From positions 62,001 through 126,000 of the forward strand of contig NZ_BLXX01000013.1 in NCBI RefSeq assembly GCF_014193515.1: a DNA stretch of 64,000 bases. The letters are read 5' to 3'. The stretch is from Geomonas silvestris (GTDB lineage Bacteria; Desulfobacterota; Desulfuromonadia; Geobacterales; Geobacteraceae). Position 1 is the stretch's first letter, and every line of letters starts with the position of its first letter. The notes under the pieces are model-generated. The model worked only from the letters and a program-made list of their open reading frames with translations, made no database searches and was not told where the DNA came from. Positions 1 to 64,000 of this stretch are shown one piece after another. The position numbers were made by a program, and so were the translations under genes.

Positions 1-478
1 GGGAATTCCCAGATGAACCTTGTATCGAGCGAGTGGGAGCTTGCGTATGCTTTTATCAAATTTTTCAGTCTATTTCGCACTCGAAACTCCTTTCATGCCA
101 ACAAGTTATTATGCAGAAGCAAAAAGCATTTAATATTATATGCTTCCCTGGTCCGGCAGGGCTCCTTCTGGCTCTTTTTTTCGGGGAGGACTTGCGGACG
201 TCCATTCGATCAGAAGAGAGCTCGCTCTCTGGGCATCACCCGCTTTCTGGGATCTCGGGCTTCATCCAGTCGCGAATATATGTCAACATTTACAACATGT
301 AAATTAAAAATAACGGATAGTACCCCGATGATTAACCTGACAATCCCTCATTCAGCTTTTTAGAGTTCGGGATTACTTCACCATCTAATTTCCTGCTCTG
401 CGCACCATCATCGGCGGTTGTTCAGCCGCCCCTCCAAAAAAAATTTACCGCACCACTTGCCAACCTTTTTGGGAATGC
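1..478. other. AT-rich non-coding stretch
   Basis: This stretch is visibly richer in A and T than the rest of the window. Its two overlapping short open frames resemble no protein I know and have no convincing ribosome binding site. I see no gene in it. The low GC could mark the edge of acquired DNA lying outside the window. Confidence 0.5.
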
Positions 479-484
479 TATACT
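457..484 (+). promoter_or_regulatory. sigma70-like promoter for the 522 gene
   Basis: TTGCCA at 457-462 and TATACT at 479-484 are separated by 16 bp. Transcription would begin near 491, about 30 nt before the ATG at 522. Confidence 0.5.
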
Positions 485-521
485 CCACAATCATTAAATA
501 TTACACATCTTGGAGGATGGT

Positions 522-1178
522 ATGACACCTAAACTGATGGGGCTCGGCGGGTTGAGCCACCTCGAGTTTTTGGCGAAAGGCGAGTTAATCCTGATGAGCA
601 TCGAGACGCACACCCTGGCACAAGAGGAATCGCACCCGCCTTTCCCCAGCAAGGGAGAGGTGACGGAGGCATTCTACTACTTCCGTGACCTGCAACATGC
701 TGCAAACACCAAGAATGTTGTGACGATGGCGCTGCGGGATGAAGCCCGCAAGGCCTCAGAGGAGAAATTCGAAGATTACGGCAACATGATGCTTATGAGA
801 GCAAAAGGGGATTTGAGCAAGATGCTGGGCAGCGGCTACGACATCGTACCGCCCCGGGCACCCAAGAAGTCTATTTCTGCAAATGACGTTCTCCTTGTCG
901 CACTCAACCTTTCAGCCCGGCATATCATCGTTAACGGCCAACCGGCACCCAGAAAAATCGCCTTGAAATGGAACTCGATACAAGGGGCTCATGCATATCA
1001 GGTGCAGATGACGGAGGATCCCTCCGCAGAAGAAAACTGGACCACTATCATGCACACCAGCCATTGTCGCGAGGAAATCGAAGGAGAGTCCGGTAAGCGG
1101 GTCTACTACAGGGTGCGGGTACTCTATGGCCAGAGCTTCGGTCAGTGGTCTGAACCGGTCAGCATCCTCTTCCTCTAA
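522..1178 (+). CDS. hypothetical protein with C-terminal FN3-like domain
   Basis: The 218-residue protein is of unknown function. I start it at the ATG at 522, because GGAGG at 512-516 sits 5 nt upstream; a TTG at 510 overlaps that ribosome binding site. The first 140 residues look helical and include a region rich in Met, Lys and Glu. The last 80 residues have the look of a fibronectin type III fold: IALKWNSIQGAHAYQVQM, then a YYRVRVLYG strand and a closing SEPVSI. There is no signal peptide, so it is probably cytoplasmic. It stands alone between its own promoter and a strong terminator, so it is monocistronic. The FN3 call rests on pattern only. Confidence 0.75.
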   Translation: MTPKLMGLGGLSHLEFLAKGELILMSIETHTLAQEESHPPFPSKGEVTEAFYYFRDLQHAANTKNVVTMALRDEARKASEEKFEDYGNMMLMRAKGDLSKMLGSGYDIVPPRAPKKSISANDVLLVALNLSARHIIVNGQPAPRKIALKWNSIQGAHAYQVQMTEDPSAEENWTTIMHTSHCREEIEGESGKRVYYRVRVLYGQSFGQWSEPVSILFL

Positions 1179-1194
1179 ACCGCTAACAGCTCAG

Positions 1195-1228
1195 GCCGGC
1201 TTCCTGATTTAGGAAGCCGGCTTTTTTT
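1195..1228 (+). terminator. intrinsic terminator
   Basis: An 11-bp perfect stem, GCCGGCTTCCT paired with AGGAAGCCGGC around a 5-nt loop, is followed by seven T residues. It lies 17 nt after the stop of the 522 gene. Confidence 0.9.
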
Positions 1229-1298
1229 GTCTGCCTTCGTAGTCCGTCCCCGTTTAAGAGACTGCCCCCTCACTCCACCCAGAAATAGATCCTGCCAA

Positions 1299-1390
1299 GC
1301 AAATCCCCCCTGTCTCCCCTTTTGCAAAGTGGGGAACGCGAGATCAGCCGTAGTACTTCGTGGAAAGGAACTCTCCAGCTTCCCTAATTG
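1299..1390. repeat. dispersed repeat family A, copy 1
   Basis: It contains AAATCCCCCCTGTCTCCCC, then TTTTGCAAAG and GGGGAACG, then CTCTCCAGCTTCCC. The same order of blocks recurs at 5592-5690, and its first part at 10938-11010. The C-run/G-run core can form a hairpin around TTTGCAAAG. All copies are intergenic. Confidence 0.7.
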
Positions 1391-1403
1391 TCGAATGCCC
1401 CCA

Positions 1404-1940
1404 GATAGAGCACTTTTGCTACGGATAGCAGTTGTGCTGGAGTGGACAACAGATTCCTGGAGTGGGTAGCAGTTTGCGGGAGCGGATGGCCATTTGCTCT
1501 AGCGGATAGCCATTTGCTTCGCCGGATAGCCATCCGCTGGTGCGGATAGCGGCTTGCGCGAGCAGCAAGCAGACTTCCTGTGGCGGATAGTAGACTGCTG
1601 GAGCGAATAGCAATCTGTTCCAGCAGATAGCAGTTTTCTTGGGTTGGAAGGTATTCTGCTCGAACGAATAGCAATTTCCTTGGGGCGGATAGCAGAGTTC
1701 CTGGGCCCGATAGCAGACGGCTGGAGCAAATAGCAATTGGCTCCAGTGGATGACAATTTTCTCGAACGGATGGCAGTTTGCTCGAACAGATAGCAGACTT
1801 CCTGAGGCGGCTAACAGACTGCTGGCGCGGATACCAGATTTTCTGTACGGATAGCAGATTGCTTAGGCGGATAGCACTTTTCTAAAGTCGATAACAGGTT
1901 CCCTGAAGGGATAGCAGTTTCTTGGAGCGAATCGTCGTTT
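1404..1940. repeat. degenerate tandem array, 20-21 bp unit, about 27 copies
   Basis: The unit is approximately GGATAGCAGTTTGCTGGAGC. GATAGC-like blocks begin at 1404, 1424, 1445, 1465, 1485, 1505, 1525, 1545, 1565, 1586, 1606 and 1626, and continue to about 1930 with spacing of 20 or 21. No two neighbouring units are identical, but the GATAGCA block and the C-T-G-G segment persist. Long open frames on the minus strand arise because the unit rarely contains a stop; a 20-bp period cannot keep one peptide register, so they are not coding. I do not recognise the repeat. Confidence 0.85.
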
Positions 1941-1973
1941 ATCTGGGGCCCCTAGTCCCTGCCTCTAGACATA

Positions 1974-2006
1974 GAAAAGCCCGCGAAGTCGAAGCTTGCG
2001 TGGGCT
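1974..2006 (-). terminator. intrinsic terminator of the 2039-2299 gene
   Basis: On the minus strand AGCCCACG pairs with CGCGGGCT (one G-T pair), followed by TTTTCT. It lies just downstream of the stop at 2039. Confidence 0.7.
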
Positions 2007-2038
2007 CTGATGTTCCTTACCGCCGGCCGCTTGTCGGA

Positions 2039-2299
2039 CTAGGTCCGTGCCAGCGGGTCTACCGTTAAACTTGCCTCCAGGCGATGTGCCGGAATCTGCT
2101 GTACCTGGTCGGCTCCCCGCACCACTCTCAGCAGCGCGATCACCAGGACGATCGCCATGATCACGATGATAAAAATGAATGTTGCACGATTCTCGGTCGG
2201 CGCGTTTACTCCGCGCGGGCCACTGCCGGGTTGATCCTTGTGGCCGATATCGTCAGTCGCCGACCTAGCTCCTCTTCTTGGTTCGAATATGTGCGCCAT
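2039..2299 (-). CDS. small single-pass membrane protein, unknown
   Basis: This is an 86-residue protein of unknown function. The start is the ATG at 2299, because GGGAGGAGGCGGT immediately upstream is a very strong ribosome binding site; a longer open frame to 2395 has no such signal. The first 43 residues are polar and rich in Arg, Gly and Pro. One hydrophobic segment (IFIIVIMAIVLVIALLRVV, roughly residues 46-65) should span the membrane, and a short polar tail follows. A terminator follows the gene. No homologous family comes to mind. Confidence 0.65.
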   Translation of the reverse strand: MAHIFEPRRGARSATDDIGHKDQPGSGPRGVNAPTENRATFIFIIVIMAIVLVIALLRVVRGADQVQQIPAHRLEASLTVDPLART

Positions 2300-2604
2300 A
2301 CCGCCTCCTCCCGCCAGCCGGCCAATCGTCCTGCGGCCGACGGTTTCGGATGCTCCATTTGTATTTATTGTCGGACGGGAACTTTTCTGGCGCAAGGGAA
2401 AAGACAGGAGCTTGGGACTAGGGGCTTAAAGGCAGAGGTGTAAAGGCCGGGACTGCCGCTCGGCAGGCTAAGCTTCATGTTTTGCTCGTAGGGATTTCTG
2501 AAGCGACCGAATCATTTTCCCAATTTCTTCATAGTGTTTCAAAGCCGCGGCGAGCTAGTCATCAGCCACATACTAATCCCCCCAGCTCCAAGTCCCCGCC
2601 TCAC
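2300..2604. other. intergenic, no gene seen
   Basis: About 300 bases separate the small membrane gene from the 3' end of ppc. A weak minus-strand promoter-like pair (TTGCGC, 17 bp, GACAAT) may serve the small membrane gene. I see nothing else. Confidence 0.35.
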
Positions 2605-5400
2605 CTACCCTGTATTCCTCAGGCCGGAAGCGATCCCGTTAATAGTCGCCGCTAGGACGAAGTCGATGTCGCCATCGCCCTGGCCGGCCCTTCTGCGGCG
2701 CAGAAGTTCGATCTGGATCAGGCTCAAGGGGTCGACGTAGGGGTTTCTGAGTTTTATGGACCTCGCGAGCGCCGGGGTCTGCTCCAGGAGCGCCTGCTGA
2801 CCGGTTATCCGCAAGATCTGCCGCCGGGTGCGCTGGAACTCCTCGACTACCATCCCGAAGACGCGCTCGCGCAAGGCCACGTCGCTCACCAACTCGGCGT
2901 AGAGGCTCGCCAGGGGGAGGTCAACCTTTGTTAGGGCCAACTCGACATTCCGGATCAGGTCGTTGAAGATGGGGACTTTCTCGAGCATCTCCTGCAAAAC
3001 CCGCAGGCCGTCCGGCTCCTCGGCCAGGAAACCCTCGACGGCCCAGCCTACTCCGAACCAGGCGGGAATCACGTGCCGGCTCTGCATCCAGCCAAAGCCC
3101 CAGGGAATGGCGCGCAGCTCGCTCAACTCCCTGCTCCCCCCGCGCTTGGCGGGCCGGGAGCCGATCTTGGCGAGATCGAACTCCAAAAGTGGCGTCGCCT
3201 GCTCCAGGTAGGGCATGATGTCGGGGTTCTCGGCGATGCGCTCGCGGTAGTGGCGGTAGGAAGCCTCGGAAAGCCGCTCGAGGGTCGCCTCCCAGGGTAG
3301 CTCGGCCGGCGGCTGCAGCTGGGGCGCGAGAACGAGCGAGGTGAGGCTCGCCGCCACCATGAGCTCGAGGTTGCGCTCGGCCAGGATGGCGTCGGAGTAC
3401 TTCCAGTTGATGACCTCGCCCTGCTCGGTCAACCGGACGGCGCCGCTGAACCCTTCGGGGGGCTGGGCGGTGATGGCGCGGTAGGTCGGCCCGCCGCCGC
3501 GCCCCACGGTGCCGCCGCGGCCGTGGAAGAGCCTAAGGGTGACGCCGCACTCGACGGCCACCTGCTGCAGGGCGCGGTGCGCCTTGTAGATCTCCCAGGT
3601 GCTGGTCAGCATGCCGCCGTCCTTGTTGGAATCGGAATAGCCGAGCATCACCTCCTGGCGCCGTCCCCAGGAGTCGAGGTAGCGCGCGTAGTCGGGGCTT
3701 AGCCAGAGTTCCCGGCAGATCCGCGGGGCGTTGTGCAGGTCGTTGATCGATTCGAAAAGCGGGACCGGCATGACGCCCGGGTCGCGCCCATCGGGGCTCG
3801 CCGCCACCTGCACGCCGCAGAGTTCCATGAGCCAGATGAGCGAGCGCACGTCGTTTCCGGACTCGGAGCCGCTGATCACGTAGCTTTTGATCGCCTCGGG
3901 CGGATAGCCCCTTTTCAGTTCGGCCAGGGTGCGCAGGGTGTCGAGCAGGGTGATGGTCTCCGGTGCCGCCCCGCCCCCCTGCCCGGCCGCTCCCGAACCG
4001 AGCTCTTTGCCCTGTGCGAGGTCCTCGACGGCACGGGCGTGCACCTTGGCGTGCTGCCGGATATCCAGGGTGTGCAGGTGGAACCCGAAGGTGTCGACCT
4101 GGCGCAGGAGCGGATCGAGGTAGTGGTAGGCCATCCGGTCGCCGCCGCGCTCGGCGAGGCTTTTGCGCACGAGCTTCAGATCGGCGGCGAAGGAGGCGGC
4201 GTCGGGGTATCCCTCGGGGTCGTGCGGACCCCGCTGCGTCGCCTGGAGCCGGTGCAGCACGAGGGCCAGGAAACGCCGGTACTGCTCGCATTCCGGGTAC
4301 CCGGCCACCTTGGGGGCGAGCGCCGGATACTCGCGGCAGTAGCGCTCGGTCGCCTCCGCCACTTCGGGCGCGAAGGCGACCCGGCAGCTGGACATGGTGA
4401 GCAGTTCGCGCAGCTCGTCGATCTGGGTGAGGTAGTAGGTCAGGATAGTCTCGCGCGCCAGGCGCAGGGCCTCGCCGGTGGTGGCGGTGGTGACGAAGGG
4501 GTTGCCGTCCCGGTCGCCGCCGGTCCAGGAGCCGAAGCGGACCAGGGTGGGGATCTCGGTGGCGCTCAGATCCAGGTCGTACACCTCGCGGAAGGCGTCG
4601 GCCAGGTCCTGGTAGAAATGCGGCAGGGGCTGGATCAGGGAACCCGGGTAGTGGTTGAGGCTCATCCTGATCTCGTCGTGCACGGTCGGCTTGGTGCGGC
4701 GCACCTCGTCGGTCTGCCAGAGGGCGGTGATCTCGGTGAGGATTTCCCCCTGGCCGTGCGCCGCGGCGTGCGGGGTAAGGGGGAGCCGGTCCAGCTCTTC
4801 GAGGATCCGGGCGATACGCCGGCGTTTGTAGAGCACCACCCGGCGCGCGACCTCAGTCGGGTGGGCGGTAAAGACGGGAACGATCTCGACGTGCCTCAGC
4901 TGCTCCAGGGCCTCTTCCCCGCTCAGTCCCGCCTCGCGCAAACGGCGCAGCGTGCCGCGCAGGGAACCGGGCTTGTCGTGGTCGTCGGTACCGAGCCGCG
5001 CGGCGGTCAGCCTGCGCTTGCGGTGGTTCGTCTCGGCCAGGTTGGTGAGCTCGAAGTAGCTGCCGAAGGCCTTCACGATGTGGTAGGCGTCGTCGACGGA
5101 CATGCCGCGCACCAGGGCCACCATGCGCTCGATGATCTGGCGCCCTTCTTCGCCGCCTGGACCGGCTTCGGAGTCCCCCTCGTAGAGCTGGCGCAGCCGG
5201 ATCGCCAGGTGGCGCAGCTCTTCCTCCGCCTCGTAGACCGAGACCCCCGCCTGCTCGCGGATCACGGTGCCGAGCAGCATCCCCAGCGAGCGCACGTCGT
5301 GCTTGAGGGGGCGGTCCTTGAGCATGGGATCGCTGCCGGCCAGCTCCTCGAATCGCGCACGCTGGTCCCGGACCACCCAGTACAGTTCCCGTTCACTCAT
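2605..5400 (-). CDS. ppc: phosphoenolpyruvate carboxylase
   Basis: It carboxylates phosphoenolpyruvate with bicarbonate to oxaloacetate, the anaplerotic feed to the TCA cycle, in the cytoplasm. At 931 residues it has normal family length. Diagnostic motifs are in order: FTAHPTE near residue 178 with the catalytic His, GGDRDGNPFVT, LGYSDSNKDGG near 587, FHGRGGTVGRGGGP near 630, and the invariant C-terminal NTG. I start it at the ATG at 5400, preceded by AGGAGGGAGAAG. The open frame continues 134 codons upstream, but that extension runs into the family A repeat and lacks PEPC similarity. It is monocistronic and divergent from the sensor kinase at 5975. Confidence 0.97.
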   Translation of the reverse strand: MSERELYWVVRDQRARFEELAGSDPMLKDRPLKHDVRSLGMLLGTVIREQAGVSVYEAEEELRHLAIRLRQLYEGDSEAGPGGEEGRQIIERMVALVRGMSVDDAYHIVKAFGSYFELTNLAETNHRKRRLTAARLGTDDHDKPGSLRGTLRRLREAGLSGEEALEQLRHVEIVPVFTAHPTEVARRVVLYKRRRIARILEELDRLPLTPHAAAHGQGEILTEITALWQTDEVRRTKPTVHDEIRMSLNHYPGSLIQPLPHFYQDLADAFREVYDLDLSATEIPTLVRFGSWTGGDRDGNPFVTTATTGEALRLARETILTYYLTQIDELRELLTMSSCRVAFAPEVAEATERYCREYPALAPKVAGYPECEQYRRFLALVLHRLQATQRGPHDPEGYPDAASFAADLKLVRKSLAERGGDRMAYHYLDPLLRQVDTFGFHLHTLDIRQHAKVHARAVEDLAQGKELGSGAAGQGGGAAPETITLLDTLRTLAELKRGYPPEAIKSYVISGSESGNDVRSLIWLMELCGVQVAASPDGRDPGVMPVPLFESINDLHNAPRICRELWLSPDYARYLDSWGRRQEVMLGYSDSNKDGGMLTSTWEIYKAHRALQQVAVECGVTLRLFHGRGGTVGRGGGPTYRAITAQPPEGFSGAVRLTEQGEVINWKYSDAILAERNLELMVAASLTSLVLAPQLQPPAELPWEATLERLSEASYRHYRERIAENPDIMPYLEQATPLLEFDLAKIGSRPAKRGGSRELSELRAIPWGFGWMQSRHVIPAWFGVGWAVEGFLAEEPDGLRVLQEMLEKVPIFNDLIRNVELALTKVDLPLASLYAELVSDVALRERVFGMVVEEFQRTRRQILRITGQQALLEQTPALARSIKLRNPYVDPLSLIQIELLRRRRAGQGDGDIDFVLAATINGIASGLRNTG

Positions 5401-5591
5401 CTTCTCCCTCCTGCGCCTGCACGGTTCTCCGAGCAGCCGGCGCCAGGTTCCTTCGCTGTAGCGGAGGCGGCCGGAGCTTCCCATTAGAATGGGACGTTCA
5501 AAGCATAGCTGGTCCTGGCGGATAGGCAATGAAGAGGCGGCTGCGCTGGGTGGGCGGCACGCGGAAGTAGGCGGAAGTAGGGATTGGGTAA

Positions 5592-5690
5592 GGCAAATCC
5601 CCCCTTGTCCCCCCTTCGCAAAGGGACGTAAGGCCGCCAGCAGTGCCGTAGAGCAACTCTTTCCAGCTTCCCAGGAATTTCCCGATGATC
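5592..5690. repeat. dispersed repeat family A, copy 2
   Basis: It matches the 1299 copy block by block: AAATCCCCCCTTGTCCCCCC, TTCGCAAAGGG, then CTCTTTCCAGCTTCCC. It occupies the middle of the 570-nt gap between ppc and the sensor kinase. Just before it, GCGGAAGTAG is repeated twice in tandem at 5561-5580. I see no gene in the rest of this gap. Confidence 0.7.
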
Positions 5691-5974
5691 CCGCCGCAAA
5701 GGGAGAAAGTTGAGGTCCCCGCTTCCCAACGGCGGAAGGATCTCGGAGCTTCACGGAAACAGCGGTCTTGCATTTTATTACATTGCACTGGACAAGGGGC
5801 AATCATTTTAAGTATGTTCAGCTGGGCTCATCGATAAGAGAACGATAGAATTCGGGATTTGGCGTGCCCGGAACTTCGGCGGGGCGATACGCGCCAACGT
5901 TTTACCTACTAAAGGGAGTGCTGCTAACAGCCGAAACGGATGGTACAGCATATTTCCCCTGTGAGACAGGTGAC

Positions 5975-8608
<2,634 letters not shown>

Positions 8609-8654
8609 AACGCGCCGCCCCGGCGGGCGGCACGGGGCGCCGGTGAGGGCGGGA

Positions 8655-9020
8655 TTACTGGTGGTACTGGCAGTAGACCTGGTCGAGCTCGCGGCGCCAG
8701 GCGGCCGCCGGATTGGTGAGGTCCCGGCCGAGCTTTTCGGCCAGGAGCACGAACTCGAGCCGCGGCTCGATCTCCCCGAGCACCTGGACCACCAGCGCCG
8801 GGAGCAGCGGGCGGTCTTCCTGGGCCTCCTCGGTTCCCAACTCGAAGAGAAGCCGGGTGAGCCGGGGGTCGTCGGGGGTGAGGGCGACCGTCTTGATGCG
8901 CGCCACCAGCGCGGCGCAGGTGATGAGCTCCTTGGCCCTGGCCGTTTCGACCAGCACCGCCCGGGCCTCGGCCTTGGCAGCCTCCCAGACACCCAGTTTG
9001 AACCCGTAGTTGCCCAGCAT
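8655..9020 (-). CDS. conserved hypothetical protein, about 120 aa
   Basis: This is a 121-residue soluble protein that looks helical. It resembles a widespread family of small uncharacterised proteins that begin with a helix rich in Ala and Glu and end in a short Gly-Arg-Asp segment (here KLGRDLTNPAAAW). The start at 9020 is supported by AAGGAG about 9 nt upstream. No catalytic motif is visible. It is convergent with the sensor kinase and stands alone. I cannot assign a function. Confidence 0.75.
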   Translation of the reverse strand: MLGNYGFKLGVWEAAKAEARAVLVETARAKELITCAALVARIKTVALTPDDPRLTRLLFELGTEEAQEDRPLLPALVVQVLGEIEPRLEFVLLAEKLGRDLTNPAAAWRRELDQVYCQYHQ

Positions 9021-9097
9021 GATGTGAGTCTCCTTGTTTTAGACGATGTCAAGCGGGGGTAGGGTATGACGTTCTCGGTGGTTTTGCAAGAGGACAT

Positions 9098-9160
9098 AAG
9101 GGACGCAAGGGACTCAAGGGACCCAAGGAGGCGAGCGACAATTGACGATTGACGATTGAT
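9098..9160. repeat. short tandem repeats, 9-bp and 7-bp units
   Basis: At 9098-9127 the unit AAGGGACNC is repeated about three times. At 9140-9160 ATTGACG is repeated three times with the last copy diverged. The same 7-bp word reappears at 54378-54396. Both lie between divergent genes. Confidence 0.65.
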
Positions 9161-9242
9161 CAGCCGCTAGCCCCTGGTCCCCGCCTTTTCCCCCCTGATT
9201 TTCCCTTTCCCGTTTGGCGCACGATGGGCTACAATCCGCGCC

Positions 9243-10928
9243 ATGAAAATCCTGTTCGCTACCCTGCACGCGAAATACGTGCACTCCTCGCTCGCCCTCC
9301 CCTACCTCGCCGCGGCCGTGGCCGACCTCGAGGGGATCGAATCGCAGATCCTGGAACTCACCGTGAACGAGCAGCCGGACCAACTGCTGGCCCGACTCTT
9401 CGCGCTCGACGCGGACGCGCTCTTTTTCTCCTGCTACATCTGGAACACCGAGCTCACCCTGAAGCTCGCCAGCGACCTGAAAAAGCTCGCCCCCCGCACC
9501 CGGATCGTCCTCGGGGGGCCGGAGGTCTCCTTCGGGTCGTTCGAACTCATGGCGCGCAACCCCGCCATCGACTGCATCGTGCGCGGCGAAGGGGAAGAGT
9601 CCTGCCGGGAGCTTTTGAGCGCCTGGCGCGACGCGACTTCGCTGGAGGAGCTTGCCGGCATCACCTACCGCGACGGGGACGAGGTGATCGCCAACCCGGA
9701 ACGCGCCGCGCTCGCCGAGCTGGACAGTATCCCCTCCCCGTTCGCCGCCGGCCTCGTCGACCTCGAGAAGCCGCTTACCTACTACGAGACCTCGCGCGGC
9801 TGCCCGTTTTCCTGCGCCTTCTGCCTCTCGTCGGTGGAACGCGGGGTGCGCTCCTTTTCGGCTGAGCGGATCGAGCGCGACCTGGAGATCCTGATCGCCG
9901 CCGGTGCCCGCACCGTGAAGCTGGTGGACCGCACCTTCAACTACGACGCCCGGCGCGCCGACCGGATCTGGCGCCTCATCCTGGAGAAGAACTCTTCCGC
10001 CACCTTCCATTTCGAGATCGCCGCGGAGCTGCTGACCGACGAGAACCTGGCCCTCCTGGCCCAGGTGCCGCCGGGGCAGTTCCGCTTCGAGATCGGGGTG
10101 CAGTCGGCGGGCGAGGCGACGCTCGCCCAGGTGGAGCGGAACATGAGCCTCGCAAAACTGAACGAACGGGTGGCCCGGCTGATCCGGGAGACCTCGGTCA
10201 CGGTGCACCTCGACCTGGTGGCGGGGCTTCCCGGCGAAGGGTTCCCGGGATTTCTCGGCTCGCTGCAGGGGCTCTTCGACCTCGCACCGGATCATATCCA
10301 GGTGGAGCCGCTCAAGGTCTTGAAGGGGACCGCGATGCGCGGCATCGCCCGGAAGGAGGGGTACGCCTACGCCGAGGCGGCACCCTACAAGATCCTCAGC
10401 ACCCCCTGGCTCGACTTCTGGGAGATCCGGCGCATCGAGACGGTGAGCCGACTGGTGGAGCAGTACTACAACTCCGGCCGCTTTGTAGCGAGCCTCGCGG
10501 TCCTGGCCGAAAAGGCCCCCTTGTCGCAGGTACTCGCCGAGGCGGCCGTCTGGTTCGAAGCGCAGGGGGTGGCCGGACAGCTCTCCTTGGCGGTACTTTT
10601 CGAAAAGCTCTGGGAGTTTGCCGGGGAACGCCTGGCGGGAGGGGAGCGGGAACGCCTTCGGGATGCGCTTTGCTTCGATTACTGCAAGGTGGGGTATCCG
10701 GGAGGGGCGCGGCCCGCGTTTTTGACGCTGCAGGAGGAACCGGCCGGAGCGCCGCCCAGGCTCTGCAAGGGTGGGAAGGACGAGCGGGTACGCTACTATC
10801 GGCGCAGTTTCGCCCGGGATTACCGGAATAATCCCTGGCAGGAGGGGGCGGTCGTGCTGACCTTCTGGTACCGCTCGGCACCGGGGGCGGGGCTCAGCGT
10901 CGAGGTGATCGGGGAAGACGTAAGCTGA
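9243..10928 (+). CDS. B12-binding-type radical SAM protein (DUF4080-like)
   Basis: This 561-residue protein has an N-terminal Rossmann domain of the cobalamin-binding type (residues 1-135, with LGGPEVSFG). A radical SAM barrel follows, with its [4Fe-4S] cysteines at about 187, 191 and 194 in CPFSCAFC. The C-terminal third (roughly residues 350-561) matches what I recall of DUF4080, which usually ends these proteins. The N-domain lacks the full cobalamin DxHxxG motif, so B12 binding is uncertain. It probably performs a radical modification or methylation on an unknown substrate. The ATG at 9243 gives the conserved MKILFATLHAKY start. It is monocistronic. Confidence 0.88.
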   Translation: MKILFATLHAKYVHSSLALPYLAAAVADLEGIESQILELTVNEQPDQLLARLFALDADALFFSCYIWNTELTLKLASDLKKLAPRTRIVLGGPEVSFGSFELMARNPAIDCIVRGEGEESCRELLSAWRDATSLEELAGITYRDGDEVIANPERAALAELDSIPSPFAAGLVDLEKPLTYYETSRGCPFSCAFCLSSVERGVRSFSAERIERDLEILIAAGARTVKLVDRTFNYDARRADRIWRLILEKNSSATFHFEIAAELLTDENLALLAQVPPGQFRFEIGVQSAGEATLAQVERNMSLAKLNERVARLIRETSVTVHLDLVAGLPGEGFPGFLGSLQGLFDLAPDHIQVEPLKVLKGTAMRGIARKEGYAYAEAAPYKILSTPWLDFWEIRRIETVSRLVEQYYNSGRFVASLAVLAEKAPLSQVLAEAAVWFEAQGVAGQLSLAVLFEKLWEFAGERLAGGERERLRDALCFDYCKVGYPGGARPAFLTLQEEPAGAPPRLCKGGKDERVRYYRRSFARDYRNNPWQEGAVVLTFWYRSAPGAGLSVEVIGEDVS

Positions 10929-10937
10929 AGAGGCAAG

Positions 10938-11010
10938 AAGCAAATCCCCCCTGTCCCCCCTTCGCAAAGGGGGGAACGTGAGTTCCCCGGTGTCGCTTCG
11001 TGGACAGTTT
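10938..11010. repeat. dispersed repeat family A, copy 3
   Basis: It reads CAAATCCCCCCTGTCCCCCC, then TTCGCAAAGGGGGGAACG. It is the most symmetrical copy: CCCCCCTT and AAGGGGGG form a hairpin around CGC. The tail diverges from copies 1 and 2. Confidence 0.7.
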
Positions 11011-11025
11011 ACCTTACGGTTCCGG

Positions 11026-11063
11026 GATTCGGACGGATCAGAGGGATCAGAGGGATCGGACCG
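11026..11063. repeat. 9-bp tandem repeat (GGATCAGAG)
   Basis: GGATCAGAG is repeated about three times with partial copies on each side. It lies between the radical SAM gene and the small gene at 11163, next to a family A repeat. Confidence 0.6.
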
Positions 11064-11162
11064 AAAAATTGATCCGGCTTTGCCACCCACCGCTTGCCAA
11101 AAGGCGACGGTCTTGAATACTTTATGAGCATTTTCCAACCTTAAACACCTGGGGAGGGGGCC

Positions 11163-11399
11163 ATGGAGTACTTCACGGCAACGAGCCTGCGCCGGGGCAG
11201 GATCTACCTGGACGGGAACTACCTGGGGGAAAACCGGGCGGGAGACCTGCCGCGCATCTTCCGCTGCCCAGCCGGCCTCCACGACATCTGCTTCGAATAC
11301 CTGAACCACGGCGCCTGGCACCGACACACCAGGCGCCTGAGGATCGCCGGAACCACGCCGATCCTCCCGCTGGATATCCCCTTCATCTGCGAGATCTAG
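11163..11399 (+). CDS. small hypothetical protein
   Basis: This 78-residue protein has a strong ribosome binding site, GGGGAGGGGGCC, just before the ATG at 11163. Its beta-rich pattern (GRIYLDGNYLGENRAG, then GLHDICFEY) recalls the PEGA-type fold, in which a short strand, DGxxxG and a Pro-Ala-Gly turn recur. There is no signal peptide. It is convergent with pepD, with stop codons 4 nt apart. The PEGA suggestion is tentative and the function is unknown. Confidence 0.65.
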   Translation: MEYFTATSLRRGRIYLDGNYLGENRAGDLPRIFRCPAGLHDICFEYLNHGAWHRHTRRLRIAGTTPILPLDIPFICEI

Positions 11400-11403
11400 C
11401 CCC

Positions 11404-12858
11404 CTACCTCGCCTCCAGTATCGCCACCAGGAATGCCCAGAACTTGCCGACGCTGTCGATGTAGATCTTCTCGTCGGGCGAATGCACCGCCTCGAGGGTG
11501 GGACCAAAGGAGATCATGTCGAGCCCCGGAACGCGCTCGCCAAGGATGCCGCACTCGAGACCGGCGTGCACCGCCTTCACCTTGAGCTCGCGATCGAAAA
11601 GCGCCCGGTAGCACCCCTGGGCGGTCTTCAGGATCGGCGAGTCGAGGTTCGGCTTCCAACCGGGATAGCCGTCGCTTTGCTGCACCTGCGCCCCCCCCAG
11701 CGTAAAGATCGCCGCGACGCTCTGCGCCACCTCGTCCAGACGGGTGGCGACGGAACTGCGCTGGCTGGTCACCAGGGTGATCTCGCTCGCGCCGGTTGCA
11801 ACCACGGAGACGTTACTCGAGGTCTCCACCAGCCCCGGGATGTCGCCGCTCATGCGGATGACGCCGCTGGGGAGGGCGGCGATGCTCTGACAGATGCGTT
11901 CCTGATCCTCCAGGCTCAAGACGCTGCCGGCCTGCGACGGGTCTGCCAGGATCATGGTCACGACGAGCTCGGGATCGACCGGCTGCAGTTCCGCTCTCGA
12001 CTCGGCCTCGAGCCGCGCCACCAGCGCCTGGGCCTCCTCGACCTGCTCCTTGGGGAGGTAGACGAGCCCCCGGCACTCACGCGGGATGGCGTTACGCATC
12101 TTCCCGCCGTCCAGGGCGGAGAGCCGCGCGCCGAGTTCCGCCAGCCGCAGCACCACCCGGTTCAGGGTCTTGATCGCGTTGCCGAGCCCCTTGTCGATGT
12201 CGAGCCCCGAATGCCCCCCCTTGAGCCCTTTCACCGCGAGCACCGCAGCGACACTCGCGGCCGGCGCCTCCTCGAGCCTGGGGCGCCAGGTGCCGATGCT
12301 GTCCCGGCCGCCGGCGCACCCGACGTAGACCGCCCCCTCCTCCTCGGAGTCCAGGTTCAAAAGGGTCCGGCTCTTGACCATCCCCGGGGTGAGGTTGAGC
12401 GCCCCGGTGAGTCCGATCTCCTCCTCCACGGTGAAGAGGAACTCGAGTGGGCCGTGCTTTACGTTGCGGTCGGCCAGGACCGCGAGACTCGCCGCCACCC
12501 CGACGCCGTTGTCGGCGCCCAGTGTGGTGCCGTTGGCCATGAGGACCGGACCGGAGCGCACCAGCTCGATGGGGTCCTGGAAGAAGTCGTGCACCTTGTC
12601 CTGGTTTTTCTCGCAGACCATGTCGAGGTGGGACTGCAGGCAGATCCCCGGCACCGTCTCGCGCCCGGGGGTGGCCGGTTTTCGGACCAGCACGTTGCCG
12701 CAGGCGTCCATCTCCGCCTCGAGGCCGAACTGTTCGGCGACCTGGAGGACGAAACGCGCAGCCTGCTGCTCGTGCCGGGAGGGACGCGGAATCCGCGACA
12801 GGGCGGCAAAGTAGTGCCAGAACAGCTTGGGCTGCAATCCTGCGATGGCGTTGGACAT
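11404..12858 (-). CDS. pepD: aminoacyl-histidine dipeptidase (M20 family)
   Basis: This cytoplasmic zinc dipeptidase of the PepD/carnosinase family hydrolyses Xaa-His and other dipeptides. At 484 residues it has the usual length. Metal-site signatures are LQSHLDMVCEK near residue 77, TLGADNGVGVA near 116 with the bridging Asp, and the catalytic pair in TVEEEIGLTGA near 144. A later DLDSEEEG-type segment and the C-terminal HAGLECG and SFGPT complete the M20 pattern. AGGAGACCCCC precedes the ATG at 12858. It stands alone, convergent with the small gene at 11163 and divergent from the kinase at 13049. Confidence 0.93.
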   Translation of the reverse strand: MSNAIAGLQPKLFWHYFAALSRIPRPSRHEQQAARFVLQVAEQFGLEAEMDACGNVLVRKPATPGRETVPGICLQSHLDMVCEKNQDKVHDFFQDPIELVRSGPVLMANGTTLGADNGVGVAASLAVLADRNVKHGPLEFLFTVEEEIGLTGALNLTPGMVKSRTLLNLDSEEEGAVYVGCAGGRDSIGTWRPRLEEAPAASVAAVLAVKGLKGGHSGLDIDKGLGNAIKTLNRVVLRLAELGARLSALDGGKMRNAIPRECRGLVYLPKEQVEEAQALVARLEAESRAELQPVDPELVVTMILADPSQAGSVLSLEDQERICQSIAALPSGVIRMSGDIPGLVETSSNVSVVATGASEITLVTSQRSSVATRLDEVAQSVAAIFTLGGAQVQQSDGYPGWKPNLDSPILKTAQGCYRALFDRELKVKAVHAGLECGILGERVPGLDMISFGPTLEAVHSPDEKIYIDSVGKFWAFLVAILEAR

Positions 12859-12897
12859 GGGGGTCTCCTGTAAGGTCCTGGTGTAAAAAATGGCCGG

Positions 12898-12972
12898 CTC
12901 GCCCCTCGCAGCGCCGGGGGGCGAGCGACAGGGGGATGAGACGCGGCTCTAAAAGATACACCAAGAGCCGCG
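12898..12972. other. two inverted repeats between divergent genes
   Basis: GCTCGCCCC at 12898 pairs with GGGGCGAGC ending near 12926. CGCGGCTCT at 12942-12950 pairs with AGAGCCGCG at 12964-12972. Each 9-bp stem is perfect. There is no T-tract, so neither is a clear terminator. They could be operators or REP-like palindromes. Confidence 0.5.
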
Positions 12973-13048
12973 CGAAGAAAAGCCTGCGCACGCCCCTGCG
13001 GCCGGACAAACTAAACACTTGTCATCCGGATGCCGAAGAGGTATGAAG

Positions 13049-15577
13049 ATGCATCTTTCCAAAACGCGCGAGATCGCTACCTTGAATCGAGCCTCCCAAA
13101 ACCACGACGCCCGCCCCTCCCGGCAATCCCGGCCGTTACGCAGCGTCCGCTCTGCGACCGTCGGAGCGCTTTTGGTTGCCCTCTCGTTCAGCGGCGGCTC
13201 GATGTGGCTCTTCGAGAGCAAGCGCATCCAGAACCAGCGCCAGTCGGTCACCGAACTCGCCGGCCAAACCTCCTTCGAAATCCAGGAACACCTGAACCGC
13301 TCCCTCTCCGCGACCTACGCGCTTGCCGCGGTGATCCGCCAGGAAAACGGCAACCTGACCAACTTCCAGCAACTCGCCCGGGAGATGCTGCAGCTCTACC
13401 CCGGGGTGAGCGCGCTCATGATCGCCCCCCAGGGGGTGATCTCCCAGGTGGTGCCGATCCAGGGAAACGAGCGGGCGGTGGGACACAACATCCTCACCGA
13501 CCCGAAGCGCAACAAGGAGGCCCTGCTCGCCCTATATACCCGCCGGCTCACCCTGGCCGGGCCCTTCCGGCTGATCCAGGGGGGCGAGGCCGTGGTGGGG
13601 CGGCTGCCGGTCTACCTGCACGACGCCCGCGGCGAACAGGAGTTCTGGGGCTTCAGCATCGCGCTGATCCGGATCCCGGTCTTTTTGAAGGAGGTCGGCA
13701 TCAAGCAGATCGCCGGCACTCCCTGCAATTTCGAGATCTCGCGGCTCGACCCCGACCAGGGGGGCCGGGTCACCTTCTTCAGGGCCGGCGCGGCCCTTTC
13801 GCACCCCATCAACCAGAAGATCGAGATCCCCAACGGTGAGTGGAGACTGTCGGTGGAGCCGGTCGGGGGGTGGTACCAGCCCCGGGTGATCGCGGCCGAG
13901 GTCGCCGTGGTGCTCCTGTTCAGCGGCCTGGTGGCCCTGGCCGTGCACCGGCTGGCCCGGCAGCCTTTGCTCATGCAGCAGATGGTTGACGAGCGAACCC
14001 GGGAGCTCTCCGAGACGAACCTCGCCCTGAAGGCGGAGGTGAAGGACCGCGAGCTGGCCCAGGAGGCGCTGGTAGCCTCCGAGCACAAGCTGCGCTCGAT
14101 CTGCGCCGCACTCACCGACGCCATCCTGATCATCAACTCGCAGGGGCGCTACCTGGAGATCGCCAGCACCAGTTCGGGCCGGCTCTACCGCCCCGCCTCC
14201 ATGGTCGGGAAAACCGTCTTCGAGATCTTCACCCCGGAACAGGCGGACTTCTTCCTGACCACGATCCGCGAGGCGCTCGCGACCGGGAAGACCGTGCCGG
14301 TCGACTACTCGCTGGAGATCGCCGGGGAGGAGGTCTGGTTCGCGGCCAACGTCTCGCCGCTGAGCGCCGATACCGTGGTCTGGGCGGCCCAGGACGTCAC
14401 CGAGCGCAAGATGGCCGAGGCGGAGCAGCACAGGCTGGAAGAGCAGCTCCTGCATGCCCAGAAACTGGAGAGCCTGGGGGTCCTGGCGGGTGGGATCGCC
14501 CACGACTTCAACAACATCCTGATGGCCATCATCGGCAACGCGGACCTCGCCCTGATGCGCGTCGGCGAGACCTCGCCGGCTGCCAAGAACCTGCAGCAGA
14601 TCGAGCAGGCGGCGGCCCGGGCCGCGGACCTGACCCGGCAGATGCTGGCCTACTCGGGGCGCGGCAAGTTCGTGGTCGAGGCGGTGGATATAAACCGCCT
14701 GTTGACCGAGATGCTGCACCTGCTCGAGGTCTCCATCTCGAAGAAGGCCCGGCTGTGCCTGGAACTGGCCGGGAACCTCCCCCCGATCGAGGTGGACGTG
14801 ACCCAACTGCACCAGGTGGTGATGAACCTGGTCATCAACGCCTCCGAGGCGATCGGCGAGAAAAGCGGCGAGATCGTCGTGAAGACCGGCCTGCTTCCGG
14901 CCGAGCATCCGTCGCTTAAGGAAGGGTGGCTCGCCGAGAACCTGGTGCCGGGTCCCTGCGTCTTCCTCGAGGTGAGCGATACCGGTTGTGGCATGGACCC
15001 CGAGACCCTGGCCAGGATCTTCGACCCCTTCTTCACCACCAAGTTCACCGGGCGCGGCCTGGGAATGGCGGCGGTCCTGGGGATCGTGCGCGGCCACCAC
15101 GGCGCCATCAAGGTGGTGAGCGAGCCCGGCGGGGGGAGCCTCTTCAGGGTGGTGCTGCCGGCCTGCGCGAAGCAGGTCGGGGCGGAGGCCCCGGAAGCGG
15201 CGGACCAGGAGTGGCGCGGTACGGGGAAGGTGCTCTTGGTGGACGACGAGGAGGCGGTACGCAAGGTGGCGGGGGAGATGCTGGAAGAGTTGGGGTTTAT
15301 CCCGGTACTCGCCCCGGACGGCCGGGAGGCCTTGGAGCGCTACGGTTGCGAGGCCGGGCTGCGCTGCGTGATATTGGACCTGACCATGCCCCAGATGAGC
15401 GGCGAGGAGTGTTTCCAGGAGTTGCGCCGGCTGGACCCGGCTCTACCGGTCTTTCTCTCGAGCGGCTACAGCGAGCAGGAGATAGCGCCGCGTTTCTCGG
15501 GGTGCGGCCTGGCGGGCTTCATCCAGAAACCGTACACCCTGACGGCGCTCAGGGCGCAGCTTAGGAAGCTTGGGTGA
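13049..15577 (+). CDS. hybrid sensor histidine kinase (CHASE-PAS-HK-REC)
   Basis: This is an 842-residue membrane sensor kinase. After an Arg-rich N-terminus, a membrane segment (about residues 40-58) leads to an extracytoplasmic CHASE-type domain, seen in the [11 protein letters not shown] and [10 protein letters not shown] patterns. A second membrane segment lies near 290-307. A PAS domain follows at about 350-455. The H-box [11 protein letters not shown] has His near 485. The ATP-binding region shows [19 protein letters not shown] and [11 protein letters not shown]. The receiver has Asp near 777 in [11 protein letters not shown] prefer the ATG at 13049, 7 nt after AGAGG; ATG 13043 is too close to it. 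There is no partner regulator nearby. Confidence 0.88.
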
Positions 15578-15632
15578 GGGAGGGGCGGGCCCACGCTCCT
15601 TCGTGTGAACGCGCCAAAAGCGAGCCAAGATT

Positions 15633-15670
15633 CAACGTAACCTAGAACGTAGAACTTAGCACATAGAACG
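15633..15670. repeat. 7-bp tandem repeat family C (CTAGAAC type)
   Basis: It reads CCTAGAACGTAGAACTTAG and then ACATAGAACG. It is the reverse-complement orientation of the array at 16186-16239, so the two bracket greB in inverted orientation. Confidence 0.7.
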
Positions 15671-15679
15671 GCATCCGGT

Positions 15680-16153
15680 TTACTTGGGCCTCGTGGAGCT
15701 GATGTCCAGGATGGTCACCACCAGGTCGCCGGCCGGGCGGCGGATGGTCACTTCGTCATCCACCTTCTTCCCCACGAGGGCCTTCCCCACCGGAGAATCC
15801 ACGCTGATCCTGCCGGCACTCACGTCGAACTCGTCCGGCCCCACCAACTGGTAGCAACGCTCCTCCCCTTCCTCGTCCTCGTAGCTCACCCAGCAACCAA
15901 AACTCACCGAGGCCGGGTTGAGCGGCGGGTAGACGACCTTGAGCACCTTGAGCCGGTCCCCCAAGTGCTTCAGCTCCCGGTCGATCTCGCGCAGGCGCTT
16001 CTTCGAATAGATGTACTCCGCGTTCTCGGAACGATCCCCTTCGGCGGCCGCGTCGGCCATATTCTTCACCATGTGCGGGCGCTCTTTTTCCCACAGATAG
16101 TCGTAACGCTCCTGGAGGCGTCTGCGCCCCTCAGCGCTGATCATGTTGGTCAT
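15680..16153 (-). CDS. greB: transcription elongation factor GreB
   Basis: It binds the secondary channel of RNA polymerase and stimulates cleavage of backtracked RNA. At 157 residues it has normal length. The N-terminal coiled coil carries the tip acidic residues in EGDRSENAEYIYSKKRLREI, which is the GreB-type rather than GreA-type sequence. The C-terminal FKBP-like domain contains VSYEDEEGEE and SPVGKALVGKKVDDEV. GAGGAG lies 8 nt before the ATG at 16153. The gene is monocistronic and bracketed by inverted family C heptamer repeats. Confidence 0.93.
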   Translation of the reverse strand: MTNMISAEGRRRLQERYDYLWEKERPHMVKNMADAAAEGDRSENAEYIYSKKRLREIDRELKHLGDRLKVLKVVYPPLNPASVSFGCWVSYEDEEGEERCYQLVGPDEFDVSAGRISVDSPVGKALVGKKVDDEVTIRRPAGDLVVTILDISSTRPK

Positions 16154-16185
16154 GGCTGATACTCCTCGGTGTCGAAAACTGCTTT

Positions 16186-16239
16186 AGTTCTACGTTCTAG
16201 GTTCTACGTTCTAGGTTCCAGGTTCCAGGTTCCAGGTTG
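16186..16239. repeat. 7-bp tandem repeat family C (TTCTAGG/TTCCAGG)
   Basis: TTCTACG, TTCTAGG, TTCTACG, TTCTAGG, then three TTCCAGG copies follow one another at exact 7-bp spacing. This is the cleanest array of this family in the window. Confidence 0.85.
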
Positions 16240-16272
16240 AAAATTGTGGTACGCGGCATTGGCCTGAAACGA

Positions 16273-16315
16273 AAGACGCGCAAATACCGGCGCTCTACCG
16301 GAAATCACGCGTCTT
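16273..16315 (-). terminator. hairpin, possible terminator of the 16368 gene
   Basis: An 8-bp stem, AAGACGCG with CGCGTCTT, encloses a smaller CCGG/CCGG hairpin. On the minus strand it is followed by TTTCGTTTC, a weak T-tract. It lies between the exported-protein gene and greB, both read leftward. Confidence 0.4.
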
Positions 16316-16367
16316 AAGGGTCCCGCTCACGTTGTCACAGGGGCTGCCGGACAGCGCCCTGCCGGCG

Positions 16368-16982
16368 TTACTGCAGTGAAGGGGGCTCCTCGGGCGGGGC
16401 CGGAGCGGCCGGAACCTGGGGGGCCGCCGGGACCGCCGGGGCGGCCGGCACTGCGGGAGCCGCGGGTTCCTCGGGTGCTGCGGGAGCAGTCGGGACCGGC
16501 GGAGCGGCCGGCGGCTCCGCCGGTGCCGCTATCGAGGGGAGCGCAGCGCGTTCCTGCTCCTCTTCCTGCTCCCCCTGGTCCTGGCAGATCTCCTCCTGGG
16601 CCAGTTCGAGCACCGACTCGGGCGGTACCGGCTCGTAAACCGGCTCGTGCTCGGGAACGACCTTGCTGAGTTCCCGGCGGTTCTTGTCGAACAGGATGGT
16701 CCCCCGAATCCGGTAGCTGGAAACGGCGCAGTCCAGCTCGTAGCTGGTGAACATGTAAGAGACGTTGCTCTGGTTGTACTCCCTGCGGAAGTAGTCCCGG
16801 TCCTTGGCGACCGCCTTGACCCAGAAGATGTACACGTTGTCCGGCAAGGCGATGATCGACTTCTGATCGAGGTAGTACCTAAGCTCCTGATCCTCCGCGA
16901 AGTTGCTCCAGCGCTCGGCACAAAGAGCGGTACCGCACCAAGCAAGAAGCACAAACGCTGCGAGTGTTATCCTGGCGGCCAT
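16368..16982 (-). CDS. exported adhesin-E-like protein with Pro/Ala-rich tail
   Basis: This 204-residue protein has a signal peptide (MAARITLAAFVLLAWCGTALC) likely cut before AERW. The mature part (residues 22-125) resembles the surface-adhesin protein E family: W-S near the start, a YYLDQKSI motif, a VYIFWVKAVAKD strand and a Cys in the ELDCAVSSYRIRG segment. The tail from about residue 145 is low complexity, rich in Pro, Ala, Val and Glu, and probably disordered. The ATG at 16982 is chosen because GGAGGGAACC precedes it and the signal peptide starts there; the longer open frame to 17129 adds nothing recognisable. The adhesin role itself is unproven here. Confidence 0.75.
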   Translation of the reverse strand: MAARITLAAFVLLAWCGTALCAERWSNFAEDQELRYYLDQKSIIALPDNVYIFWVKAVAKDRDYFRREYNQSNVSYMFTSYELDCAVSSYRIRGTILFDKNRRELSKVVPEHEPVYEPVPPESVLELAQEEICQDQGEQEEEQERAALPSIAAPAEPPAAPPVPTAPAAPEEPAAPAVPAAPAVPAAPQVPAAPAPPEEPPSLQ

Positions 16983-17149
16983 GGTTCCCTCCGGACCTGC
17001 AGAATTAAAGACGATCATCGCACCGGCACGACGTCGCCATGATAGACGAGTTTTTCCGGCGATGCAACGGTTGGTACGGAGGGGAGCCTTCATTGCCACG
17101 GCGTCGAATCTCCTGTCGTACTTTGGCAAGGTTCATCCGTGTTTTGGGA

Positions 17150-17275
17150 ACCACATCCCCCCCTCCCTTGACGGGAGGGGGCCGGGGGGTGGGTGAAGCT
17201 GCCATCCAGGATGCCGCGGCACCTTCCCCCTCACCCTCACCCTCCCGCAGGGGAGAAGGGACCCCAGGTGGACGG
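17150..17275. repeat. REP-like family B, composite copy
   Basis: It contains CCCCCTCCCTTGACGGGAGG (hairpin), then GAAGCTGCCATCC with a diverged partner GCGGCACCTTC, then CCCTCCCGCAGGGGAG (hairpin). It fills most of the 397-nt gap between the PilZ gene and the adhesin-like gene. I see no gene in that gap. Confidence 0.7.
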
Positions 17276-17379
17276 TTTCCCGGTATTCCCGATGAACCTT
17301 CCCAGACGGGGGACGCGCTGCACCCGGGGCACTTCGGGAAGACGTGCGGCAGGTCCCCGTGGCACCCGTTCAGAGGAAG

Positions 17380-18390
17380 TTACCGGTCCTCGTGCCGGTA
17401 CTGCTTGATGGAGCGCTCGTAGGTCTTCTTGATTTCGTTGGGGTTCCCGGCCGCGCGGAAGTTGATCAGGTAGCGGACCAGGTAGAAGGTGACGATCAGC
17501 ACCAGAAGCGACCAGAGGATCCGGTTCAGGATCTGCTGCCGGGTGAGGGGCTCGGGGGCCGGCACCTCGTCGGAGATCTCGTGGACCCGCAGCTCGGCGA
17601 GCTTGCGCAGGTGGGCTATCTGGGTCACCGAGATGTGCCGGAAGATCAGGTCGCGGTCCCGCTCGTCCAGCAACACGAAGCGCACACCGGTGGGATAGTA
17701 GGCGACGCCGTCCTTCTGGCTGGGGGGCATCACGTGCACCACCTCGACCACCGTCTGGACCCGGCGCAGCGGGCGCATCGGGAGGTGCAACTCCAGGCAG
17801 ACCAGGCGCTCAGGCGCCAGCGGCCCGGGAAACCGCAGCAGCACCCCGCCGCCCCCCAGGTTGATCTCGGACCAGGGGAGATCCTGCCACTCGAGCTCGA
17901 GGAAGGGGCGGTAGCGCGCCTGGTGGGCGGCGATCACCACCTGGTCGTACCCCTGGAACTTCATGTGTTCCAGGTCCCGGCGCTGCTTCCAGTCGTTCTC
18001 GATCTCCTGGCGGTCCACCACGGGGAGCAGCGCGTACTTGATACGCATGTTGAGTTCGAGGCGGAAAAACTGGCGCCGCTCCCTCAGGGTAAAACTGCCG
18101 AAAAGCTGGACCTTGAGGACCCGCCCCCCCTGGCGCTCGACCACGATCGCCGAGCAGGTGTAAACCTCCTTCTTCACCCAGATGCTGACGTCCAGGATGA
18201 AGCCGAGGTCGATGCGCACGTTGGCCGGCAGGACGTCGCGCGAGATCTGCACCCAGAGCTCGTCCTCGCGCCCCTCCTGGATGATCGCCCAGTCCCGGAA
18301 CACGCCGCCGCCGGAGAGGGGAATGCCGATCTCGATGCGCATGCCGCTACGCAGGTACTCCCGATATGCCGAGTAGTGGTCTTCTTGCAT
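17380..18390 (-). CDS. PilZ-domain membrane protein (YcgR-like)
   Basis: This 336-residue protein is a likely cyclic di-GMP effector. An N-terminal YcgR-type domain (residues 1-100) leads to the PilZ RxxxR box in RERRQFFRLELNMR near 106-119. The second PilZ box reads EINLGGGGVLL near 172, where the usual D/NxSxxG has Gly in place of Ser. A C-terminal membrane helix (ILWSLLVLIVTFYLVRYLI) near residues 290-308 is followed by a basic tail. The degenerate second box may weaken or abolish ligand binding. The ATG at 18390 gives a full-length N-domain. No flagellar or pilus gene lies nearby. Confidence 0.82.
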   Translation of the reverse strand: MQEDHYSAYREYLRSGMRIEIGIPLSGGGVFRDWAIIQEGREDELWVQISRDVLPANVRIDLGFILDVSIWVKKEVYTCSAIVVERQGGRVLKVQLFGSFTLRERRQFFRLELNMRIKYALLPVVDRQEIENDWKQRRDLEHMKFQGYDQVVIAAHQARYRPFLELEWQDLPWSEINLGGGGVLLRFPGPLAPERLVCLELHLPMRPLRRVQTVVEVVHVMPPSQKDGVAYYPTGVRFVLLDERDRDLIFRHISVTQIAHLRKLAELRVHEISDEVPAPEPLTRQQILNRILWSLLVLIVTFYLVRYLINFRAAGNPNEIKKTYERSIKQYRHEDR

Positions 18391-18512
18391 GTTCCGGTTT
18401 TCTCGCTCCCTGGCCCTTTAATTTGCTTACACATTAAACTGCAAACCGTGCGTTTTGCAAGGTTTACAGAAAATTTCCCGGTGTTAACCGAGACTTACCC
18501 AGGCCCCTGCGC

Positions 18513-18540
18513 TTGACAACGGCGCCTGCTATGCTATGAA
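18513..18540 (+). promoter_or_regulatory. sigma70-like promoter for the triheme cytochrome
   Basis: Consensus TTGACA at 18513-18518 and TATGAA at 18535-18540 are separated by 16 bp. The cytochrome ATG is 40 nt downstream. Confidence 0.55.
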
Positions 18541-18579
18541 AAAAGACGTTTATTAATGCCAGCAGCAAAAGGGAGAGGT

Positions 18580-18885
18580 ATGAAAAAGGCAGCTTTGGCA
18601 GCGATTCTGGCAGTGGCGTTCGCGGCGGTCCAGGCCTACGCGGTTCCGGCAAGCAAGAGCGTGGAGTGGAACACCTCGATGGGAAAGGTGGTCTTCAAGG
18701 GTAAGGACCACGCCGGCGAGGGGATCAAGTGCTCCGAGTGCCACCCGAAGATCTTCCCGATGAAGCACCCCGGTGCCGAGATGAAGATGGCCGACATCAA
18801 CGCCGGCAAGTACTGCGGCGTGTGTCACAACGGCAAGCGGGCCTTCAAACCGGCCGGCAACTGCGCCAAGTGCCACAAGAAGTAA
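18580..18885 (+). CDS. periplasmic triheme cytochrome c (c7-type)
   Basis: The 101-residue precursor has a clear signal peptide (MKKAALAAILAVAFAAVQAYA, cut before VPAS). The mature part, about 80 residues, carries three CxxCH heme sites: CSECH at 51-55, CGVCH at 79-83 and CAKCH at 95-99. Spare histidines in DHAGEG and KHPGAE can act as distal ligands. The spacing and the ending NGKRAFKPAGNCAKCHKK fit the c7-type triheme proteins that shuttle electrons across the periplasm in Geobacter relatives. GAGAGGT precedes the ATG at 18580; an in-frame ATG at 18556 lacks these features. It has its own promoter. Confidence 0.93.
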   Translation: MKKAALAAILAVAFAAVQAYAVPASKSVEWNTSMGKVVFKGKDHAGEGIKCSECHPKIFPMKHPGAEMKMADINAGKYCGVCHNGKRAFKPAGNCAKCHKK

Positions 18886-18886
18886 G

Positions 18887-19408
18887 CTAGAAGTTGAAGA
18901 TCAAGCCGATCGCGGCTGCTCCAAGTATCGCGGCCATGGGTGCCAGGGTCGTGAACTGGAGCACCGCGAACCCGGCGACGAGCAGGATGAAGTCGCGCGG
19001 CTGGGAGAGCGAGGTCCTCCCGAGGTTGTAGGCCGCCGCGAAGACGAGCCCCACCACCGCGGGGAGCACCCCGTCCAGCAGGTCCTTCATGGTGTCGATG
19101 CGGCGAAACCTCTCGTAGCGGCTGGAGAGAAAGAGCATGAGCGCGGTGCAGGGGAGAAAGATGCAGGCGGTGGCGACCAGGGCGCCCAGGAAGCCGGCGC
19201 ACTTGAACCCCGCAAAGGTGGCCAGCATGGCGAGCGGTCCCGGGGTGAGCTGGGAAAGTGCCACGCCGTCCAGGAATTCCCTCAGGGTGAGCCAGTGCAG
19301 TTCATCCACCATGATCCGGTGCAAAAGCGGGATCAGCACGTAGCCTCCCCCCACGAATACCACCCCTATCTTGAGAAAGAGCCAGGCAAGTTTGAGAAGC
19401 GCCGTCAT
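18887..19408 (-). CDS. chrA: chromate transporter, second half (CHR domain)
   Basis: This 173-residue integral membrane protein is one of the two short CHR proteins that together match full-length ChrA. Family signatures are FLKIGVVFVGGGYVLIPLL and the following GVALSQLTPGPLA. Five or six membrane helices are visible. I start it at the ATG at 19408, after AAGGAGGCGCTC; it overlaps the upstream gene by four bases (ATGA), indicating translational coupling. The pair should export chromate or a related oxyanion by proton exchange; the true substrate cannot be read from sequence. Confidence 0.87.
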   Translation of the reverse strand: MTALLKLAWLFLKIGVVFVGGGYVLIPLLHRIMVDELHWLTLREFLDGVALSQLTPGPLAMLATFAGFKCAGFLGALVATACIFLPCTALMLFLSSRYERFRRIDTMKDLLDGVLPAVVGLVFAAAYNLGRTSLSQPRDFILLVAGFAVLQFTTLAPMAAILGAAAIGLIFNF

Positions 19409-19971
19409 GAGCGCCTCCTTCCCGAGCGCCACCCCTTGAAGAGCCCCCAGCACCCCGCTGCCAGCAGCACGCTCAAGGCCCCCAGGTGAAAAAACGCCGA
19501 AGCGGCAAAGGCACCGGCCATCAAAAGCGCGTTTTCCGGGGTGCGCCCCCGGTGGCGCATCATGCCGACCCCGGCGACCAGGATGAGGGCGATCACCACC
19601 GGGTTGGAGCCCGCCAGGGCGGAGTTGAGCTGCGGCAGGTGGTGGAAGCGGAAGTACAAAAACCCGAGCAGGCTCACCAGCAGAAATGAGGGGGCGATGA
19701 ACGAGGTAGAGGCGACGATCCCGCCCGGGATACCGCGCAGGTAGTAGCCGACGAAGGTGGTGATGTTGAGGGAAAAGGGGCCGAGGATCTGCCCGAAGGC
19801 GATGCCGTGCAGGAACTCGTCGTGCTCGATCCAGCGTTTCTCCTGGACGCAGCGGCGCTCCACCAGGGCGACGATGGCCATGCCGCCGCCGAAACCGGTG
19901 GCCCCGATCAGGAAGAAGGTGGCGGCGAGTTCCGCGAGGGAAACTTTTGGCGTGCCGGGTTCGCAGGTCAT
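19405..19971 (-). CDS. chrA: chromate transporter, first half (CHR domain)
   Basis: This 188-residue membrane protein is the upstream member of a short-chain CHR pair. FFLIGATGFGGGMAIVALVER and the GIAFGQILGPFSLNI segment correspond to the N-terminal ChrA half. The predicted topology of five or six helices ends in an Arg-rich cytoplasmic tail. Its stop overlaps the start of the second half by four bases. The ATG at 19971 begins MTCEPGTPKVSLAELAATF; an Arg/Lys-free start is unusual but acceptable. A heterodimer with the 18887-19408 product is expected. Confidence 0.87.
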   Translation of the reverse strand: MTCEPGTPKVSLAELAATFFLIGATGFGGGMAIVALVERRCVQEKRWIEHDEFLHGIAFGQILGPFSLNITTFVGYYLRGIPGGIVASTSFIAPSFLLVSLLGFLYFRFHHLPQLNSALAGSNPVVIALILVAGVGMMRHRGRTPENALLMAGAFAASAFFHLGALSVLLAAGCWGLFKGWRSGRRRS

Positions 19972-20060
19972 GCCGGTTTTATACAGGAGCGGGGAGCCGG
20001 GAGCAAGGAGAAAGGGGAAAGATTTCTGTTGCCCAACGGGGGCAAAACCACTAAAAAGAC

Positions 20061-20205
20061 AGTTCTAGGTTCTATGTTCTAGGTGCTACGTTCCAGGCTC
20101 CAGGTTGTCCGGTCAAGCGACCTACAAACCCGCGCGTAGCCGGCGTAGGTTTTCACACACCAATCTGTTATCAACGTAGAACTTAGAACATAGAACGTAG
20201 AACTG
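20061..20205. repeat. inverted pair of family C heptamer arrays
   Basis: AGTTCTAGGTTCTATGTTCT at 20061 onward and AACGTAGAACTTAGAACATA with following AGAACG at 20173-20205 are inverted arms about 65 bp apart. The spacer (about 20108-20172) holds no gene. The arms could pair in RNA. The array ends 17 nt before the molybdopterin oxidoreductase start. Confidence 0.7.
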
Positions 20206-20221
20206 TTTTTCAGGAGAAGAT

Positions 20222-22225
20222 ATGAGCGTTACCAAGCGAAGCGTCTGCCCGTTCGACTGCCCCGATACCTGCGGTCTTTTGATCGAGGTCGAAAACGACC
20301 AGGCCGTGAAGGTCTCTGGCGACCCGGAGCACCCCTTCACCCGCGGGACGCTCTGCCCGAAGATGCTTCACTACGAAAAAAGCGTGCACTCGCCGCTTCG
20401 ACTCACCCAACCGCTCAAGCGCACCGGCGCCAAGGGGAGCGGGGAGTTCACCCCGATCTCCTGGGACGAGGCGATCGCGGAGATCGCCGGACGCTGGCGC
20501 GGCATCGTCGAGCGCTTCGGCGCCGAGGCGATCCTCCCCTACTCCTATGCCGGAACCATGGGGGTGGTGCAGCGCAACGCCGGGCACCCCTTCTTCCACC
20601 GTTTGGGCGCCTCCCGGCTGAACCGGACCATCTGCTCGCCGGCCAAGGGGGCGGGGTGGCAGGCGGTGATGGGGCGCACCCCGACGCCGCACCCGGATAG
20701 CGCCGGCTCGAGCGACCTCCTCATCCTGTGGGGGATCAACGCGGCCGCCACCAGCATCCATTTCCTGCACGCGGTGAAACAGGTGAAGAAAAACGGGGGC
20801 CGGGTGCTGCTCATCGACACCTACCGGACCCCCACCGCCTCGAGCGCGGACCGGACCTACCTGGTGCGCCCGGGAAGCGACGGCGCCCTGGCCCTTGGGA
20901 TCATGCACATCCTCTCCCGCGAGGGGCTCGTGGACCGCGCCTTCCTGGAAGCCGAGGTGCAGGGGTACCCCGAGCTCGAGCGCGAGGTGCTGCCGCGCCA
21001 CACACCCGAGGAGACCGCACGGCTCACCGGACTTAAGATCGCCGAGATCGAGGAGCTGGCCTTAAGCTTCGGCCGCGCCCGCGCCCCCTTCATCAGGCTG
21101 GGAAGCGGCCTGTCCCGCTACGGCAACGGCGCCATGACGGTGCGCACCATCTCCTGCCTGCCGGCCCTGGTGGGAGCCTGGGGGAAACCGGGGGGCGGCA
21201 TGTTCCCGGACACCTCCACCGGCACCGCCTTCGCGATGGGCGAGATCACCCACGAGGATTTCCAGCGCCAGCCGACCCGTCTCGTCAACATGAACCGGCT
21301 GGGGCACGCCCTGAACGAACTCGCCGACCCGCCGGTCATGAGCCTCTACGTCTACCACTCGAACCCGGCCGCGGTCACTCCGGACCAGAACGCCGTCCTC
21401 AAGGGGCTCTCCCGCGAGGACCTCTTCACCGTGGTGCACGAGCGCTTCATGACCGACACGGCGCGCTACGCCGACCTGGTGCTGCCGGCCACCTCGTCCC
21501 TGGAACACAGCGACATCTACCGCGCCTACGGCACCTACTGCATCCAGCGCGCGCAGGCCGCCATCCCTCCGGTGGGGGAGAGCCGCTCCAACTGGGAGGT
21601 CTTCGGCCTGCTCGCCGCGGCCCTTGGTTTCGAGGAGCCGATCTTTAAGGAGACGGCGGACCAGGTGATCGACCGGATCCTCGCGCTCCCCTCCCCGCTG
21701 CGCCAGGGGATCGACGAAGCGGCGCTCGCCGAGGGGCGCGCCGTGGAGCTCACCGTGGAACGCAGCGGCGGCTGGCTCACCGATTCCGGGAAGATCGAGA
21801 TCTTAAACCCGCAGCTGAGCCACCCGCTCCCCGGGTACCTCCCAAGCCACGAGGAAGAGGGGAAACTCCCCTTCCGGCTCATGACGGCCCCCAACCCCTA
21901 CGCCTTGAACGCGACCTTCTACGAGCAGGAGGAGTTGCGCCGCAAGCAGGGGGGGATGCAGCTCAAGATGAACCCGGCCGACGCCGCGGCCCGCGGGCTG
22001 GCAAGCGGCGAGCCGGTCCTCGCCTCCAACGAGTTGGGCGAGGTGACCTTCAGCCTCGAGGTGACCGACCAGGTCCCGACGGGAGTGGTGGTCGCCGAGG
22101 GGGTCTGGTGGCTCGACTACGCACCGGGCAAACGCTCCGTGAACGCGCTCACCTCCCAGCGGCTGACCGACGACGGGGAAGGGAGCACCTTCTACGACAA
22201 CCGGGTCGAGGTGCGGCGCGCCTGA
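20222..22225 (+). CDS. molybdopterin-dependent oxidoreductase with [4Fe-4S] site
   Basis: This 667-residue protein belongs to the DMSO reductase superfamily with a bis-MGD cofactor. The N-terminal cluster motif is C-x3-C-x3-C (CPFDCPDTC, residues 9-17) with the fourth Cys in GTLCPK. The NRTICSPAKGAGW segment near residue 140 lies where the metal ligand sits in relatives, and the C-terminal MGD-binding domain begins near 550 with RLMTAPNPYALN. There is no Tat or Sec signal, so it is cytoplasmic. CAGGAGAAGAT gives a strong ribosome binding site at 20222. No partner electron-transfer subunit lies beside it. The substrate is unknown; formate- or polysulfide-type labels would be guesses. Confidence 0.88.
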   Translation: MSVTKRSVCPFDCPDTCGLLIEVENDQAVKVSGDPEHPFTRGTLCPKMLHYEKSVHSPLRLTQPLKRTGAKGSGEFTPISWDEAIAEIAGRWRGIVERFGAEAILPYSYAGTMGVVQRNAGHPFFHRLGASRLNRTICSPAKGAGWQAVMGRTPTPHPDSAGSSDLLILWGINAAATSIHFLHAVKQVKKNGGRVLLIDTYRTPTASSADRTYLVRPGSDGALALGIMHILSREGLVDRAFLEAEVQGYPELEREVLPRHTPEETARLTGLKIAEIEELALSFGRARAPFIRLGSGLSRYGNGAMTVRTISCLPALVGAWGKPGGGMFPDTSTGTAFAMGEITHEDFQRQPTRLVNMNRLGHALNELADPPVMSLYVYHSNPAAVTPDQNAVLKGLSREDLFTVVHERFMTDTARYADLVLPATSSLEHSDIYRAYGTYCIQRAQAAIPPVGESRSNWEVFGLLAAALGFEEPIFKETADQVIDRILALPSPLRQGIDEAALAEGRAVELTVERSGGWLTDSGKIEILNPQLSHPLPGYLPSHEEEGKLPFRLMTAPNPYALNATFYEQEELRRKQGGMQLKMNPADAAARGLASGEPVLASNELGEVTFSLEVTDQVPTGVVVAEGVWWLDYAPGKRSVNALTSQRLTDDGEGSTFYDNRVEVRRA

Positions 22226-22310
22226 TGCTGCCAGATTTTGCTCATGTTTTTGCTTGACAGGCCGAAGAGGGAGGAACTGATCGGCAATTACAGCAAAGGC
22301 GAGGGCACTT

Positions 22311-23252
22311 ATGGAAGCGAATAACAAGATCCTTCTGGAGAGCGGCACCAACGAGCTTGAGATCGTGGAGTTCCGGATCGACGAGCGCGACAGCAAGGGG
22401 AACGTCATTCCCTGCTTCTTCGGCGTCAACGTGGCGAAGGTCAGGGAGATCATCCGCCTGCCGAACCTGCGCAAGGTGGTCAACGCGAACTCCGCCATCA
22501 GCGGGATGATCAAGCTGCGCGACCAGGTCATCACGCTCATCGACCTGTCGCAGGCCCTCAACAAGGATACCGACGGCATCGCCGCCGACCGGGTGATCGT
22601 CCTCGAGTTCAACCGGATCATCGTCGGGATCCTGGTGCACTCGGTTTCCCGGATCTACCGGATCTCCTGGGAGAACGTGGAGCCGCCGGTACGCGCGATC
22701 CACGATGCCAACATAACCGGCGTGGTCAAGATGGAAGACCGCATCATCCTGATCCTCGACTTCGAGAAGATCATCGGCGAACTCTCCTCCGCGGAGGCGC
22801 TGCACACCCCGACCCAGGAGCTCATGCTGGCGCACTCTCCGGTGAACCGCGGCGAGAAAACCATCCTGGTCGCCGACGACTCGAACTTCATCCGCCAAAC
22901 CATCTGCAGCTCGCTGCGCGAGGCGGGGTACAAGGTGCTGGAAGCGGAGAACGGCGAGGAGGCCTGGGACAAGGTGAACGCGCTCATGAACCAAAGCCGC
23001 GAAGAGGGGAGCGGGATCCAAGGCCGGCTCAACCTGATCATCACCGACATCGAGATGCCGCGCATGGACGGCCTGCACCTGACCTCGCTGGTGCGCAAGG
23101 AGTCGATGCTGGACCAGATCCCGGTGGTGATCTTCTCCTCGCTGGCCAGCGACGACAACAAGATGAAGTGGAAGGACCTCGGCGCGAGCGACATCCTGAC
23201 CAAACCCGACCTCCCCAACCTGGTCGAAAAGGCGGACAATCTTGTCCTTTGA
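22311..23252 (+). CDS. cheV: chemotaxis coupling protein CheV (CheW-REC)
   Basis: This 313-residue protein couples chemoreceptors to CheA and is tuned by phosphorylation. The CheW-like domain spans about residues 10-165 (VAKVREIIRLPNLRKV, then MIKLRDQVITLIDL). The receiver spans about 185-313, with VADDSNFIR for the acidic pocket, the phosphoacceptor Asp246 in ITDIEMPRMDG, and the conserved Lys in LTKPD. The ATG at 22311 follows GCGAGGGC. No other che gene is adjacent. Its stop overlaps the likely TTG start of the downstream glycosyltransferase, so the two may be co-translated although their functions look unrelated. Confidence 0.93.
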   Translation: MEANNKILLESGTNELEIVEFRIDERDSKGNVIPCFFGVNVAKVREIIRLPNLRKVVNANSAISGMIKLRDQVITLIDLSQALNKDTDGIAADRVIVLEFNRIIVGILVHSVSRIYRISWENVEPPVRAIHDANITGVVKMEDRIILILDFEKIIGELSSAEALHTPTQELMLAHSPVNRGEKTILVADDSNFIRQTICSSLREAGYKVLEAENGEEAWDKVNALMNQSREEGSGIQGRLNLIITDIEMPRMDGLHLTSLVRKESMLDQIPVVIFSSLASDDNKMKWKDLGASDILTKPDLPNLVEKADNLVL

Positions 23253-24309
23253 GTGGCACCCTGAGCTTTCGGTGATCGTGCCGGTTCTCAACGAATCGGC
23301 CGCCCTCCTCCCCTTCCTCGCGGGTCTGGCCCGCCAGGAAGAGGTCCGGTTCGAGGTGATCCTCTCGGACGGGGGGTCCGAGGACGGCAGCGTCCCTCTC
23401 GCCGAAAGCCTCGCCAACCGGCTCCCCTTTCCGCTCGGCGTTTTGAGCGGTCCGCGGGGGCGTGCCGGCCAGCTGAACCGCGGGGCCGCCCGGGCCCGGG
23501 CCCCCAAGCTTTTATTCCTGCACTGCGACTGCGAGCTCTCCGACCCCCTCGCGCTGCGTAACGCCCTGGACGCCCTCTCCACGGCGCAAGCGCGCGGGGA
23601 CCGGGTGGCCGGCCGCTTCCGACTCGAGTTCGACGTCCCCGGCCCCGTCCCCCTCCCCTACCGCTACTACGGAGCCAAGGCAACCCTGGACCGCCCCGGA
23701 TGCACCCACGGCGACCAGGGTTTTCTCATGTCTGCGGAGCTTTTTCGGGAGTTAGGCCCCTTCGACGAGAGCCTCCCGATCATGGAGGACACCTTCCTGG
23801 CCGAGCGGCTGCGCCGGACCGGGCGCTGGCTGCTTTTCCCCGGCACCCTGAAGACCTCGCCGCGCCGCTTCCTGAGCGAGGGGCTCCTCCCCCGCCAGAC
23901 CCTGAACGCCATGATCAGCTGCCTGGCGGCCATCGGGCGGCTGGAACTCATCGAGGAGCTCAAGGGGTGCTACCGCAGCCAGCATGCCGCACACCGCCTG
24001 GAGCTCGCCCCGTTTCACCGGACCGTGCGCGCCTGGATCGACCGGCTCCCGGCAAGGGAGCGCCGGGCATTCTGGCTGGAGACCGGGAACTTCGTGCGGC
24101 TCAACGCCTGGCAGATCCCGTTTTTCCTGGACGTGGTGCTGGAGACGGCCCGGCCGGGTGCCGGCGGCACCTTCCTGAAGCTGCACGACCGCGTCCTGGC
24201 GCGCCTTCTGGACACCGGGCTCGCCGACCGCCTCGCGGCCCGGCTGGTGCGGGTGTGGTTCTGGGCGGCCTGCAAAAACCAGGAGCGTCAGACGCACAAC
24301 GGCCGGTGA
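23242..24309 (+). CDS. family 2 glycosyltransferase (TIGR04283-like) with C-terminal extension
   Basis: This 355-residue protein starts with a GT-A fold: LSVIVPVLNES, SDGGSEDGS, then GRAGQLNRGA and the LHCDCEL metal site. The GDQGFLMSAELFRELGPFDE segment is typical of the TIGR04283 group. Those enzymes usually end near residue 230; here about 120 more residues follow (from CYRSQHAAHRL) with no domain I know. The start is probably TTG at 23242, inside the end of cheV, after AAGGCGG; no in-frame ATG precedes the VIVPVLNE strand. The sugar and acceptor are unknown. Confidence 0.82.
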   Translation: MSFEWHPELSVIVPVLNESAALLPFLAGLARQEEVRFEVILSDGGSEDGSVPLAESLANRLPFPLGVLSGPRGRAGQLNRGAARARAPKLLFLHCDCELSDPLALRNALDALSTAQARGDRVAGRFRLEFDVPGPVPLPYRYYGAKATLDRPGCTHGDQGFLMSAELFRELGPFDESLPIMEDTFLAERLRRTGRWLLFPGTLKTSPRRFLSEGLLPRQTLNAMISCLAAIGRLELIEELKGCYRSQHAAHRLELAPFHRTVRAWIDRLPARERRAFWLETGNFVRLNAWQIPFFLDVVLETARPGAGGTFLKLHDRVLARLLDTGLADRLAARLVRVWFWAACKNQERQTHNGR

Positions 24310-24337
24310 AACCAACTGGGAGTCGGCTGCACCGGCC
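24301..24337. other. inverted repeat over the glycosyltransferase stop
   Basis: GGCCGGTG at 24301-24308 pairs with CACCGGCC at 24330-24337. No T-tract follows. It could stabilise or weakly terminate the cheV-glycosyltransferase message. Confidence 0.4.
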
Positions 24338-24415
24338 ACTGGAAAGATAAAGGACCTAAAGGAGCTGAAGTGACGAAAGGGACCTAAAAAGGGACCGGGT
24401 CCCCAGGCGACAAGG

Positions 24416-25138
24416 TCAGTGCCTCTCCCCGGCCTCTCCCAGGGTCTCGTCCACCACTATTTTCAGGGTCTCGCGCAGCTCCTCGTCGACGTCCAGGAAT
24501 TCGACGCCGAACCCCGGCGGCAAACCCGGGTTGACCCGGTTGCCATCCTCGTTGACCCAGGCGATGCGGGCAGAAAGCTCGCGCAGCACCATCTTCGACT
24601 CGGGAAGGTAGAGCGCCAGCTTGATCAGCTGCTCTTCACGCACCGGCTCGTGGCTCGCCACGAAGACCCCGCCGTCGCTTATGTCCATCACGTTCCCCCC
24701 CACGGAGCTCCCCGCAAAGGCGAACAGGGCCGGGAACTGGCAGGGCACCCGCTCCTCCCGGCGGTCCACCGCGTCGGTGTAGCGGCGCGCCTTTTCCAGG
24801 AACTCGCGCCGGTCGATCGGCTTGGTGATGAAGTCGTCGCACCCGGCCTGCCCCGCCCGCTCGCGGTCGCCTTCCCGCCCCGCCGTGGTCACCATGATCA
24901 CCGGGATGGAGCTTAAGAAGGGATCCGCCTTGAGTTCCTGGCAGCACTCGCAGCCGTCCATGACCGGCATGTTCATGTCGAGAAAGATCAGGTCGGGAGG
25001 ATCCTTGCGGATCATCTCCAGGGCCAGGGCGCCGTTGAGCGCCGTGAGCACCTCGACGTGCGAGAGTTTCAGGAAGCTCTTCTCCAACTCCAGCACCAGC
25101 TTCGTGTCGTCCACCAGCAGAATCTTAGGTTTGGCCAC
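24416..25138 (-). CDS. response regulator with PilZ output (REC-PilZ)
   Basis: This 240-residue protein combines a receiver (residues 1-120) and a PilZ domain (about 125-225). Receiver features are LLVDDTKLV, the phosphoacceptor Asp near 54 in FLDMNMPVMDG, and the Lys in ITKPIDR. PilZ features are DRREERVPCQFP and NVMDISDGGVFVAS, which keep the RxxR and DxSxxG boxes needed for cyclic di-GMP. I use the GTG at 25138 because GGGAGCGGAGC lies directly upstream; the open frame reaches 25159. It links phosphotransfer to cyclic di-GMP signalling, with targets unknown. It is convergent with the glycosyltransferase. Confidence 0.88.
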   Translation of the reverse strand: MAKPKILLVDDTKLVLELEKSFLKLSHVEVLTALNGALALEMIRKDPPDLIFLDMNMPVMDGCECCQELKADPFLSSIPVIMVTTAGREGDRERAGQAGCDDFITKPIDRREFLEKARRYTDAVDRREERVPCQFPALFAFAGSSVGGNVMDISDGGVFVASHEPVREEQLIKLALYLPESKMVLRELSARIAWVNEDGNRVNPGLPPGFGVEFLDVDEELRETLKIVVDETLGEAGERH

Positions 25139-25284
25139 GCTCCGCTCCCTTTGCCGCAAAGATGTTGCTGCCCTACCATCATTAAAGCCCAGACGTCTCA
25201 GCCGTCATTAATCTCTCAGGATGCCCGGTTTGTCAAGTCTCCAGGTGGGCGCTGCCGGGCCCGCTGCCGGCAAAACCTGCCCCT

Positions 25285-26154
25285 TCAGCAGATCACCCGC
25301 ACGAACCCGCCGAGAGAGCGCAGGGTGAGCGGGGCGACGCCGAAGTAGTCGCCGTCCAACTGGACCGGCTTGTCCCCGGCCACCGTCACCTCGCTCGCCG
25401 CGAAGCTGGTGACGAAGCGCCCCGGAACCGGGCGCTTCAAGCCGAGCTTGAGGGCGAGTTTCAGGTAGTTGAGGGGGCCCCCCTCAATGCAGAGGACCTG
25501 GAAGCCGGGGCTGAAGAGGTCGGCCTCGGGGGCGAGCAGGAAGTCCCCGCCGTAGCGCGCCGCGTTGCAGACGATGACGCTGTGGCAGACCACGCTGCGC
25601 CCGGCGCCGGTCACCTGCAGGGTGCCGCGCTCCCAGCCGCCCGCCACGCGCAACGCCGAGAGGAGGTAGGCCCCCTTCCCCAGGAGCCGTTTTTCGGCAA
25701 GGCGCACCCCGCGCACCACCTGGCCGTCCACGCCGACCCCGGCCATCAAGAGGAAGCGGCGCCGCACCCCGGCGCACTCCAGCTCCCCCACGGAGATCGG
25801 CCGCGAAACGGCGCGCGCGATGCGCCCGAGGGCGTCCTCAAGCGAGCGGATCTTCAACTCCCGGGCGAGGACGTTGGCGGTCCCCAGCGGGAGCACCCCC
25901 AGGGTCGCCACCCCGGGACGCAGGCCGTTGAGGACCCCATTCAGGGTGCCGTCCCCTCCCATGACCAGGATGAGCGGCGCGGCCTCCTCGGCGCAGATCC
26001 GGGCGGCAAAACGGGCGGGATCCTCGGCGGAGGCGGTTTCCAGCAACAGGGGATCGAGGCCCGTTTCGCGCAGGGCGGCGAGGGCCAGGTCGAGGGAGGC
26101 TTTCGAGAAGCTCCCCGAGGTGGGGTTCACGATAACATGGCAGCGTGGCGGCAT
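25285..26154 (-). CDS. diacylglycerol/lipid kinase (DAGK catalytic family)
   Basis: This 289-residue cytoplasmic lipid kinase resembles YegS/BmrU proteins. The nucleotide site is VMGGDGTLNGVLNGL near residue 60, followed by LGVLPLGTANVLAREL. The later HSVIVCNAARYGGDFLLAPEAD and VQLDGDYFG segments close the two-domain fold. It probably phosphorylates diacylglycerol or a related membrane lipid. I start it at the ATG at 26154, beginning MPPRCHVIVNPTSG as in relatives. The 105-codon upstream extension crosses a REP-like repeat and is not conserved-looking. The ribosome binding site is weak. Confidence 0.88.
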   Translation of the reverse strand: MPPRCHVIVNPTSGSFSKASLDLALAALRETGLDPLLLETASAEDPARFAARICAEEAAPLILVMGGDGTLNGVLNGLRPGVATLGVLPLGTANVLARELKIRSLEDALGRIARAVSRPISVGELECAGVRRRFLLMAGVGVDGQVVRGVRLAEKRLLGKGAYLLSALRVAGGWERGTLQVTGAGRSVVCHSVIVCNAARYGGDFLLAPEADLFSPGFQVLCIEGGPLNYLKLALKLGLKRPVPGRFVTSFAASEVTVAGDKPVQLDGDYFGVAPLTLRSLGGFVRVIC

Positions 26155-26317
26155 TAAGGGCACCCGGTCGGAGAAAGGGGCGCGCGAGGCGCCCCGAGGC
26201 TTTGGGTCGGTTGAGGATTTGCGGAGAGGATAGTAAAACAGATGGGGAGTTTGGGGAAGCTCTTTTTGACGGGGGCGGAAAGGGGCGGCTGAAAGCCGGC
26301 TACCTAGAGATCGCAGC

Positions 26318-26360
26318 TTCCCCCTCACCCTCTCCCGCAGGGGGAGAGGGGACTCATGTT
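26318..26360. repeat. REP-like family B copy
   Basis: GCAGCTTCCCCCTCACCC is followed by CTCTCCCGCAGGGGGAGAGG, a perfect hairpin. It lies in the gap between the lipid kinase start and the protease stop. Confidence 0.75.
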
Positions 26361-26449
26361 GCAACGATCCCGTGGAAGGATCTTCGGGTAACGGTACTGC
26401 CGGTATCCTCGGCCAGGCGGTGGATGCGCTGAAGATGCTGCAAAGCCGC

Positions 26450-28891
26450 CTAGGAGGCTTCGCCCTCACCGCCGCCCTTGGCCGTCTCCTTCTCGTCCGG
26501 TTTGCCCAACTTGCGCAGCCGCTCCACCATCGACTTCAGCCGCTCGTTCACCAGGAAGTTCACGCTCCCTTCGGGATAGCTGCCGTCGGGTTGCAGCTCG
26601 CCCGCCGGCACCCCGGTCAGGACCTCGATCCCCTGGTCCACGGTCTCGACGCTCCAGATGTGGAACTCTCCGGCCTGGACCGCCTGCACCACCTCGTCGC
26701 TCAGCATCAGGTTGCGCTCGTTGATCTTCGGGATCATCACCCCCTGGTCCCCGGTGAGCCCCTTCGCCTTGCAGACCGCAAAGAACCCCTCGACCTTGTA
26801 GTTCACCCCGCCGATCGGCTGGATCTGGCCGTGCTGGTTCACCGAGCCGGTCACCGCGATCCCCTGGCGCACCGGGAGCCCGGAGAGCGCCGAAAGGAGC
26901 CCGTAGAGCTCGGCAGAGGAGGCGCTGTCCCCCTCGATCCCCTCGTAGGACTGCTCGAAGCAGATCGAGGCGGAGAAGGAGAGCGGCTTGTCCTGGGCGA
27001 ACTTCCCCCCCAGGTAACCGGTGAGGATCAGCACCCCCTTGTCGTGGATCGGCCCGGAGAGCTTCACCTCGCGCTCGATGTTCACCATCCCGGCGCGCCC
27101 GAGGGTCACGCGCACGGTGAGCCGCGAGGGGCGGCCGAAGGTGTAGTCGGCAAGGGTCATGACCGAGAGGCCGTTTATCTGCCCCACCACGCTCCCCTCG
27201 GTGTCGCACAGGATGGTGCCGTCGGCCAGGAACTCCTGCAGGCGCTCTTCGAGCCGGTTCGAGCGGTAGGTCTTTTCGTCGAGCGCCTTTTTCACCCACG
27301 TGCGGTCCACCAACTCGGCGCCGCCGTTGGTCGCCCAGAAGCTCGCCTCGCGCAACAGGTCGGAGAGCTCCATGAACTGCGTCGAGAGCCGCTCCTGGTC
27401 CTCGACCAGCCGTGCCGCGTGCTCGAGGACCGCCGCGACGCCGCTGGGATCGAAGTGCAGGAGCCCCTCCTTGCGGCAGTGGCTCGCCACGAACAGGGCG
27501 TAGTCCTGTACCAGCTGCGGGGTCCTTTTGATGTTGGAGTCGAACTCGGCCTTCACCTTGAAGAACTTGCGGTACTCCGGCTCGAGGTAGAAGAGCAGGT
27601 AGTAGATCAGGTACGAGCCGATCATGATGATCTTGGCGTGCAGCGGGACCGGCTCGGGCTTGAGCGACACCACGGTCATGAAGCGGTACTGCTCGAGGAC
27701 GTCCTCGATGCGGATCTCCGAGTTGCGGATGGCGCGCTTCAGAGACTCCCAGGCAAAGGGGTTGATCAGCACCTCCCGGGCGTCCACGATGAGGTAGCCG
27801 CCGTTGGCACGGTGCAGCGCCCCCGGCTTGATCAGGGTGAAGTTGGTGGTGGCCACCCCTCCCACCTGCATGATGTTCTCGATGCGGCCGAAAAGGTTGT
27901 TGTAGGTGGGGTTGGTCTCGGAGACGATGGGGGCGCCGCGGTCGGGGTCGTTCTCGACCAGGACGTTCACCTGGTAGCGCTCGAAGGTCGGCTCCTGCCG
28001 GGGGAGCTTGAGCCCCGGGATCTGCGGGGGAGGGACCTGGGGCTTGAAGTCCTCCAGGTTCAAAAGGAGGTCCTCCTGCACGCTCTCCAGGTAGGCGAGG
28101 ACCTTCTGGAAGCCGGCGTACTTCTCCTTGAGCGGGTTTAAGTGGTGCCCCACCGCGGAGAGCCCCAACTCCCGGTCCAGCTGGGCCAGGGCGTCCCTGA
28201 GCGCCTTCTCGTTCTCGCGCACCTGGCGCAAGACGTCGTTTAACTTCTCGGTGAGCTCGCGCCCCAGGTTATCGACCCGCTCGCGCTCCTCGGGCTCGAG
28301 GGAATCGTACTCCTCCTGGGTGAAGTTGCGCCCCTCCTTCTGGGGGACGATGACCAGCCCCGACACGGTGCGCTGCAGGGCGAACCCCTGCTCGCCGGCC
28401 TCCTTCTCGAGATCGGCGAACATCTCGCCGTTTTTCTCCTGGAAGGTCTCGATGATGGCGACCCGGTTGGTCTCGTACTCCTTGCTCTCCAGGGCGGTGG
28501 GGATATTCACCCTCACGTAGTCCAACAGCTCGCGCAGGTCCGCGGCCAGCTCGCCCCCCTTCCCCGCCGGAAGGGGGAGGGCGATCGGGGAGTCCGGGTT
28601 GTCGAAGTTGTGCACGTAGCACCAGTCGCTGGGGGGAGGCTCTTCCTTCGCCTTGCGCCGGAGCATGCTGCAGATGGTGGAGCTGCGGCCGGTGCCGGGC
28701 TCGCCGGCCAGGTAGAGGTTGAACCCGTTGTTGGTCATCCCCAGGCCGAACTCGATGGCGGCCAGCGCCCGCTCCTGACCGATGCTCCCTTCGAGGTTGG
28801 TGAACTCTTCGGTGGACGTGAAGCGGAACTGGGCGGGATCGCATACCCAGCACAGTCTCTCTACGGGAACCAGGCGATCGGATGCAGCCAT
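26450..28891 (-). CDS. Lon-type AAA+ protease (AAA_32/LonH-like)
   Basis: This 813-residue ATP-dependent serine protease is related to E. coli YcbZ and archaeal LonB rather than classical LonA. The Walker A region reads LAGEPGTGRSS near residue 60, and a long coiled coil (residues about 180-280) interrupts the ATPase. An LVDAREVLINPFAWESLKRA-like Walker B/arginine region lies near 375. The S16 protease domain carries the catalytic Ser in EGDSASSAEL near 650 and the catalytic Lys in GGVNYKVEGF. It lacks the Lon substrate-binding N-domain. AAGGAGG precedes the ATG at 28891. It follows lipB by 42 nt. Confidence 0.9.
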   Translation of the reverse strand: MAASDRLVPVERLCWVCDPAQFRFTSTEEFTNLEGSIGQERALAAIEFGLGMTNNGFNLYLAGEPGTGRSSTICSMLRRKAKEEPPPSDWCYVHNFDNPDSPIALPLPAGKGGELAADLRELLDYVRVNIPTALESKEYETNRVAIIETFQEKNGEMFADLEKEAGEQGFALQRTVSGLVIVPQKEGRNFTQEEYDSLEPEERERVDNLGRELTEKLNDVLRQVRENEKALRDALAQLDRELGLSAVGHHLNPLKEKYAGFQKVLAYLESVQEDLLLNLEDFKPQVPPPQIPGLKLPRQEPTFERYQVNVLVENDPDRGAPIVSETNPTYNNLFGRIENIMQVGGVATTNFTLIKPGALHRANGGYLIVDAREVLINPFAWESLKRAIRNSEIRIEDVLEQYRFMTVVSLKPEPVPLHAKIIMIGSYLIYYLLFYLEPEYRKFFKVKAEFDSNIKRTPQLVQDYALFVASHCRKEGLLHFDPSGVAAVLEHAARLVEDQERLSTQFMELSDLLREASFWATNGGAELVDRTWVKKALDEKTYRSNRLEERLQEFLADGTILCDTEGSVVGQINGLSVMTLADYTFGRPSRLTVRVTLGRAGMVNIEREVKLSGPIHDKGVLILTGYLGGKFAQDKPLSFSASICFEQSYEGIEGDSASSAELYGLLSALSGLPVRQGIAVTGSVNQHGQIQPIGGVNYKVEGFFAVCKAKGLTGDQGVMIPKINERNLMLSDEVVQAVQAGEFHIWSVETVDQGIEVLTGVPAGELQPDGSYPEGSVNFLVNERLKSMVERLRKLGKPDEKETAKGGGEGEAS

Positions 28892-28933
28892 GCGAGCCTC
28901 CTTGGCAAAAGCGGTGGTGAGGTCGTCGAAAGA

Positions 28934-29551
28934 TCAGCAGTGCGGCAGCCGCCGGTCCAGGTGGACCGGGAAGCGCTCCCGCACCAGGTCCCGGACCTTC
29001 TCGACGCAGAGCGTCTCGCCCCGCTCGCGGGAGAGCGAGGTGATGCGGCAGCCGGGCATGCCGCAGGGGTTGATCCGGTCGAAGGCCGAGGTATCGGAGC
29101 CGACGTTGAGGCAAAACCCGTGCATGGAGACCCAGCGCCTGACCCCCACCCCGATGGCGGCGATTTTGCCGCTCTCGGTCCAGACGCCGGTCCTGCCGGC
29201 AATCGGGAAGCTCGGCACCTGAAGCTCCGCGCAGATCTCGACCAGGAACTCCTCCAGAAAGCGCAGGTAGCGGTGCAGGTCCTTGCCACGGCTGGCCAGG
29301 TCGAGCATCGGGTAGCCGACCAGCTGCCCCGGGCCGTGGTAGGTGACGTCGCCGCCGCGGTTCACCCGGACAGCCTCGACCCCGGGGTCGAGCACGTTTT
29401 CGAGATCGCCCCCGCTCCCCACGGTGTAGACCGGTCTGTGCTCCAAAAGAAGCAGCGTCTCCGCCCCTTGTTCCCTTACCCGGGCGACGCACAGCTCTTG
29501 GATGTCCAGGGCCTCGGAGTACCCGATCAACCCGAGATTTCTCATGATCAT
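28934..29551 (-). CDS. lipB: octanoyl-[acyl-carrier-protein] transferase
   Basis: It transfers octanoate from ACP to the lipoyl domains of dehydrogenase subunits, the first step of lipoate synthesis. At 205 residues it has normal length. Active-site signatures are RGGDVTYHGPGQLVGYP near residues 66-82, the Lys in GKIAAIGVGVRRWVSMHG, and the catalytic Cys in INPCGMPGC. The message begins MIMRNLG; either Met could start. Its position after lpdA, sucB and sucA on the same strand fits, since the sucB product needs lipoylation. lipA is not in the window. Confidence 0.95.
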   Translation of the reverse strand: MIMRNLGLIGYSEALDIQELCVARVREQGAETLLLLEHRPVYTVGSGGDLENVLDPGVEAVRVNRGGDVTYHGPGQLVGYPMLDLASRGKDLHRYLRFLEEFLVEICAELQVPSFPIAGRTGVWTESGKIAAIGVGVRRWVSMHGFCLNVGSDTSAFDRINPCGMPGCRITSLSRERGETLCVEKVRDLVRERFPVHLDRRLPHC

Positions 29552-29754
29552 GCTAAAGGTCCTGCCTTTGATGGGAAAAAGTGTCGCACCGCACGGGAAA
29601 GGGACGGGAGGACACGGGGTTTTACGGGGGTGCCGGCGCGTGGCCTTACCAGCCGCCCACCGGGCTAGGCAATTCTAACACACCGACATGACAAAGGGGA
29701 TTCGGGGCGGCAAAAAAATGGTGTCTTGCCTGCCCCGGATCCCCGGTCTGGATC

Positions 29755-29780
29755 CTGCCTCCCCCTTTGCGGGGGGGCAG
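29755..29780. repeat. REP-like hairpin (family B)
   Basis: CTGCCTCCCCC pairs with GGGGGGGCAG around TTTGC. It lies 3' of lpdA and could also act as an mRNA-stabilising hairpin. There is no T-tract on the minus strand. Confidence 0.55.
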
Positions 29781-29821
29781 CTATGTGGTTGCGAGCAAAA
29801 ATCTCATGAAGCGGTGCAGCC

Positions 29822-31231
29822 TTAGCCGTGGATCGCCCGTTTCTCCACGTCGAGGGCCGCCTCCTTGAGCGCCTCGGAGAGGGTGGGATGGGCGTGCACG
29901 GTGAGCATGATGTCCTCGGCGCTCCCGCCGAAGCTCATCACGGTGACCGCCTCGGCGATCATGTCCGAGGCGCGCGGCCCGAAGATGTGGATCCCCAAAA
30001 CGCGCCCCCCCTCGGCCTCGGCGATCACCTTCACGAACCCCTCGGTCTCGTCCATGCACTTGGCGCGGCCGTTACCCATGAAGGTGAACTTGCCGACCCG
30101 GTAGGCCACCCCCTCTTCCTTCAGGGCCTCTTCGGTCTTCCCGACCGAGGCGGCCTCGGGCCAGGTGTAGCAGACCCCCGGGATGCAGCCGTAGTCGACG
30201 AGGCTCGGCTCTCCGTGCATCCGCTCCAGGCAGACCGCCCCCTCCTCCATCGCCTTGTGGGCCAGCATGGGGCCAAAGATCAGGTCGCCGATGGCGTAGA
30301 TGCCGGGGACGTTGGTCTGGTAGTTCTCGTCCACCAGGATCTTGCCGCGCTCCAGCTTGACGCCGAGCTCCTCGAGCCCGAGCCCCGCCGAGAGCGGCCG
30401 GCGCCCCACGGCCACCAGCACCCGGTCGCAGACCACCTCCTGGGTTCCCCCCTCGACCTCGACCCGGGCCGCCAGGCGCCCGTCGCGCTCCTCGACGCCG
30501 GCCACCTTGGCCCCCAGGAGGAAGCTCATCCCCTGTTTCTTGAGGGAGCGCAACAGCCCATCGGCCACCTGACCGTCGCTTCCCGGGACCAGGCGCGGCA
30601 GCATCTCGGCCACGGTCACCTTGGCCCCGAGCCTGAGCCATACCGAGCCGAGCTCCAGCCCGATGTAGCCGCCCCCCACCACCAGGAGGTGTTCGGGGAC
30701 CTCGGGGAAGCTCAGGGCCTCGCGGGCGCTCACCACCCGGTTGCCGTCGAACTTGAGGGTGGGGAGTTCCACCGCCTCGCTCCCGGTCGCCACCAGGACC
30801 TTCCGGGCGCTTAACCGCACCGCGTTGGCCCCCTCCACCTCGACCTGGTGCAGGCCGTCGGCACCTGGTTTCACAAGCTTCGCCGTCCCCGAAAAGCTCG
30901 CGATCTTGTTCTTCTTGAACAGGTAGGCGATCCCGTCGGTGAGTTTCTTCACCACGTCGTCCTTGCGGGCCATGAGCGTCGCCAGGTTGAGCTTAGGCTC
31001 GGGGATCTCGATGCCGTGGGCGGCGAAGCGGTGCCGGGCCAGGTGGAACAGCTCGCTCGAGTCGAGGAGCGCCTTGGAGGGGATGCACCCCTCGTTCAGG
31101 CAGACCCCGCCCAGGGTGGCGCGTTTCTCCACCACCGCCACCTTCAAGCCGAGCTGGGCGCCCCGTATCGCCGCCACGTAACCGCCGGGTCCCGCCCCGA
31201 TTACGATGATGTCAAAGGTCTCTTCTGCCAT
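29822..31231 (-). CDS. lpdA: dihydrolipoyl dehydrogenase (E3)
   Basis: This FAD enzyme reoxidises dihydrolipoamide of the 2-oxoglutarate dehydrogenase complex with NAD+. At 469 residues it has the usual size. The FAD fingerprint is IVIGAGPGGYVAA, the redox disulfide is Cys44/Cys49 in GGVCLNEGCIPSKAL, the NAD site is VVGGGYIGLELGSV, and the catalytic pair is His448/Glu453 in HAHPTLSEAL. AAAGGAGACTAT precedes the ATG at 31231. It follows sucB by 135 nt, separated by a REP-like hairpin, so E3 output may differ from E1/E2. Confidence 0.97.
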   Translation of the reverse strand: MAEETFDIIVIGAGPGGYVAAIRGAQLGLKVAVVEKRATLGGVCLNEGCIPSKALLDSSELFHLARHRFAAHGIEIPEPKLNLATLMARKDDVVKKLTDGIAYLFKKNKIASFSGTAKLVKPGADGLHQVEVEGANAVRLSARKVLVATGSEAVELPTLKFDGNRVVSAREALSFPEVPEHLLVVGGGYIGLELGSVWLRLGAKVTVAEMLPRLVPGSDGQVADGLLRSLKKQGMSFLLGAKVAGVEERDGRLAARVEVEGGTQEVVCDRVLVAVGRRPLSAGLGLEELGVKLERGKILVDENYQTNVPGIYAIGDLIFGPMLAHKAMEEGAVCLERMHGEPSLVDYGCIPGVCYTWPEAASVGKTEEALKEEGVAYRVGKFTFMGNGRAKCMDETEGFVKVIAEAEGGRVLGIHIFGPRASDMIAEAVTVMSFGGSAEDIMLTVHAHPTLSEALKEAALDVEKRAIHG

Positions 31232-31267
31232 ATAGTCTCCTTTCCTTGTTCCACTTGTAGGGTGCCT

Positions 31268-31300
31268 GCAAACCGCGTCCCCCTCCCGTCAAGGGAGGGG
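31268..31300. repeat. REP-like hairpin (family B) between sucB and lpdA
   Basis: GTCCCCCTCCCGTCAAGGGA continues into GGGGGGG, giving a CCCCCTCCC/GGGAGGGGG hairpin with loop GTCAA. Inside an operon it may adjust the stability of the two message halves. Confidence 0.65.
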
Positions 31301-31366
31301 GGGCTGTGGTTCCCGGTTTAGCTAAGACACCAACTTCCTGACCGGAAGGGTACGCGGTGTGCTTTC

Positions 31367-32665
31367 TTAGAGCAGCATCTCCTCGGGCCCCTCGATGAAC
31401 TCCTTGACCTTTTTCAGGAAGCCGACCGCCCCCTTGCCGTCCACGATGCGGTGGTCGTAGGAGAGGGCCAGGTTCATCATGGGGCGGATCACGATCTGCC
31501 CGTCACGCACCACGGCGCGCTCCTGGATGGCGTGCATGCCGAGCACCCCGCTCTGCGGCGGGTTGAGGATCGGCGTGGAGAGGAGCGAGCCGTAGACGCC
31601 GCCGTTGGAGATGGTGAAGGTCCCCCCCTCCAGGTCGGCCAGGGCCAGGGTGTTGGTGCGCACCTTGTCGGCGAACCCGGCGATGGCCCGCTCGATCTCG
31701 GCGAGCCCCATGGTCTCGGCGCTGCGCAGCACCGGCACCACGAGCCCCTTTTCGCCCCCCACCGCCACGCCGATGTCGCAGAAGTTGTGGTAGACGATGT
31801 CGTCCCCCTCGATGCTCGCGTTCACCTCGGGGAACTCGGCAAGTGCCAGGCAGCAGGCCCGGACGAAGATCGACATGAAGCCCAACTTCACCTGGTAGCG
31901 CTTGAGGAAGTAGTCGCCGAACTTCTGGCGCAGGGCGAGCACCTCGCTCATGTCCGCCTCGTTGAAGGTGGTGAGCATGGCGGTGTTCTGGCGCACCGAG
32001 ACCAGGCGCTGGGCGATCCTTTTGCGGATCGGGGTCATCGGTTTGCGGACGATGCGCTCCGCTGAGTCGGCTCCCTTTTGGGGCAGCGCCGGAGCGGCCT
32101 GGGGAGCGGCCGCCGGGGCTGCGGGAGCCGCTGCCGGCTGAGCGGCCTGCGCCGGCCGGGGTGCCGGGGCCGGCTGCGCCGCCTGAGGTGCCGGGGCCGG
32201 CTGCGCCGCCTGAGGTGCCGGGGCCGGCTGCGCCACCTGAGGTGCCGCCGGGCGCGCCGCCAGGAGGTCGTCGTTGGTGAGCCGGCCGCCGCGGCCGGTC
32301 CCCTTCACGTCCTTGGGCTCGACCCCCATCTCGCGGGCGAGCTTGCGCCCCGAGGGGGACATGGGGGGCGTCTGTCCCGGCACGGCCGGCGCTTCCGCCT
32401 GGGCCGGCGGTTGTTGCGCCTGGGCCGGCTGTTCCGCCCCTGCCTCCAGGGTGCCGATCACCGTGCCGATCTTGACCGTCTCCCCCTCCGGGACCGTGAT
32501 CTTCAGGACTCCCTCGCCTTCCGCTACCACCTCGAGGGTCACCTTGTCGGTCTCTATCTCGAAGAGCGGCTCGTCGCGCGAAACGCGCTCGCCCGACTTT
32601 TTCAGCCACTTGGCGATGAGCGCCTCGAAAACGGACTCGCCTACTGCCGGCACCTTTATTTCCAT
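31367..32665 (-). CDS. sucB: 2-oxoglutarate dehydrogenase E2, dihydrolipoyllysine succinyltransferase
   Basis: The 432-residue core subunit moves the succinyl group from E1 to CoA. The lipoyl domain (residues 1-75) carries the modified Lys in EIETDKVTLEV. A long Ala/Pro/Gln linker follows, containing three copies of the nine-residue unit APAPQAAQP. The E3/E1-binding domain reads SPSGRKLAREMGVEPKDVKG. The catalytic domain ends with the His/Asp site SYDHRIVDGKGAVGF. The ATG at 32665, after GGGGGAGCAT, begins MEIKVPAVGESV; the longer open frame is not homologous. It is cotranscribed with sucA and probably lpdA. Confidence 0.96.
   Translation of the reverse strand: MEIKVPAVGESVFEALIAKWLKKSGERVSRDEPLFEIETDKVTLEVVAEGEGVLKITVPEGETVKIGTVIGTLEAGAEQPAQAQQPPAQAEAPAVPGQTPPMSPSGRKLAREMGVEPKDVKGTGRGGRLTNDDLLAARPAAPQVAQPAPAPQAAQPAPAPQAAQPAPAPRPAQAAQPAAAPAAPAAAPQAAPALPQKGADSAERIVRKPMTPIRKRIAQRLVSVRQNTAMLTTFNEADMSEVLALRQKFGDYFLKRYQVKLGFMSIFVRACCLALAEFPEVNASIEGDDIVYHNFCDIGVAVGGEKGLVVPVLRSAETMGLAEIERAIAGFADKVRTNTLALADLEGGTFTISNGGVYGSLLSTPILNPPQSGVLGMHAIQERAVVRDGQIVIRPMMNLALSYDHRIVDGKGAVGFLKKVKEFIEGPEEMLL
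32161..32241 (-). repeat. 27-bp tandem repeat within sucB linker
   Basis: Three head-to-tail 27-bp units (32161-32187, 32188-32214, 32215-32241) differ at one base. They encode the flexible E2 linker, and copy number could change without breaking the frame. Confidence 0.9.
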
Positions 32666-32833
32666 ATGCTCCCCCTGCCCTTCATGCGTTGATCTGTGAG
32701 CCCGCTCCGGGGCCGTGTGCCGCAAAAATCCTGGAGACGGGCGTCGATACGTGTGGTGTGCCGGACACAGCGACGGGGTGAGAGGCTCCTCCCACCCCAC
32801 TCCCTGCCGTGCCAGGACCGGCTGCTGTCCCCC

Positions 32834-35527
32834 TTAGGGAAGCTGCAGCGCCTCGGTCACGATGCGGTGCTGCTCCACGCGGTCCAGGCGGTGCGAACCC
32901 GAGGCGGGCGCGGCGGCGTCGGGCCGCCCGACGTACTCCGGCTCCTGCCCCAAAAGCTCGGCCAGCTGGTTGCGCAGCGAGCGCCAGGCCCCCATGTTGC
33001 GGGGCTCCTCCTGGACCCACCTGAAGCGGGCGCCGGCCGGGTAGCGCTGGAGAGCATCCTTCAGCTGGTCCGCGGCCAGCGGGTAGAGCTGCTCCACCCG
33101 GACCAGCGCGACCCCCTTGGTCCCGTCCTTCTGCAGCTGTTCCAGGAGGTCGTAGTAGATCTTGCCGGTGCAGATGAGCACCTGGCGCACCTCTGCACCG
33201 GCGGGATCGGAGATCACTTCCTTAAAGCCGCCGGAGGCGAGGTCGCTTAAGCTCGAGACGCACAGCGGGTGCCGCAAAAGGCTCTTCGGGGTGAAGAGCA
33301 CCAGCGGCTTGCGGAACTTCTGCAGCATCTGGCGCCTTAAGACGTGGAAGAGCTGGGCCGGGGTGCTCGGGTAGACGATCTGCAGGTTCTCGCCGGCCGC
33401 CTGGGCCAGGAAGCGTTCGATGCGCGCGCTGGAGTGCTCGGCCCCCTGCCCCTCGTAGCCGTGCGGCAGCATGAGCACGAGCCCGCTGCAGCGCTCCCAC
33501 TTGGCCTCGCCGCCGGAGACGAACTGGTCCAGGATCACCTGGGCACCGTTCACGAAGTCGCCGTACTGGGCCTCCCAGATGGTGAGCGCCTCCGGGGCCT
33601 CCAGGGAGTAACCGTACTCGAACCCGAGCACCGAGAACTCGGCGAGCATGCTGTCGTAGGCGCGGAACCAGGCGCCGTTTTTGGCGACGGTCTCAAGCGG
33701 CAGGTACTCCTTGCCGTCCACCTGGTCGCGCAACACGGCGTGGCGGTGGCTGAAGGTGCCGCGCCTGACGTCCTGCCCCGAGATGCGCACCGGGAACCCC
33801 TGGTCGAGAAGCGTCGCGAAGGCGAGGGTCTCCACGTTCCCCCAGTCGAGGGCGCCGCCGTTTAGGACCGCCTCGCGGCGCTTGGCCAAAAGGGCCGCCA
33901 CCTTGGGGTGCGGGGTGAAGCCTTCGGGAAGCAGGCTCAGCTTGCCGGAGATTTCCTGCAGGGTGGCCGGGGCCACGGCGGTCGCCGCCGGTTCCTTGAC
34001 CGGCCCCGGCTTGCGTCCCGTCCAGCGGGCCAGGAAGGCGGACTCCATGGGGACCGGTCCGCGCTCGCTCGCCCCCTGGATCTCGGCCAAGACCTGGTCC
34101 TCGATCGCCTTCAGCTCCTCGGCGTTGAAGCCGGCGTCCTCGAGCTCGGCCTGGTAGATGGCGTGCAGCTGCGGGCGCAGCTTGATCCGCTCGTACATGA
34201 GCGGCTGGGTGAAGTAGGGCTCGTCCCCCTCGTTGTGGCCGTGCCGGCGGTAGCAGATGATCTCGACCACCACGTCCTTGCGGTAGGCGTCGCGGTAGGC
34301 GAGCGCCAGCTCGGTGGCGTGCAGGACCGCCTCGGGGTCGTCGCCGTAGACGTGGAACACCGGCACCCGCACCATCTTCGCCACGTCGGTGGCGTAGAGG
34401 CTGGAGCGGGCGTCCTTGGGGGCCGTGGTGAAGCCGATCTGGTTGTTGACCACGATGTGCAGCGTGCCGCCGGTACGGTACCCCTCCAGCTGGGAGAGGT
34501 TGAGGGTCTCGGCCACCACCCCCTGTCCGGCGAAGGCGGCGTCGCCGTGGATCAGGACCGGGAGCACCCGCGCCTCCCCATCGTTCCCCATCCGGTCCTG
34601 CTTGGCCCGGGTTTTCCCCTCCACCACGGGGTCGATCGCCTCGAGGTGGCTCGGGTTGGCCGCCATGGAGAGGTGGATGCCCCGGCCGTCGGCCATGGCG
34701 AGGTCGGCGGAGAACCCCTTGTGGTACTTCACGTCCCCCTCGCCCACCACGCCGTACTCGGCGTTGTCGGCAAACTCGGCAAACATGTTTTCCATCGGCA
34801 TCCCGAAGATGTTCACCAGGACGTTCAGGCGCCCGCGGTGCGGCATGCCGAGCACGATGTCGGTCATCCCCAGCGCCGCCGCCGTGCGCACGGCCACGTC
34901 GAGCATCGGGATGAGCACGTCACCCCCCTCGAGGGAGAACCTCGTTTGCCCCGGGAACTTCTTCTGCAGCTGCCGCTCGAAAAGTGCCGCCTCCTTGAGC
35001 TTTTTCAGGATGCGCAGCCGCTCCTCGGCCTGGTAGGTCCCACGATTTCCGGTGGGTTCCATCCGGTCGATCAACCACTGCCGTTCTACCGGGTCCTGGA
35101 TGTGCATGAACTCGACGCCGATGGAGCCGCAGTAGGTGGAGCGCAAGACCTGCAGGATCTCCTTCAGGGAGGCCGTTTGTTTCATGAAACGGCGGGTGTG
35201 GAAGGTCTTATCGAGGTCGGAGAACTCGAGGTCGAAGGCGGAAAGTGCCAAAAGGGGGTGATCGATCTGGCAGGGGGAGAGGGGATCGGTGCAGGCGAGC
35301 AGGTGTCCGATGTCCCGATAGCGGTAGATGAGCGACTGTACCGCGGAGTGTTTCAGCGCGTCACCGGTGGCTAACTCCCCGTGAACAGGGGCCTCGGCCC
35401 CGGCGCCGCCGAGATCGAATCCGGTGAAGAACGCGCGCCACTCCTCGGAGAGGTTTTCCGGTTGCTGTTTCCAAAGCTTGTACTGATTCTCGATCCAGAA
35501 GGGGCTCACATTGTCCAGCAGACCCAT
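32834..35527 (-). CDS. sucA: 2-oxoglutarate dehydrogenase E1
   Basis: This thiamine-diphosphate enzyme decarboxylates 2-oxoglutarate and succinylates the E2 lipoyl arm. At 897 residues it has near-usual length. Landmarks are the N-terminal SPFWIENQYKLWKQQPENLS arm for E2 contact, GMPHRGRLNVLVN near residue 230, the ThDP site with GDAAFAGQGVV and NNQIGFTT, YRRHGHNEGDEP, and the C-terminal LMLPHGYEGQGAEHSSARIE. I start at the ATG at 35527, 7 nt after AGGAG; a GTG two codons upstream overlaps that spacing. It heads the sucA-sucB-lpdA set. Confidence 0.97.
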   Translation of the reverse strand: MGLLDNVSPFWIENQYKLWKQQPENLSEEWRAFFTGFDLGGAGAEAPVHGELATGDALKHSAVQSLIYRYRDIGHLLACTDPLSPCQIDHPLLALSAFDLEFSDLDKTFHTRRFMKQTASLKEILQVLRSTYCGSIGVEFMHIQDPVERQWLIDRMEPTGNRGTYQAEERLRILKKLKEAALFERQLQKKFPGQTRFSLEGGDVLIPMLDVAVRTAAALGMTDIVLGMPHRGRLNVLVNIFGMPMENMFAEFADNAEYGVVGEGDVKYHKGFSADLAMADGRGIHLSMAANPSHLEAIDPVVEGKTRAKQDRMGNDGEARVLPVLIHGDAAFAGQGVVAETLNLSQLEGYRTGGTLHIVVNNQIGFTTAPKDARSSLYATDVAKMVRVPVFHVYGDDPEAVLHATELALAYRDAYRKDVVVEIICYRRHGHNEGDEPYFTQPLMYERIKLRPQLHAIYQAELEDAGFNAEELKAIEDQVLAEIQGASERGPVPMESAFLARWTGRKPGPVKEPAATAVAPATLQEISGKLSLLPEGFTPHPKVAALLAKRREAVLNGGALDWGNVETLAFATLLDQGFPVRISGQDVRRGTFSHRHAVLRDQVDGKEYLPLETVAKNGAWFRAYDSMLAEFSVLGFEYGYSLEAPEALTIWEAQYGDFVNGAQVILDQFVSGGEAKWERCSGLVLMLPHGYEGQGAEHSSARIERFLAQAAGENLQIVYPSTPAQLFHVLRRQMLQKFRKPLVLFTPKSLLRHPLCVSSLSDLASGGFKEVISDPAGAEVRQVLICTGKIYYDLLEQLQKDGTKGVALVRVEQLYPLAADQLKDALQRYPAGARFRWVQEEPRNMGAWRSLRNQLAELLGQEPEYVGRPDAAAPASGSHRLDRVEQHRIVTEALQLP

Positions 35528-35581
35528 TCGCACGCTCCTTTTTTCATGAATGTGGGAAGTGTAGCAGACGGGTAGAAGCTT

Positions 35582-35929
35582 TCAACTCCTTGAGGAGCGT
35601 GGATAACGGCGTACCAAAACCCGCTCCAGGGTGATCATCCCCCCGTCCATCATCTCTTCGGCACGGGGGAGCACCGCCTCCAGGCGTTCCTTCGAGTCGA
35701 CCACCTCGAGGACCATGGGGAGCTCGCTGGAGAGGCGCAGGAGCCGGTCGGAGTGGTAGGTGTGGTGGGCGCCGAAACCGGCAACCCCGCGCAGAACCGT
35801 GGCTCCGTGGAACCCTTCGCTGCGGAAGAGTTCCACGAGCGCCTCGTAGAGCGGGAGGTGACCGTGGCGGTCGTTCTCGCCGATGTAGATCCTGAGCAGC
35901 GCCTGTTCTTCGAGATCGTTGTGGTCCAT
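35582..35929 (-). CDS. DUF190 protein
   Basis: This 115-residue cytoplasmic protein of the DUF190 family has a ferredoxin-like, PII-like fold. The typical signature is LLRIYIGENDRHGHLPLYEALVE, followed by GATVLRGVAGFG and the LPMVLEVVDSKE strand. Members often sit beside crcB, as here (87 nt downstream of crcB), so it may modulate or sense ions for that channel; that is inference from context. The ATG at 35929 fits the family start. Confidence 0.9.
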   Translation of the reverse strand: MDHNDLEEQALLRIYIGENDRHGHLPLYEALVELFRSEGFHGATVLRGVAGFGAHHTYHSDRLLRLSSELPMVLEVVDSKERLEAVLPRAEEMMDGGMITLERVLVRRYPRSSRS

Positions 35930-36016
35930 GCCGCGTTCACTCCCGGCGCGCCGGAGCTGGAACCGCCCGCCGCACCACTATTATTTTTGTTCCATCTGCG
36001 CTTCGGGGAAAGCGCC

Positions 36017-36391
36017 TCACAGGGCCCGGGCCGCGGCGATACCGAGCCAGGTGCAGGCCAGGCAGGCGACCACGCTCAAAAGGATGTTGCCGAAGGCGCT
36101 TACCAGAGCCCCTTCCTCGATGAGCCGGAAGGTCTCGAAACTGAAGGTGGAGAAGGTGGTGAGTCCGCCCAAAAACCCTATGGTGAGCGCGGTGCGCAGG
36201 GTGGGCGGGACCAGCACGCTGCGGATCGAGAACTCCATGATGAGGCCGATGAGGAAGGCGCCGATCACGTTGACGGCGAAGGTGCCATAGGGGAGGGCCC
36301 GGCCGCAGAGGTCGTAGACCCAGCCGGAGAGGAAATAACGGGCGAGACAGCCGAGGGCGCCGAAGAGGGCTATGGAAAGGATCTGCTCCAT
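36017..36391 (-). CDS. crcB: fluoride channel CrcB/Fluc
   Basis: This 124-residue, four-helix membrane protein forms a dual-topology dimer that exports fluoride. Signatures are GALGCLARYFLSGWV, the pore Asn in GTFAVNVIGAFLIG, and GFLGGLTTFSTFSFE with the Phe-box/Thr track. I start at the ATG at 36391, beginning MEQILSIALFG, which matches the family; the longer open frame adds a Pro-rich, non-membrane leader. It lies 25 nt after the outer-membrane gene and upstream of DUF190. No fluoride riboswitch is visible upstream. Confidence 0.95.
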   Translation of the reverse strand: MEQILSIALFGALGCLARYFLSGWVYDLCGRALPYGTFAVNVIGAFLIGLIMEFSIRSVLVPPTLRTALTIGFLGGLTTFSTFSFETFRLIEEGALVSAFGNILLSVVACLACTWLGIAAARAL

Positions 36392-36416
36392 GCTAAGCGC
36401 GTGCTCCGCGGACGGC

Positions 36417-37217
36417 CTAGAAGGTCCAGCCGAGGTTGAGGCCGACCAGGTCGGAGGTGGATTCGGGCTGTAAAAAGCCATTTTTGAGCGGGGAGGCGCC
36501 GAAGCGGAACCCCTCGTAGCTTACGGTCGCCCGGAAGCCGCGGTAACGGAGGCCGGCTTCGGCGAAGGGACTTATAAGCCCTTCGGGGCTGAAGGTGGTG
36601 GGACCGACGCCCTTCAGCTTCACGTAGTTGCTGGTCACAAAGGGGTACTTGGCGCCGGCCTCGGTGGTGACCTCGACCCCAGGGGAGGCCTGGAAGCTCC
36701 CCCGCCCCCCCAGCTTCAGGTAGCCGGTCTGCCAGTATTCGGTGTACCCCTGGGAAGGCTGGCCGTTGGCCGAGGTGGCATCCTGCAGTCCCCGAAACCA
36801 CCAGCGGTAGCCAAGCGAGGTGAACGGCTCCAGCGCCCAGCGGTCGCCGTCGTGACGCCACCCCGCGCCGAGTTCGTGCCGGCTGCCGAAATAGCTCACC
36901 TGGGTCTTGACCGGGATCTGTTCCTGGGTCTCGCCGTCGTAGTCGACATACCCCCCGAAAAGTTCGTGCCGCGACTCGATGCGCACGGAGTGCTGCGCGT
37001 GCCGGTACACCGGGAAGGCGAAGTCCAGCCCCCCCGCGAAGAGTGGGCCGCTCTCCTTGAGAAGCCGCCTCCCGGCGTGGTACTCGCGCCAGGAGAAGTA
37101 CTGCGCGGACAGGTACGGGGTGAATTCCGGACCCGCCGCGCAGGCGCTCTCAAGCCAGCCGGCCAACAACACGAACACGATGCCGATTCTGAAGAACAAG
37201 CCGGTCGTACCCCTCAC
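36417..37217 (-). CDS. outer-membrane beta-barrel protein, unknown
   Basis: The 266-residue precursor has a signal peptide (residues 1-27, ending ESACA, cut before AGPEF). The mature part is rich in alternating aromatic and polar residues and ends in Phe (NLGWTF), as outer-membrane barrels do. About ten to twelve strands look likely. The start appears to be the GTG at 37217, overlapping the RNase E/G stop by one base (TAGTG), so translation may be coupled. It resembles no named porin to me. Its placement with rne and crcB gives no functional hint. Confidence 0.75.
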   Translation of the reverse strand: MRGTTGLFFRIGIVFVLLAGWLESACAAGPEFTPYLSAQYFSWREYHAGRRLLKESGPLFAGGLDFAFPVYRHAQHSVRIESRHELFGGYVDYDGETQEQIPVKTQVSYFGSRHELGAGWRHDGDRWALEPFTSLGYRWWFRGLQDATSANGQPSQGYTEYWQTGYLKLGGRGSFQASPGVEVTTEAGAKYPFVTSNYVKLKGVGPTTFSPEGLISPFAEAGLRYRGFRATVSYEGFRFGASPLKNGFLQPESTSDLVGLNLGWTF

Positions 37218-39952
37218 TACTCGTTTTCTTCTTTCTTCTTGCGCGGCGCCCGGGGCTTTTTGGCCTTGGGCTCGCCGGCTTCAGCCTCGGCTGCGGGCGC
37301 TTGAGGAGCCGCGGCGGGTGCCTTGGACCTGGCGGCGCGCTTCTTCGCTGCGGGCGCCTCGGCTGCCGGGGCGGCTGCGGCAGCCGGAGCAGCCTCCCCC
37401 TGGGGCGCCTTCTCGGCCTTTTGAGCCCTGGGCGCTTTGGCCGCCTTGGGAGCCTGCGCCTTTTCCTTTTTGACAGCCGGCGGGGCGGGCTCCGCCGGAG
37501 CCGCCGCAGCGGCCGGGGCCTCGGCGGGGATTGCCTCCTTGGCCTGCTTCGGGGTCTTGGCCTTCGGCGCGCCGCGTTTCTTTGCGGCGCTGACCGGAGC
37601 CGGTTCGCCGGCCTCGGCTGCCGGTGCCGGCTGGGGAGCGGCCGGCTGGGCCTCGGGAGCGGGTTCCGCTGCACCTTTGGCCTTGCGGCGCGGACGGGCG
37701 GGCTTGCCCGCAACGGCCTCGGCCGCAGCCGCGGCGGGGTGCGCTGCAGCCTCCGGCTCGGCGTGAGCCTCGGCTGCCGTTACCCCGGATTCGGCGTGGG
37801 GTGCCTCGCCGGCGGCCTTTTTCTTGCGGCGCGGGCGCTTCTTGGCCTGGGCTTCCCCGGGCTCCTGGCCGGCGGCCGCTTCCGCGCCGGCACTGGGCGC
37901 CTCGGCCGGCGCCGCGGGCTCGGCCGCAGCGTCTGCTTCCGAAAGACCCGCAGCCTCGTGCCCCGCCTCGTGCGACTTGCCGCGCCGTCTCTTGCGCCGC
38001 CGCTTCTTCTTCCCTTCGGAATGCGCCTCGCCTGCGAGTGCCTCGTGCCCTTCGGCCTCAGGCGCCTCGTCGCCAGCCTCGACGCCGGCCTCGGCGGCGG
38101 GTGACCCATCGGCGGCTGCCAGCGCGAGCACCGTCTCGACGGTCGACTCGCCGGCTTGAGCAGCGGCTTCGGCCGCTCCCCCCTTGCGCTTGCGCTTGCG
38201 GCGGCGCTTCTTCTTGTGTTCCTCGTGTTCCCCCTCGATAGACGGGAGCGCCTCGAGTTCCTCTTGGGCACCTTCCGAAGCGGAAAGCGCCTCCTCGAGT
38301 GCCGGCGGGGTCTCCAGCGCGCTCTCCAGGACCGCTTCGGGTTCGGCCTGGGCCTTCCCCTTTTTCTTCTTCTTTTTGCGCCCGTCTCCGGCCTCAGCCT
38401 GGGCAGCCTCTTCCTTGGCGAAGCGCGGCGCAGCTTTCTCGGCGAACTCCTCCTGGGGGACCTTCTCGCGCTTGACCAGTTCGAGCTCCATCTGGTTCAG
38501 GAGGTAGGAGGGCTTCCCCTTCACCGTCACCTCGATGTCGTAATCGCTCTCGATCTGGGAGAGCTCATGGCGCTTGCGGTTCAAGAGGTAGTAGGCGACC
38601 TCCAAGGGCAGGCTCCCCACCACCTCGCCGATGGTCCCCTTGGCGGCGGCCGCGTGCACCTTGCGCAGGAAGGAGAGCGCCATCGCCTCGACCGACTTCA
38701 CCTTGCCGCGCCCGTCGCAGTGCGGGCACTCCAGCGTGCTCGCCTGGTTCAGGGTCTGGCGGATGCGCTGGCGGGACATCTCCAGGAGGCCGAACTCGGA
38801 GATCCGGGAGACGTTCACCCGGGCCTTGTCGGCCTTGAGCGCGCTCTTGAGCGTCTTCTCGACCTCGGCGTTGTGCTTTCTATCGCGCATGTCGATGAAG
38901 TCGATGACGATGAGACCGCCCAGGTCGCGCAGCCTAAGCTGACGGGCGGCCTCCTCGGCCGCTTCCAGGTTGGTCTTGAAGGCGGTGTCCTCGACCCCCT
39001 TCTCGCCGGTGGACTTCCCGGAGTTGACGTCGATGGAGACCAGGGCTTCGGTGGGCTCGATGAAGATGGAACCGCCCGACTTAAGCGGCACCTTCTTCTC
39101 GTAGATCAGGTCGATCTGCTCCTCGAGCTGGTAGCGGGAGAAGATGGGGCGTTTTTCCTGGTGCATCTTGACCAGTTTCTCGAACTTGGGGTCGATCTCC
39201 TTCAGACAGTCGCGGACGTCCTTGAAGACCTCCTTGCTGTCCACCAGCACCTCGTCGATATCGGCCGAGAAGTAGTCGCGGATGGTGCGGATGATGAGCG
39301 CGGACTCCTGGTAGATCATCCCGGCCCCCTTCATGGCCGCCCCCTTCTCGCGCACCCCTTCGTAGAGGGCGATCAGGTTGTCCAGGTCCTTTTGCAGCTC
39401 ATCGCGGGTGCGCCCCATCGCCTCGGTGCGGATGATGTAGCCGTACCCCTCGGGGATGGTCATCTCCGCGATGATCTCCTTGAGTTTCCTGCGCTCCCCC
39501 TCGCTCTCCACCTTGCGGGAGATGCCGGCTGAGTCGCTCCCCGGCATGAGCACCATGTAGCGCCCCGGAAGCGAGACGTAGGTGGTGAGCGCGGACCCCT
39601 TGTTGTCGCGCTCCCCCTTCTCGACCTGCAGCACCAGCTCCTGGCCGCGCCTCAAGACCTCCTGGATGCGGGGGCGGCGGTGCCGCTGGTCCTCCGGGAT
39701 GTCCTCGCGCCACTTCCAGTTCTCCGGGTGCAGCTCGCCCATCTGCAAAAAGCCGAGCTTTTTGAGCCCGACGTCCACGAAGGCCGCCTGCAGCCCCGGT
39801 TCCACGCGCACCACCACACCCTTGTAGATGTTGCCGCGGATCTGTTCATTGCCGGCGATCTCGACATCCAGATCGACCAGGCGTCCGTCCTCCACGATCG
39901 CTACCCGGGCTTCTTCGGCGTGCAGCGCGTTGATCAGCATCTTTTTCGACAT
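37217..39952 (-). CDS. rne: ribonuclease E/G
   Basis: This 911-residue endoribonuclease acts in mRNA decay and rRNA processing. Residues 1-500 form the catalytic half: the S1 domain begins near GNIYKGVVVRVEPGLQAAFV, the Mg site is in VSIDVNSGKSTG with DFIDMRD later, and the Zn-link is ECPHCDGRGK. From about residue 520 to the end it is low complexity, rich in Ala, Glu, Lys and Pro, with Lys/Arg clusters (KKKRRRKRKR) suited to RNA binding or degradosome contacts. The tail is long for an RNase G, so the E-like label is reasonable. An upstream leader of about 290 nt may support autoregulation, as in E. coli. Confidence 0.93.
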   Translation of the reverse strand: MSKKMLINALHAEEARVAIVEDGRLVDLDVEIAGNEQIRGNIYKGVVVRVEPGLQAAFVDVGLKKLGFLQMGELHPENWKWREDIPEDQRHRRPRIQEVLRRGQELVLQVEKGERDNKGSALTTYVSLPGRYMVLMPGSDSAGISRKVESEGERRKLKEIIAEMTIPEGYGYIIRTEAMGRTRDELQKDLDNLIALYEGVREKGAAMKGAGMIYQESALIIRTIRDYFSADIDEVLVDSKEVFKDVRDCLKEIDPKFEKLVKMHQEKRPIFSRYQLEEQIDLIYEKKVPLKSGGSIFIEPTEALVSIDVNSGKSTGEKGVEDTAFKTNLEAAEEAARQLRLRDLGGLIVIDFIDMRDRKHNAEVEKTLKSALKADKARVNVSRISEFGLLEMSRQRIRQTLNQASTLECPHCDGRGKVKSVEAMALSFLRKVHAAAAKGTIGEVVGSLPLEVAYYLLNRKRHELSQIESDYDIEVTVKGKPSYLLNQMELELVKREKVPQEEFAEKAAPRFAKEEAAQAEAGDGRKKKKKKGKAQAEPEAVLESALETPPALEEALSASEGAQEELEALPSIEGEHEEHKKKRRRKRKRKGGAAEAAAQAGESTVETVLALAAADGSPAAEAGVEAGDEAPEAEGHEALAGEAHSEGKKKRRRKRRRGKSHEAGHEAAGLSEADAAAEPAAPAEAPSAGAEAAAGQEPGEAQAKKRPRRKKKAAGEAPHAESGVTAAEAHAEPEAAAHPAAAAAEAVAGKPARPRRKAKGAAEPAPEAQPAAPQPAPAAEAGEPAPVSAAKKRGAPKAKTPKQAKEAIPAEAPAAAAAPAEPAPPAVKKEKAQAPKAAKAPRAQKAEKAPQGEAAPAAAAAPAAEAPAAKKRAARSKAPAAAPQAPAAEAEAGEPKAKKPRAPRKKKEENE

Positions 39953-40619
39953 AGGTTTCTTGTTCCTTTCCTTGGGGGCTCCCCGCGCCGCGAAGCGGTG
40001 TTCATCCGCGCGCTCTGGCCCCGAGATGGTATTTCCTGACCAGCGTTCGGTTCGCCCTCGAAAGTCGTCCTCATGAAGAGGCCGGACTCCCCCTTCCCGC
40101 CCCGGCTCTCTTTTCGAGAGGGTGCCTGGGAGCGAAATCCGCGAGCCAGTCAGTCAATTCGTGATGCCGGCGCTCCGGATGAAGCGCCGGGTGCTTCTAT
40201 ATGCAGCCCCTACCCAGGGGTTGTCATAGCTAATGAAAACCGAGTGATTATAACAGAGTTTATCTCAGTAGCACATAAAAAAGAACAGGTTACGCATACC
40301 AGCGTAGCATTTGGAGCGAAAGCGCGCCACATTCATTGGTGCACCGGCCCGACACGATGCAACGTTGTTTCATAATTTCAGCAAGTTAGCCGAGCGACCG
40401 GGAGGGGCGTTTCCCGCAGGGAGCAAACGGCCGTTTTTTTGCCACGGAGACGCTGAGGACACGGAGAGCGCAACCGAAACGACGACCTATTCGCCCCCCT
40501 CACCCTCTGCAGCGGGAACGGTATCTTCGGGAGAAAGTACCGGCCACTCTAATTATGATTTTGTGCCGCTGGGCTTTTATGGTATTTTGCCGGCGTTCTG
40601 CAGTGAAAGAGGAAAGCCC
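39953..40619. other. 670-nt intergenic region between divergent genes
   Basis: It holds a probable leftward promoter for the RNase gene (40247-40255) and a GCCACGGAGACGCTGAGGAC-type sequence near 40440-40465, a low-complexity word common between genes in such genomes. An open frame at 40073-40375 and the upstream part of the 40311 frame do not look like proteins. I see no other gene. Confidence 0.5.
40247..40255 (-). promoter_or_regulatory. extended -10 promoter for RNase E/G
   Basis: On the minus strand it reads TGTTATAAT: a perfect -10 with the TG extension. There is no good -35, as is usual for extended -10 promoters. It would give a leader of about 290 nt. Confidence 0.45.
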
Positions 40620-41108
40620 ATGCCCGACATCCGGATCGACACCAGCCCGCTTAACACGATCTACCTGGAGATGGGTGCCGCGGTGCAGGATTCGCAGCGG
40701 CTCGAGCTCTACATCACCTTCATCGTCACCCTGCTCGTCGAGTTAAGCGGCGGGACCCTGAGCGAGCGCGAGTTCAGCGGCTACATGGAGAACCTGGGGG
40801 CCCAGACCCTGGGCCGGCTCATCGAGGAGATCAAGCAGAAGGTGGGGTTCACCGACCAGGCGGTGCAGACCCTGCGCAAGGCCCTCAGGGCGCGCAACTT
40901 CCTGATCCACCGCTTCTACAACGACCGCTCGGACCTCCTCTTCACCCAGCCGGGGAGGGAGCAGGCGCTCGGCGAGATCCGGGAGAAGCGCCAGCAGATC
41001 AACGACGCCAATACCATGCTCGATCCGGTGATGAACGACCTGGTCCGCCTGAAGGGGATCGACATCGACCAGTTCCGCTACGAAGCGATGAGCCGGTTCG
41101 AGAACTAA
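40620..41108 (+). CDS. hypothetical protein with HEPN-like RNxxxH motif
   Basis: This is a 162-residue, mainly helical cytoplasmic protein. Residues 92-97 read RNFLIH, followed by RFY. This matches the Rx4H motif, with Asn after Arg, that forms the active site of HEPN ribonucleases. The pattern of helices before it (FIVTLLVELSGG, then LGRLIEEIKQKVG) is consistent with a HEPN bundle. I start at the ATG at 40620, after AGAGGAAAGCCC; the open frame extends much further upstream without protein-like sequence. A nucleotidyltransferase antitoxin partner is absent; the next gene, 9 nt away, is a DUF2721 membrane protein. The function remains unknown. Confidence 0.7.
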   Translation: MPDIRIDTSPLNTIYLEMGAAVQDSQRLELYITFIVTLLVELSGGTLSEREFSGYMENLGAQTLGRLIEEIKQKVGFTDQAVQTLRKALRARNFLIHRFYNDRSDLLFTQPGREQALGEIREKRQQINDANTMLDPVMNDLVRLKGIDIDQFRYEAMSRFEN

Positions 41109-41117
41109 AGGAGCACC

Positions 41118-41684
41118 ATGACAGCAGCCCGCCAGCGCACCCCGCGCCCCCGGTCCGCGGCACTCCTCGTAGCGGCACTCCTCGCCCTTCCCGAAAGTTC
41201 CTGGGGGATCCAGGTGCGCGAATTCCAGAACGTGGGGGCGGTGGCGCACGTGATCCAGCTCTCGGTCGCGCCGGTCTTCCTGCTCACCGCCATCGGCACC
41301 ATGCTGAGCGTGATGACCAGCCGCCTGGGGCGGATCATCGACCGGGCACGGGTGCTGGAGGGGAAACTGGAGAACGCGCCGGACCACTCGGTGCCGCACC
41401 TGCACGCCTACCTCGCCACCCTGTCGCGCCGCGCCGACCTGATCGGGCGGGCCATCACCCTGTGCACCTGCACCGCCGTGGTGGTCTGCAGCGTGATCGC
41501 CCTGTTGTTCATCGGCGACTTCCTGCGCTACGACATGTCGCTCCCCGTGGCGCTTATGTTCATCCTGGGGATGATCCTGTTCGTAGCCGGGCTCTTGAGT
41601 TTCCTGCGCGAGATCTTCATCGCCAAGGCGAGCCTCAAGATCGGCCCGGGCACCCTGCGCCACGGCGCCAACGGAGGCGCTTAA
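41118..41684 (+). CDS. DUF2721 membrane protein
   Basis: This 188-residue inner-membrane protein of the DUF2721 family has the conserved core HVIQLSVAPVFLLTAIGTML followed by TSRLGRIIDRARVLE. An N-terminal signal-like segment (residues 13-30) is followed by one helix near 45-65 and two near 115-165. The ATG at 41118 follows AAAGGAGCACC, 9 nt after the stop of the HEPN-motif gene, so the two form an operon. No biochemical role is known for the family. Confidence 0.88.
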   Translation: MTAARQRTPRPRSAALLVAALLALPESSWGIQVREFQNVGAVAHVIQLSVAPVFLLTAIGTMLSVMTSRLGRIIDRARVLEGKLENAPDHSVPHLHAYLATLSRRADLIGRAITLCTCTAVVVCSVIALLFIGDFLRYDMSLPVALMFILGMILFVAGLLSFLREIFIAKASLKIGPGTLRHGANGGA

Positions 41685-41708
41685 GCCGCCTCACCTGAGG
41701 AGGTGTCT

Positions 41709-42491
41709 ATGCAGCACCCCGCAGCCGGCAGTTTCCCCGTCTTCGACAGCCACTTCCACATCGTCGACCGCCGCTTCCCGCTGGTTCCCAACCAGGGGTA
41801 CCTCCCCGACGACTTCACCTGCGCGGACTACCTCCGGCGCACGGCCGGCCTCAACCTCGTGGGAGGCGCCGTCGTCTCCGGATCCTTCCAGGCGCTCGAC
41901 CAGGCCTACCTTGTGGATGCCCTGGCCACGCTCGGCCCCGCCTTTGTCGGGGTGACCCAGCTGCCGGCTTCGGTGAGCGACGAGGAGCTGAGGCGCCTGG
42001 ACCAGGCGGGTGTGCGGGCGGTCCGTTTCAACGTGAAGCGCGGCGGGTCGGAAGGGGTGGAGCACCTGGAGCGGATGGCCTTCAGGGTCCACGAACTGGT
42101 GGGGTGGCACGTGGAGCTCTACATCGATGCGCGCGACGTGGACGACCTGGCGGCGACCCTGGCGGGGCTGCCGGCGGTGAGCATCGACCACCTGGGGCTC
42201 TCCCGTGAGGGGTTTCCCACCCTTTTGAAGCTGGCGGAGCAGGGGGTGCGGGTCAAGGCGACGGGGTTCGGGCGGGTCGATTTCGAGGTGAAGAGCGCGC
42301 TGAGGGAACTCGCCGCGGCGAACCCCGACGCGCTCATGTTCGGCACCGACCTCCCCTCGACCCGGGCGCCGCGCCCCTACCAGGACCGCGACCTGGAGAC
42401 CGTGATCGAGGCGCTGGGGGAAGAGCTGGCCCGCAAGGCCCTGGCCCACAACGCCCTCGAGTTCTACCGCCCCCGGCAGCGCGCCGCCTGA
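41709..42491 (+). CDS. amidohydrolase-family metal-dependent hydrolase
   Basis: This 260-residue TIM-barrel hydrolase of the amidohydrolase-2 type has the metal-binding HxH in FDSHFHIVD near residue 17, a barrel His in VSIDHLGLS, and the catalytic Asp in MFGTDLPSTR near 220. Relatives act on lactones, decarboxylate aromatic acids or hydrolyse C-N bonds; the substrate is not evident here. The ATG at 41709 is 5 nt after GGAGG and is preferred over a GTG two codons upstream. It follows the DUF2721 gene by 24 nt and probably shares its transcript. Confidence 0.88.
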   Translation: MQHPAAGSFPVFDSHFHIVDRRFPLVPNQGYLPDDFTCADYLRRTAGLNLVGGAVVSGSFQALDQAYLVDALATLGPAFVGVTQLPASVSDEELRRLDQAGVRAVRFNVKRGGSEGVEHLERMAFRVHELVGWHVELYIDARDVDDLAATLAGLPAVSIDHLGLSREGFPTLLKLAEQGVRVKATGFGRVDFEVKSALRELAAANPDALMFGTDLPSTRAPRPYQDRDLETVIEALGEELARKALAHNALEFYRPRQRAA

Positions 42492-42592
42492 TCCTCTTTT
42501 GCTCCGGCTCCTCGTTTTACCCTTCCCGGGCACGTTTCCCGGGGGGCCGAAACTCACGATCCCTCACGGCCCCTCTTTTCCGCGGCAGGCCC

Positions 42593-43309
42593 CTACACTT
42601 CTCCCGAGCCACCCGCGAGTTTCAGGAACTCTCCGGCAAACTGCGGCCCCCGCGCCTCGTCCTCGTGCTTGAAGAAGACGTAGACCTCGCTCCAGCCGAC
42701 GGCCCGGATCCGCTCCAGCCAGCCGGCCAACTGCGCGGCGTCGTACTCCGGACGCCTGAGCCTCAGGTATCCCCACGGGGCGCTCGCCAGAAGCGGCACC
42801 TCGAAGTCGGCCTCCCCCTCGGCGACGCAGAGCGCGATCCCCTTCTCCCGCATGAGGGCGTAGACCTCCTCGTCGAGCCAGGAGCGGTGCCTGAATTCGA
42901 AGGCAACCCGGTAATAGGCCAGGGGGATGCTGCGCAGAAACCCGCGCAACAGGGGGAGGTCCCGGGGAAAGTCGGGGGGGAGCTGGAAAAGTACCGGCCC
43001 CAGGCGCTCCCTGAGAACGCCTGCCACCCCGAGGAAGTAGGAGACCGCCTCCTCGGTGTCGCGCAGGCGCTGCCAGTGGGTGATGCGCTGCGGCGCCTTG
43101 AGTGCGAAGCGAAACGTGGCGGGAACCTGGTCCGACCACCCCTCCAAAAGCTCCGGCTTGGGCATCCGGTGGAAGGTGTTGTTGATCTCCACCGTGGCGA
43201 AGCGCTCCCCGTAGTACCGGAGCATCTGCTTGTCTGCCAGATCGTGCGGGTAAAAGGCCCCTTTCCACTGGGGATAGGAAAAACCGCTGGTGCCGACGTA
43301 GAGTTTCAT
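42593..43309 (-). CDS. DUF72 protein
   Basis: This 238-residue DUF72 (YecE-like) TIM-barrel protein has the family landmarks: an N-terminal YVGTSGFSYPQWKGAFYP, VEINNTFHRMPKPE, FALKAPQRITH, LFQLPPDF and the EFRHRSWLDEE segment. The activity is uncharacterised. The ATG at 43309 follows GGAGGTACGCC, so the upstream extension of the open frame is rejected. It is convergent with the amidohydrolase and stands alone. Confidence 0.93.
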   Translation of the reverse strand: MKLYVGTSGFSYPQWKGAFYPHDLADKQMLRYYGERFATVEINNTFHRMPKPELLEGWSDQVPATFRFALKAPQRITHWQRLRDTEEAVSYFLGVAGVLRERLGPVLFQLPPDFPRDLPLLRGFLRSIPLAYYRVAFEFRHRSWLDEEVYALMREKGIALCVAEGEADFEVPLLASAPWGYLRLRRPEYDAAQLAGWLERIRAVGWSEVYVFFKHEDEARGPQFAGEFLKLAGGSGEV

Positions 43310-43584
43310 GGCGTACCTCCGGCTGCCCCCCGGATTTCCCCCGCCTGCCTGCCGTGAGCCAACGGGATGCCGCAAGGGTTACCGGGAAAGAGCCTGTAAG
43401 AAAATCCACCACAACTACTAAAGTATAAACTGAACCAACCGACAAGGTAATGGCAATTGTTCGCAACGTAGCTGTCACAGTGCCGGGCCCCACCTGTCGC
43501 CCAATCTCACAGAGACCATCGAGGCCCGGATCTGCACCGGCGCATGGCCGGCAGATCCAGATTTTGCAAAGCGAGAAAGAGACG

Positions 43585-46500
43585 ATGGGTACACGACATA
43601 CATTTTGGTCCCTGGTTGCCGCCTGGTCCCTGGCGGCGCTGGTGGCGCTCGCCCCGCCCCAGGCCGCTGCCGCGCCCGCCGCAGGACGCAGGCCGGTCGT
43701 CCTGGTGCTCAACTCGTACCACATCGGCTACGACTGGTCCGACGACGAGTTGGCCGGGGTCCAGAAGGTGCTGGGGAGTTCTCCCTTAACCCCCACCGTC
43801 CTCGTCGAGTACCTCGACTCCAAACGTTTCCCCGGCAAGACCCACTTCTCCCGGGAGGCCGACCTCCTGGCGGCCAAGTTCCGCAACGATCTGCAGCCCG
43901 ACGTCATCCTGGCCATGGACAACGCGGCGCTCGAATTCGCCACCAAGTACCGCCCCACCGTCTTCCCCGGCAAGAGCATCGTGTTCTGCGGCGTGAACGA
44001 CTACGACCCCGCCATGATCGCCGGCGAGTCGAACATCACCGGGATCGCGGAGAACCACGACACCGCCGGGACGCTGGAGCTCGCCCTGCGCCAGTTTCCG
44101 GGGACCCGCGAGGTCCTGGCGGTGCACGACTACACCGACACCGGCCTTGCCATGCGCAACGAGATCCTGAAGACCGCCAAGCGCTTCCCGAACCTCAGGG
44201 TGGTCTCGGCGCCGGAGCAGAGCGTGGAGCAGCTGCAGGAACAGCTCAGGCAGCTGCACGAAGGGCAGCTCGTGGTGCTCCTCTCCTACGTGGCGGAGAA
44301 GTCGGGGCGGATCTTCACCCTGGCGGAGGCCGCCGGCCTGGTCAGCAAGGCGGCCCGGGTCCCGGTCTTCGCGACGCACGCCCCCCAATTGGGACACGGG
44401 GTGCTGGGCGGCATCATGATGACGGGGAAGGCCCAGGGCGAGGCGGCGGCGCGGCTTGCCGAGGCGGTTTTGAAGGGGCAGCGCCCCGAGCAGTACCCGG
44501 TCTTCACCGGGAAGATGTCGAGCCCCATGTTCGATTACCTCCAGCTGGAGCGCTTCGGGCTCAACGCGAAAAAGCAGGAGCTGCCTCCGGGGAGCGTTTT
44601 GATCAACACCCCCGGGGCCTTCTACCGGGTCGACAAGGCGCTGGTCTGGTCCAGCCTCGCCCTGATCGGGATCCTCGCCCTCGCCCTGGTCGCCGTGATC
44701 ATCAACGCCCGGCGCCAGCTGGCGATCCGCGCCCTGGAGGAGGCGAACCACGCCTACCGGCACCTCTTGGACAGCGTGGCCGACAGCATCTACATCTTCG
44801 ACTTTGCCGGCACCATCGTCGAGGCCAACAGCGCCGCGCTGCACAACAGCGGTTATTCGCGGCAGCAGCTCATCGGGCGCCCCATCGCCGACCAGATGTC
44901 CCCGGAGCTGGCGCGGCTCGCACCCGAGCGCCTGGACCAGATCGTCACCCGCGGCTACGCGCTCTTCGAATCGATCCACCTAAGCCGCGAGGGCCGGGAG
45001 GTCCCGGTCGAGATAAACGCCCAGGTGGCCAAGTTCCACGGCGAGCCCTGCATCATCAGCATCACCCGCGACATCACGGCCCGCAAGCAGACCGAGCAGG
45101 AGCTGCGCATCCAGGCGGTGACCCTGGAGGGGGAGATCGCCGAGCGCCAGCAGGTCGAGGAACAGCTGCGCCAGGAGCGCGACAACGTACGCTCGCTCTT
45201 CGACGCCGCGCCGGTCGGGATGCTGCTCATCGACCCGGACCTCCAGGTGATCGACTCCAACTCGGCGCTCTCCCGCCTGATCGGTACCCCCGTGGAGCAG
45301 ATCCTGGGGCTGCAGCCCGGCGTGGCGCTGGACTGCCGCCAGGTACTGACCGGCGGCGGCTGCGGCCGGGCGCCGGACTGCTCCGCCTGCCGGCTGCGCA
45401 ACTGCATCTCTGCCGCCCTGATCCGTGGGTGCGGGACCCGGGGGGTCGAGGTGCAGCACATGCTCCTCAAGGGGCGCCCCCACGAGCAGCTCTGGCTCCG
45501 CTTCAGCGTCGAGCCGGTCTCCTTCGACGGCAAGCGCCACGCGCTGGTCGCCATCGACGACGTAAGCCGCCAGCGCACCATGGAGGAGCAGATACTCTCC
45601 GAGAAGGAGCGTCTGGCCGTGACACTCGCCTCGCTGGGCGAGGGGGTGATCGCCACCGACCCCCAGGGGGCCATCACGCTCATGAACCGCGCCGCGCAGC
45701 AGCTCACCGGCTGGCAGAGCGCACAGGGACTGGGGCAGCCGCTCTCCACGGTGTTCCGGCTGGTCCGCAAGGCAAGCCGGCTTCCGGTCCAGGGGCTGGA
45801 GCGAGTCAGCGACCGGGAGCTGGTACTCGAGGCGGGCGGGCACGTGCTGCTGGTAACCGACGACGGGCGCGAGCTGCACGTCACCGGGAGCATCGCGCCG
45901 CTGCGCGACCAGGAACAGCGCACTATCGGCCAGGTCCTGGTTTTCCGGGACATGACCGAGAAGCACGAGCTGGAAAACGAGCTGTTCCAGGCACGCAAGC
46001 TGGAGTCGCTCGGGGTGCTGGCGGGTGGGCTGGCCCACGACCTCAACAACCTTCTGACCGCCATCATCGGCAACATCTCCATCGCCGAGGTGAAGGCGCG
46101 CGGCAACACCGAGCTGCAGCCGTTTCTGTCCCGTGCCCTCAAGGCCTCCGAGCGCACCGGCGACCTCACCCACCAGCTTCTCACCTTCGCCAAGGGGGGA
46201 GCCCCGGTGAAGAAACTCACCTCGCTGCAAAACCTCGTGAAGGACTCCGCCGAGTTCGCCCTGCGCGGCTCCAACATCCGCTGCGAATACCGGATCCCCG
46301 AGCAGCTCTACCCGGTGGCGGTCGACGTGGGGCAGATGAGCCAGGTGATCAACAACCTGGTGATCAACGCCAAACAGGCGATGCCGGAAGGGGGGATCCT
46401 CACCATCAGCATGGAGAACCTGTCGCGCTACAGCATGGGGGGGGCGCGCCCCGGGCGCTACGTCCGGGTGCAGGTGCAAGACCGCGGGGTCGGCATCCCG

Positions 46501-47106
46501 GCCGAGCACCTGGAGCGGATCTTCGACCCCTACTTCACCACCAAGAAGACCGGCAATGGATTGGGGCTCTCCTCGGTGCACGCCATCATCGCCAAGCACG
46601 ACGGCGCGCTGAAGGTAGAGTCGAGCGTGGGGGTGGGTACCACCTTCTCCTTCGTCCTCCCCGCCACGGTGGGGGGGACCGAGGTGGCCGAACCGGTCGT
46701 CGAGGGGGCTTTCCGGGACAGCGGCCGCGTGCTGGTCATGGACGACGATCCCACCATCATCGAGACCCTGGGGGAGATGCTGCGACTGATAGGCTACGAG
46801 GTGGTGACCTGCGCCGAGGGGCGCAGCGCGGTCCGGCTCTTCCGCGAGGCGGCGGCGCAGGGGAAACCCTTCAAGCTGGCCCTGATGGATCTGACCATTC
46901 CGGGGGGGCTGGGAGGGGAACAGGCGACCCGGGAGCTGATCCGGGACTTCCCGGCGGCGAAGATCGTGGTGGCAAGCGGCTACAGCGATTCGTCGGTCAT
47001 GTCGGACTACGAGTCGTACGGCTTCTGCGCCGCGATCGCCAAGCCCTTCACCATAAGCGAGGTCGCGGAGGTATTGCGCAACCTGAGCCTGCAGTTGCCG
47101 GCGTAA
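43585..47106 (+). CDS. hybrid histidine kinase with periplasmic ABC-substrate-type sensor
   Basis: This 1173-residue protein begins with a signal peptide or anchor (residues 8-30). A periplasmic domain of the ABC-transporter substrate-binding type follows, about residues 35-345 (VVLVLNSYHIGYDW, PDVILAMDNAALEF, THAPQLGHGVLGG). A membrane helix lies near 355-375. Three PAS domains follow (about 385-505, 530-665 and 675-795). The second contains a cysteine-rich insert, C-x11-C-x5-C-x2-C-x4-C, near residues 584-608. The H-box GGLAHDLNNLL has His near 818, the ATPase shows GNGLGLSSVHAI, and the receiver Asp is near 1102. The ATG at 43585 gives the signal peptide. It is an orphan with no target gene nearby. 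Confidence 0.9.
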   Translation: MGTRHTFWSLVAAWSLAALVALAPPQAAAAPAAGRRPVVLVLNSYHIGYDWSDDELAGVQKVLGSSPLTPTVLVEYLDSKRFPGKTHFSREADLLAAKFRNDLQPDVILAMDNAALEFATKYRPTVFPGKSIVFCGVNDYDPAMIAGESNITGIAENHDTAGTLELALRQFPGTREVLAVHDYTDTGLAMRNEILKTAKRFPNLRVVSAPEQSVEQLQEQLRQLHEGQLVVLLSYVAEKSGRIFTLAEAAGLVSKAARVPVFATHAPQLGHGVLGGIMMTGKAQGEAAARLAEAVLKGQRPEQYPVFTGKMSSPMFDYLQLERFGLNAKKQELPPGSVLINTPGAFYRVDKALVWSSLALIGILALALVAVIINARRQLAIRALEEANHAYRHLLDSVADSIYIFDFAGTIVEANSAALHNSGYSRQQLIGRPIADQMSPELARLAPERLDQIVTRGYALFESIHLSREGREVPVEINAQVAKFHGEPCIISITRDITARKQTEQELRIQAVTLEGEIAERQQVEEQLRQERDNVRSLFDAAPVGMLLIDPDLQVIDSNSALSRLIGTPVEQILGLQPGVALDCRQVLTGGGCGRAPDCSACRLRNCISAALIRGCGTRGVEVQHMLLKGRPHEQLWLRFSVEPVSFDGKRHALVAIDDVSRQRTMEEQILSEKERLAVTLASLGEGVIATDPQGAITLMNRAAQQLTGWQSAQGLGQPLSTVFRLVRKASRLPVQGLERVSDRELVLEAGGHVLLVTDDGRELHVTGSIAPLRDQEQRTIGQVLVFRDMTEKHELENELFQARKLESLGVLAGGLAHDLNNLLTAIIGNISIAEVKARGNTELQPFLSRALKASERTGDLTHQLLTFAKGGAPVKKLTSLQNLVKDSAEFALRGSNIRCEYRIPEQLYPVAVDVGQMSQVINNLVINAKQAMPEGGILTISMENLSRYSMGGARPGRYVRVQVQDRGVGIPAEHLERIFDPYFTTKKTGNGLGLSSVHAIIAKHDGALKVESSVGVGTTFSFVLPATVGGTEVAEPVVEGAFRDSGRVLVMDDDPTIIETLGEMLRLIGYEVVTCAEGRSAVRLFREAAAQGKPFKLALMDLTIPGGLGGEQATRELIRDFPAAKIVVASGYSDSSVMSDYESYGFCAAIAKPFTISEVAEVLRNLSLQLPA

Positions 47107-47137
47107 CGGCAGCAGACGCGGACGCCCTCCCCCGCAC

Positions 47138-48322
47138 TCACGCGGTCTCGAACACCTCTCCCAGGATCTGATCCAGAATTCCCAGACAGACCGCTATTTC
47201 GTCGATAGTCACGTTTAACGCCGGCATGAAGCGGAGCACCTCGGGGCGGGCGGCGTTCACGATGAGACCGCGCTCCCGCGCCAGCTCGGCGATCGCCTCG
47301 GCCTTGGGTTGCGGCAGGACCAGGGCGAGCAAAAGCCCGGCGCCGCGCACCTCGCCCAGGCGGTGTTTGCGGGAGAGCTGCAAGAGGCCATAGCGCAGGG
47401 TTTCTCCCAGCTCGCGGACCCGCTCCAGGAATCCCGGGCGCAAGAGCTCCTCGAGCACGGCGCAGCCGACCGCGGCCATGAGGGGATTGCCGTTGTAGGT
47501 CCCACCCTGGTCGCCGGGCTCGAAGCAGCAGACCTCCTCCTTGGCGAGCAGTGCCGCCAGCGGCACCCCCGCTCCGATCCCCTTCCCCAGCGTCATGATG
47601 TCCGGCTCGATCCCGGCCTGCTGGTAGGCGAAGAGCGTGCCGGTGCGCCCCATCCCGGTCTGGACCTCATCACAGATCAGCAGGATCCCCTTGTCCCGGG
47701 TAAGGCGCCTGAGCGCCTGCAGGTACTCGCGGCTGGCCGGGATCACCCCCGCCTCGCCCTGAACCGGCTCCAGCATGACCGCCGCGGTCTCGGGGCCGAT
47801 GCTCCCCACCACGGCGTCGAGGTCGTTCAGGGGAACCTTGATAAAACCCGGGACCTTCGGCTCGAAGAGCTTCTCCCAGTGCGGTTTCCCGGAGGCGGAC
47901 ATGGTGGCCAGGGTGCGGCCGTGGAAGCCGTTTTCCATGGTGACGATCTGGTAGGCGCCGTTTCGGTGCAGCGCGCCCCACTTCCGGGCCAGCTTGATCG
48001 CTCCCTCATTTGCCTCGGCACCGCTGCTGGCGAAGAAGACGCGCTGAAAGCAGCTGTGCACCACCAGTTGGTTGGCCAGCCGCAGCGCCTGGTCGTTGTA
48101 GAAGGCGGGGCTCGGGCTGATGAGGCGGCTCGCCTGGTTGCTGAGCGCCTCTACCACGACCCGCGGGCTGTGCCCCAGGCAGTTCACCGCCCACCCCTGG
48201 ATGAAATCAAGGTAGCGCTTTCCTTCGTGGTCGGTGAGCCAGGAACCGCTGCCGTACACCATGACACTGGCAGGACGCTTGGTGATGCTCATCAAAGCCT
48301 GGTACGCGGATTCATCGAGCAC
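47138..48322 (-). CDS. argD: acetylornithine aminotransferase
   Basis: This PLP-dependent class III aminotransferase of arginine (and possibly lysine) biosynthesis has 394 residues. Signatures are [18 protein letters not shown], the MENGFHGRT turn, EPVQGEAGV, the cofactor Asp in [14 protein letters not shown], and the Schiff-base Lys in [14 protein letters not shown]. The start is probably the GTG at 48322, after GAGGAGGCGACC. It stands alone; other arg genes are not in the window. Related succinyl-ornithine or GABA-type activities cannot be excluded. Confidence 0.9.
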
Positions 48323-48366
48323 GGTCGCCTCCTCTAACTAGCCGGGATCAGTATGAGTCAGCGCTA

Positions 48367-48395
48367 AATCTGCCTTCGTTGCCGGGAAATGTCAA
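48367..48395 (-). promoter_or_regulatory. possible argD promoter
   Basis: On the minus strand TTGACA (48395-48390) is 17 bp from CAGATT (48372-48367). The -35 is perfect and the -10 is poor. Confidence 0.3.
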
Positions 48396-48547
48396 GCTGC
48401 TTGGGGTGACAGTTTCTTGCAGGGGTTTCACGGCACCGAGCTGCTGCTGGAGCTGCCGCTCTCCCGGTCCGATACCGCTTGCGCATGTCCGACAACGACG
48501 AAAGAAGGGTAATATCTAGCATATCGGTAGACTTTATATTTTTCATA

Positions 48548-48576
48548 TTGACAGCACCGACGACTCGGGTTATAAA
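48548..48576 (+). promoter_or_regulatory. strong sigma70-type promoter of the propeller-lipoprotein leader
   Basis: TTGACA at 48548-48553 and TATAAA at 48571-48576 are separated by exactly 17 bp. It is one of the best matches in the window. A start near 48583 would give a 5' leader of about 230 nt that contains two terminator-bearing elements. Confidence 0.75.
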
Positions 48577-48601
48577 CGCGACACACCAACGCAGTACCCA
48601 T

Positions 48602-48668
48602 AAAAGGCTGACCAGAATACTGGAGGCCAGGCACGCAGCGACCCCGCTCGGCCTGGCCTCTTTTTTTT
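48602..48668 (+). promoter_or_regulatory. structured leader element with terminator, copy A
   Basis: The core is GGCTGACCAG-(4)-CTGGAGGCC. CCAG and CTGG form a tetraloop hairpin, and the outer GGC and GCC can also pair around a TGA/AG internal loop. GGCCAGGC then pairs with GCCTGGCC to make a terminator hairpin, followed by T-C-T8. The GCC of the first hairpin lies inside the 5' arm of the terminator, so the two structures compete at their base. Copies B (next) and C (61552-61617, other strand) keep the same design with different loop bases. Confidence 0.7.
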
Positions 48669-48686
48669 GGAGGGCAGTTTTTCGCA

Positions 48687-48758
48687 ACAACCAGATCAGC
48701 ATGCTGACCAGACACCTGGAGGCCAAGAGGGGCGACACGCCTTACTTGGCCTTTTTTT
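48687..48758 (+). promoter_or_regulatory. structured leader element with terminator, copy B
   Basis: This is the second tandem copy. GCTGACCAG-(4)-CTGGAGGCC is kept, with loop ACAC. GGCCAAG pairs with CTTGGCC, enclosing a further GGCG/CGCC hairpin, and seven T residues follow. It ends 57 nt before the lipoprotein ATG. The terminator stem differs in sequence from copy A, but pairing is preserved by compensating changes. Confidence 0.7.
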
Positions 48759-48815
48759 GTAGGTACATCAGGAACCGGCTTTGCCCCGGAACCCAAACCA
48801 CCCGAGGAGGTAGCA

Positions 48816-50525
48816 ATGAAAAAACTGTCCCGTCTCCTGTGGGCGGCGACCACCGTCGTCTCCCTCGCCCTGACCGGTTGCGGCAGCACGGCCGCCGGGC
48901 CGGCCAGCTCGCCGACCGCCAGCAACAAGGTCACCATCAACGGCTCGCTGGAGCCCGGCGCCGCCAAATCGACCGCGAAGAGTGCAGCTGCCACCAGCGG
49001 CACCATCGGCACGGTCAGCGCCATCGACGCAGCCACCGGCGCGGTACTGAGCGCCACACCGGCAAACATCGTCTCGGACGCGAGCGGTACCGGCGGCAGC
49101 TTCAGCGGGCTGAGCTTCACCCCTCCCAGCAGCCAGGCGGGGGTGGTCCTGAAGGCGACGCTTGCCAACGGCAAGGTCTATCGCGCGCTGATCGCCAGCC
49201 AGCTCGCCGCGGCAAGCACCGTGAACGCAACCGTCGGCCCCAACTCCGATGCCATCGTGACCGCGGTTTCCGGATCCCTTAACGTCGCCGGCGTTCTCGG
49301 GGACGACGGCGTGAAGGTTCCCAGCGGCACCAAGCTGGCCGACGTGGCAAGCGCGGTGACCAGCGCCTCCAGCGCGCTGCTGCCCAAGCTCCAGACCGGC
49401 TACGTGATCGACACCGGCGGTACCGGTTCGGCGGTCCCCGGGGTGACGCTCCTCGACCGGGTGGCGCAGGCAGCCATCAAGACAGTGCGCTTCACCAACC
49501 AGGTCGGCACCCGGATAGGCCACTTCGCCAACGTGACCGCCGACGGCTCTGAGCTCTGGCTTTGCAGCGGCCAGGGTGGCGCGAGCGGCTCCATGAACGT
49601 CTACGACACCGCCGCTTTCAGGACCTACAGCACGCTCAACGACTCAAACCAGGCGAGCTTCATCAAGCACTCCTTCCCGAAGGGTTGCGGCGTGCAGAAC
49701 GTGCAGTCTCCCGACGGCCGCTACATCTTCGCCTCGGTGGACCAGGCGCCCAAAGGGGTGAACGTCTTCGACGTGAAAAACCACGTCTACCTCGGCACCA
49801 TCGCCAACGGCAACACCGCACCGCACGTGGGCGCCGTCTCGCCCGACGGGAAGCGCTACTACACGACGACCGCCGGTTCCTTCCACGCCGTGGGCTACGA
49901 CATCTCCGGTCTTCCCGCCAAGGTCCCCGGCGATGCCGACAAGGTGCTGGACGTGAACCTTGGGTACGGAAACCTGCACGCGGTGCGGCTGCACCCCAAC
50001 GGCAAGTACCTCTTCGTGGGGAACAACACCTGGCCGGTCCCCTCGCCGCTACCCGCCGGGGTCACGGCGACCTCCGGCACCAACGTGATCGAGATCGCCA
50101 CCCAGAAGATCATCGCCACCATCCCGGGCCGGCCGCACAACTTCGCGATCTCGCCGGACGCCAAATACCTCCTGGTCACCGAGCTCTCCTCGCCGGATTG
50201 CGAGGTCTCGCTGCCGGGTGACCCCGGAAACCGACTGCAGTTCATCGACATCTCCACCCTGTCGGGCGCGGCGCCGGACGCCTCGAAGATCAAGGACATC
50301 TACCACTTCGATACCCCGGGCTACGGCGGCAGCCACGCCAGCTGGGATCCGACCACCGGCGTTTTGTACTACTCGGTGTACGACACCAGCAACCAGGGGT
50401 GGCTCTTCCTGCTCGACACCACAAACCTGGCGGCCGCCACGCCGAGCGTGACCCAGTTGGGCACCAAGCAGAAGATCGGCTGGGCACCGCACGGCGTGCT
50501 GTTCCCGGGGATCGACGGCGACTGA
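48816..50525 (+). CDS. lipoprotein with C-terminal beta-propeller
   Basis: This 569-residue exported lipoprotein has a signal peptide ending in the lipobox LTGC (Cys22). Residues 23-230 are rich in Ala, Ser, Thr and Gly, with a possible Ig/FN3-like fold (VTINGSLEPGA to LLPKLQTGYV). The C-terminal 330 residues show YVTN/cytochrome-cd1-type propeller repeats: NVQSPDGRYIFASV, GAVSPDGKRYYTTT, RLHPNGKYLFVGN and AISPDAKYLLVTE, spaced about 45-60 residues. Propellers of this kind bind ligands or partner proteins. CGAGGAGGTAGCA is a strong ribosome binding site. The gene sits behind the two leader elements and shares the region with an FN3-cytochrome lipoprotein. Confidence 0.85.
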   Translation: MKKLSRLLWAATTVVSLALTGCGSTAAGPASSPTASNKVTINGSLEPGAAKSTAKSAAATSGTIGTVSAIDAATGAVLSATPANIVSDASGTGGSFSGLSFTPPSSQAGVVLKATLANGKVYRALIASQLAAASTVNATVGPNSDAIVTAVSGSLNVAGVLGDDGVKVPSGTKLADVASAVTSASSALLPKLQTGYVIDTGGTGSAVPGVTLLDRVAQAAIKTVRFTNQVGTRIGHFANVTADGSELWLCSGQGGASGSMNVYDTAAFRTYSTLNDSNQASFIKHSFPKGCGVQNVQSPDGRYIFASVDQAPKGVNVFDVKNHVYLGTIANGNTAPHVGAVSPDGKRYYTTTAGSFHAVGYDISGLPAKVPGDADKVLDVNLGYGNLHAVRLHPNGKYLFVGNNTWPVPSPLPAGVTATSGTNVIEIATQKIIATIPGRPHNFAISPDAKYLLVTELSSPDCEVSLPGDPGNRLQFIDISTLSGAAPDASKIKDIYHFDTPGYGGSHASWDPTTGVLYYSVYDTSNQGWLFLLDTTNLAAATPSVTQLGTKQKIGWAPHGVLFPGIDGD

Positions 50526-50600
50526 TTTCCCCCTCATGACGGGATCTTCCGCCTCCGGGGCCAAAGCGACAGGTCCCGGAAGTGGAGTCCGATACGTGGG

Positions 50601-50676
50601 GGAAGCTGCCATCTTTCATGGGGTGGCAGCTTCCCCCTCACCCGGTCCCTCTCCCGCAAGGGGAGAGGGGACGCAG
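50601..50676. repeat. REP-like family B, complete composite copy
   Basis: GGAAGCTGCCATC pairs with a GGTGGCAGCTTCC arm, then CCCCTCACCC leads to a CCCTCTCCCGCAAGGGGAGA hairpin. It is the clearest two-hairpin copy of the family, located between the two lipoprotein genes. Confidence 0.8.
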
Positions 50677-50792
50677 TTGCACGCTTTCCAGGAAAGCCGT
50701 AAAGGTTCGCGAGGAGAGGTGCGCGCAGCCCGAGAGTGCGTCCGACACATTTTGTCTAAGAAAGCCGGCTTTAGAGATGAGGAGAAAAACCT

Positions 50793-51377
50793 ATGAGAAG
50801 AACTCTTGAGAAAGCATGGGGCGCTGTGCTTTTGGCAGCGACGCTGGTGGCTGCGGGGTGCGGCGCCGGGGGGAGCGGGGACGGAGCTTCCGCTTCCGCG
50901 CCGGCCGCGACCGTACTGGCGGCGCCGTCTGCGCTGGTTGCTACGGGCGGGATCAACAAGGTGACGCTCAGTTGGGACCAGGTATTAGGAGCCGACTTCT
51001 ACAACATCTACTGGTCCACCAACCCGGGCGTCACCAAGAATACCGGCCAGAAGATCACCACATCTACCACGCCGTACCTGCAGTCCGGTCTCGCCGTGAG
51101 CCAGACCTACTACTACATCGTGACGGCGGTCAACGACACCGGGGAGAGCGCTCCCTCCAGCCAGGCCGCGACGGTGGTCGCCACCGACGGAGCCGGTCTC
51201 TACCAGAACTATTGCGCCAATTGCCACGGTCCCTTGGCGAGCACGAGCATCAAGGAAGGGACGCCGGACAACATCAAAGCCGCCATCGCCGCAAGCCGCG
51301 GCGGCATGGGGTGGCTCTCCTCCTTTCTCACCTCGGAGCAGATCGACCTGATCGCCCAACAGTTGCCGTGTCATTAG
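50793..51377 (+). CDS. lipoprotein with FN3 domain and monoheme cytochrome c
   Basis: This 194-residue exported lipoprotein has a signal peptide ending VAAGC (Cys23). An FN3 domain lies at about residues 45-130 (KVTLSWDQVLGADFYNIYW, then YYYIVTAVNDTGES). A single class-I-type cytochrome c domain follows: CANCH near residue 143 binds heme, and the Met in GGMGWLSS is a likely sixth ligand. GATGAGGAGAAAAACC gives a strong ribosome binding site at 50793. FN3 plus cytochrome suggests docking of a redox carrier to a surface partner or polysaccharide. It follows the propeller lipoprotein on the same strand. Confidence 0.87.
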   Translation: MRRTLEKAWGAVLLAATLVAAGCGAGGSGDGASASAPAATVLAAPSALVATGGINKVTLSWDQVLGADFYNIYWSTNPGVTKNTGQKITTSTTPYLQSGLAVSQTYYYIVTAVNDTGESAPSSQAATVVATDGAGLYQNYCANCHGPLASTSIKEGTPDNIKAAIAASRGGMGWLSSFLTSEQIDLIAQQLPCH

Positions 51378-51396
51378 GCTTGAGAGTGTGGTAAAA

Positions 51397-51435
51397 CGGT
51401 GCGGCTGACGCAGGCGAACGCGCGCTGCCGCACCG
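51397..51435. other. inverted repeat, 9-bp stem
   Basis: CGGTGCGGC at 51397-51405 pairs with GCCGCACCG at 51427-51435. There is no T-tract. It lies just after the cytochrome lipoprotein and may terminate or protect its message. Confidence 0.45.
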
Positions 51436-51511
51436 TACCGTGCCCGGAAGCGCACCGCTGCGCAAGCTCCCGCTTGCGGCCCGAACTACCTCCCTATAAA
51501 GCCGAGACGAC

Positions 51512-52897
51512 GTGGCCACACCTTCGACACCATCCTCCCCCGCACCGCTCGACACCCGGCTCGTGGGGTGCGGGGTGCCGGCACTGCTGCTCTGCGCAGC
51601 CGGCTTCCTGGCGCTGCGGCCCGAACTGCGCCTCGCCGTCCCGGAACTGATCGGCATAACGGCGGCGATGGTCCTTGCGCTCTCTTTTGCCCTGTACCGG
51701 GGCGGCCGGGGCGGCATCGGCTGGTCGCCCCGCTGCATCATCCTGATCGCGCTCGTGCTTAGGCTCATGTTCCTCGCCTCCCCGCCCCAGCTCTCCGACG
51801 ACCTCTACCGCTACCTTTGGGACGGCAGCAACATCCTGCGCGGGATCAACCCGTACCAGGCGGCTCCGGCCCGCACGGTTCCGCCCGCCTCGCTCAAGGC
51901 GGCGCACGCGCTCATCAACCATCCCGAGTACGTCACCATCTACCCGCCCACGGCGCAGCTTGTCTTCGCCGCCGGCGCCACCCTGGGCGGCCTCACCGGA
52001 CTGAAGGCGCTCCTGGTCCTCTTCGATCTCGCACTCTGCGGACTCATCGTCGTCCTCCTGCGCCAGCTCACCCTCCCGCCCTGGCTCGCCGTGCTCTACG
52101 CCTGGAACCCGCTGCCGGTCCTGGAGATCGCGGGATCCGGGCACGTCGACGGCGCGGGGCTCAGCCTACTGGTCGCGGCGCTGGTCCTTACCCTGCGGGG
52201 AGCGCCGCGTGAGACCAGCGAGGCGCCGCGGCGCGGGCCAGCGCAGGCCGCGGGGCTCCTCTTCGCCGCGGCCTGCCTGGTGAAGCTCTTCCCGCTCCCG
52301 CTTACCCCCGTACTGTTCCTGCTCACTCCCCGCGTACGCCGCCTGGAGTTCTCGCTGGGCTGCGCAACCGGTCTGGCCGCGCTCACGCTCCCCTTCTGGC
52401 CCGAACTCGCACACATCACGCAGAGCCTCGATGCCTACGCCCGCAACTGGGAGTTCGCCGGGTTCGCCTACAACACCCTGCGCACCGCGACCGGTTCCGG
52501 CACTACGGCACGCCTCACCCTCTCCCTCATTTTTGCCTGTTGCCTCATGGTCCTCGTTGGGAAGCTGGCAATGGAGCTGAAGAGGGCGGAAAGCCCTGCC
52601 GAACGGGGACGGGCGGCGCTTACCGCCTGTTACCGGATCACCTTGGCGCTCCTGCTCACCACCCCGACCCTGCAGCCCTGGTACGCGCTAAGCCTGGCGG
52701 CCCTGTTTCCCATGTCTGCCGGGCCAGCGGGATTGGTGCTCTGCTGGGCGGTGTTTCTCACCTACCAGGTGCAGATCCCGTATTTCGTGTTGGGGAAGTG
52801 GATCGAGAGCCCGGCGGTGACCGCGGCGCTGTTTCTGGCGCCGCTTTTGGCCTGGCTTCTTGCGAGGATGTCAGGAGGCAGAACGGCCAGAGGATAG
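51512..52897 (+). CDS. integral-membrane glycosyltransferase (GT-C, mannosyltransferase-like)
   Basis: This 461-residue protein has about ten hydrophobic helices. The acidic motif SDDLYRYLWDGSNILRGINP lies in the first periplasmic loop near residues 95-115; this placement is typical of GT-C enzymes that use polyprenyl-phosphate sugars. YPPTAQLVFA and GHVDGAGL follow as in DUF2029/GT87-like proteins. The start is probably the GTG at 51512; no strong ribosome binding site is seen. Its end overlaps by 27 bp with the convergent glycosyltransferase at 52871-54358. It may use a donor made by the DPM-like enzyme at 55820-56611. Confidence 0.83.
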   Translation: MATPSTPSSPAPLDTRLVGCGVPALLLCAAGFLALRPELRLAVPELIGITAAMVLALSFALYRGGRGGIGWSPRCIILIALVLRLMFLASPPQLSDDLYRYLWDGSNILRGINPYQAAPARTVPPASLKAAHALINHPEYVTIYPPTAQLVFAAGATLGGLTGLKALLVLFDLALCGLIVVLLRQLTLPPWLAVLYAWNPLPVLEIAGSGHVDGAGLSLLVAALVLTLRGAPRETSEAPRRGPAQAAGLLFAAACLVKLFPLPLTPVLFLLTPRVRRLEFSLGCATGLAALTLPFWPELAHITQSLDAYARNWEFAGFAYNTLRTATGSGTTARLTLSLIFACCLMVLVGKLAMELKRAESPAERGRAALTACYRITLALLLTTPTLQPWYALSLAALFPMSAGPAGLVLCWAVFLTYQVQIPYFVLGKWIESPAVTAALFLAPLLAWLLARMSGGRTARG

Positions 52898-54358
52898 GCA
52901 CTCACCCAGGTCTTTCAAAAGCACCAGGGCAAAGCCGCAGGGAAAGAGCAGGAAGAGCGGGATGGCAAGCCAGGTCTCGCGCTCCCAGGCAAAGGCGAGC
53001 GGGAGGAGCGAGTACCCCAGGAGCACGATATTCATGAAGATGTAGGGAAGGTTTTTCTGGCGGTACAAAAAGGCCAGCCCCGGCAGGTGCTCGCGTCCTC
53101 GCACGCCGAACTTGGGGGTACGCTCGAAGGTGCCGCCGTTTTGGAACAGCCCCTTAAGGACCGAGAACGAGACGCTGGGGGCGAGTCCGATGGTGAGCGC
53201 CGGCAACAGCAGCACGTCGCGCAGCCGGTTGGCGCCCGTCTTCAGGCTGTAGCAAAGGAAGTAGCCCATGATGGCGCCTGAAGTGGCGAGGAACAGTGGG
53301 AGATCGAGGCGCAGCATCTGGTGCAGCCCGATCCCGACCCGCCAGGTGACCGCCGGGTAGAGGGTGAGCAGCACCACCAGCCCCAAAAGCCAGTAGATGT
53401 TGGCCATGAGGTGCGCGAGCGCCTCCAGCTTCACGGCAAGGGGCAGGCGCTCGCGCAAAAGGCGCGGCAGGATCTTCCGGGCGGTCTGGATCGACCCCTT
53501 GGCCCAGCGCTGCTGCTGGCTGCGTAAGGCCGCCATGGTGACCGGCAGCTCCGAGGGGACCTGGCACTCCTCGCGGTACACGAAGCGCCAGCCGGCCAGT
53601 TGCGCCCGGTAGCTCAGGTCGAGGTCCTCGGTCACGGTGTCCGCCTGCCAGCCCCCCGCCGAGTCGATGGCGGCGCGGCGCCAGACCCCGGCGGTCCCGT
53701 TGAAATTGAAGAAGAGCCCGCGCAGGTAGCGCACCCGGTGCTCGATGCTGAAATGCGGACCGAGCAAGAGCGACTGGATGCCGGTGAACCAGGAGTACTC
53801 CGCGTTGCAGAATCCCCAGCGGGTCTGCACCATGCCGACCTTTTCGTCCCGAAACCAGGGGACGGTCTGTTCCAGGAAGTCGGCCGGCGGGATGAAGTCC
53901 GCATCGAAGACCGCCACCAGTTCCCCTTTGGCCCGGGCAAGCCCGTGCGCCAGCCCCCCCGCTTTGAACCCCTCGCGTCCCTCGCGCCGCACCACCGTGA
54001 GCTCCACCCCACGCGCCCGCCACCAGGCGGCCCTCTCGTCCACCAGTTCCCGGGTATCGTCGTCGGAGTCGTCCAGCACCTGGATATCGATCCGCCCGGC
54101 CGGCCAACTAAGCTGCGCGGTGGCGTCCAGTAGCCGCTGTGCCACGAAGCGCTCGTTGTAGAGCGGCAGCTGCACCGTGACCAGCGGGTAGTCTTCCGGC
54201 GCAGCTCCCCTCCCCGCTTTCAGGTGCAGCGGCGCCCCAGGCTCGGTCCGCGCGGAATACAGGCAGCGCAGCAGCCAGATCCGGTGCAGGCCGTAGAGGG
54301 AGAGCCCCAAAAGGGCGGCGAAGTGGAGTGCGGTGAGAATGGGGAGCAGGATGGACAT
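52871..54358 (-). CDS. membrane family 2 glycosyltransferase (cellulose-synthase-like)
   Basis: This 495-residue processive-type glycosyltransferase has an N-terminal membrane helix, then the catalytic domain with VQLPLYNE, VLDDSDDDT, AVFDADFIPP, TVTEDLDLSY and the QQQRWAKG product-channel motif. Three to five membrane helices follow from residue 305. This D-D-D-QxxRW pattern is that of beta-glucan, mannan or glucomannan synthases, so it should build a polysaccharide or glycolipid. The start used is the ATG at 54358; a TTG at 54388 falls inside a heptamer repeat. It is the last gene of the leftward operon, 69 nt after the exported-protein gene. Confidence 0.88.
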   Translation of the reverse strand: MSILLPILTALHFAALLGLSLYGLHRIWLLRCLYSARTEPGAPLHLKAGRGAAPEDYPLVTVQLPLYNERFVAQRLLDATAQLSWPAGRIDIQVLDDSDDDTRELVDERAAWWRARGVELTVVRREGREGFKAGGLAHGLARAKGELVAVFDADFIPPADFLEQTVPWFRDEKVGMVQTRWGFCNAEYSWFTGIQSLLLGPHFSIEHRVRYLRGLFFNFNGTAGVWRRAAIDSAGGWQADTVTEDLDLSYRAQLAGWRFVYREECQVPSELPVTMAALRSQQQRWAKGSIQTARKILPRLLRERLPLAVKLEALAHLMANIYWLLGLVVLLTLYPAVTWRVGIGLHQMLRLDLPLFLATSGAIMGYFLCYSLKTGANRLRDVLLLPALTIGLAPSVSFSVLKGLFQNGGTFERTPKFGVRGREHLPGLAFLYRQKNLPYIFMNIVLLGYSLLPLAFAWERETWLAIPLFLLFPCGFALVLLKDLGECLSSGRSAS

Positions 54359-54377
54359 AGGAACCAATGGATAATGA

Positions 54378-54396
54378 ACAATTGACAATTGACGAT
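54378..54396. repeat. 7-bp tandem repeat (AATTGAC type)
   Basis: ACAATTGACAATTGACGATG carries two full copies and a partial copy of the ATTGACN heptamer also found at 9140-9160. Confidence 0.6.
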
Positions 54397-54427
54397 GAAG
54401 TCGGAAAGCGTGGCGACTGGTGCGCGG

Positions 54428-54958
54428 CTACGGCTCTTCGGGCTCGGGGCAGTCGCAGGGGACACCCAGGGGTTTTTCCTCGAAGAGGTAGCGGCTGGGG
54501 TGCCAGGCACGCAGCGCCGCTGGCCCGCCGACGGCACCGGAGACGTCCTCGCCCGCTACCAGCCAGAACTTCCTGGTCCAGTCGCGCCAGATCCCGCCCA
54601 ACTCGATCCTGCCCTGGCCGTCGCTTATCCCGCGCGCCAGCACCTGCCCGCCGGGCGGCGTTTCCTCGATGCGCACCAGCGCATACGCAGCGCGCGGCTT
54701 GAGTCCTTTGGCACTGAGGGTGAACCTGCCGCGCGACTCGCGGTAGATGAGCTTCCCGCTGGCCCCTCCCCTGACGATCTGCCAGTTGGCCGGGTCCTTG
54801 GCAAAGAGAAGCAGCTTCTTCTTACCGGTTCCGGTCGCCAGGTTCCCCGCAGCCTCGCCAGGCGCGGCGGCGTTTGCCGCTCCGGTCACCCCCAGCATGA
54901 TGAGGAGCAGCAAAAGACTTCGGAGCGACGGCATCCCGCTGCGATTCAGCTTCTGCAT
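54428..54958 (-). CDS. small exported protein, unknown
   Basis: This 176-residue protein has an N-terminal signal peptide (PSLRSLLLLLIMLGVTGAANA). The mature part has a beta-rich core (GKLIYRESRGRFTLSAKGLK, then YALVRIEE and GRIELGGIWRD) and ends in a CDCPEPEEP tail with two nearby cysteines. The DWTRKFWLVAGEDV segment is well ordered. I recognise no family. It begins 10 nt after the periplasmic rhodanese stop, so the two are very likely cotranslated and may share a compartment. The two cysteines could bind metal or carry sulfur; that is speculation. Confidence 0.7.
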   Translation of the reverse strand: MQKLNRSGMPSLRSLLLLLIMLGVTGAANAAAPGEAAGNLATGTGKKKLLLFAKDPANWQIVRGGASGKLIYRESRGRFTLSAKGLKPRAAYALVRIEETPPGGQVLARGISDGQGRIELGGIWRDWTRKFWLVAGEDVSGAVGGPAALRAWHPSRYLFEEKPLGVPCDCPEPEEP

Positions 54959-54968
54959 GACGGCCCCG

Positions 54969-55844
54969 CTACTGCGCCCGTTTTTCCCAGGCCGCCCAAC
55001 TCCCCTTGTAGTTGCGCGCCTCCGGCAACCCCGAGAGCTGGTGCACGGTCCAGGCGTAAGCGGAACGCACACCACCCAGGCAGTAGTAGGCAACCGGCTT
55101 GTTGGGATCGACGCCGTGCTTCACCAGGAGCTTCTTCAGTTCGGCCGGCGGCAGCGGGTGGCGATCCTTCCCGGTGTGAAAATCCTCCCACGGGATGTGC
55201 ACCGAACCGGGAATGCGCCCCTTGAACCACTCGAAGGTGGAGCGGACGTCCACCAACTGCAGGCCGTTTTTACGCTGCACCTCCTCGGTGGAGACCAGGT
55301 ACTGGGGCTTGGGATCTGCCTGGTAGTGCACCTTGCGCGCCTGCTGCCGCTCGCTCCCCTTCACCAGCGGAAAACTGCTGCCGTTCCAGGCCTGGATCCC
55401 GCCATTCAAAAGCCGGATCGGCCCCTTGTGCCCGAGCCAGGAAAAGAGCCAGGCGTCGTACCCTTCGCTCCCCCAGCTTTTGTCCGCGTCGCCGTAGATG
55501 ACCAGCGGGGTCTTCTCGTCGATCCCCAGCCCGGAGAGCGCCTGGGCGAGCTCCTGCGGCGGGAAGCTGCTGTACTTCACCCCTTTGGCGTCGGTGCGGG
55601 TGTAGCTCTCCCAGTAAAAGGGGATCGCACCCGGGATGTGTCCGGCCTCCCACTCCGCCTTGGGACGGGCATCGAGCACCGTCCACTTGCCGGCATTCCC
55701 CTTCAGGGTAGCGGCGTCGACGAGCCCCAGGTCGGCGGCTGCGCAGGTGAGAGCGGTGATCAGGATAAGCGCGGCGGCTCCTAAAAGCCGGAACGGAGCA
55801 CTACGGACGGAATGGGAAATCAGGCGTGATGCGAGTTTCTGCAC
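54969..55844 (-). CDS. periplasmic tandem-rhodanese sulfurtransferase
   Basis: This 291-residue exported protein has two rhodanese domains. After a signal peptide (residues 1-36, ending TCAAA), the N-terminal domain has WTVLDARPKAEWEAGHIPGA but carries Asp instead of Cys in its active loop (VIYGDADKSWG), as thiosulfate sulfurtransferases do. The C-terminal domain has the catalytic Cys near residue 252 in YYCLGGVRSAYAW. It should move sulfane sulfur, or possibly selenium, in the periplasm. The start is the GTG at 55844, 8 nt after AGGAGA; it overlaps the end of the upstream glycosyltransferase by 25 nt. Confidence 0.92.
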   Translation of the reverse strand: MQKLASRLISHSVRSAPFRLLGAAALILITALTCAAADLGLVDAATLKGNAGKWTVLDARPKAEWEAGHIPGAIPFYWESYTRTDAKGVKYSSFPPQELAQALSGLGIDEKTPLVIYGDADKSWGSEGYDAWLFSWLGHKGPIRLLNGGIQAWNGSSFPLVKGSERQQARKVHYQADPKPQYLVSTEEVQRKNGLQLVDVRSTFEWFKGRIPGSVHIPWEDFHTGKDRHPLPPAELKKLLVKHGVDPNKPVAYYCLGGVRSAYAWTVHQLSGLPEARNYKGSWAAWEKRAQ

Positions 55845-56611
55845 GGCAGTTCTCTCCTGTTGGATAATGTCTCGTTCTTCATTTCAGGTTGCGTTCCGGC
55901 TGCGCGGGGAGCGCCAGGGAGCCCGGAAACAAGCTCCCGGCCGATCACCCAGAGGATGGTGCCCCCCGCCTTCAGCGTCCCGGATAGGGTCCGGCTGATC
56001 TTGGAGACGCCGGCCGCGCGCCGGAAGTAGGGGACCCGCAGTTCCTGGACGCGCAGCCCGGTCTTGAGCGCCCTAACCTGCATCTCCACGGTCCAGCCGA
56101 AGGCCTGATCACTCATCTCGAGGCGCTGGAGCGAGTGCCAGCCGACCACCCGCATCGGCCCCAGGTCGTGGAAGCGGTGCCGCCAGAACAGCCGGATCAG
56201 CCCGGTTGCCAGCCAGTGGCCGAAACGCTGCTGGAAACTGAGCGCCGCGCTTGTTACCGGGATGCGCCATCCTAATACCATGTCCTTATCCCCCGCCGCA
56301 ACCGGAGCGATCAGGTCAGAGAGGCGCGGCACGTCGTCGGAGCCGTCGCCGTCCACGAAAGCGACCAGGTCCGGCGGGTCCTCCTCGAGTGCGGCAAGCC
56401 CCGCCAGACACGCCCTCCCGTACCCCGGGATCGGCTCCCGGATCACCCGTGCACCGAACGTTGCTGCCACCGCTGCCGTCCTGTCACTGGAGCCGTTATC
56501 CACCACCAGGACGCGGGTGATCTCTTTCGGAACCTTGACGAGCACCAGCGGCAGGCTCAACTCCTCGTTGCGCGCCGGGATGATGAGGGCAATGTCGAGA
56601 ACGGCCGGCAT
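55820..56611 (-). CDS. family 2 glycosyltransferase (DPM/DPG synthase-like)
   Basis: This 263-residue GT-A enzyme is like those that make polyprenyl-phosphate sugars. Motifs are ALIIPARNEELSLP, VVDNGSSDRT, the PGYGRACLAGLAAL segment and the metal site AFVDGDGSDD. FHDLGPMRVVGWHSLQ and GWTVEMQVRALK follow, as in undecaprenyl-phosphate glycosyltransferases. Its ATG overlaps the stop of the Fe-S/DedA gene by one base (TGATG), so translation is coupled. It may supply a lipid-linked donor for the membrane glycosyltransferase at 51512-52897. Confidence 0.88.
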   Translation of the reverse strand: MPAVLDIALIIPARNEELSLPLVLVKVPKEITRVLVVDNGSSDRTAAVAATFGARVIREPIPGYGRACLAGLAALEEDPPDLVAFVDGDGSDDVPRLSDLIAPVAAGDKDMVLGWRIPVTSAALSFQQRFGHWLATGLIRLFWRHRFHDLGPMRVVGWHSLQRLEMSDQAFGWTVEMQVRALKTGLRVQELRVPYFRRAAGVSKISRTLSGTLKAGGTILWVIGRELVSGLPGAPRAAGTQPEMKNETLSNRRELPCRNSHHA

Positions 56612-58434
56612 CAGTCGGTCACCGGTTCCGGCTCGCGGCGCGCCTTCACCCTGCGGTAAAGAACCGGGATGAGGGAGACGCCTGCTATGAGGAGGATCCC
56701 CAGGAGCGTAGTGGGCGACACCTTACCGCCGATCAGTCCCAAAAGCGAGCTGGAGAAGACGATGAAGGCGATGCAGGCCGGCAGCATGCAGAAGAAGCTC
56801 ACCACCAGGTAGTGGAGGAAAGGGACCTTGGTGAGCCCAAAGGCGTAGTTCAAGAGGTTGAAGGGGAAGGCGGGGACCAGCCGCGTGAAGGCGACCACCT
56901 TCCAGCCGTGCCGCTCGACCTCACGGTCCAGCCGCTGCCAGCGCAGCCCGGTCAACTTCGCGGCCACCCAGTCGCGCGCGACATAGCGGGCCACCAGGAA
57001 GGCGAGCGAGGCGCCGATGGTCGCACCGCTGATGGCGTACACCACGCCCCACACCGGTCCGAAAAGGACGCCGCCGGCGATGGTGATGGGAAGCCCCGGG
57101 AGGAACAGCACCGGCGCCAGTGCGTAGATGAGTACGTACACGGCGGGAGCCAGCGCACCGTAGGAGCCGATTACCGCACGCAGCTGGTCCTGCTGCAGGT
57201 ACTGGCCCGCCCCCGAAAGTTGCACGGCCGCCACCAGGGCGATCAGGGCCGCCGCCAGGACGAGCGGTTTGCGGCGCTTGGTTGTTTGCACGGCATCCGG
57301 CGATTCCGCATCCCTTTCACGTGTCACGGCAAAACCCTCCTTGGCAAGAAATGTCCTCTTCAAGCGCAGCCGGTTCAGGTAGGTCATGGGCTCCTTGGCA
57401 CCCAGCCGTTTCCCCGCGAGCGCCTTTTCGGGAGTAAAGATGACGTCGACCAGGTGGCTTGTCGGAGTGTGGTTACCGAGCGCCTGGGTGCAGCCGGCAC
57501 AATAGGTGACGATGCGCCTGCCGTCGGCTTCCTTCTTGCGCAGCTCTCCCCAGGACGCAGCGAGCTTGGGATCGAGGAGATTGACCGCGCCCCCCTGGCC
57601 GCAGCAGAGCGTGCGCCGTCCCGAGTGGCGCATCTCCTCGACCTTCACCCCCTGCCGCGCGAGCAGGGTGCGCACCGCCTGGTGCACCGGTGCCTCAAAG
57701 CGGATCACACAGGGGTCGTGGACCGTGACGGTCGCCGCAGCCGGACGGGGCTTCAGATCCGATTCCGCCAGCGCCTCCCATACCGTGCGCACCTTGAGCC
57801 CGCTGCCGAACTTCTGGAACATCGCCTGGCAGTTGGGGCAGGCAACCAGCACCTCCCGCACCCCCAGTTGCACCAGCCACCGGTTCATCTCCGAGAAGCG
57901 GGAATCCACGTAGTCGGCACGCCCCAGGCTGTGCGAGGGTTTCAGGCAGCAGTCAAAGACGATGCCGACGGCAGGATCGCTTTTCTTGAGTTCGTCGAAG
58001 ACCCGCTGCACCCCCGCGGGGCTGGTACCGGAGAGCGAGCACCCCGGGAAGAAGACACTGCGGCATTCGTCCGGGAGCCGGTACAGCGTGAAGCGGCGCG
58101 AGGTACCCAGGCGCTCGTAGTTCAAGAGCGGTTTGTGTTGCGGGTAGTTCCCCTCGCCCCGCTCCACTGCGGCGCGACGCAGTTCCAGGAAGAACCCCTC
58201 GAGGTCCAGCCCTTTCGGGCAGACAGCGGAGCAGAGTCCGCACAGGCTGCACTCGAACCCCTTGGCGAGAGCCTCCGAAGTTGGCGGGGTGCAGGCGCGG
58301 GCGATGGCACCGGGCGTGCCGTGCCTTTTCAGGAAGGCGCACCCTTTGACGCAGGCGCCGCAGTCGTTGCAGCCGGTGAGGATGTCGCCGAGGCGCGCAT
58401 CCAGTGCGCGGCCGGCGTTGGTAGTTGTTGCCAT
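56611..58434 (-). CDS. Fe-S/CCG reductase domain fused to a DedA/TVP38 membrane domain
   Basis: This 607-residue protein joins two parts. Residues 1-375 resemble HdrD/GlpC-type reductase subunits: [4Fe-4S] motifs CNDCGACVKGC (22-32) and CSLCGLCSAVC (62-72), then cysteine-rich CCG segments with FFPGCSLSG, FDCCLKPSH, ACPNCQAMF, TLCCGQGGAVN and YCAGC. Residues about 395-600 form a SNARE-associated/TVP38 (DedA-like) domain with GVLFGPVWGVVYAISGATIG and FTRLVPAFPFNLLNYAFG, about six helices. No stop or frameshift separates them. The soluble part should face the cytoplasm. CCG domains cleave disulfides or polysulfides, and DedA proteins move small anions or lipids, so the fusion hints at redox-coupled transport. 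It heads a five-gene operon. Confidence 0.9.
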   Translation of the reverse strand: MATTTNAGRALDARLGDILTGCNDCGACVKGCAFLKRHGTPGAIARACTPPTSEALAKGFECSLCGLCSAVCPKGLDLEGFFLELRRAAVERGEGNYPQHKPLLNYERLGTSRRFTLYRLPDECRSVFFPGCSLSGTSPAGVQRVFDELKKSDPAVGIVFDCCLKPSHSLGRADYVDSRFSEMNRWLVQLGVREVLVACPNCQAMFQKFGSGLKVRTVWEALAESDLKPRPAAATVTVHDPCVIRFEAPVHQAVRTLLARQGVKVEEMRHSGRRTLCCGQGGAVNLLDPKLAASWGELRKKEADGRRIVTYCAGCTQALGNHTPTSHLVDVIFTPEKALAGKRLGAKEPMTYLNRLRLKRTFLAKEGFAVTRERDAESPDAVQTTKRRKPLVLAAALIALVAAVQLSGAGQYLQQDQLRAVIGSYGALAPAVYVLIYALAPVLFLPGLPITIAGGVLFGPVWGVVYAISGATIGASLAFLVARYVARDWVAAKLTGLRWQRLDREVERHGWKVVAFTRLVPAFPFNLLNYAFGLTKVPFLHYLVVSFFCMLPACIAFIVFSSSLLGLIGGKVSPTTLLGILLIAGVSLIPVLYRRVKARREPEPVTD

Positions 58435-58494
58435 GGTTAATACGTTTCCTTTCCCGATGGATCTAAGTACCTCTTTTACTTGGTTCTTCGGGGA

Positions 58495-58672
58495 ATTCCC
58501 GGAAAGCCGTGCTGGTGGCTCCCCTCTCCCCTTGCGGGAGAGGGATAAGGTGAGGGGGAAGGCGCCATATCATTTGCCGATGGCAGCTTCACCCCCCCCT
58601 GGCCCCCTCCCGTCAAGGGAGGGGGGATGTGGGCCCCTGTAACGTAGAACCTAGAACGCAGAACCTAAAACC
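58495..58672. repeat. REP-like family B composite plus family C heptamers
   Basis: CCCCTCTCCCCTTGCGGGAG, then GGCGCCATATC with partner GATGGCAGCTTC, then CCCCCTCCCGTCAAGGGAGG, and at 58639-58672 an AACGTAGAACCTAGAACGCA array. The block separates the porin from the Fe-S/DedA gene and may split the transcript. Confidence 0.75.
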
Positions 58673-58685
58673 AGCTTCAGCGGTT

Positions 58686-59522
58686 TTACGGTGCCTTGAA
58701 ATACACCGCTGCGGTGTAGGTGGCGCCGGCGGCGGTGTTCTGGCCGTAGAGCGCCGGGACGTAGGCGATCTCGATCCCCCAGCTGGGTGCAACTTTGTAC
58801 CCTACTGCCAGGTCCAGCTTGCCCAGGTCGAAGTTGTTGGTGGCGGTCGGGTTGCCGTTTGCGTCGAGCCTTTTGCCGTTGTTGAGGCTGGTGATCCCGT
58901 CGAGCTTCGCCCGGGTGTAGAACTTGGCACCGAGATCCGCTCCCACCTCAACCAGGTAGCGCAGTTCGTCGGAGGGATCCTGATCGCGCCACCTATAGCC
59001 GAACTCGACGTTGGCGTACCCCGGAAGCACCGGGTAGAGCGACAGGCCGTAGAGGAACCTGAGCTCGACGTCGGTCTGGTCGTTGCCCAGAGGGAGCGGA
59101 TCGTTCTTGCTGTAGGCGCCGGGGATTTTCACCAGGAGCTGGCTCGAGAAAATCCCCTTGTCGGAGTCGAGGATCTTGTAGCGCGCACCCAGGTCGACGT
59201 CGCCAAGGCCGTGCCCCTTGGTCAGCGTCGAGTTGTCCTCGTTTCTCAGCCACTTGTAGGTAAGCGAGTTGATTACCGTAAGCCGGTCGGTGAGACCGTA
59301 CTCCAGGTAATTGGTGATGTTGTTGTCGGAAAAGCGTCCATCGTTGGCCATCTCGTGCCGGCCGCCGAACCGGCTGAACTCCTGGTGCGCGTAATAGTAG
59401 TTGTAGGAGAGTTTTTCGTAGTAGCCGCCTTTGGGGGCGGTCCAGGCTCCCGCCAGGGCGGTCGCCGCGGTTGCGGCGGTGATGAGCAGCGTTACCGACA
59501 AGCGAAACAAAACGTGGTTCAT
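58686..59522 (-). CDS. outer-membrane porin-like protein
   Basis: The 278-residue precursor has a signal peptide (residues 1-24, ending ATALA). The mature protein is rich in aromatic and alternating residues: KLSYNYYYAHQEF, YLEYGLTDRLTVINSLTY, VDLGARYKILD and VEFGYRWRD. These mark a beta-barrel of about 12 strands, resembling transporters annotated as OM channel proteins next to redox genes. The ATG at 59522 follows GGAAGGGACCAGT. It lies 97 nt after the rhodanese lipoprotein and is probably cotranscribed with it. The solute is unknown. Confidence 0.82.
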   Translation of the reverse strand: MNHVLFRLSVTLLITAATAATALAGAWTAPKGGYYEKLSYNYYYAHQEFSRFGGRHEMANDGRFSDNNITNYLEYGLTDRLTVINSLTYKWLRNEDNSTLTKGHGLGDVDLGARYKILDSDKGIFSSQLLVKIPGAYSKNDPLPLGNDQTDVELRFLYGLSLYPVLPGYANVEFGYRWRDQDPSDELRYLVEVGADLGAKFYTRAKLDGITSLNNGKRLDANGNPTATNNFDLGKLDLAVGYKVAPSWGIEIAYVPALYGQNTAAGATYTAAVYFKAP

Positions 59523-59619
59523 ACTGGTCCCTTCCTCAAATGGAAAATAGCAGGGCGCCCCCTGCGTGGCGCCCTGCGGTACATCACAGACGTATCCCGT
59601 TAGCCCGTGCCGTCTCCGG

Positions 59620-61329
59620 CTACAGACCGCCGGTCAGGGAGGGCCGCCCGGAGGGCAACTGGCGCCAGCCGTCGGTGCTCCCCGGGATGAGCGGATCCTT
59701 CAGGTAGCTCGGATCCTCGATATAGGTGGTGCTCCAACCGGACCAGCCGTCGGAGTAGTTGCGGATGTTGCTGTAGCCCATGAGATAGGCGTAGAAGAAG
59801 GCGAGGCTGGAGCGGTAGCCGCCACAGTAGAAGATCGCCTCCTTGTCGAGCTTGGTCGGATCCACGGTCGAGGTGATCCCCAGCGAACTCCAGAGCGCCT
59901 TCACCTCCTCGTAGCTGCGCAGGGTGCCGTCGGCGTCGCGGTAGATGTGCGAGCTGTCGTCGGCGTTAGAGGCCCAGACCGCGTTCGGGATGCGCCCCTT
60001 GTTCACCAGGTAGCCGTAGCCGCTTAAGAGCCCCGCGTACTCGCCACCGGAGCGCACGTCGACCAACTGGGTCGTGCCGGTGGAGGCGTAGTTCGCCTCG
60101 ACATAGGGGGTGCTCGCGATGAAGGACGGATCGATGCTGCCCGTGTAGCTGGTCGGCACCGGGAGGTTAACGGCGGTCTCGACCGGGTAGCCGGCGGCTT
60201 TCCACTGGGTCATGTCGCCGTTCATGAAACGGACGTCGGTTACCCCCGCGTACTTCAGGATCCACCAGAGCCGGGCGGCGAAGATGCTGCTGTCCGAGTA
60301 GACCACCACGGTGGTGCTGCGCTGGTGCTCCCCGGCTTGTGGTAGTCGATGAGCGCCTTGACCCAGGCCGGGTAGACCGCCGTCGCGTAGTTGGGCGCTT
60401 TCTCCATCGGGTACGAGGTGTTGCCGGCCCAGTCCCAGATCGAGGCGTCGTAGTTGGAGCAGCGGGTGTACCCCATCAGGCGCAAAAGGAAGTAGGCATA
60501 CCCGGAACGGATACCTGCGGTGCAGTGTGCGGTGACTTCCTTGTCCGGCGTGATGCCGTGGGACTCCAGGAGGCTCTTCAGCGCCGTGTAACTGAGCGTG
60601 GTCTTGTCGGAGTTGTAGAACCAGCCGTAGGGGATGTTCACCGCCTTGGGGATATGCCCGCCGCGGGTCTCGCCGTAGAGCTGCCACCCCAGGTACTCCT
60701 CGTCGGTACGGGTATCGATGACGGCAAAGTCGTTATCAAAGAGCCTGGTGGCGATGTGGGCCGAGTCGGTCTTGGCGGCGGCGTTCAGCTGCGGCGTGAA
60801 GGTGGCGGCCGGCAGGGTTACCGCGGTCGTCTGCATGCTGCGGTTCTCGGCGCTCCACTTGCCCCAGCCGCCGTTCAGGATATGGACATCCCGGCACCCC
60901 AGGTATTCCAGCATCCAGAAGACCCGTCCGGCGGATCCCCACGATGCGGTGGTGTCGTCATAGACGACGATCTTCTTGTCCCGGTCGATGCCGGCAGCAC
61001 CTAACATGCCAGCCACGACGGTGGTGTCTTTGAGGCCGCTCCCCTTGGTCCAGAAGGCACTGTGCTGAAGTTGATGGCGCCCGGGATGTGCCCCGCGCCA
61101 TACGCCGCTGCCGAACGGGTATCGATAATCACCAGCCCCTTCCCCAGGCTTTGTGCAGCGACTCCCCGGTGACCAACAGTCCTGCATTGGGAAACTCGGT
61201 AGATGCCGCTACCAGACGCACGTCCTGTGACTGTCCCGTCTTGTCGGTAACGGTACTGCCGCATCCGGCCAGTACTGCCACACTCACAGCAAGCACCAGC
61301 ATCACACATCGAAACATTACACCTCTCAT
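59620..61329 (-). pseudogene. multi-rhodanese lipoprotein, interrupted by three frameshifts
   Basis: Read through, this is a lipoprotein of about 570 residues. It starts at the ATG at 61329 (AGAGGAG upstream) with a signal peptide ending VLAGC. Rhodanese modules follow: VIIDTRSAAAYGAGHIPGA; an inactive loop VVYDDTTASWG; VIDTRTDEEY with the active Cys in AHCTAGIRSGYAYF; an inactive VVYSDSS loop; and LVDVRSGGEY with the active Cys in FYCGGYRSSLAFF. The frame breaks at about 61135-61146, 61053-61068 and 60327-60335. Each is restored by adding one base; the first and third lie in or beside runs of four G/C. The protein sequence on each side is otherwise conserved. Either the gene is recently dead or the assembly has base errors here. 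Confidence 0.8.
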
Positions 61330-61551
61330 TGAACCGCTCCTCTCACTCAGAAAATTCCCGCAGGGATGATGCTTGTGCCATCCGCAGATACAGAACCGGC
61401 GGAAGGCCGCGGCAATTTAACAAATCTTGTCAGAGGAAGTCCAATGGATTAAATCGACATTTACGATGCATTCCATTTACAATTTCAATACCAATTATCA
61501 AAGAGCTGGTGCTGCACAGGTTGTCCCGGACCCAAATGGCACCACGAGACG

Positions 61552-61617
61552 AAAAAAGGCCAGATCCAACCGCTGCATCGGTGGGATCTGGCCTCCAGTT
61601 TTCTGGTCAGCCTTTTG
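61552..61617 (-). promoter_or_regulatory. structured leader element with terminator, copy C
   Basis: On the minus strand it reads AAAAGGCTGACCAG-(4)-CTGGAGGCC, then a 10-bp terminator stem GGCCAGATCC/GGATCTGGCC with a 16-nt loop, and seven T residues. The first 14 bases match copy A. The tetraloop is AAAA. It lies about 220 nt before the rhodanese-lipoprotein start, inside a leader of about 320 nt. Compared with copy A the terminator stem sequence differs but still pairs. Confidence 0.7.
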
Positions 61618-61655
61618 GGTGTGGGGACAACAACTCTACCTAATCGATAGGCTAG

Positions 61656-61685
61656 CTTATATCAGAACTCTGTCGAACAGGTCAA
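61656..61685 (-). promoter_or_regulatory. sigma70-like promoter of the rhodanese-lipoprotein leader
   Basis: On the minus strand TTGACC (61685-61680) is 18 bp from TATAAG (61661-61656). Transcription would begin near 61649 and run into copy C of the leader element. Confidence 0.5.
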
Positions 61686-61703
61686 GACAAATCTTTCTGC
61701 CAG

Positions 61704-62495
61704 TCACCCGGTAAGCCGGCCGGCCTGAGATAGCTCTTTCATCAGTTGGTTACTGAACCAGGTGAAGGCGGTATCGTAGTGGATGTCGTGCGCACCGTCG
61801 AAGATCTCGAAGAAGAAGTGCTCTGCTCCACGCGCTTCCAGCTCCTGCGCCAGTTTCCAGCTGTGGTGGTAAGAGACTACGTCGTCATGGCGGCCATGGT
61901 GCACTGACAGGTTCACCTGGGCCAGGTCCTCAAGGTAGTGAAGCGGTGAGCGCTCACGGTACCGGTCGCTCAATTCCCCGGAGCCACCCGGGACTTCGCC
62001 GCAGCAGGCCGCCACGTGCCCGGCGTACTCCGGGTTCTCCGCGTGCCAGGCGGCGAGGTCGGTAATCGGCACCCAGGCGCTCACCCCTCTCCAGGATTTC
62101 GGGCTGGCGGCAGCGGTCAAGAGGGCCATCTGCCCGCCGCCGCTACCGCCCAGGAGAAAGCGGGCGTCATCCCGCACCGCAGAGCGCCCGGTCACCAGTT
62201 CGACGGCGTCGTAGATATCGCGGACGGCGACAGGAGAGCCGGCGGCCTCCTGGGCCCGCGGATTGGAGCTCAGGTTCGGGCCGCGGAACTCGGGAAGCAA
62301 CAGAGCCCAGCCGCGTTCCCGGCAGCGCGGCAGCATCCCTTCCACTTGGTTAAAACGGTCGTAGCTCCAGGTATGCAGCCCCACCACGAGAGGGACCGGA
62401 TCCGGACCGCCCGGATGGAACCACAGCGCCGGTTCCGGTGAGCCGTCCACCGACGATGGGATATGGATCTCTTCCATTGCCGCACCTGCTGTCAT
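61704..62495 (-). CDS. alpha/beta hydrolase (prolyl-oligopeptidase-like)
   Basis: This 263-residue cytoplasmic serine hydrolase has the nucleophile in LLGGSGGGQMAL near residue 133, the acid in HHGRHDDVVSYHHS and the His in DGAHDIHYDT. Fold markers HTWSYDRFNQ and LLLPEFRGPN precede it. Length and order match S9-type esterases or peptidases. I start at the ATG at 62495, after AGGAGTGTACG, 19 nt downstream of the NifH-like gene stop; an internal ATG and the longer frame to 62534 are less well supported. It is the last gene of the small operon at the window's right edge. Confidence 0.87.
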   Translation of the reverse strand: MTAGAAMEEIHIPSSVDGSPEPALWFHPGGPDPVPLVVGLHTWSYDRFNQVEGMLPRCRERGWALLLPEFRGPNLSSNPRAQEAAGSPVAVRDIYDAVELVTGRSAVRDDARFLLGGSGGGQMALLTAAASPKSWRGVSAWVPITDLAAWHAENPEYAGHVAACCGEVPGGSGELSDRYRERSPLHYLEDLAQVNLSVHHGRHDDVVSYHHSWKLAQELEARGAEHFFFEIFDGAHDIHYDTAFTWFSNQLMKELSQAGRLTG

Positions 62496-62514
62496 CGTAC
62501 ACTCCTGCCTGTTC

Positions 62515-63357
62515 TCAAATCGCGGCGCCGTCACGTACCAGTCCGCACTCCAGCTCTTCGGTTATCTCGCTCCATTTCTGCAGCCAACCGGCAAAGGCTT
62601 CCGGGGGAAACGGTTGCGGCACAGCAGGAACGAGTCCCTGGGCCACCAGTCGGGCGAGCTTGCGGTACACGCTGCTCAGATGTGACTGTGGTGCCGACTC
62701 GACGACCGACTGCTTCAGGTACTCGCCTGCCGATACCATGAGCGAGTGCGGAATCGAGGCAAAGGCGCTGGTGCCGGTCCGGCGCAAGAAATCGTCGACG
62801 ATGGACTCGAAGAACGATCCGGTGATGTTGTTCCCTACGAGGCCTCCGTAGCGCCACCCCAAAGCGGCACCTGCCGCGAAGAACTCGAGAAAGAGATTTA
62901 AGGTGGTGAGGGCGCCGAAATCCGCCGAGACCACCACGATGACCCGCGCCGCCTCCCCCTCGGTGCGCAGGAAGGGAAGCACGTCCGTGGGCTCGCCCGA
63001 GATGTCGTGCACCACGAAGTCGGGACGGTAACGGTCCAGCAGTTCCAGGCGGCAGAGGGCGCCGAACTCGGGAGTGGCATCGTTATCCGCCGCGGCGCCG
63101 CATTCCACGCAGAGGATGTCGCGGTACCCCTGCGCGCACTGCAGCCGTGCAGCCTGGCAGGCGGCCTCACCCGCGAAGCCGCACCCGGTCTCGAGCGCGC
63201 TGTCACCGCGCAGCAGCGCCGACGAGAGGTGACGCCGGTCGTAGCCCAGGTGCGCCACACGGTACCCATGCTCCGCGAGTGCCGCGCTCAGGTTCACCGC
63301 AGTCGTGGAGACACCTGCGCCGCTTTTCCCGGTGATAATGAGATGTTCTGCTGCCAT
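62515..63357 (-). CDS. NifH/ParA-like protein lacking the P-loop lysine
   Basis: This 280-residue deviant-Walker-type ATPase resembles nitrogenase Fe protein. The P-loop reads GKSGAGVSTTAVNLSAAL (residues 10-27): the N-terminal signature Lys11 is present but Val16 replaces the P-loop Lys. VCVE-type strand ILCVECGAAADND and GALCRLELLDRY resemble the NifH segment that holds the first cluster Cys. The second cluster position, DISGEPTDVLPFL, lacks the expected Cys. It is therefore unlikely to be a normal Fe protein; it could bind nucleotide without turnover. GGGAGCAGGT precedes the ATG at 63357. It sits between DUF2325 and the hydrolase. Confidence 0.82.
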   Translation of the reverse strand: MAAEHLIITGKSGAGVSTTAVNLSAALAEHGYRVAHLGYDRRHLSSALLRGDSALETGCGFAGEAACQAARLQCAQGYRDILCVECGAAADNDATPEFGALCRLELLDRYRPDFVVHDISGEPTDVLPFLRTEGEAARVIVVVSADFGALTTLNLFLEFFAAGAALGWRYGGLVGNNITGSFFESIVDDFLRRTGTSAFASIPHSLMVSAGEYLKQSVVESAPQSHLSSVYRKLARLVAQGLVPAVPQPFPPEAFAGWLQKWSEITEELECGLVRDGAAI

Positions 63358-63453
63358 ACCTGCTCCCTGCCTGATGTGTCGTTGCTGCTGGTACTGCAGC
63401 CAGGAAATTCAACGGATGCTGGATAGTTTCCCCGCCGCCTGCTCCGCGGGCCC

Positions 63454-63765
63454 TCAGGCCGCAGCCTCACCCTCCCCCATGATACCGGTTTTCACGCAGG
63501 CGAGGCAGCTCCTCAGTGCGCAGACGCCGCAGTTGTGGCACTGCAGCACCGGGATGTTGCGCGAGTGGGCCGCGTCCATCACCTGCAGGCGGGCGCGGTG
63601 CGAAACCTTTCCGGTAAAGAGCACCACCGCTTCGCTGTGCCCCAGCTTCGCCTGCAGGTCCGTCTCCGAGCGGTTGAAGATACGCAGCTCGACGCCGAGC
63701 TTCGCCGCCTCCTGGCGGTAGTGCGTCTGCAACCTGTCGATGCCGCCTACCAGCGCTATGCGCAT
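63454..63765 (-). CDS. DUF2325 protein with cysteine-rich tail
   Basis: This 103-residue protein of the DUF2325 family starts MRIALVGGIDRLQTHYRQEA and keeps the VVLFTGKVSHRARLQVM segment. The C-terminal 30 residues include CHNCGVCALRSCLAC, five cysteines suited to a metal or Fe-S site. Relatives are often found near nitrogenase-like genes. Here it lies 96 nt upstream of the NifH-like gene. AAAGGAGGATCGCC is a strong ribosome binding site for the ATG at 63765. Confidence 0.88.
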   Translation of the reverse strand: MRIALVGGIDRLQTHYRQEAAKLGVELRIFNRSETDLQAKLGHSEAVVLFTGKVSHRARLQVMDAAHSRNIPVLQCHNCGVCALRSCLACVKTGIMGEGEAAA

Positions 63766-63837
63766 GGCGATCCTCCTTTGCCGTCGTGAGCGGAGCCTTT
63801 GCTATTTCTGAGGTTCTTCCGCATTCCCGGAGCATCA

Positions 63838-63902
63838 TCTCCCCGGAGGGGACTGGGATGGGCGAAGCTGCCACCATGCAACGAGGTGGCACCTTCCCCA
63901 TC
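63838..63902. repeat. REP-like family B copy
   Basis: CTCCCCGGAGGGGACTGG is followed by GCGAAGCTGCCACC and its partner GGTGGCACCTTCCCC. It separates the DUF2292 fragment from DUF2325. Confidence 0.65.
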
Positions 63903-63911
63903 AATCTGTCT

Positions 63912-64000
63912 CTAGATTCCGCTTCCGTCGCGGTGCTCGTTCTTGAACCTGAACTTCTCGTTACGTTCGATCTGGATGACCCGTCCGTCCTGGACCACCA
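63912..64000 (-). CDS. DUF2292 (YezD-like) protein, 3' fragment
   Basis: Only the last 28 or so codons are inside the window; the start lies beyond 64000. The visible sequence, VVQDGRVIQIERNEKFRFK followed by NEHRDGSGI and a stop, matches the DUF2292 core strand pattern (QDGRVxQIERxEK). These small proteins, usually 50-70 residues, occur in operons for sulfur compound uptake in other bacteria. It is on the same strand as DUF2325, 146 nt upstream of it across a REP-like repeat. Confidence 0.6.
   Translation of the reverse strand, partial: VVQDGRVIQIERNEKFRFKNEHRDGSGI

Follow-up and report, generated by a model that had tools for sequence, protein, structure and literature searches.

The locus raises the question of why the gene of a lipoprotein in Geomonas silvestris should be preceded by two transcription terminators placed in series. 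Within the window (the whole 64,000-nucleotide stretch of DNA that was analysed), the initial annotation had seen the same design twice over, between a near-consensus promoter and the start codon of a propeller lipoprotein: a short hairpin followed by a terminator with 7-8 T residues. This organization was confirmed: a tandem pair of hairpin-plus-terminator elements separates the promoter from the start codon at 48816. The features are as follows.

48548..48576, + strand: promoter of the lipoprotein operon, TTGACA-17-TATAAA, with 11 of 12 consensus bases
48607..48628, + strand: conserved hairpin of element 1, GCUGACCAG-AAUA-CUGGAGGCC, proposed antiterminator and candidate protein-binding site (covariance model R1, 39.3 bits)
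48623..48668, + strand: intrinsic terminator of element 1, overlapping the 3' strand of the hairpin and ending in T8
48703..48724, + strand: conserved hairpin of element 2, GCUGACCAG-ACAC-CUGGAGGCC (covariance model R1, 34.0 bits)
48720..48758, + strand: intrinsic terminator of element 2, overlapping the 3' strand of the hairpin and ending in T7
48816..50525, + strand: controlled gene, encoding a beta-propeller-like lipoprotein of 569 aa with 5 Cys+Met after the start (0.88%); the propeller match is weak and below cut-off

The terminator arms of element 1, GAGGCCAGGC (48623-48632) and GCCTGGCCTC (48651-48660), are 100% complementary and run into T8 at 48661-48668, while those of element 2, AGGCCAAG (48720-48727) and CTTGGCC (48745-48751), run into T7 at 48752-48758. 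As had been noticed, the arms are unlike in the two copies and still pair, and the 3' end of each hairpin lies inside the 5' arm of its terminator, the hairpins ending at 48628 and 48724 and the terminators beginning at 48623 and 48720. The third copy that had been counted was found at 61590-61611 on the (-) strand. In DNA form, GCTGACCAG-N4-CTGGAGGCC occurs at these three hairpin positions and is absent from all 100 dinucleotide shuffles made of the window. The whole genome holds four copies of the pattern CTGACCAG-N3/25-CTGGAGGC (1 match for the reversed control pattern), the fourth lying outside the window. The automated promoter scan omitted the 48548-48576 promoter, as it required a T at position 6 of the -10 box, and the automated terminator scan omitted the terminators of elements 1 and 2, presumably because of the bounds it sets on loop length and on interruptions in the stem. 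The same propeller lipoprotein is found beneath single or tandem copies of the element in relatives (L053, L060, L091, L092).

The elements belong to a family with the consensus [G/A]CUGACC[A/G]G-N4/5-C[U/C]GGAGG[C/U], whose conserved part spans about 22 nt, variable loop of 4-5 nt included, and whose 3' strand doubles as the base of an intrinsic terminator. A tight pattern was detected in 58 of 196 relatives, with its reversed control in 1 genome; a loose pattern was present in 76 of the 196, its matches with a long gap being mostly due to chance. When a T-run was required, at least 119 stretches of a public genome collection matched, against about a dozen expected by chance on our own estimate. 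Element matches come from Geobacterales, Bacillota (such as Moorella, Tissierella and Bacillus), Treponema, Nitrospirota, Armatimonadota, Omnitrophota and others. The covariance-model search took in 95 of the 119 T-run loci, the remaining ones being Geobacterales places already covered, and its 199 matches, minus repeats, gave the 191 elements analysed here. The initial annotation could assign the design to no known riboswitch class, and Rfam 15 agrees with it: no family attains its gathering score, whether in the window or over the elements in 20 + 19 further loci, none of the known riboswitch classes, SAM riboswitch models included, matches the elements of the window and of these 39 loci, and at a permissive threshold only chance-level matches fall over the elements. 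Membership of a riboswitch class was therefore rejected, and, within the stretches scanned, this RNA family lies beyond every Rfam 15 model.

The pairing of the hairpin was analysed on 74 aligned sequences, five doubtful hairpins (L103, L115, L131, L162, L202) out of 79 having been excluded from the model alignment. The UGACC, C and GGAGG columns do not vary. The paired substitutions that had been proposed as a check are present: the inner stem pair changes from A-U (66 sequences) to G-C (6), with G-U in 2, and the outer pair from G-C (50) to A-U (15), with G-U in 4 and no pairing in 5. Paired cells amount to 98.6% in the hairpin, a value that 0 of 500 shuffles equalled, vs 95.2% in shuffled alignments, and slid versions of the pairing are only 7-47% paired; covariation thus extends beyond the terminator stem. 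Two of the five covariation measures, double-change pairs and pair types, were reached by 246 of the 500 shuffles. Variants with CCGG/CCGG were first found directly 3' of DUF2292 genes in genomes devoid of the tight pattern.

How the hairpin relates to the terminator was apparent from the bases that they share. A terminator starts inside the AGGY of the hairpin in 182 of the 191 elements, the opposite strand giving 34 and shuffled sequences 23; as part of this set was chosen with a T-run, the fair figure is 84 of the 88 elements not selected in this way, in which the terminator starts in the hairpin's own 3' strand. The shared Y pairs both with the R of the hairpin and with a second R in the terminator. 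Across the 191 elements, the three positions read G-C-G in 134, A-U-A in 27, G-U-A in 6, A-U-G in 5 and A-C-G in 3, the other 16 being unresolved, without terminator or mixed. That this pyrimidine changes together with both of its partners is what one expects of pairings that exclude each other. In 181 of 182 elements the terminator state is predicted to be the more stable one, with a median advantage of 10 kcal/mol, so that the default should be off and read-through should need a factor. The elements lie 5' of genes, and not mainly 3' of them as plain terminators would: an ORF of at least 80 codons begins 21-400 nt downstream of nearly every element tested. A terminator between promoter and gene and an alternative pairing that excludes it are both present, and these data, together with the largely sulfur-related genes downstream, support conditional transcription termination, as the initial annotation had suggested.

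The genes under the element point to sulfur metabolism. Inspection by eye and Pfam identified PAPS reductase, ATP sulfurylase, cysteine synthase, serine acetyltransferase, Cys/Met PLP enzymes and SAM synthetase, as well as sulfonate/taurine-type ABC transporters, rhodaneses, TauE, NifH-like and radical SAM proteins. The Pfam tally, which covers 124 of 176 downstream proteins and is drawn from the 25 listed of 95 families, comprises ABC_tran (12), NifH-like (8), radical SAM (8), SAM synthetase (6), rhodanese (6), NMT1 (5), PAPS reductase (4) and PALP (4); ATP sulfurylase, serine acetyltransferase, TauE and a Cys/Met PLP enzyme were confirmed as single members. Some downstream genes, which in Tissierellales encode secreted proteins, S-layer-like ones among them, show no obvious link to sulfur. 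Sulfur was among the signals that had been suggested, and it fits best. An extracellular electron transfer regulon, guessed from the lipoproteins and the clustering of the copies, was abandoned when the genes under the element turned out to be concerned with sulfur. Clostridia-like genomes (L097, L147, L155, L171, L174, L206, L210) carry a divergent DUF2292 branch, with the ending ...EEIKKSIKL, ahead of the element; at several of these loci secreted or S-layer-like proteins come next, with no evident sulfur role.

Many of the controlled proteins are themselves poor in sulfur. In 76 element-controlled proteins of Geobacterales the median Cys+Met content is 1.75%; for 87 background genes it is 3.00% (Mann-Whitney p 2e-6). 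Contents under 1% are found in 23 of the 76 vs 2 of the 87, one of these two being the propeller gene itself. The rhodanese frame of the window, with 3.23%, is an exception to the rule. In other phyla, 43 element-controlled proteins have a median of 2.34%, a figure that comes without a background set. The element is present at 3 of 3 accessory metK loci vs 0 of 16 housekeeping metK loci (E <= 0.01), and genomes with an element-controlled metK hold it as a second copy. The accessory MetK contains 2-3 Cys+Met in about 400 residues and the housekeeping MetK 15-20 in 387, as read in 15 of the 16 (the MetK of L259 escaped the motif used for reading). Accessory metK genes of L058, L066, L078, L088, L054 and L200 encode a striking low-sulfur isozyme, with a normal MetK alongside in the genomes checked. 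Two porin-like proteins under the element, of 490 and 455 aa (L085:2223-3692 and L077:8471-9835), contain a single Cys/Met after the start and are possible low-sulfur outer-membrane porins.

At many loci, a gene encoding a protein of 50-80 residues from DUF2292, the family to which OscA belongs, lies immediately upstream of the element; for 47 of the 191 elements, a same-strand DUF2292 gene is found no more than 400 nt upstream (median 22 nt). We compared the presence of the element (E <= 0.001) with that of PF10055 (DUF2292) in the 196 relatives: 58 have both, 9 the element only, 10 DUF2292 only and 119 neither. The corresponding figures are 13/0/0/6 in the organism's own genus and 27/0/2/19 in its own family. 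Concordance within the order is 126 of 141 genomes, and the maximum over 20,000 within-genus shuffles of DUF2292 is 106. One of the nine relatives with the element only, G064, has six covariance-model matches and no PF10055 hit. DUF2292 is also encoded in 59 of 66 genomes found by the element alone and taken as outside Geobacterales, one of which (L159) is placed only as Desulfuromonadales. Among the seven without it, four are the genomes of hairpins already set aside as doubtful (the fifth doubtful hairpin, L115, is in a genome that has DUF2292), and two others (L152, L210) have a DUF2292-like frame beside the element, below the Pfam threshold. By comparison, DUF2292 was present in 6 of 185 genomes of a class sample centred on Methylotenera, centre included, and in 1 of 14 control genomes.

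In Geomonas silvestris itself, element 3 and a DUF2292 gene are found near the end of the window, in the order solute-binding protein, DUF2292, DUF2325, NifH-like protein, hydrolase, element 3 and rhodanese.

60255..61329, - strand: gene of a rhodanese-domain lipoprotein, downstream of element 3 (Pfam match on the open part, 60258-61187)
61552..61594, - strand: terminator of element 3, GGCCAGATC/GATCTGGCC, T6
61590..61611, - strand: conserved hairpin of element 3 (covariance model R1, 41.3 bits)
62515-63357, - strand: gene of a NifH-like protein, between OscA and the hydrolase of element 3
63454-63765, - strand: gene of a DUF2325 protein, between OscA and the hydrolase of element 3
63915..64000, - strand: 3' part of a DUF2292/OscA-family gene (62 aa), its start lying beyond the window at the equivalent of 64100

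The DUF2292 protein scores 68.3 bits in Pfam against a cut-off of 22. With the NCBIfam OscA equivalog model it scores 44.4 bits (E 1.2e-11), below the cut-off of 85, and is a relative of OscA rather than a called equivalog. No solved fold matches the predicted OscA structure (pLDDT 77.5, pTM 0.50). In the assembly, the frame of the rhodanese lipoprotein is broken, with its ATG at 61327-61329 and an open frame only from 61187; a relative (L061, L104) has the protein as one frame of 648 aa, and the break is a frameshift or an assembly error. A long inverted repeat (GATGGGGAAG-GTGCCACC ... GGTGGCAGCTTCGCCCATC) without T-run lies at 63840-63910 (-), just 3' of the DUF2292 gene.

According to PMC2996968 and PMC3596284, OscA is a small protein that takes part in the response of Pseudomonas corrugata to sulfur starvation and whose function is unknown; YezD, the DUF2292 member of Bacillus subtilis, is given as unknown in PMC6385201 and PMC10714963. 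The family adjoins the element; among the matches listed from the open-licence literature, none links OscA, YezD or DUF2292 to an RNA element or to RNA binding. On the evidence of co-occurrence and gene neighbourhood, we infer that OscA binds the hairpin. OscA-dependent antitermination in sulfur starvation is the best reading of our data and the one we regard as probable. By default, AGGY at the end of the hairpin would join the strong terminator and transcription would stop. When sulfur runs short, the DUF2292/OscA-family protein would accumulate and bind the RCUGACCRG/CYGGAGGY hairpin on the nascent RNA, probably through its UGA/AG internal loop. Bound OscA would keep the two outer base pairs closed and withhold AGGY from the terminator, and RNA polymerase would then read through into genes for sulfur scavenging and low-sulfur replacement proteins. 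Two copies in series, as in front of the propeller lipoprotein, may give a tighter off state and a steeper response. The data support the RNA part of this scheme well; which factor acts, and in which direction, we infer.

OscA, the element and accessory target paralogs (a second metK, for example) are gained and lost together, so that their co-occurrence may partly reflect the inheritance of one sulfur module. Because of this joint inheritance, tracking alone does not prove contact between OscA and the RNA, which is the main weakness of the OscA reading; the argument from co-occurrence is also weakened by a check on whether ordinary targets are retained, minus the element, in genomes lacking OscA: for metK, it revealed that the controlled gene is a second paralog.

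Comparison with known leaders helps to weigh the other factors that might act here. In RAT leaders, protein binding stabilises an antiterminator, an imperfect hairpin overlapping an intrinsic terminator. The element resembles these targets of BglG, SacY and LicT in its short imperfect hairpin, its internal loop and the overlap of its 3' part with the 5' arm of the terminator, and the logic proposed for OscA is that of BglG/LicT-type antitermination with an unrelated protein. The architecture also recalls that of ANTAR leaders (NasR, AmiR, EutV), in which one or more hairpins precede and overlap a terminator and a trans-acting protein causes antitermination. These likenesses suggest an alternative in which another trans factor (ANTAR, BglG/LicT-type or a NusG paralog) reads the hairpin and OscA acts elsewhere in sulfur metabolism; the nine relatives with the element and no PF10055 hit are in keeping with it, and bglG-cis-reg is the only weak Rfam match over element 1 (17.7 bits vs a cut-off of 80, E 1.1). 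However, the sequence differs from that of RAT leaders, no PTS or sugar genes are involved, and the CAT_RBD domain is found in 0 of the 196 relatives, own genome included. ANTAR motifs are paired hexaloop hairpins, whereas each terminator here has one hairpin with a loop of 4-5 nt, and ANTAR proteins occur in 174 of the 196 relatives, with and without the element, and hence do not separate the two groups of genomes. Proteins of the BglG/LicT and ANTAR types were both rejected as the factor on these counts. The LoaP-dfn system is similar in that a small leader hairpin recruits a protein for terminator read-through, but according to PMC12691694 this RNA is a UNCG-type hairpin read by a NusG paralog in polyketide operons, and the sharing of bases with the terminator is not among the properties described there. 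We consider control by such another factor unlikely.

A very small riboswitch, in which the hairpin binds a sulfur metabolite and OscA is merely a member of the same regulon, would account for the highly conserved internal loop, the terminator overlap, the sulfur genes downstream and the tandem copies, as seen in some riboswitches. Nevertheless, 22 or so conserved nucleotides, variable loop included, are small for an aptamer. A riboswitch also need not track a protein family, whereas concordance with DUF2292 exceeded that of every within-genus shuffle and the gene adjoins the element in many phyla. The initial annotation's comparison with riboswitches is thus less likely than its conditional termination, which stands, and we find a riboswitch distinctly unlikely here. 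Known leaders of methionine genes that act by transcription termination are the S-box (SAM-I), reported before metIC and metX in Geobacter (PMC545781), and the metXZ element of beta-proteobacteria (PMC4239095). Both are far larger RNAs with other structures. The sign of control is left unfixed by the same sequence data, and OscA bound to the hairpin might promote termination as a repressor in sulfur plenty, or the hairpin might mainly delay or pace RNA polymerase. Yet closed outer pairs take AGGY from a terminator whose state is already the more stable, and oscA is overexpressed under a chromate exposure linked to sulfate starvation, as described in PMC2996968; such a role therefore appears quite improbable. 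Finally, all the copies in the window are closed by a standard terminator, as would be an ordinary unregulated attenuator with a decorative hairpin. The near-invariant UGACC...GGAGG across several phyla, the covariation with both partners, the sulfur-gene context and the tracking of DUF2292 make this last explanation hardly credible.

Returning to antitermination by OscA, conditional termination is a known kind of control, in which the RNA element is new and the protein probably so. DUF2292/OscA may well represent a new class of small RNA-binding antiterminators, acting through one conserved hairpin on a sulfur-starvation and sulfur-sparing regulon in several bacterial phyla and switching on replacement proteins almost free of Cys/Met, such as a second SAM synthetase and, here, a surface lipoprotein. 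If so, a small protein whose name comes from nothing but a mutant phenotype would gain a mechanism, and an RNA family missing from Rfam a signal. Many hypothetical genes of Geobacterales, Bacillota and spirochaetes could be assigned to the sulfur-starvation response by their leader alone, one testable switch would govern the low-sulfur replacement proteins, and builders of gene circuits would have a useful component in this compact, protein-controlled terminator.

Element-like hairpins were also observed 3' of DUF2292 in Gammaproteobacteria, the class of G244 (L247, E 2.9e-5; L245, E 0.0025; L243, E 0.089 with two non-standard pairs). They were not counted as members of the family, nor were the gammaproteobacterial L244, L246 and L248, which gave no full hairpin match. 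The hairpins of L243, L245 and L247 have no visible U-tract, so that either another mode exists or the element differs in this class. Their GGAGG could act as a ribosome-binding site, which hints at translational control.
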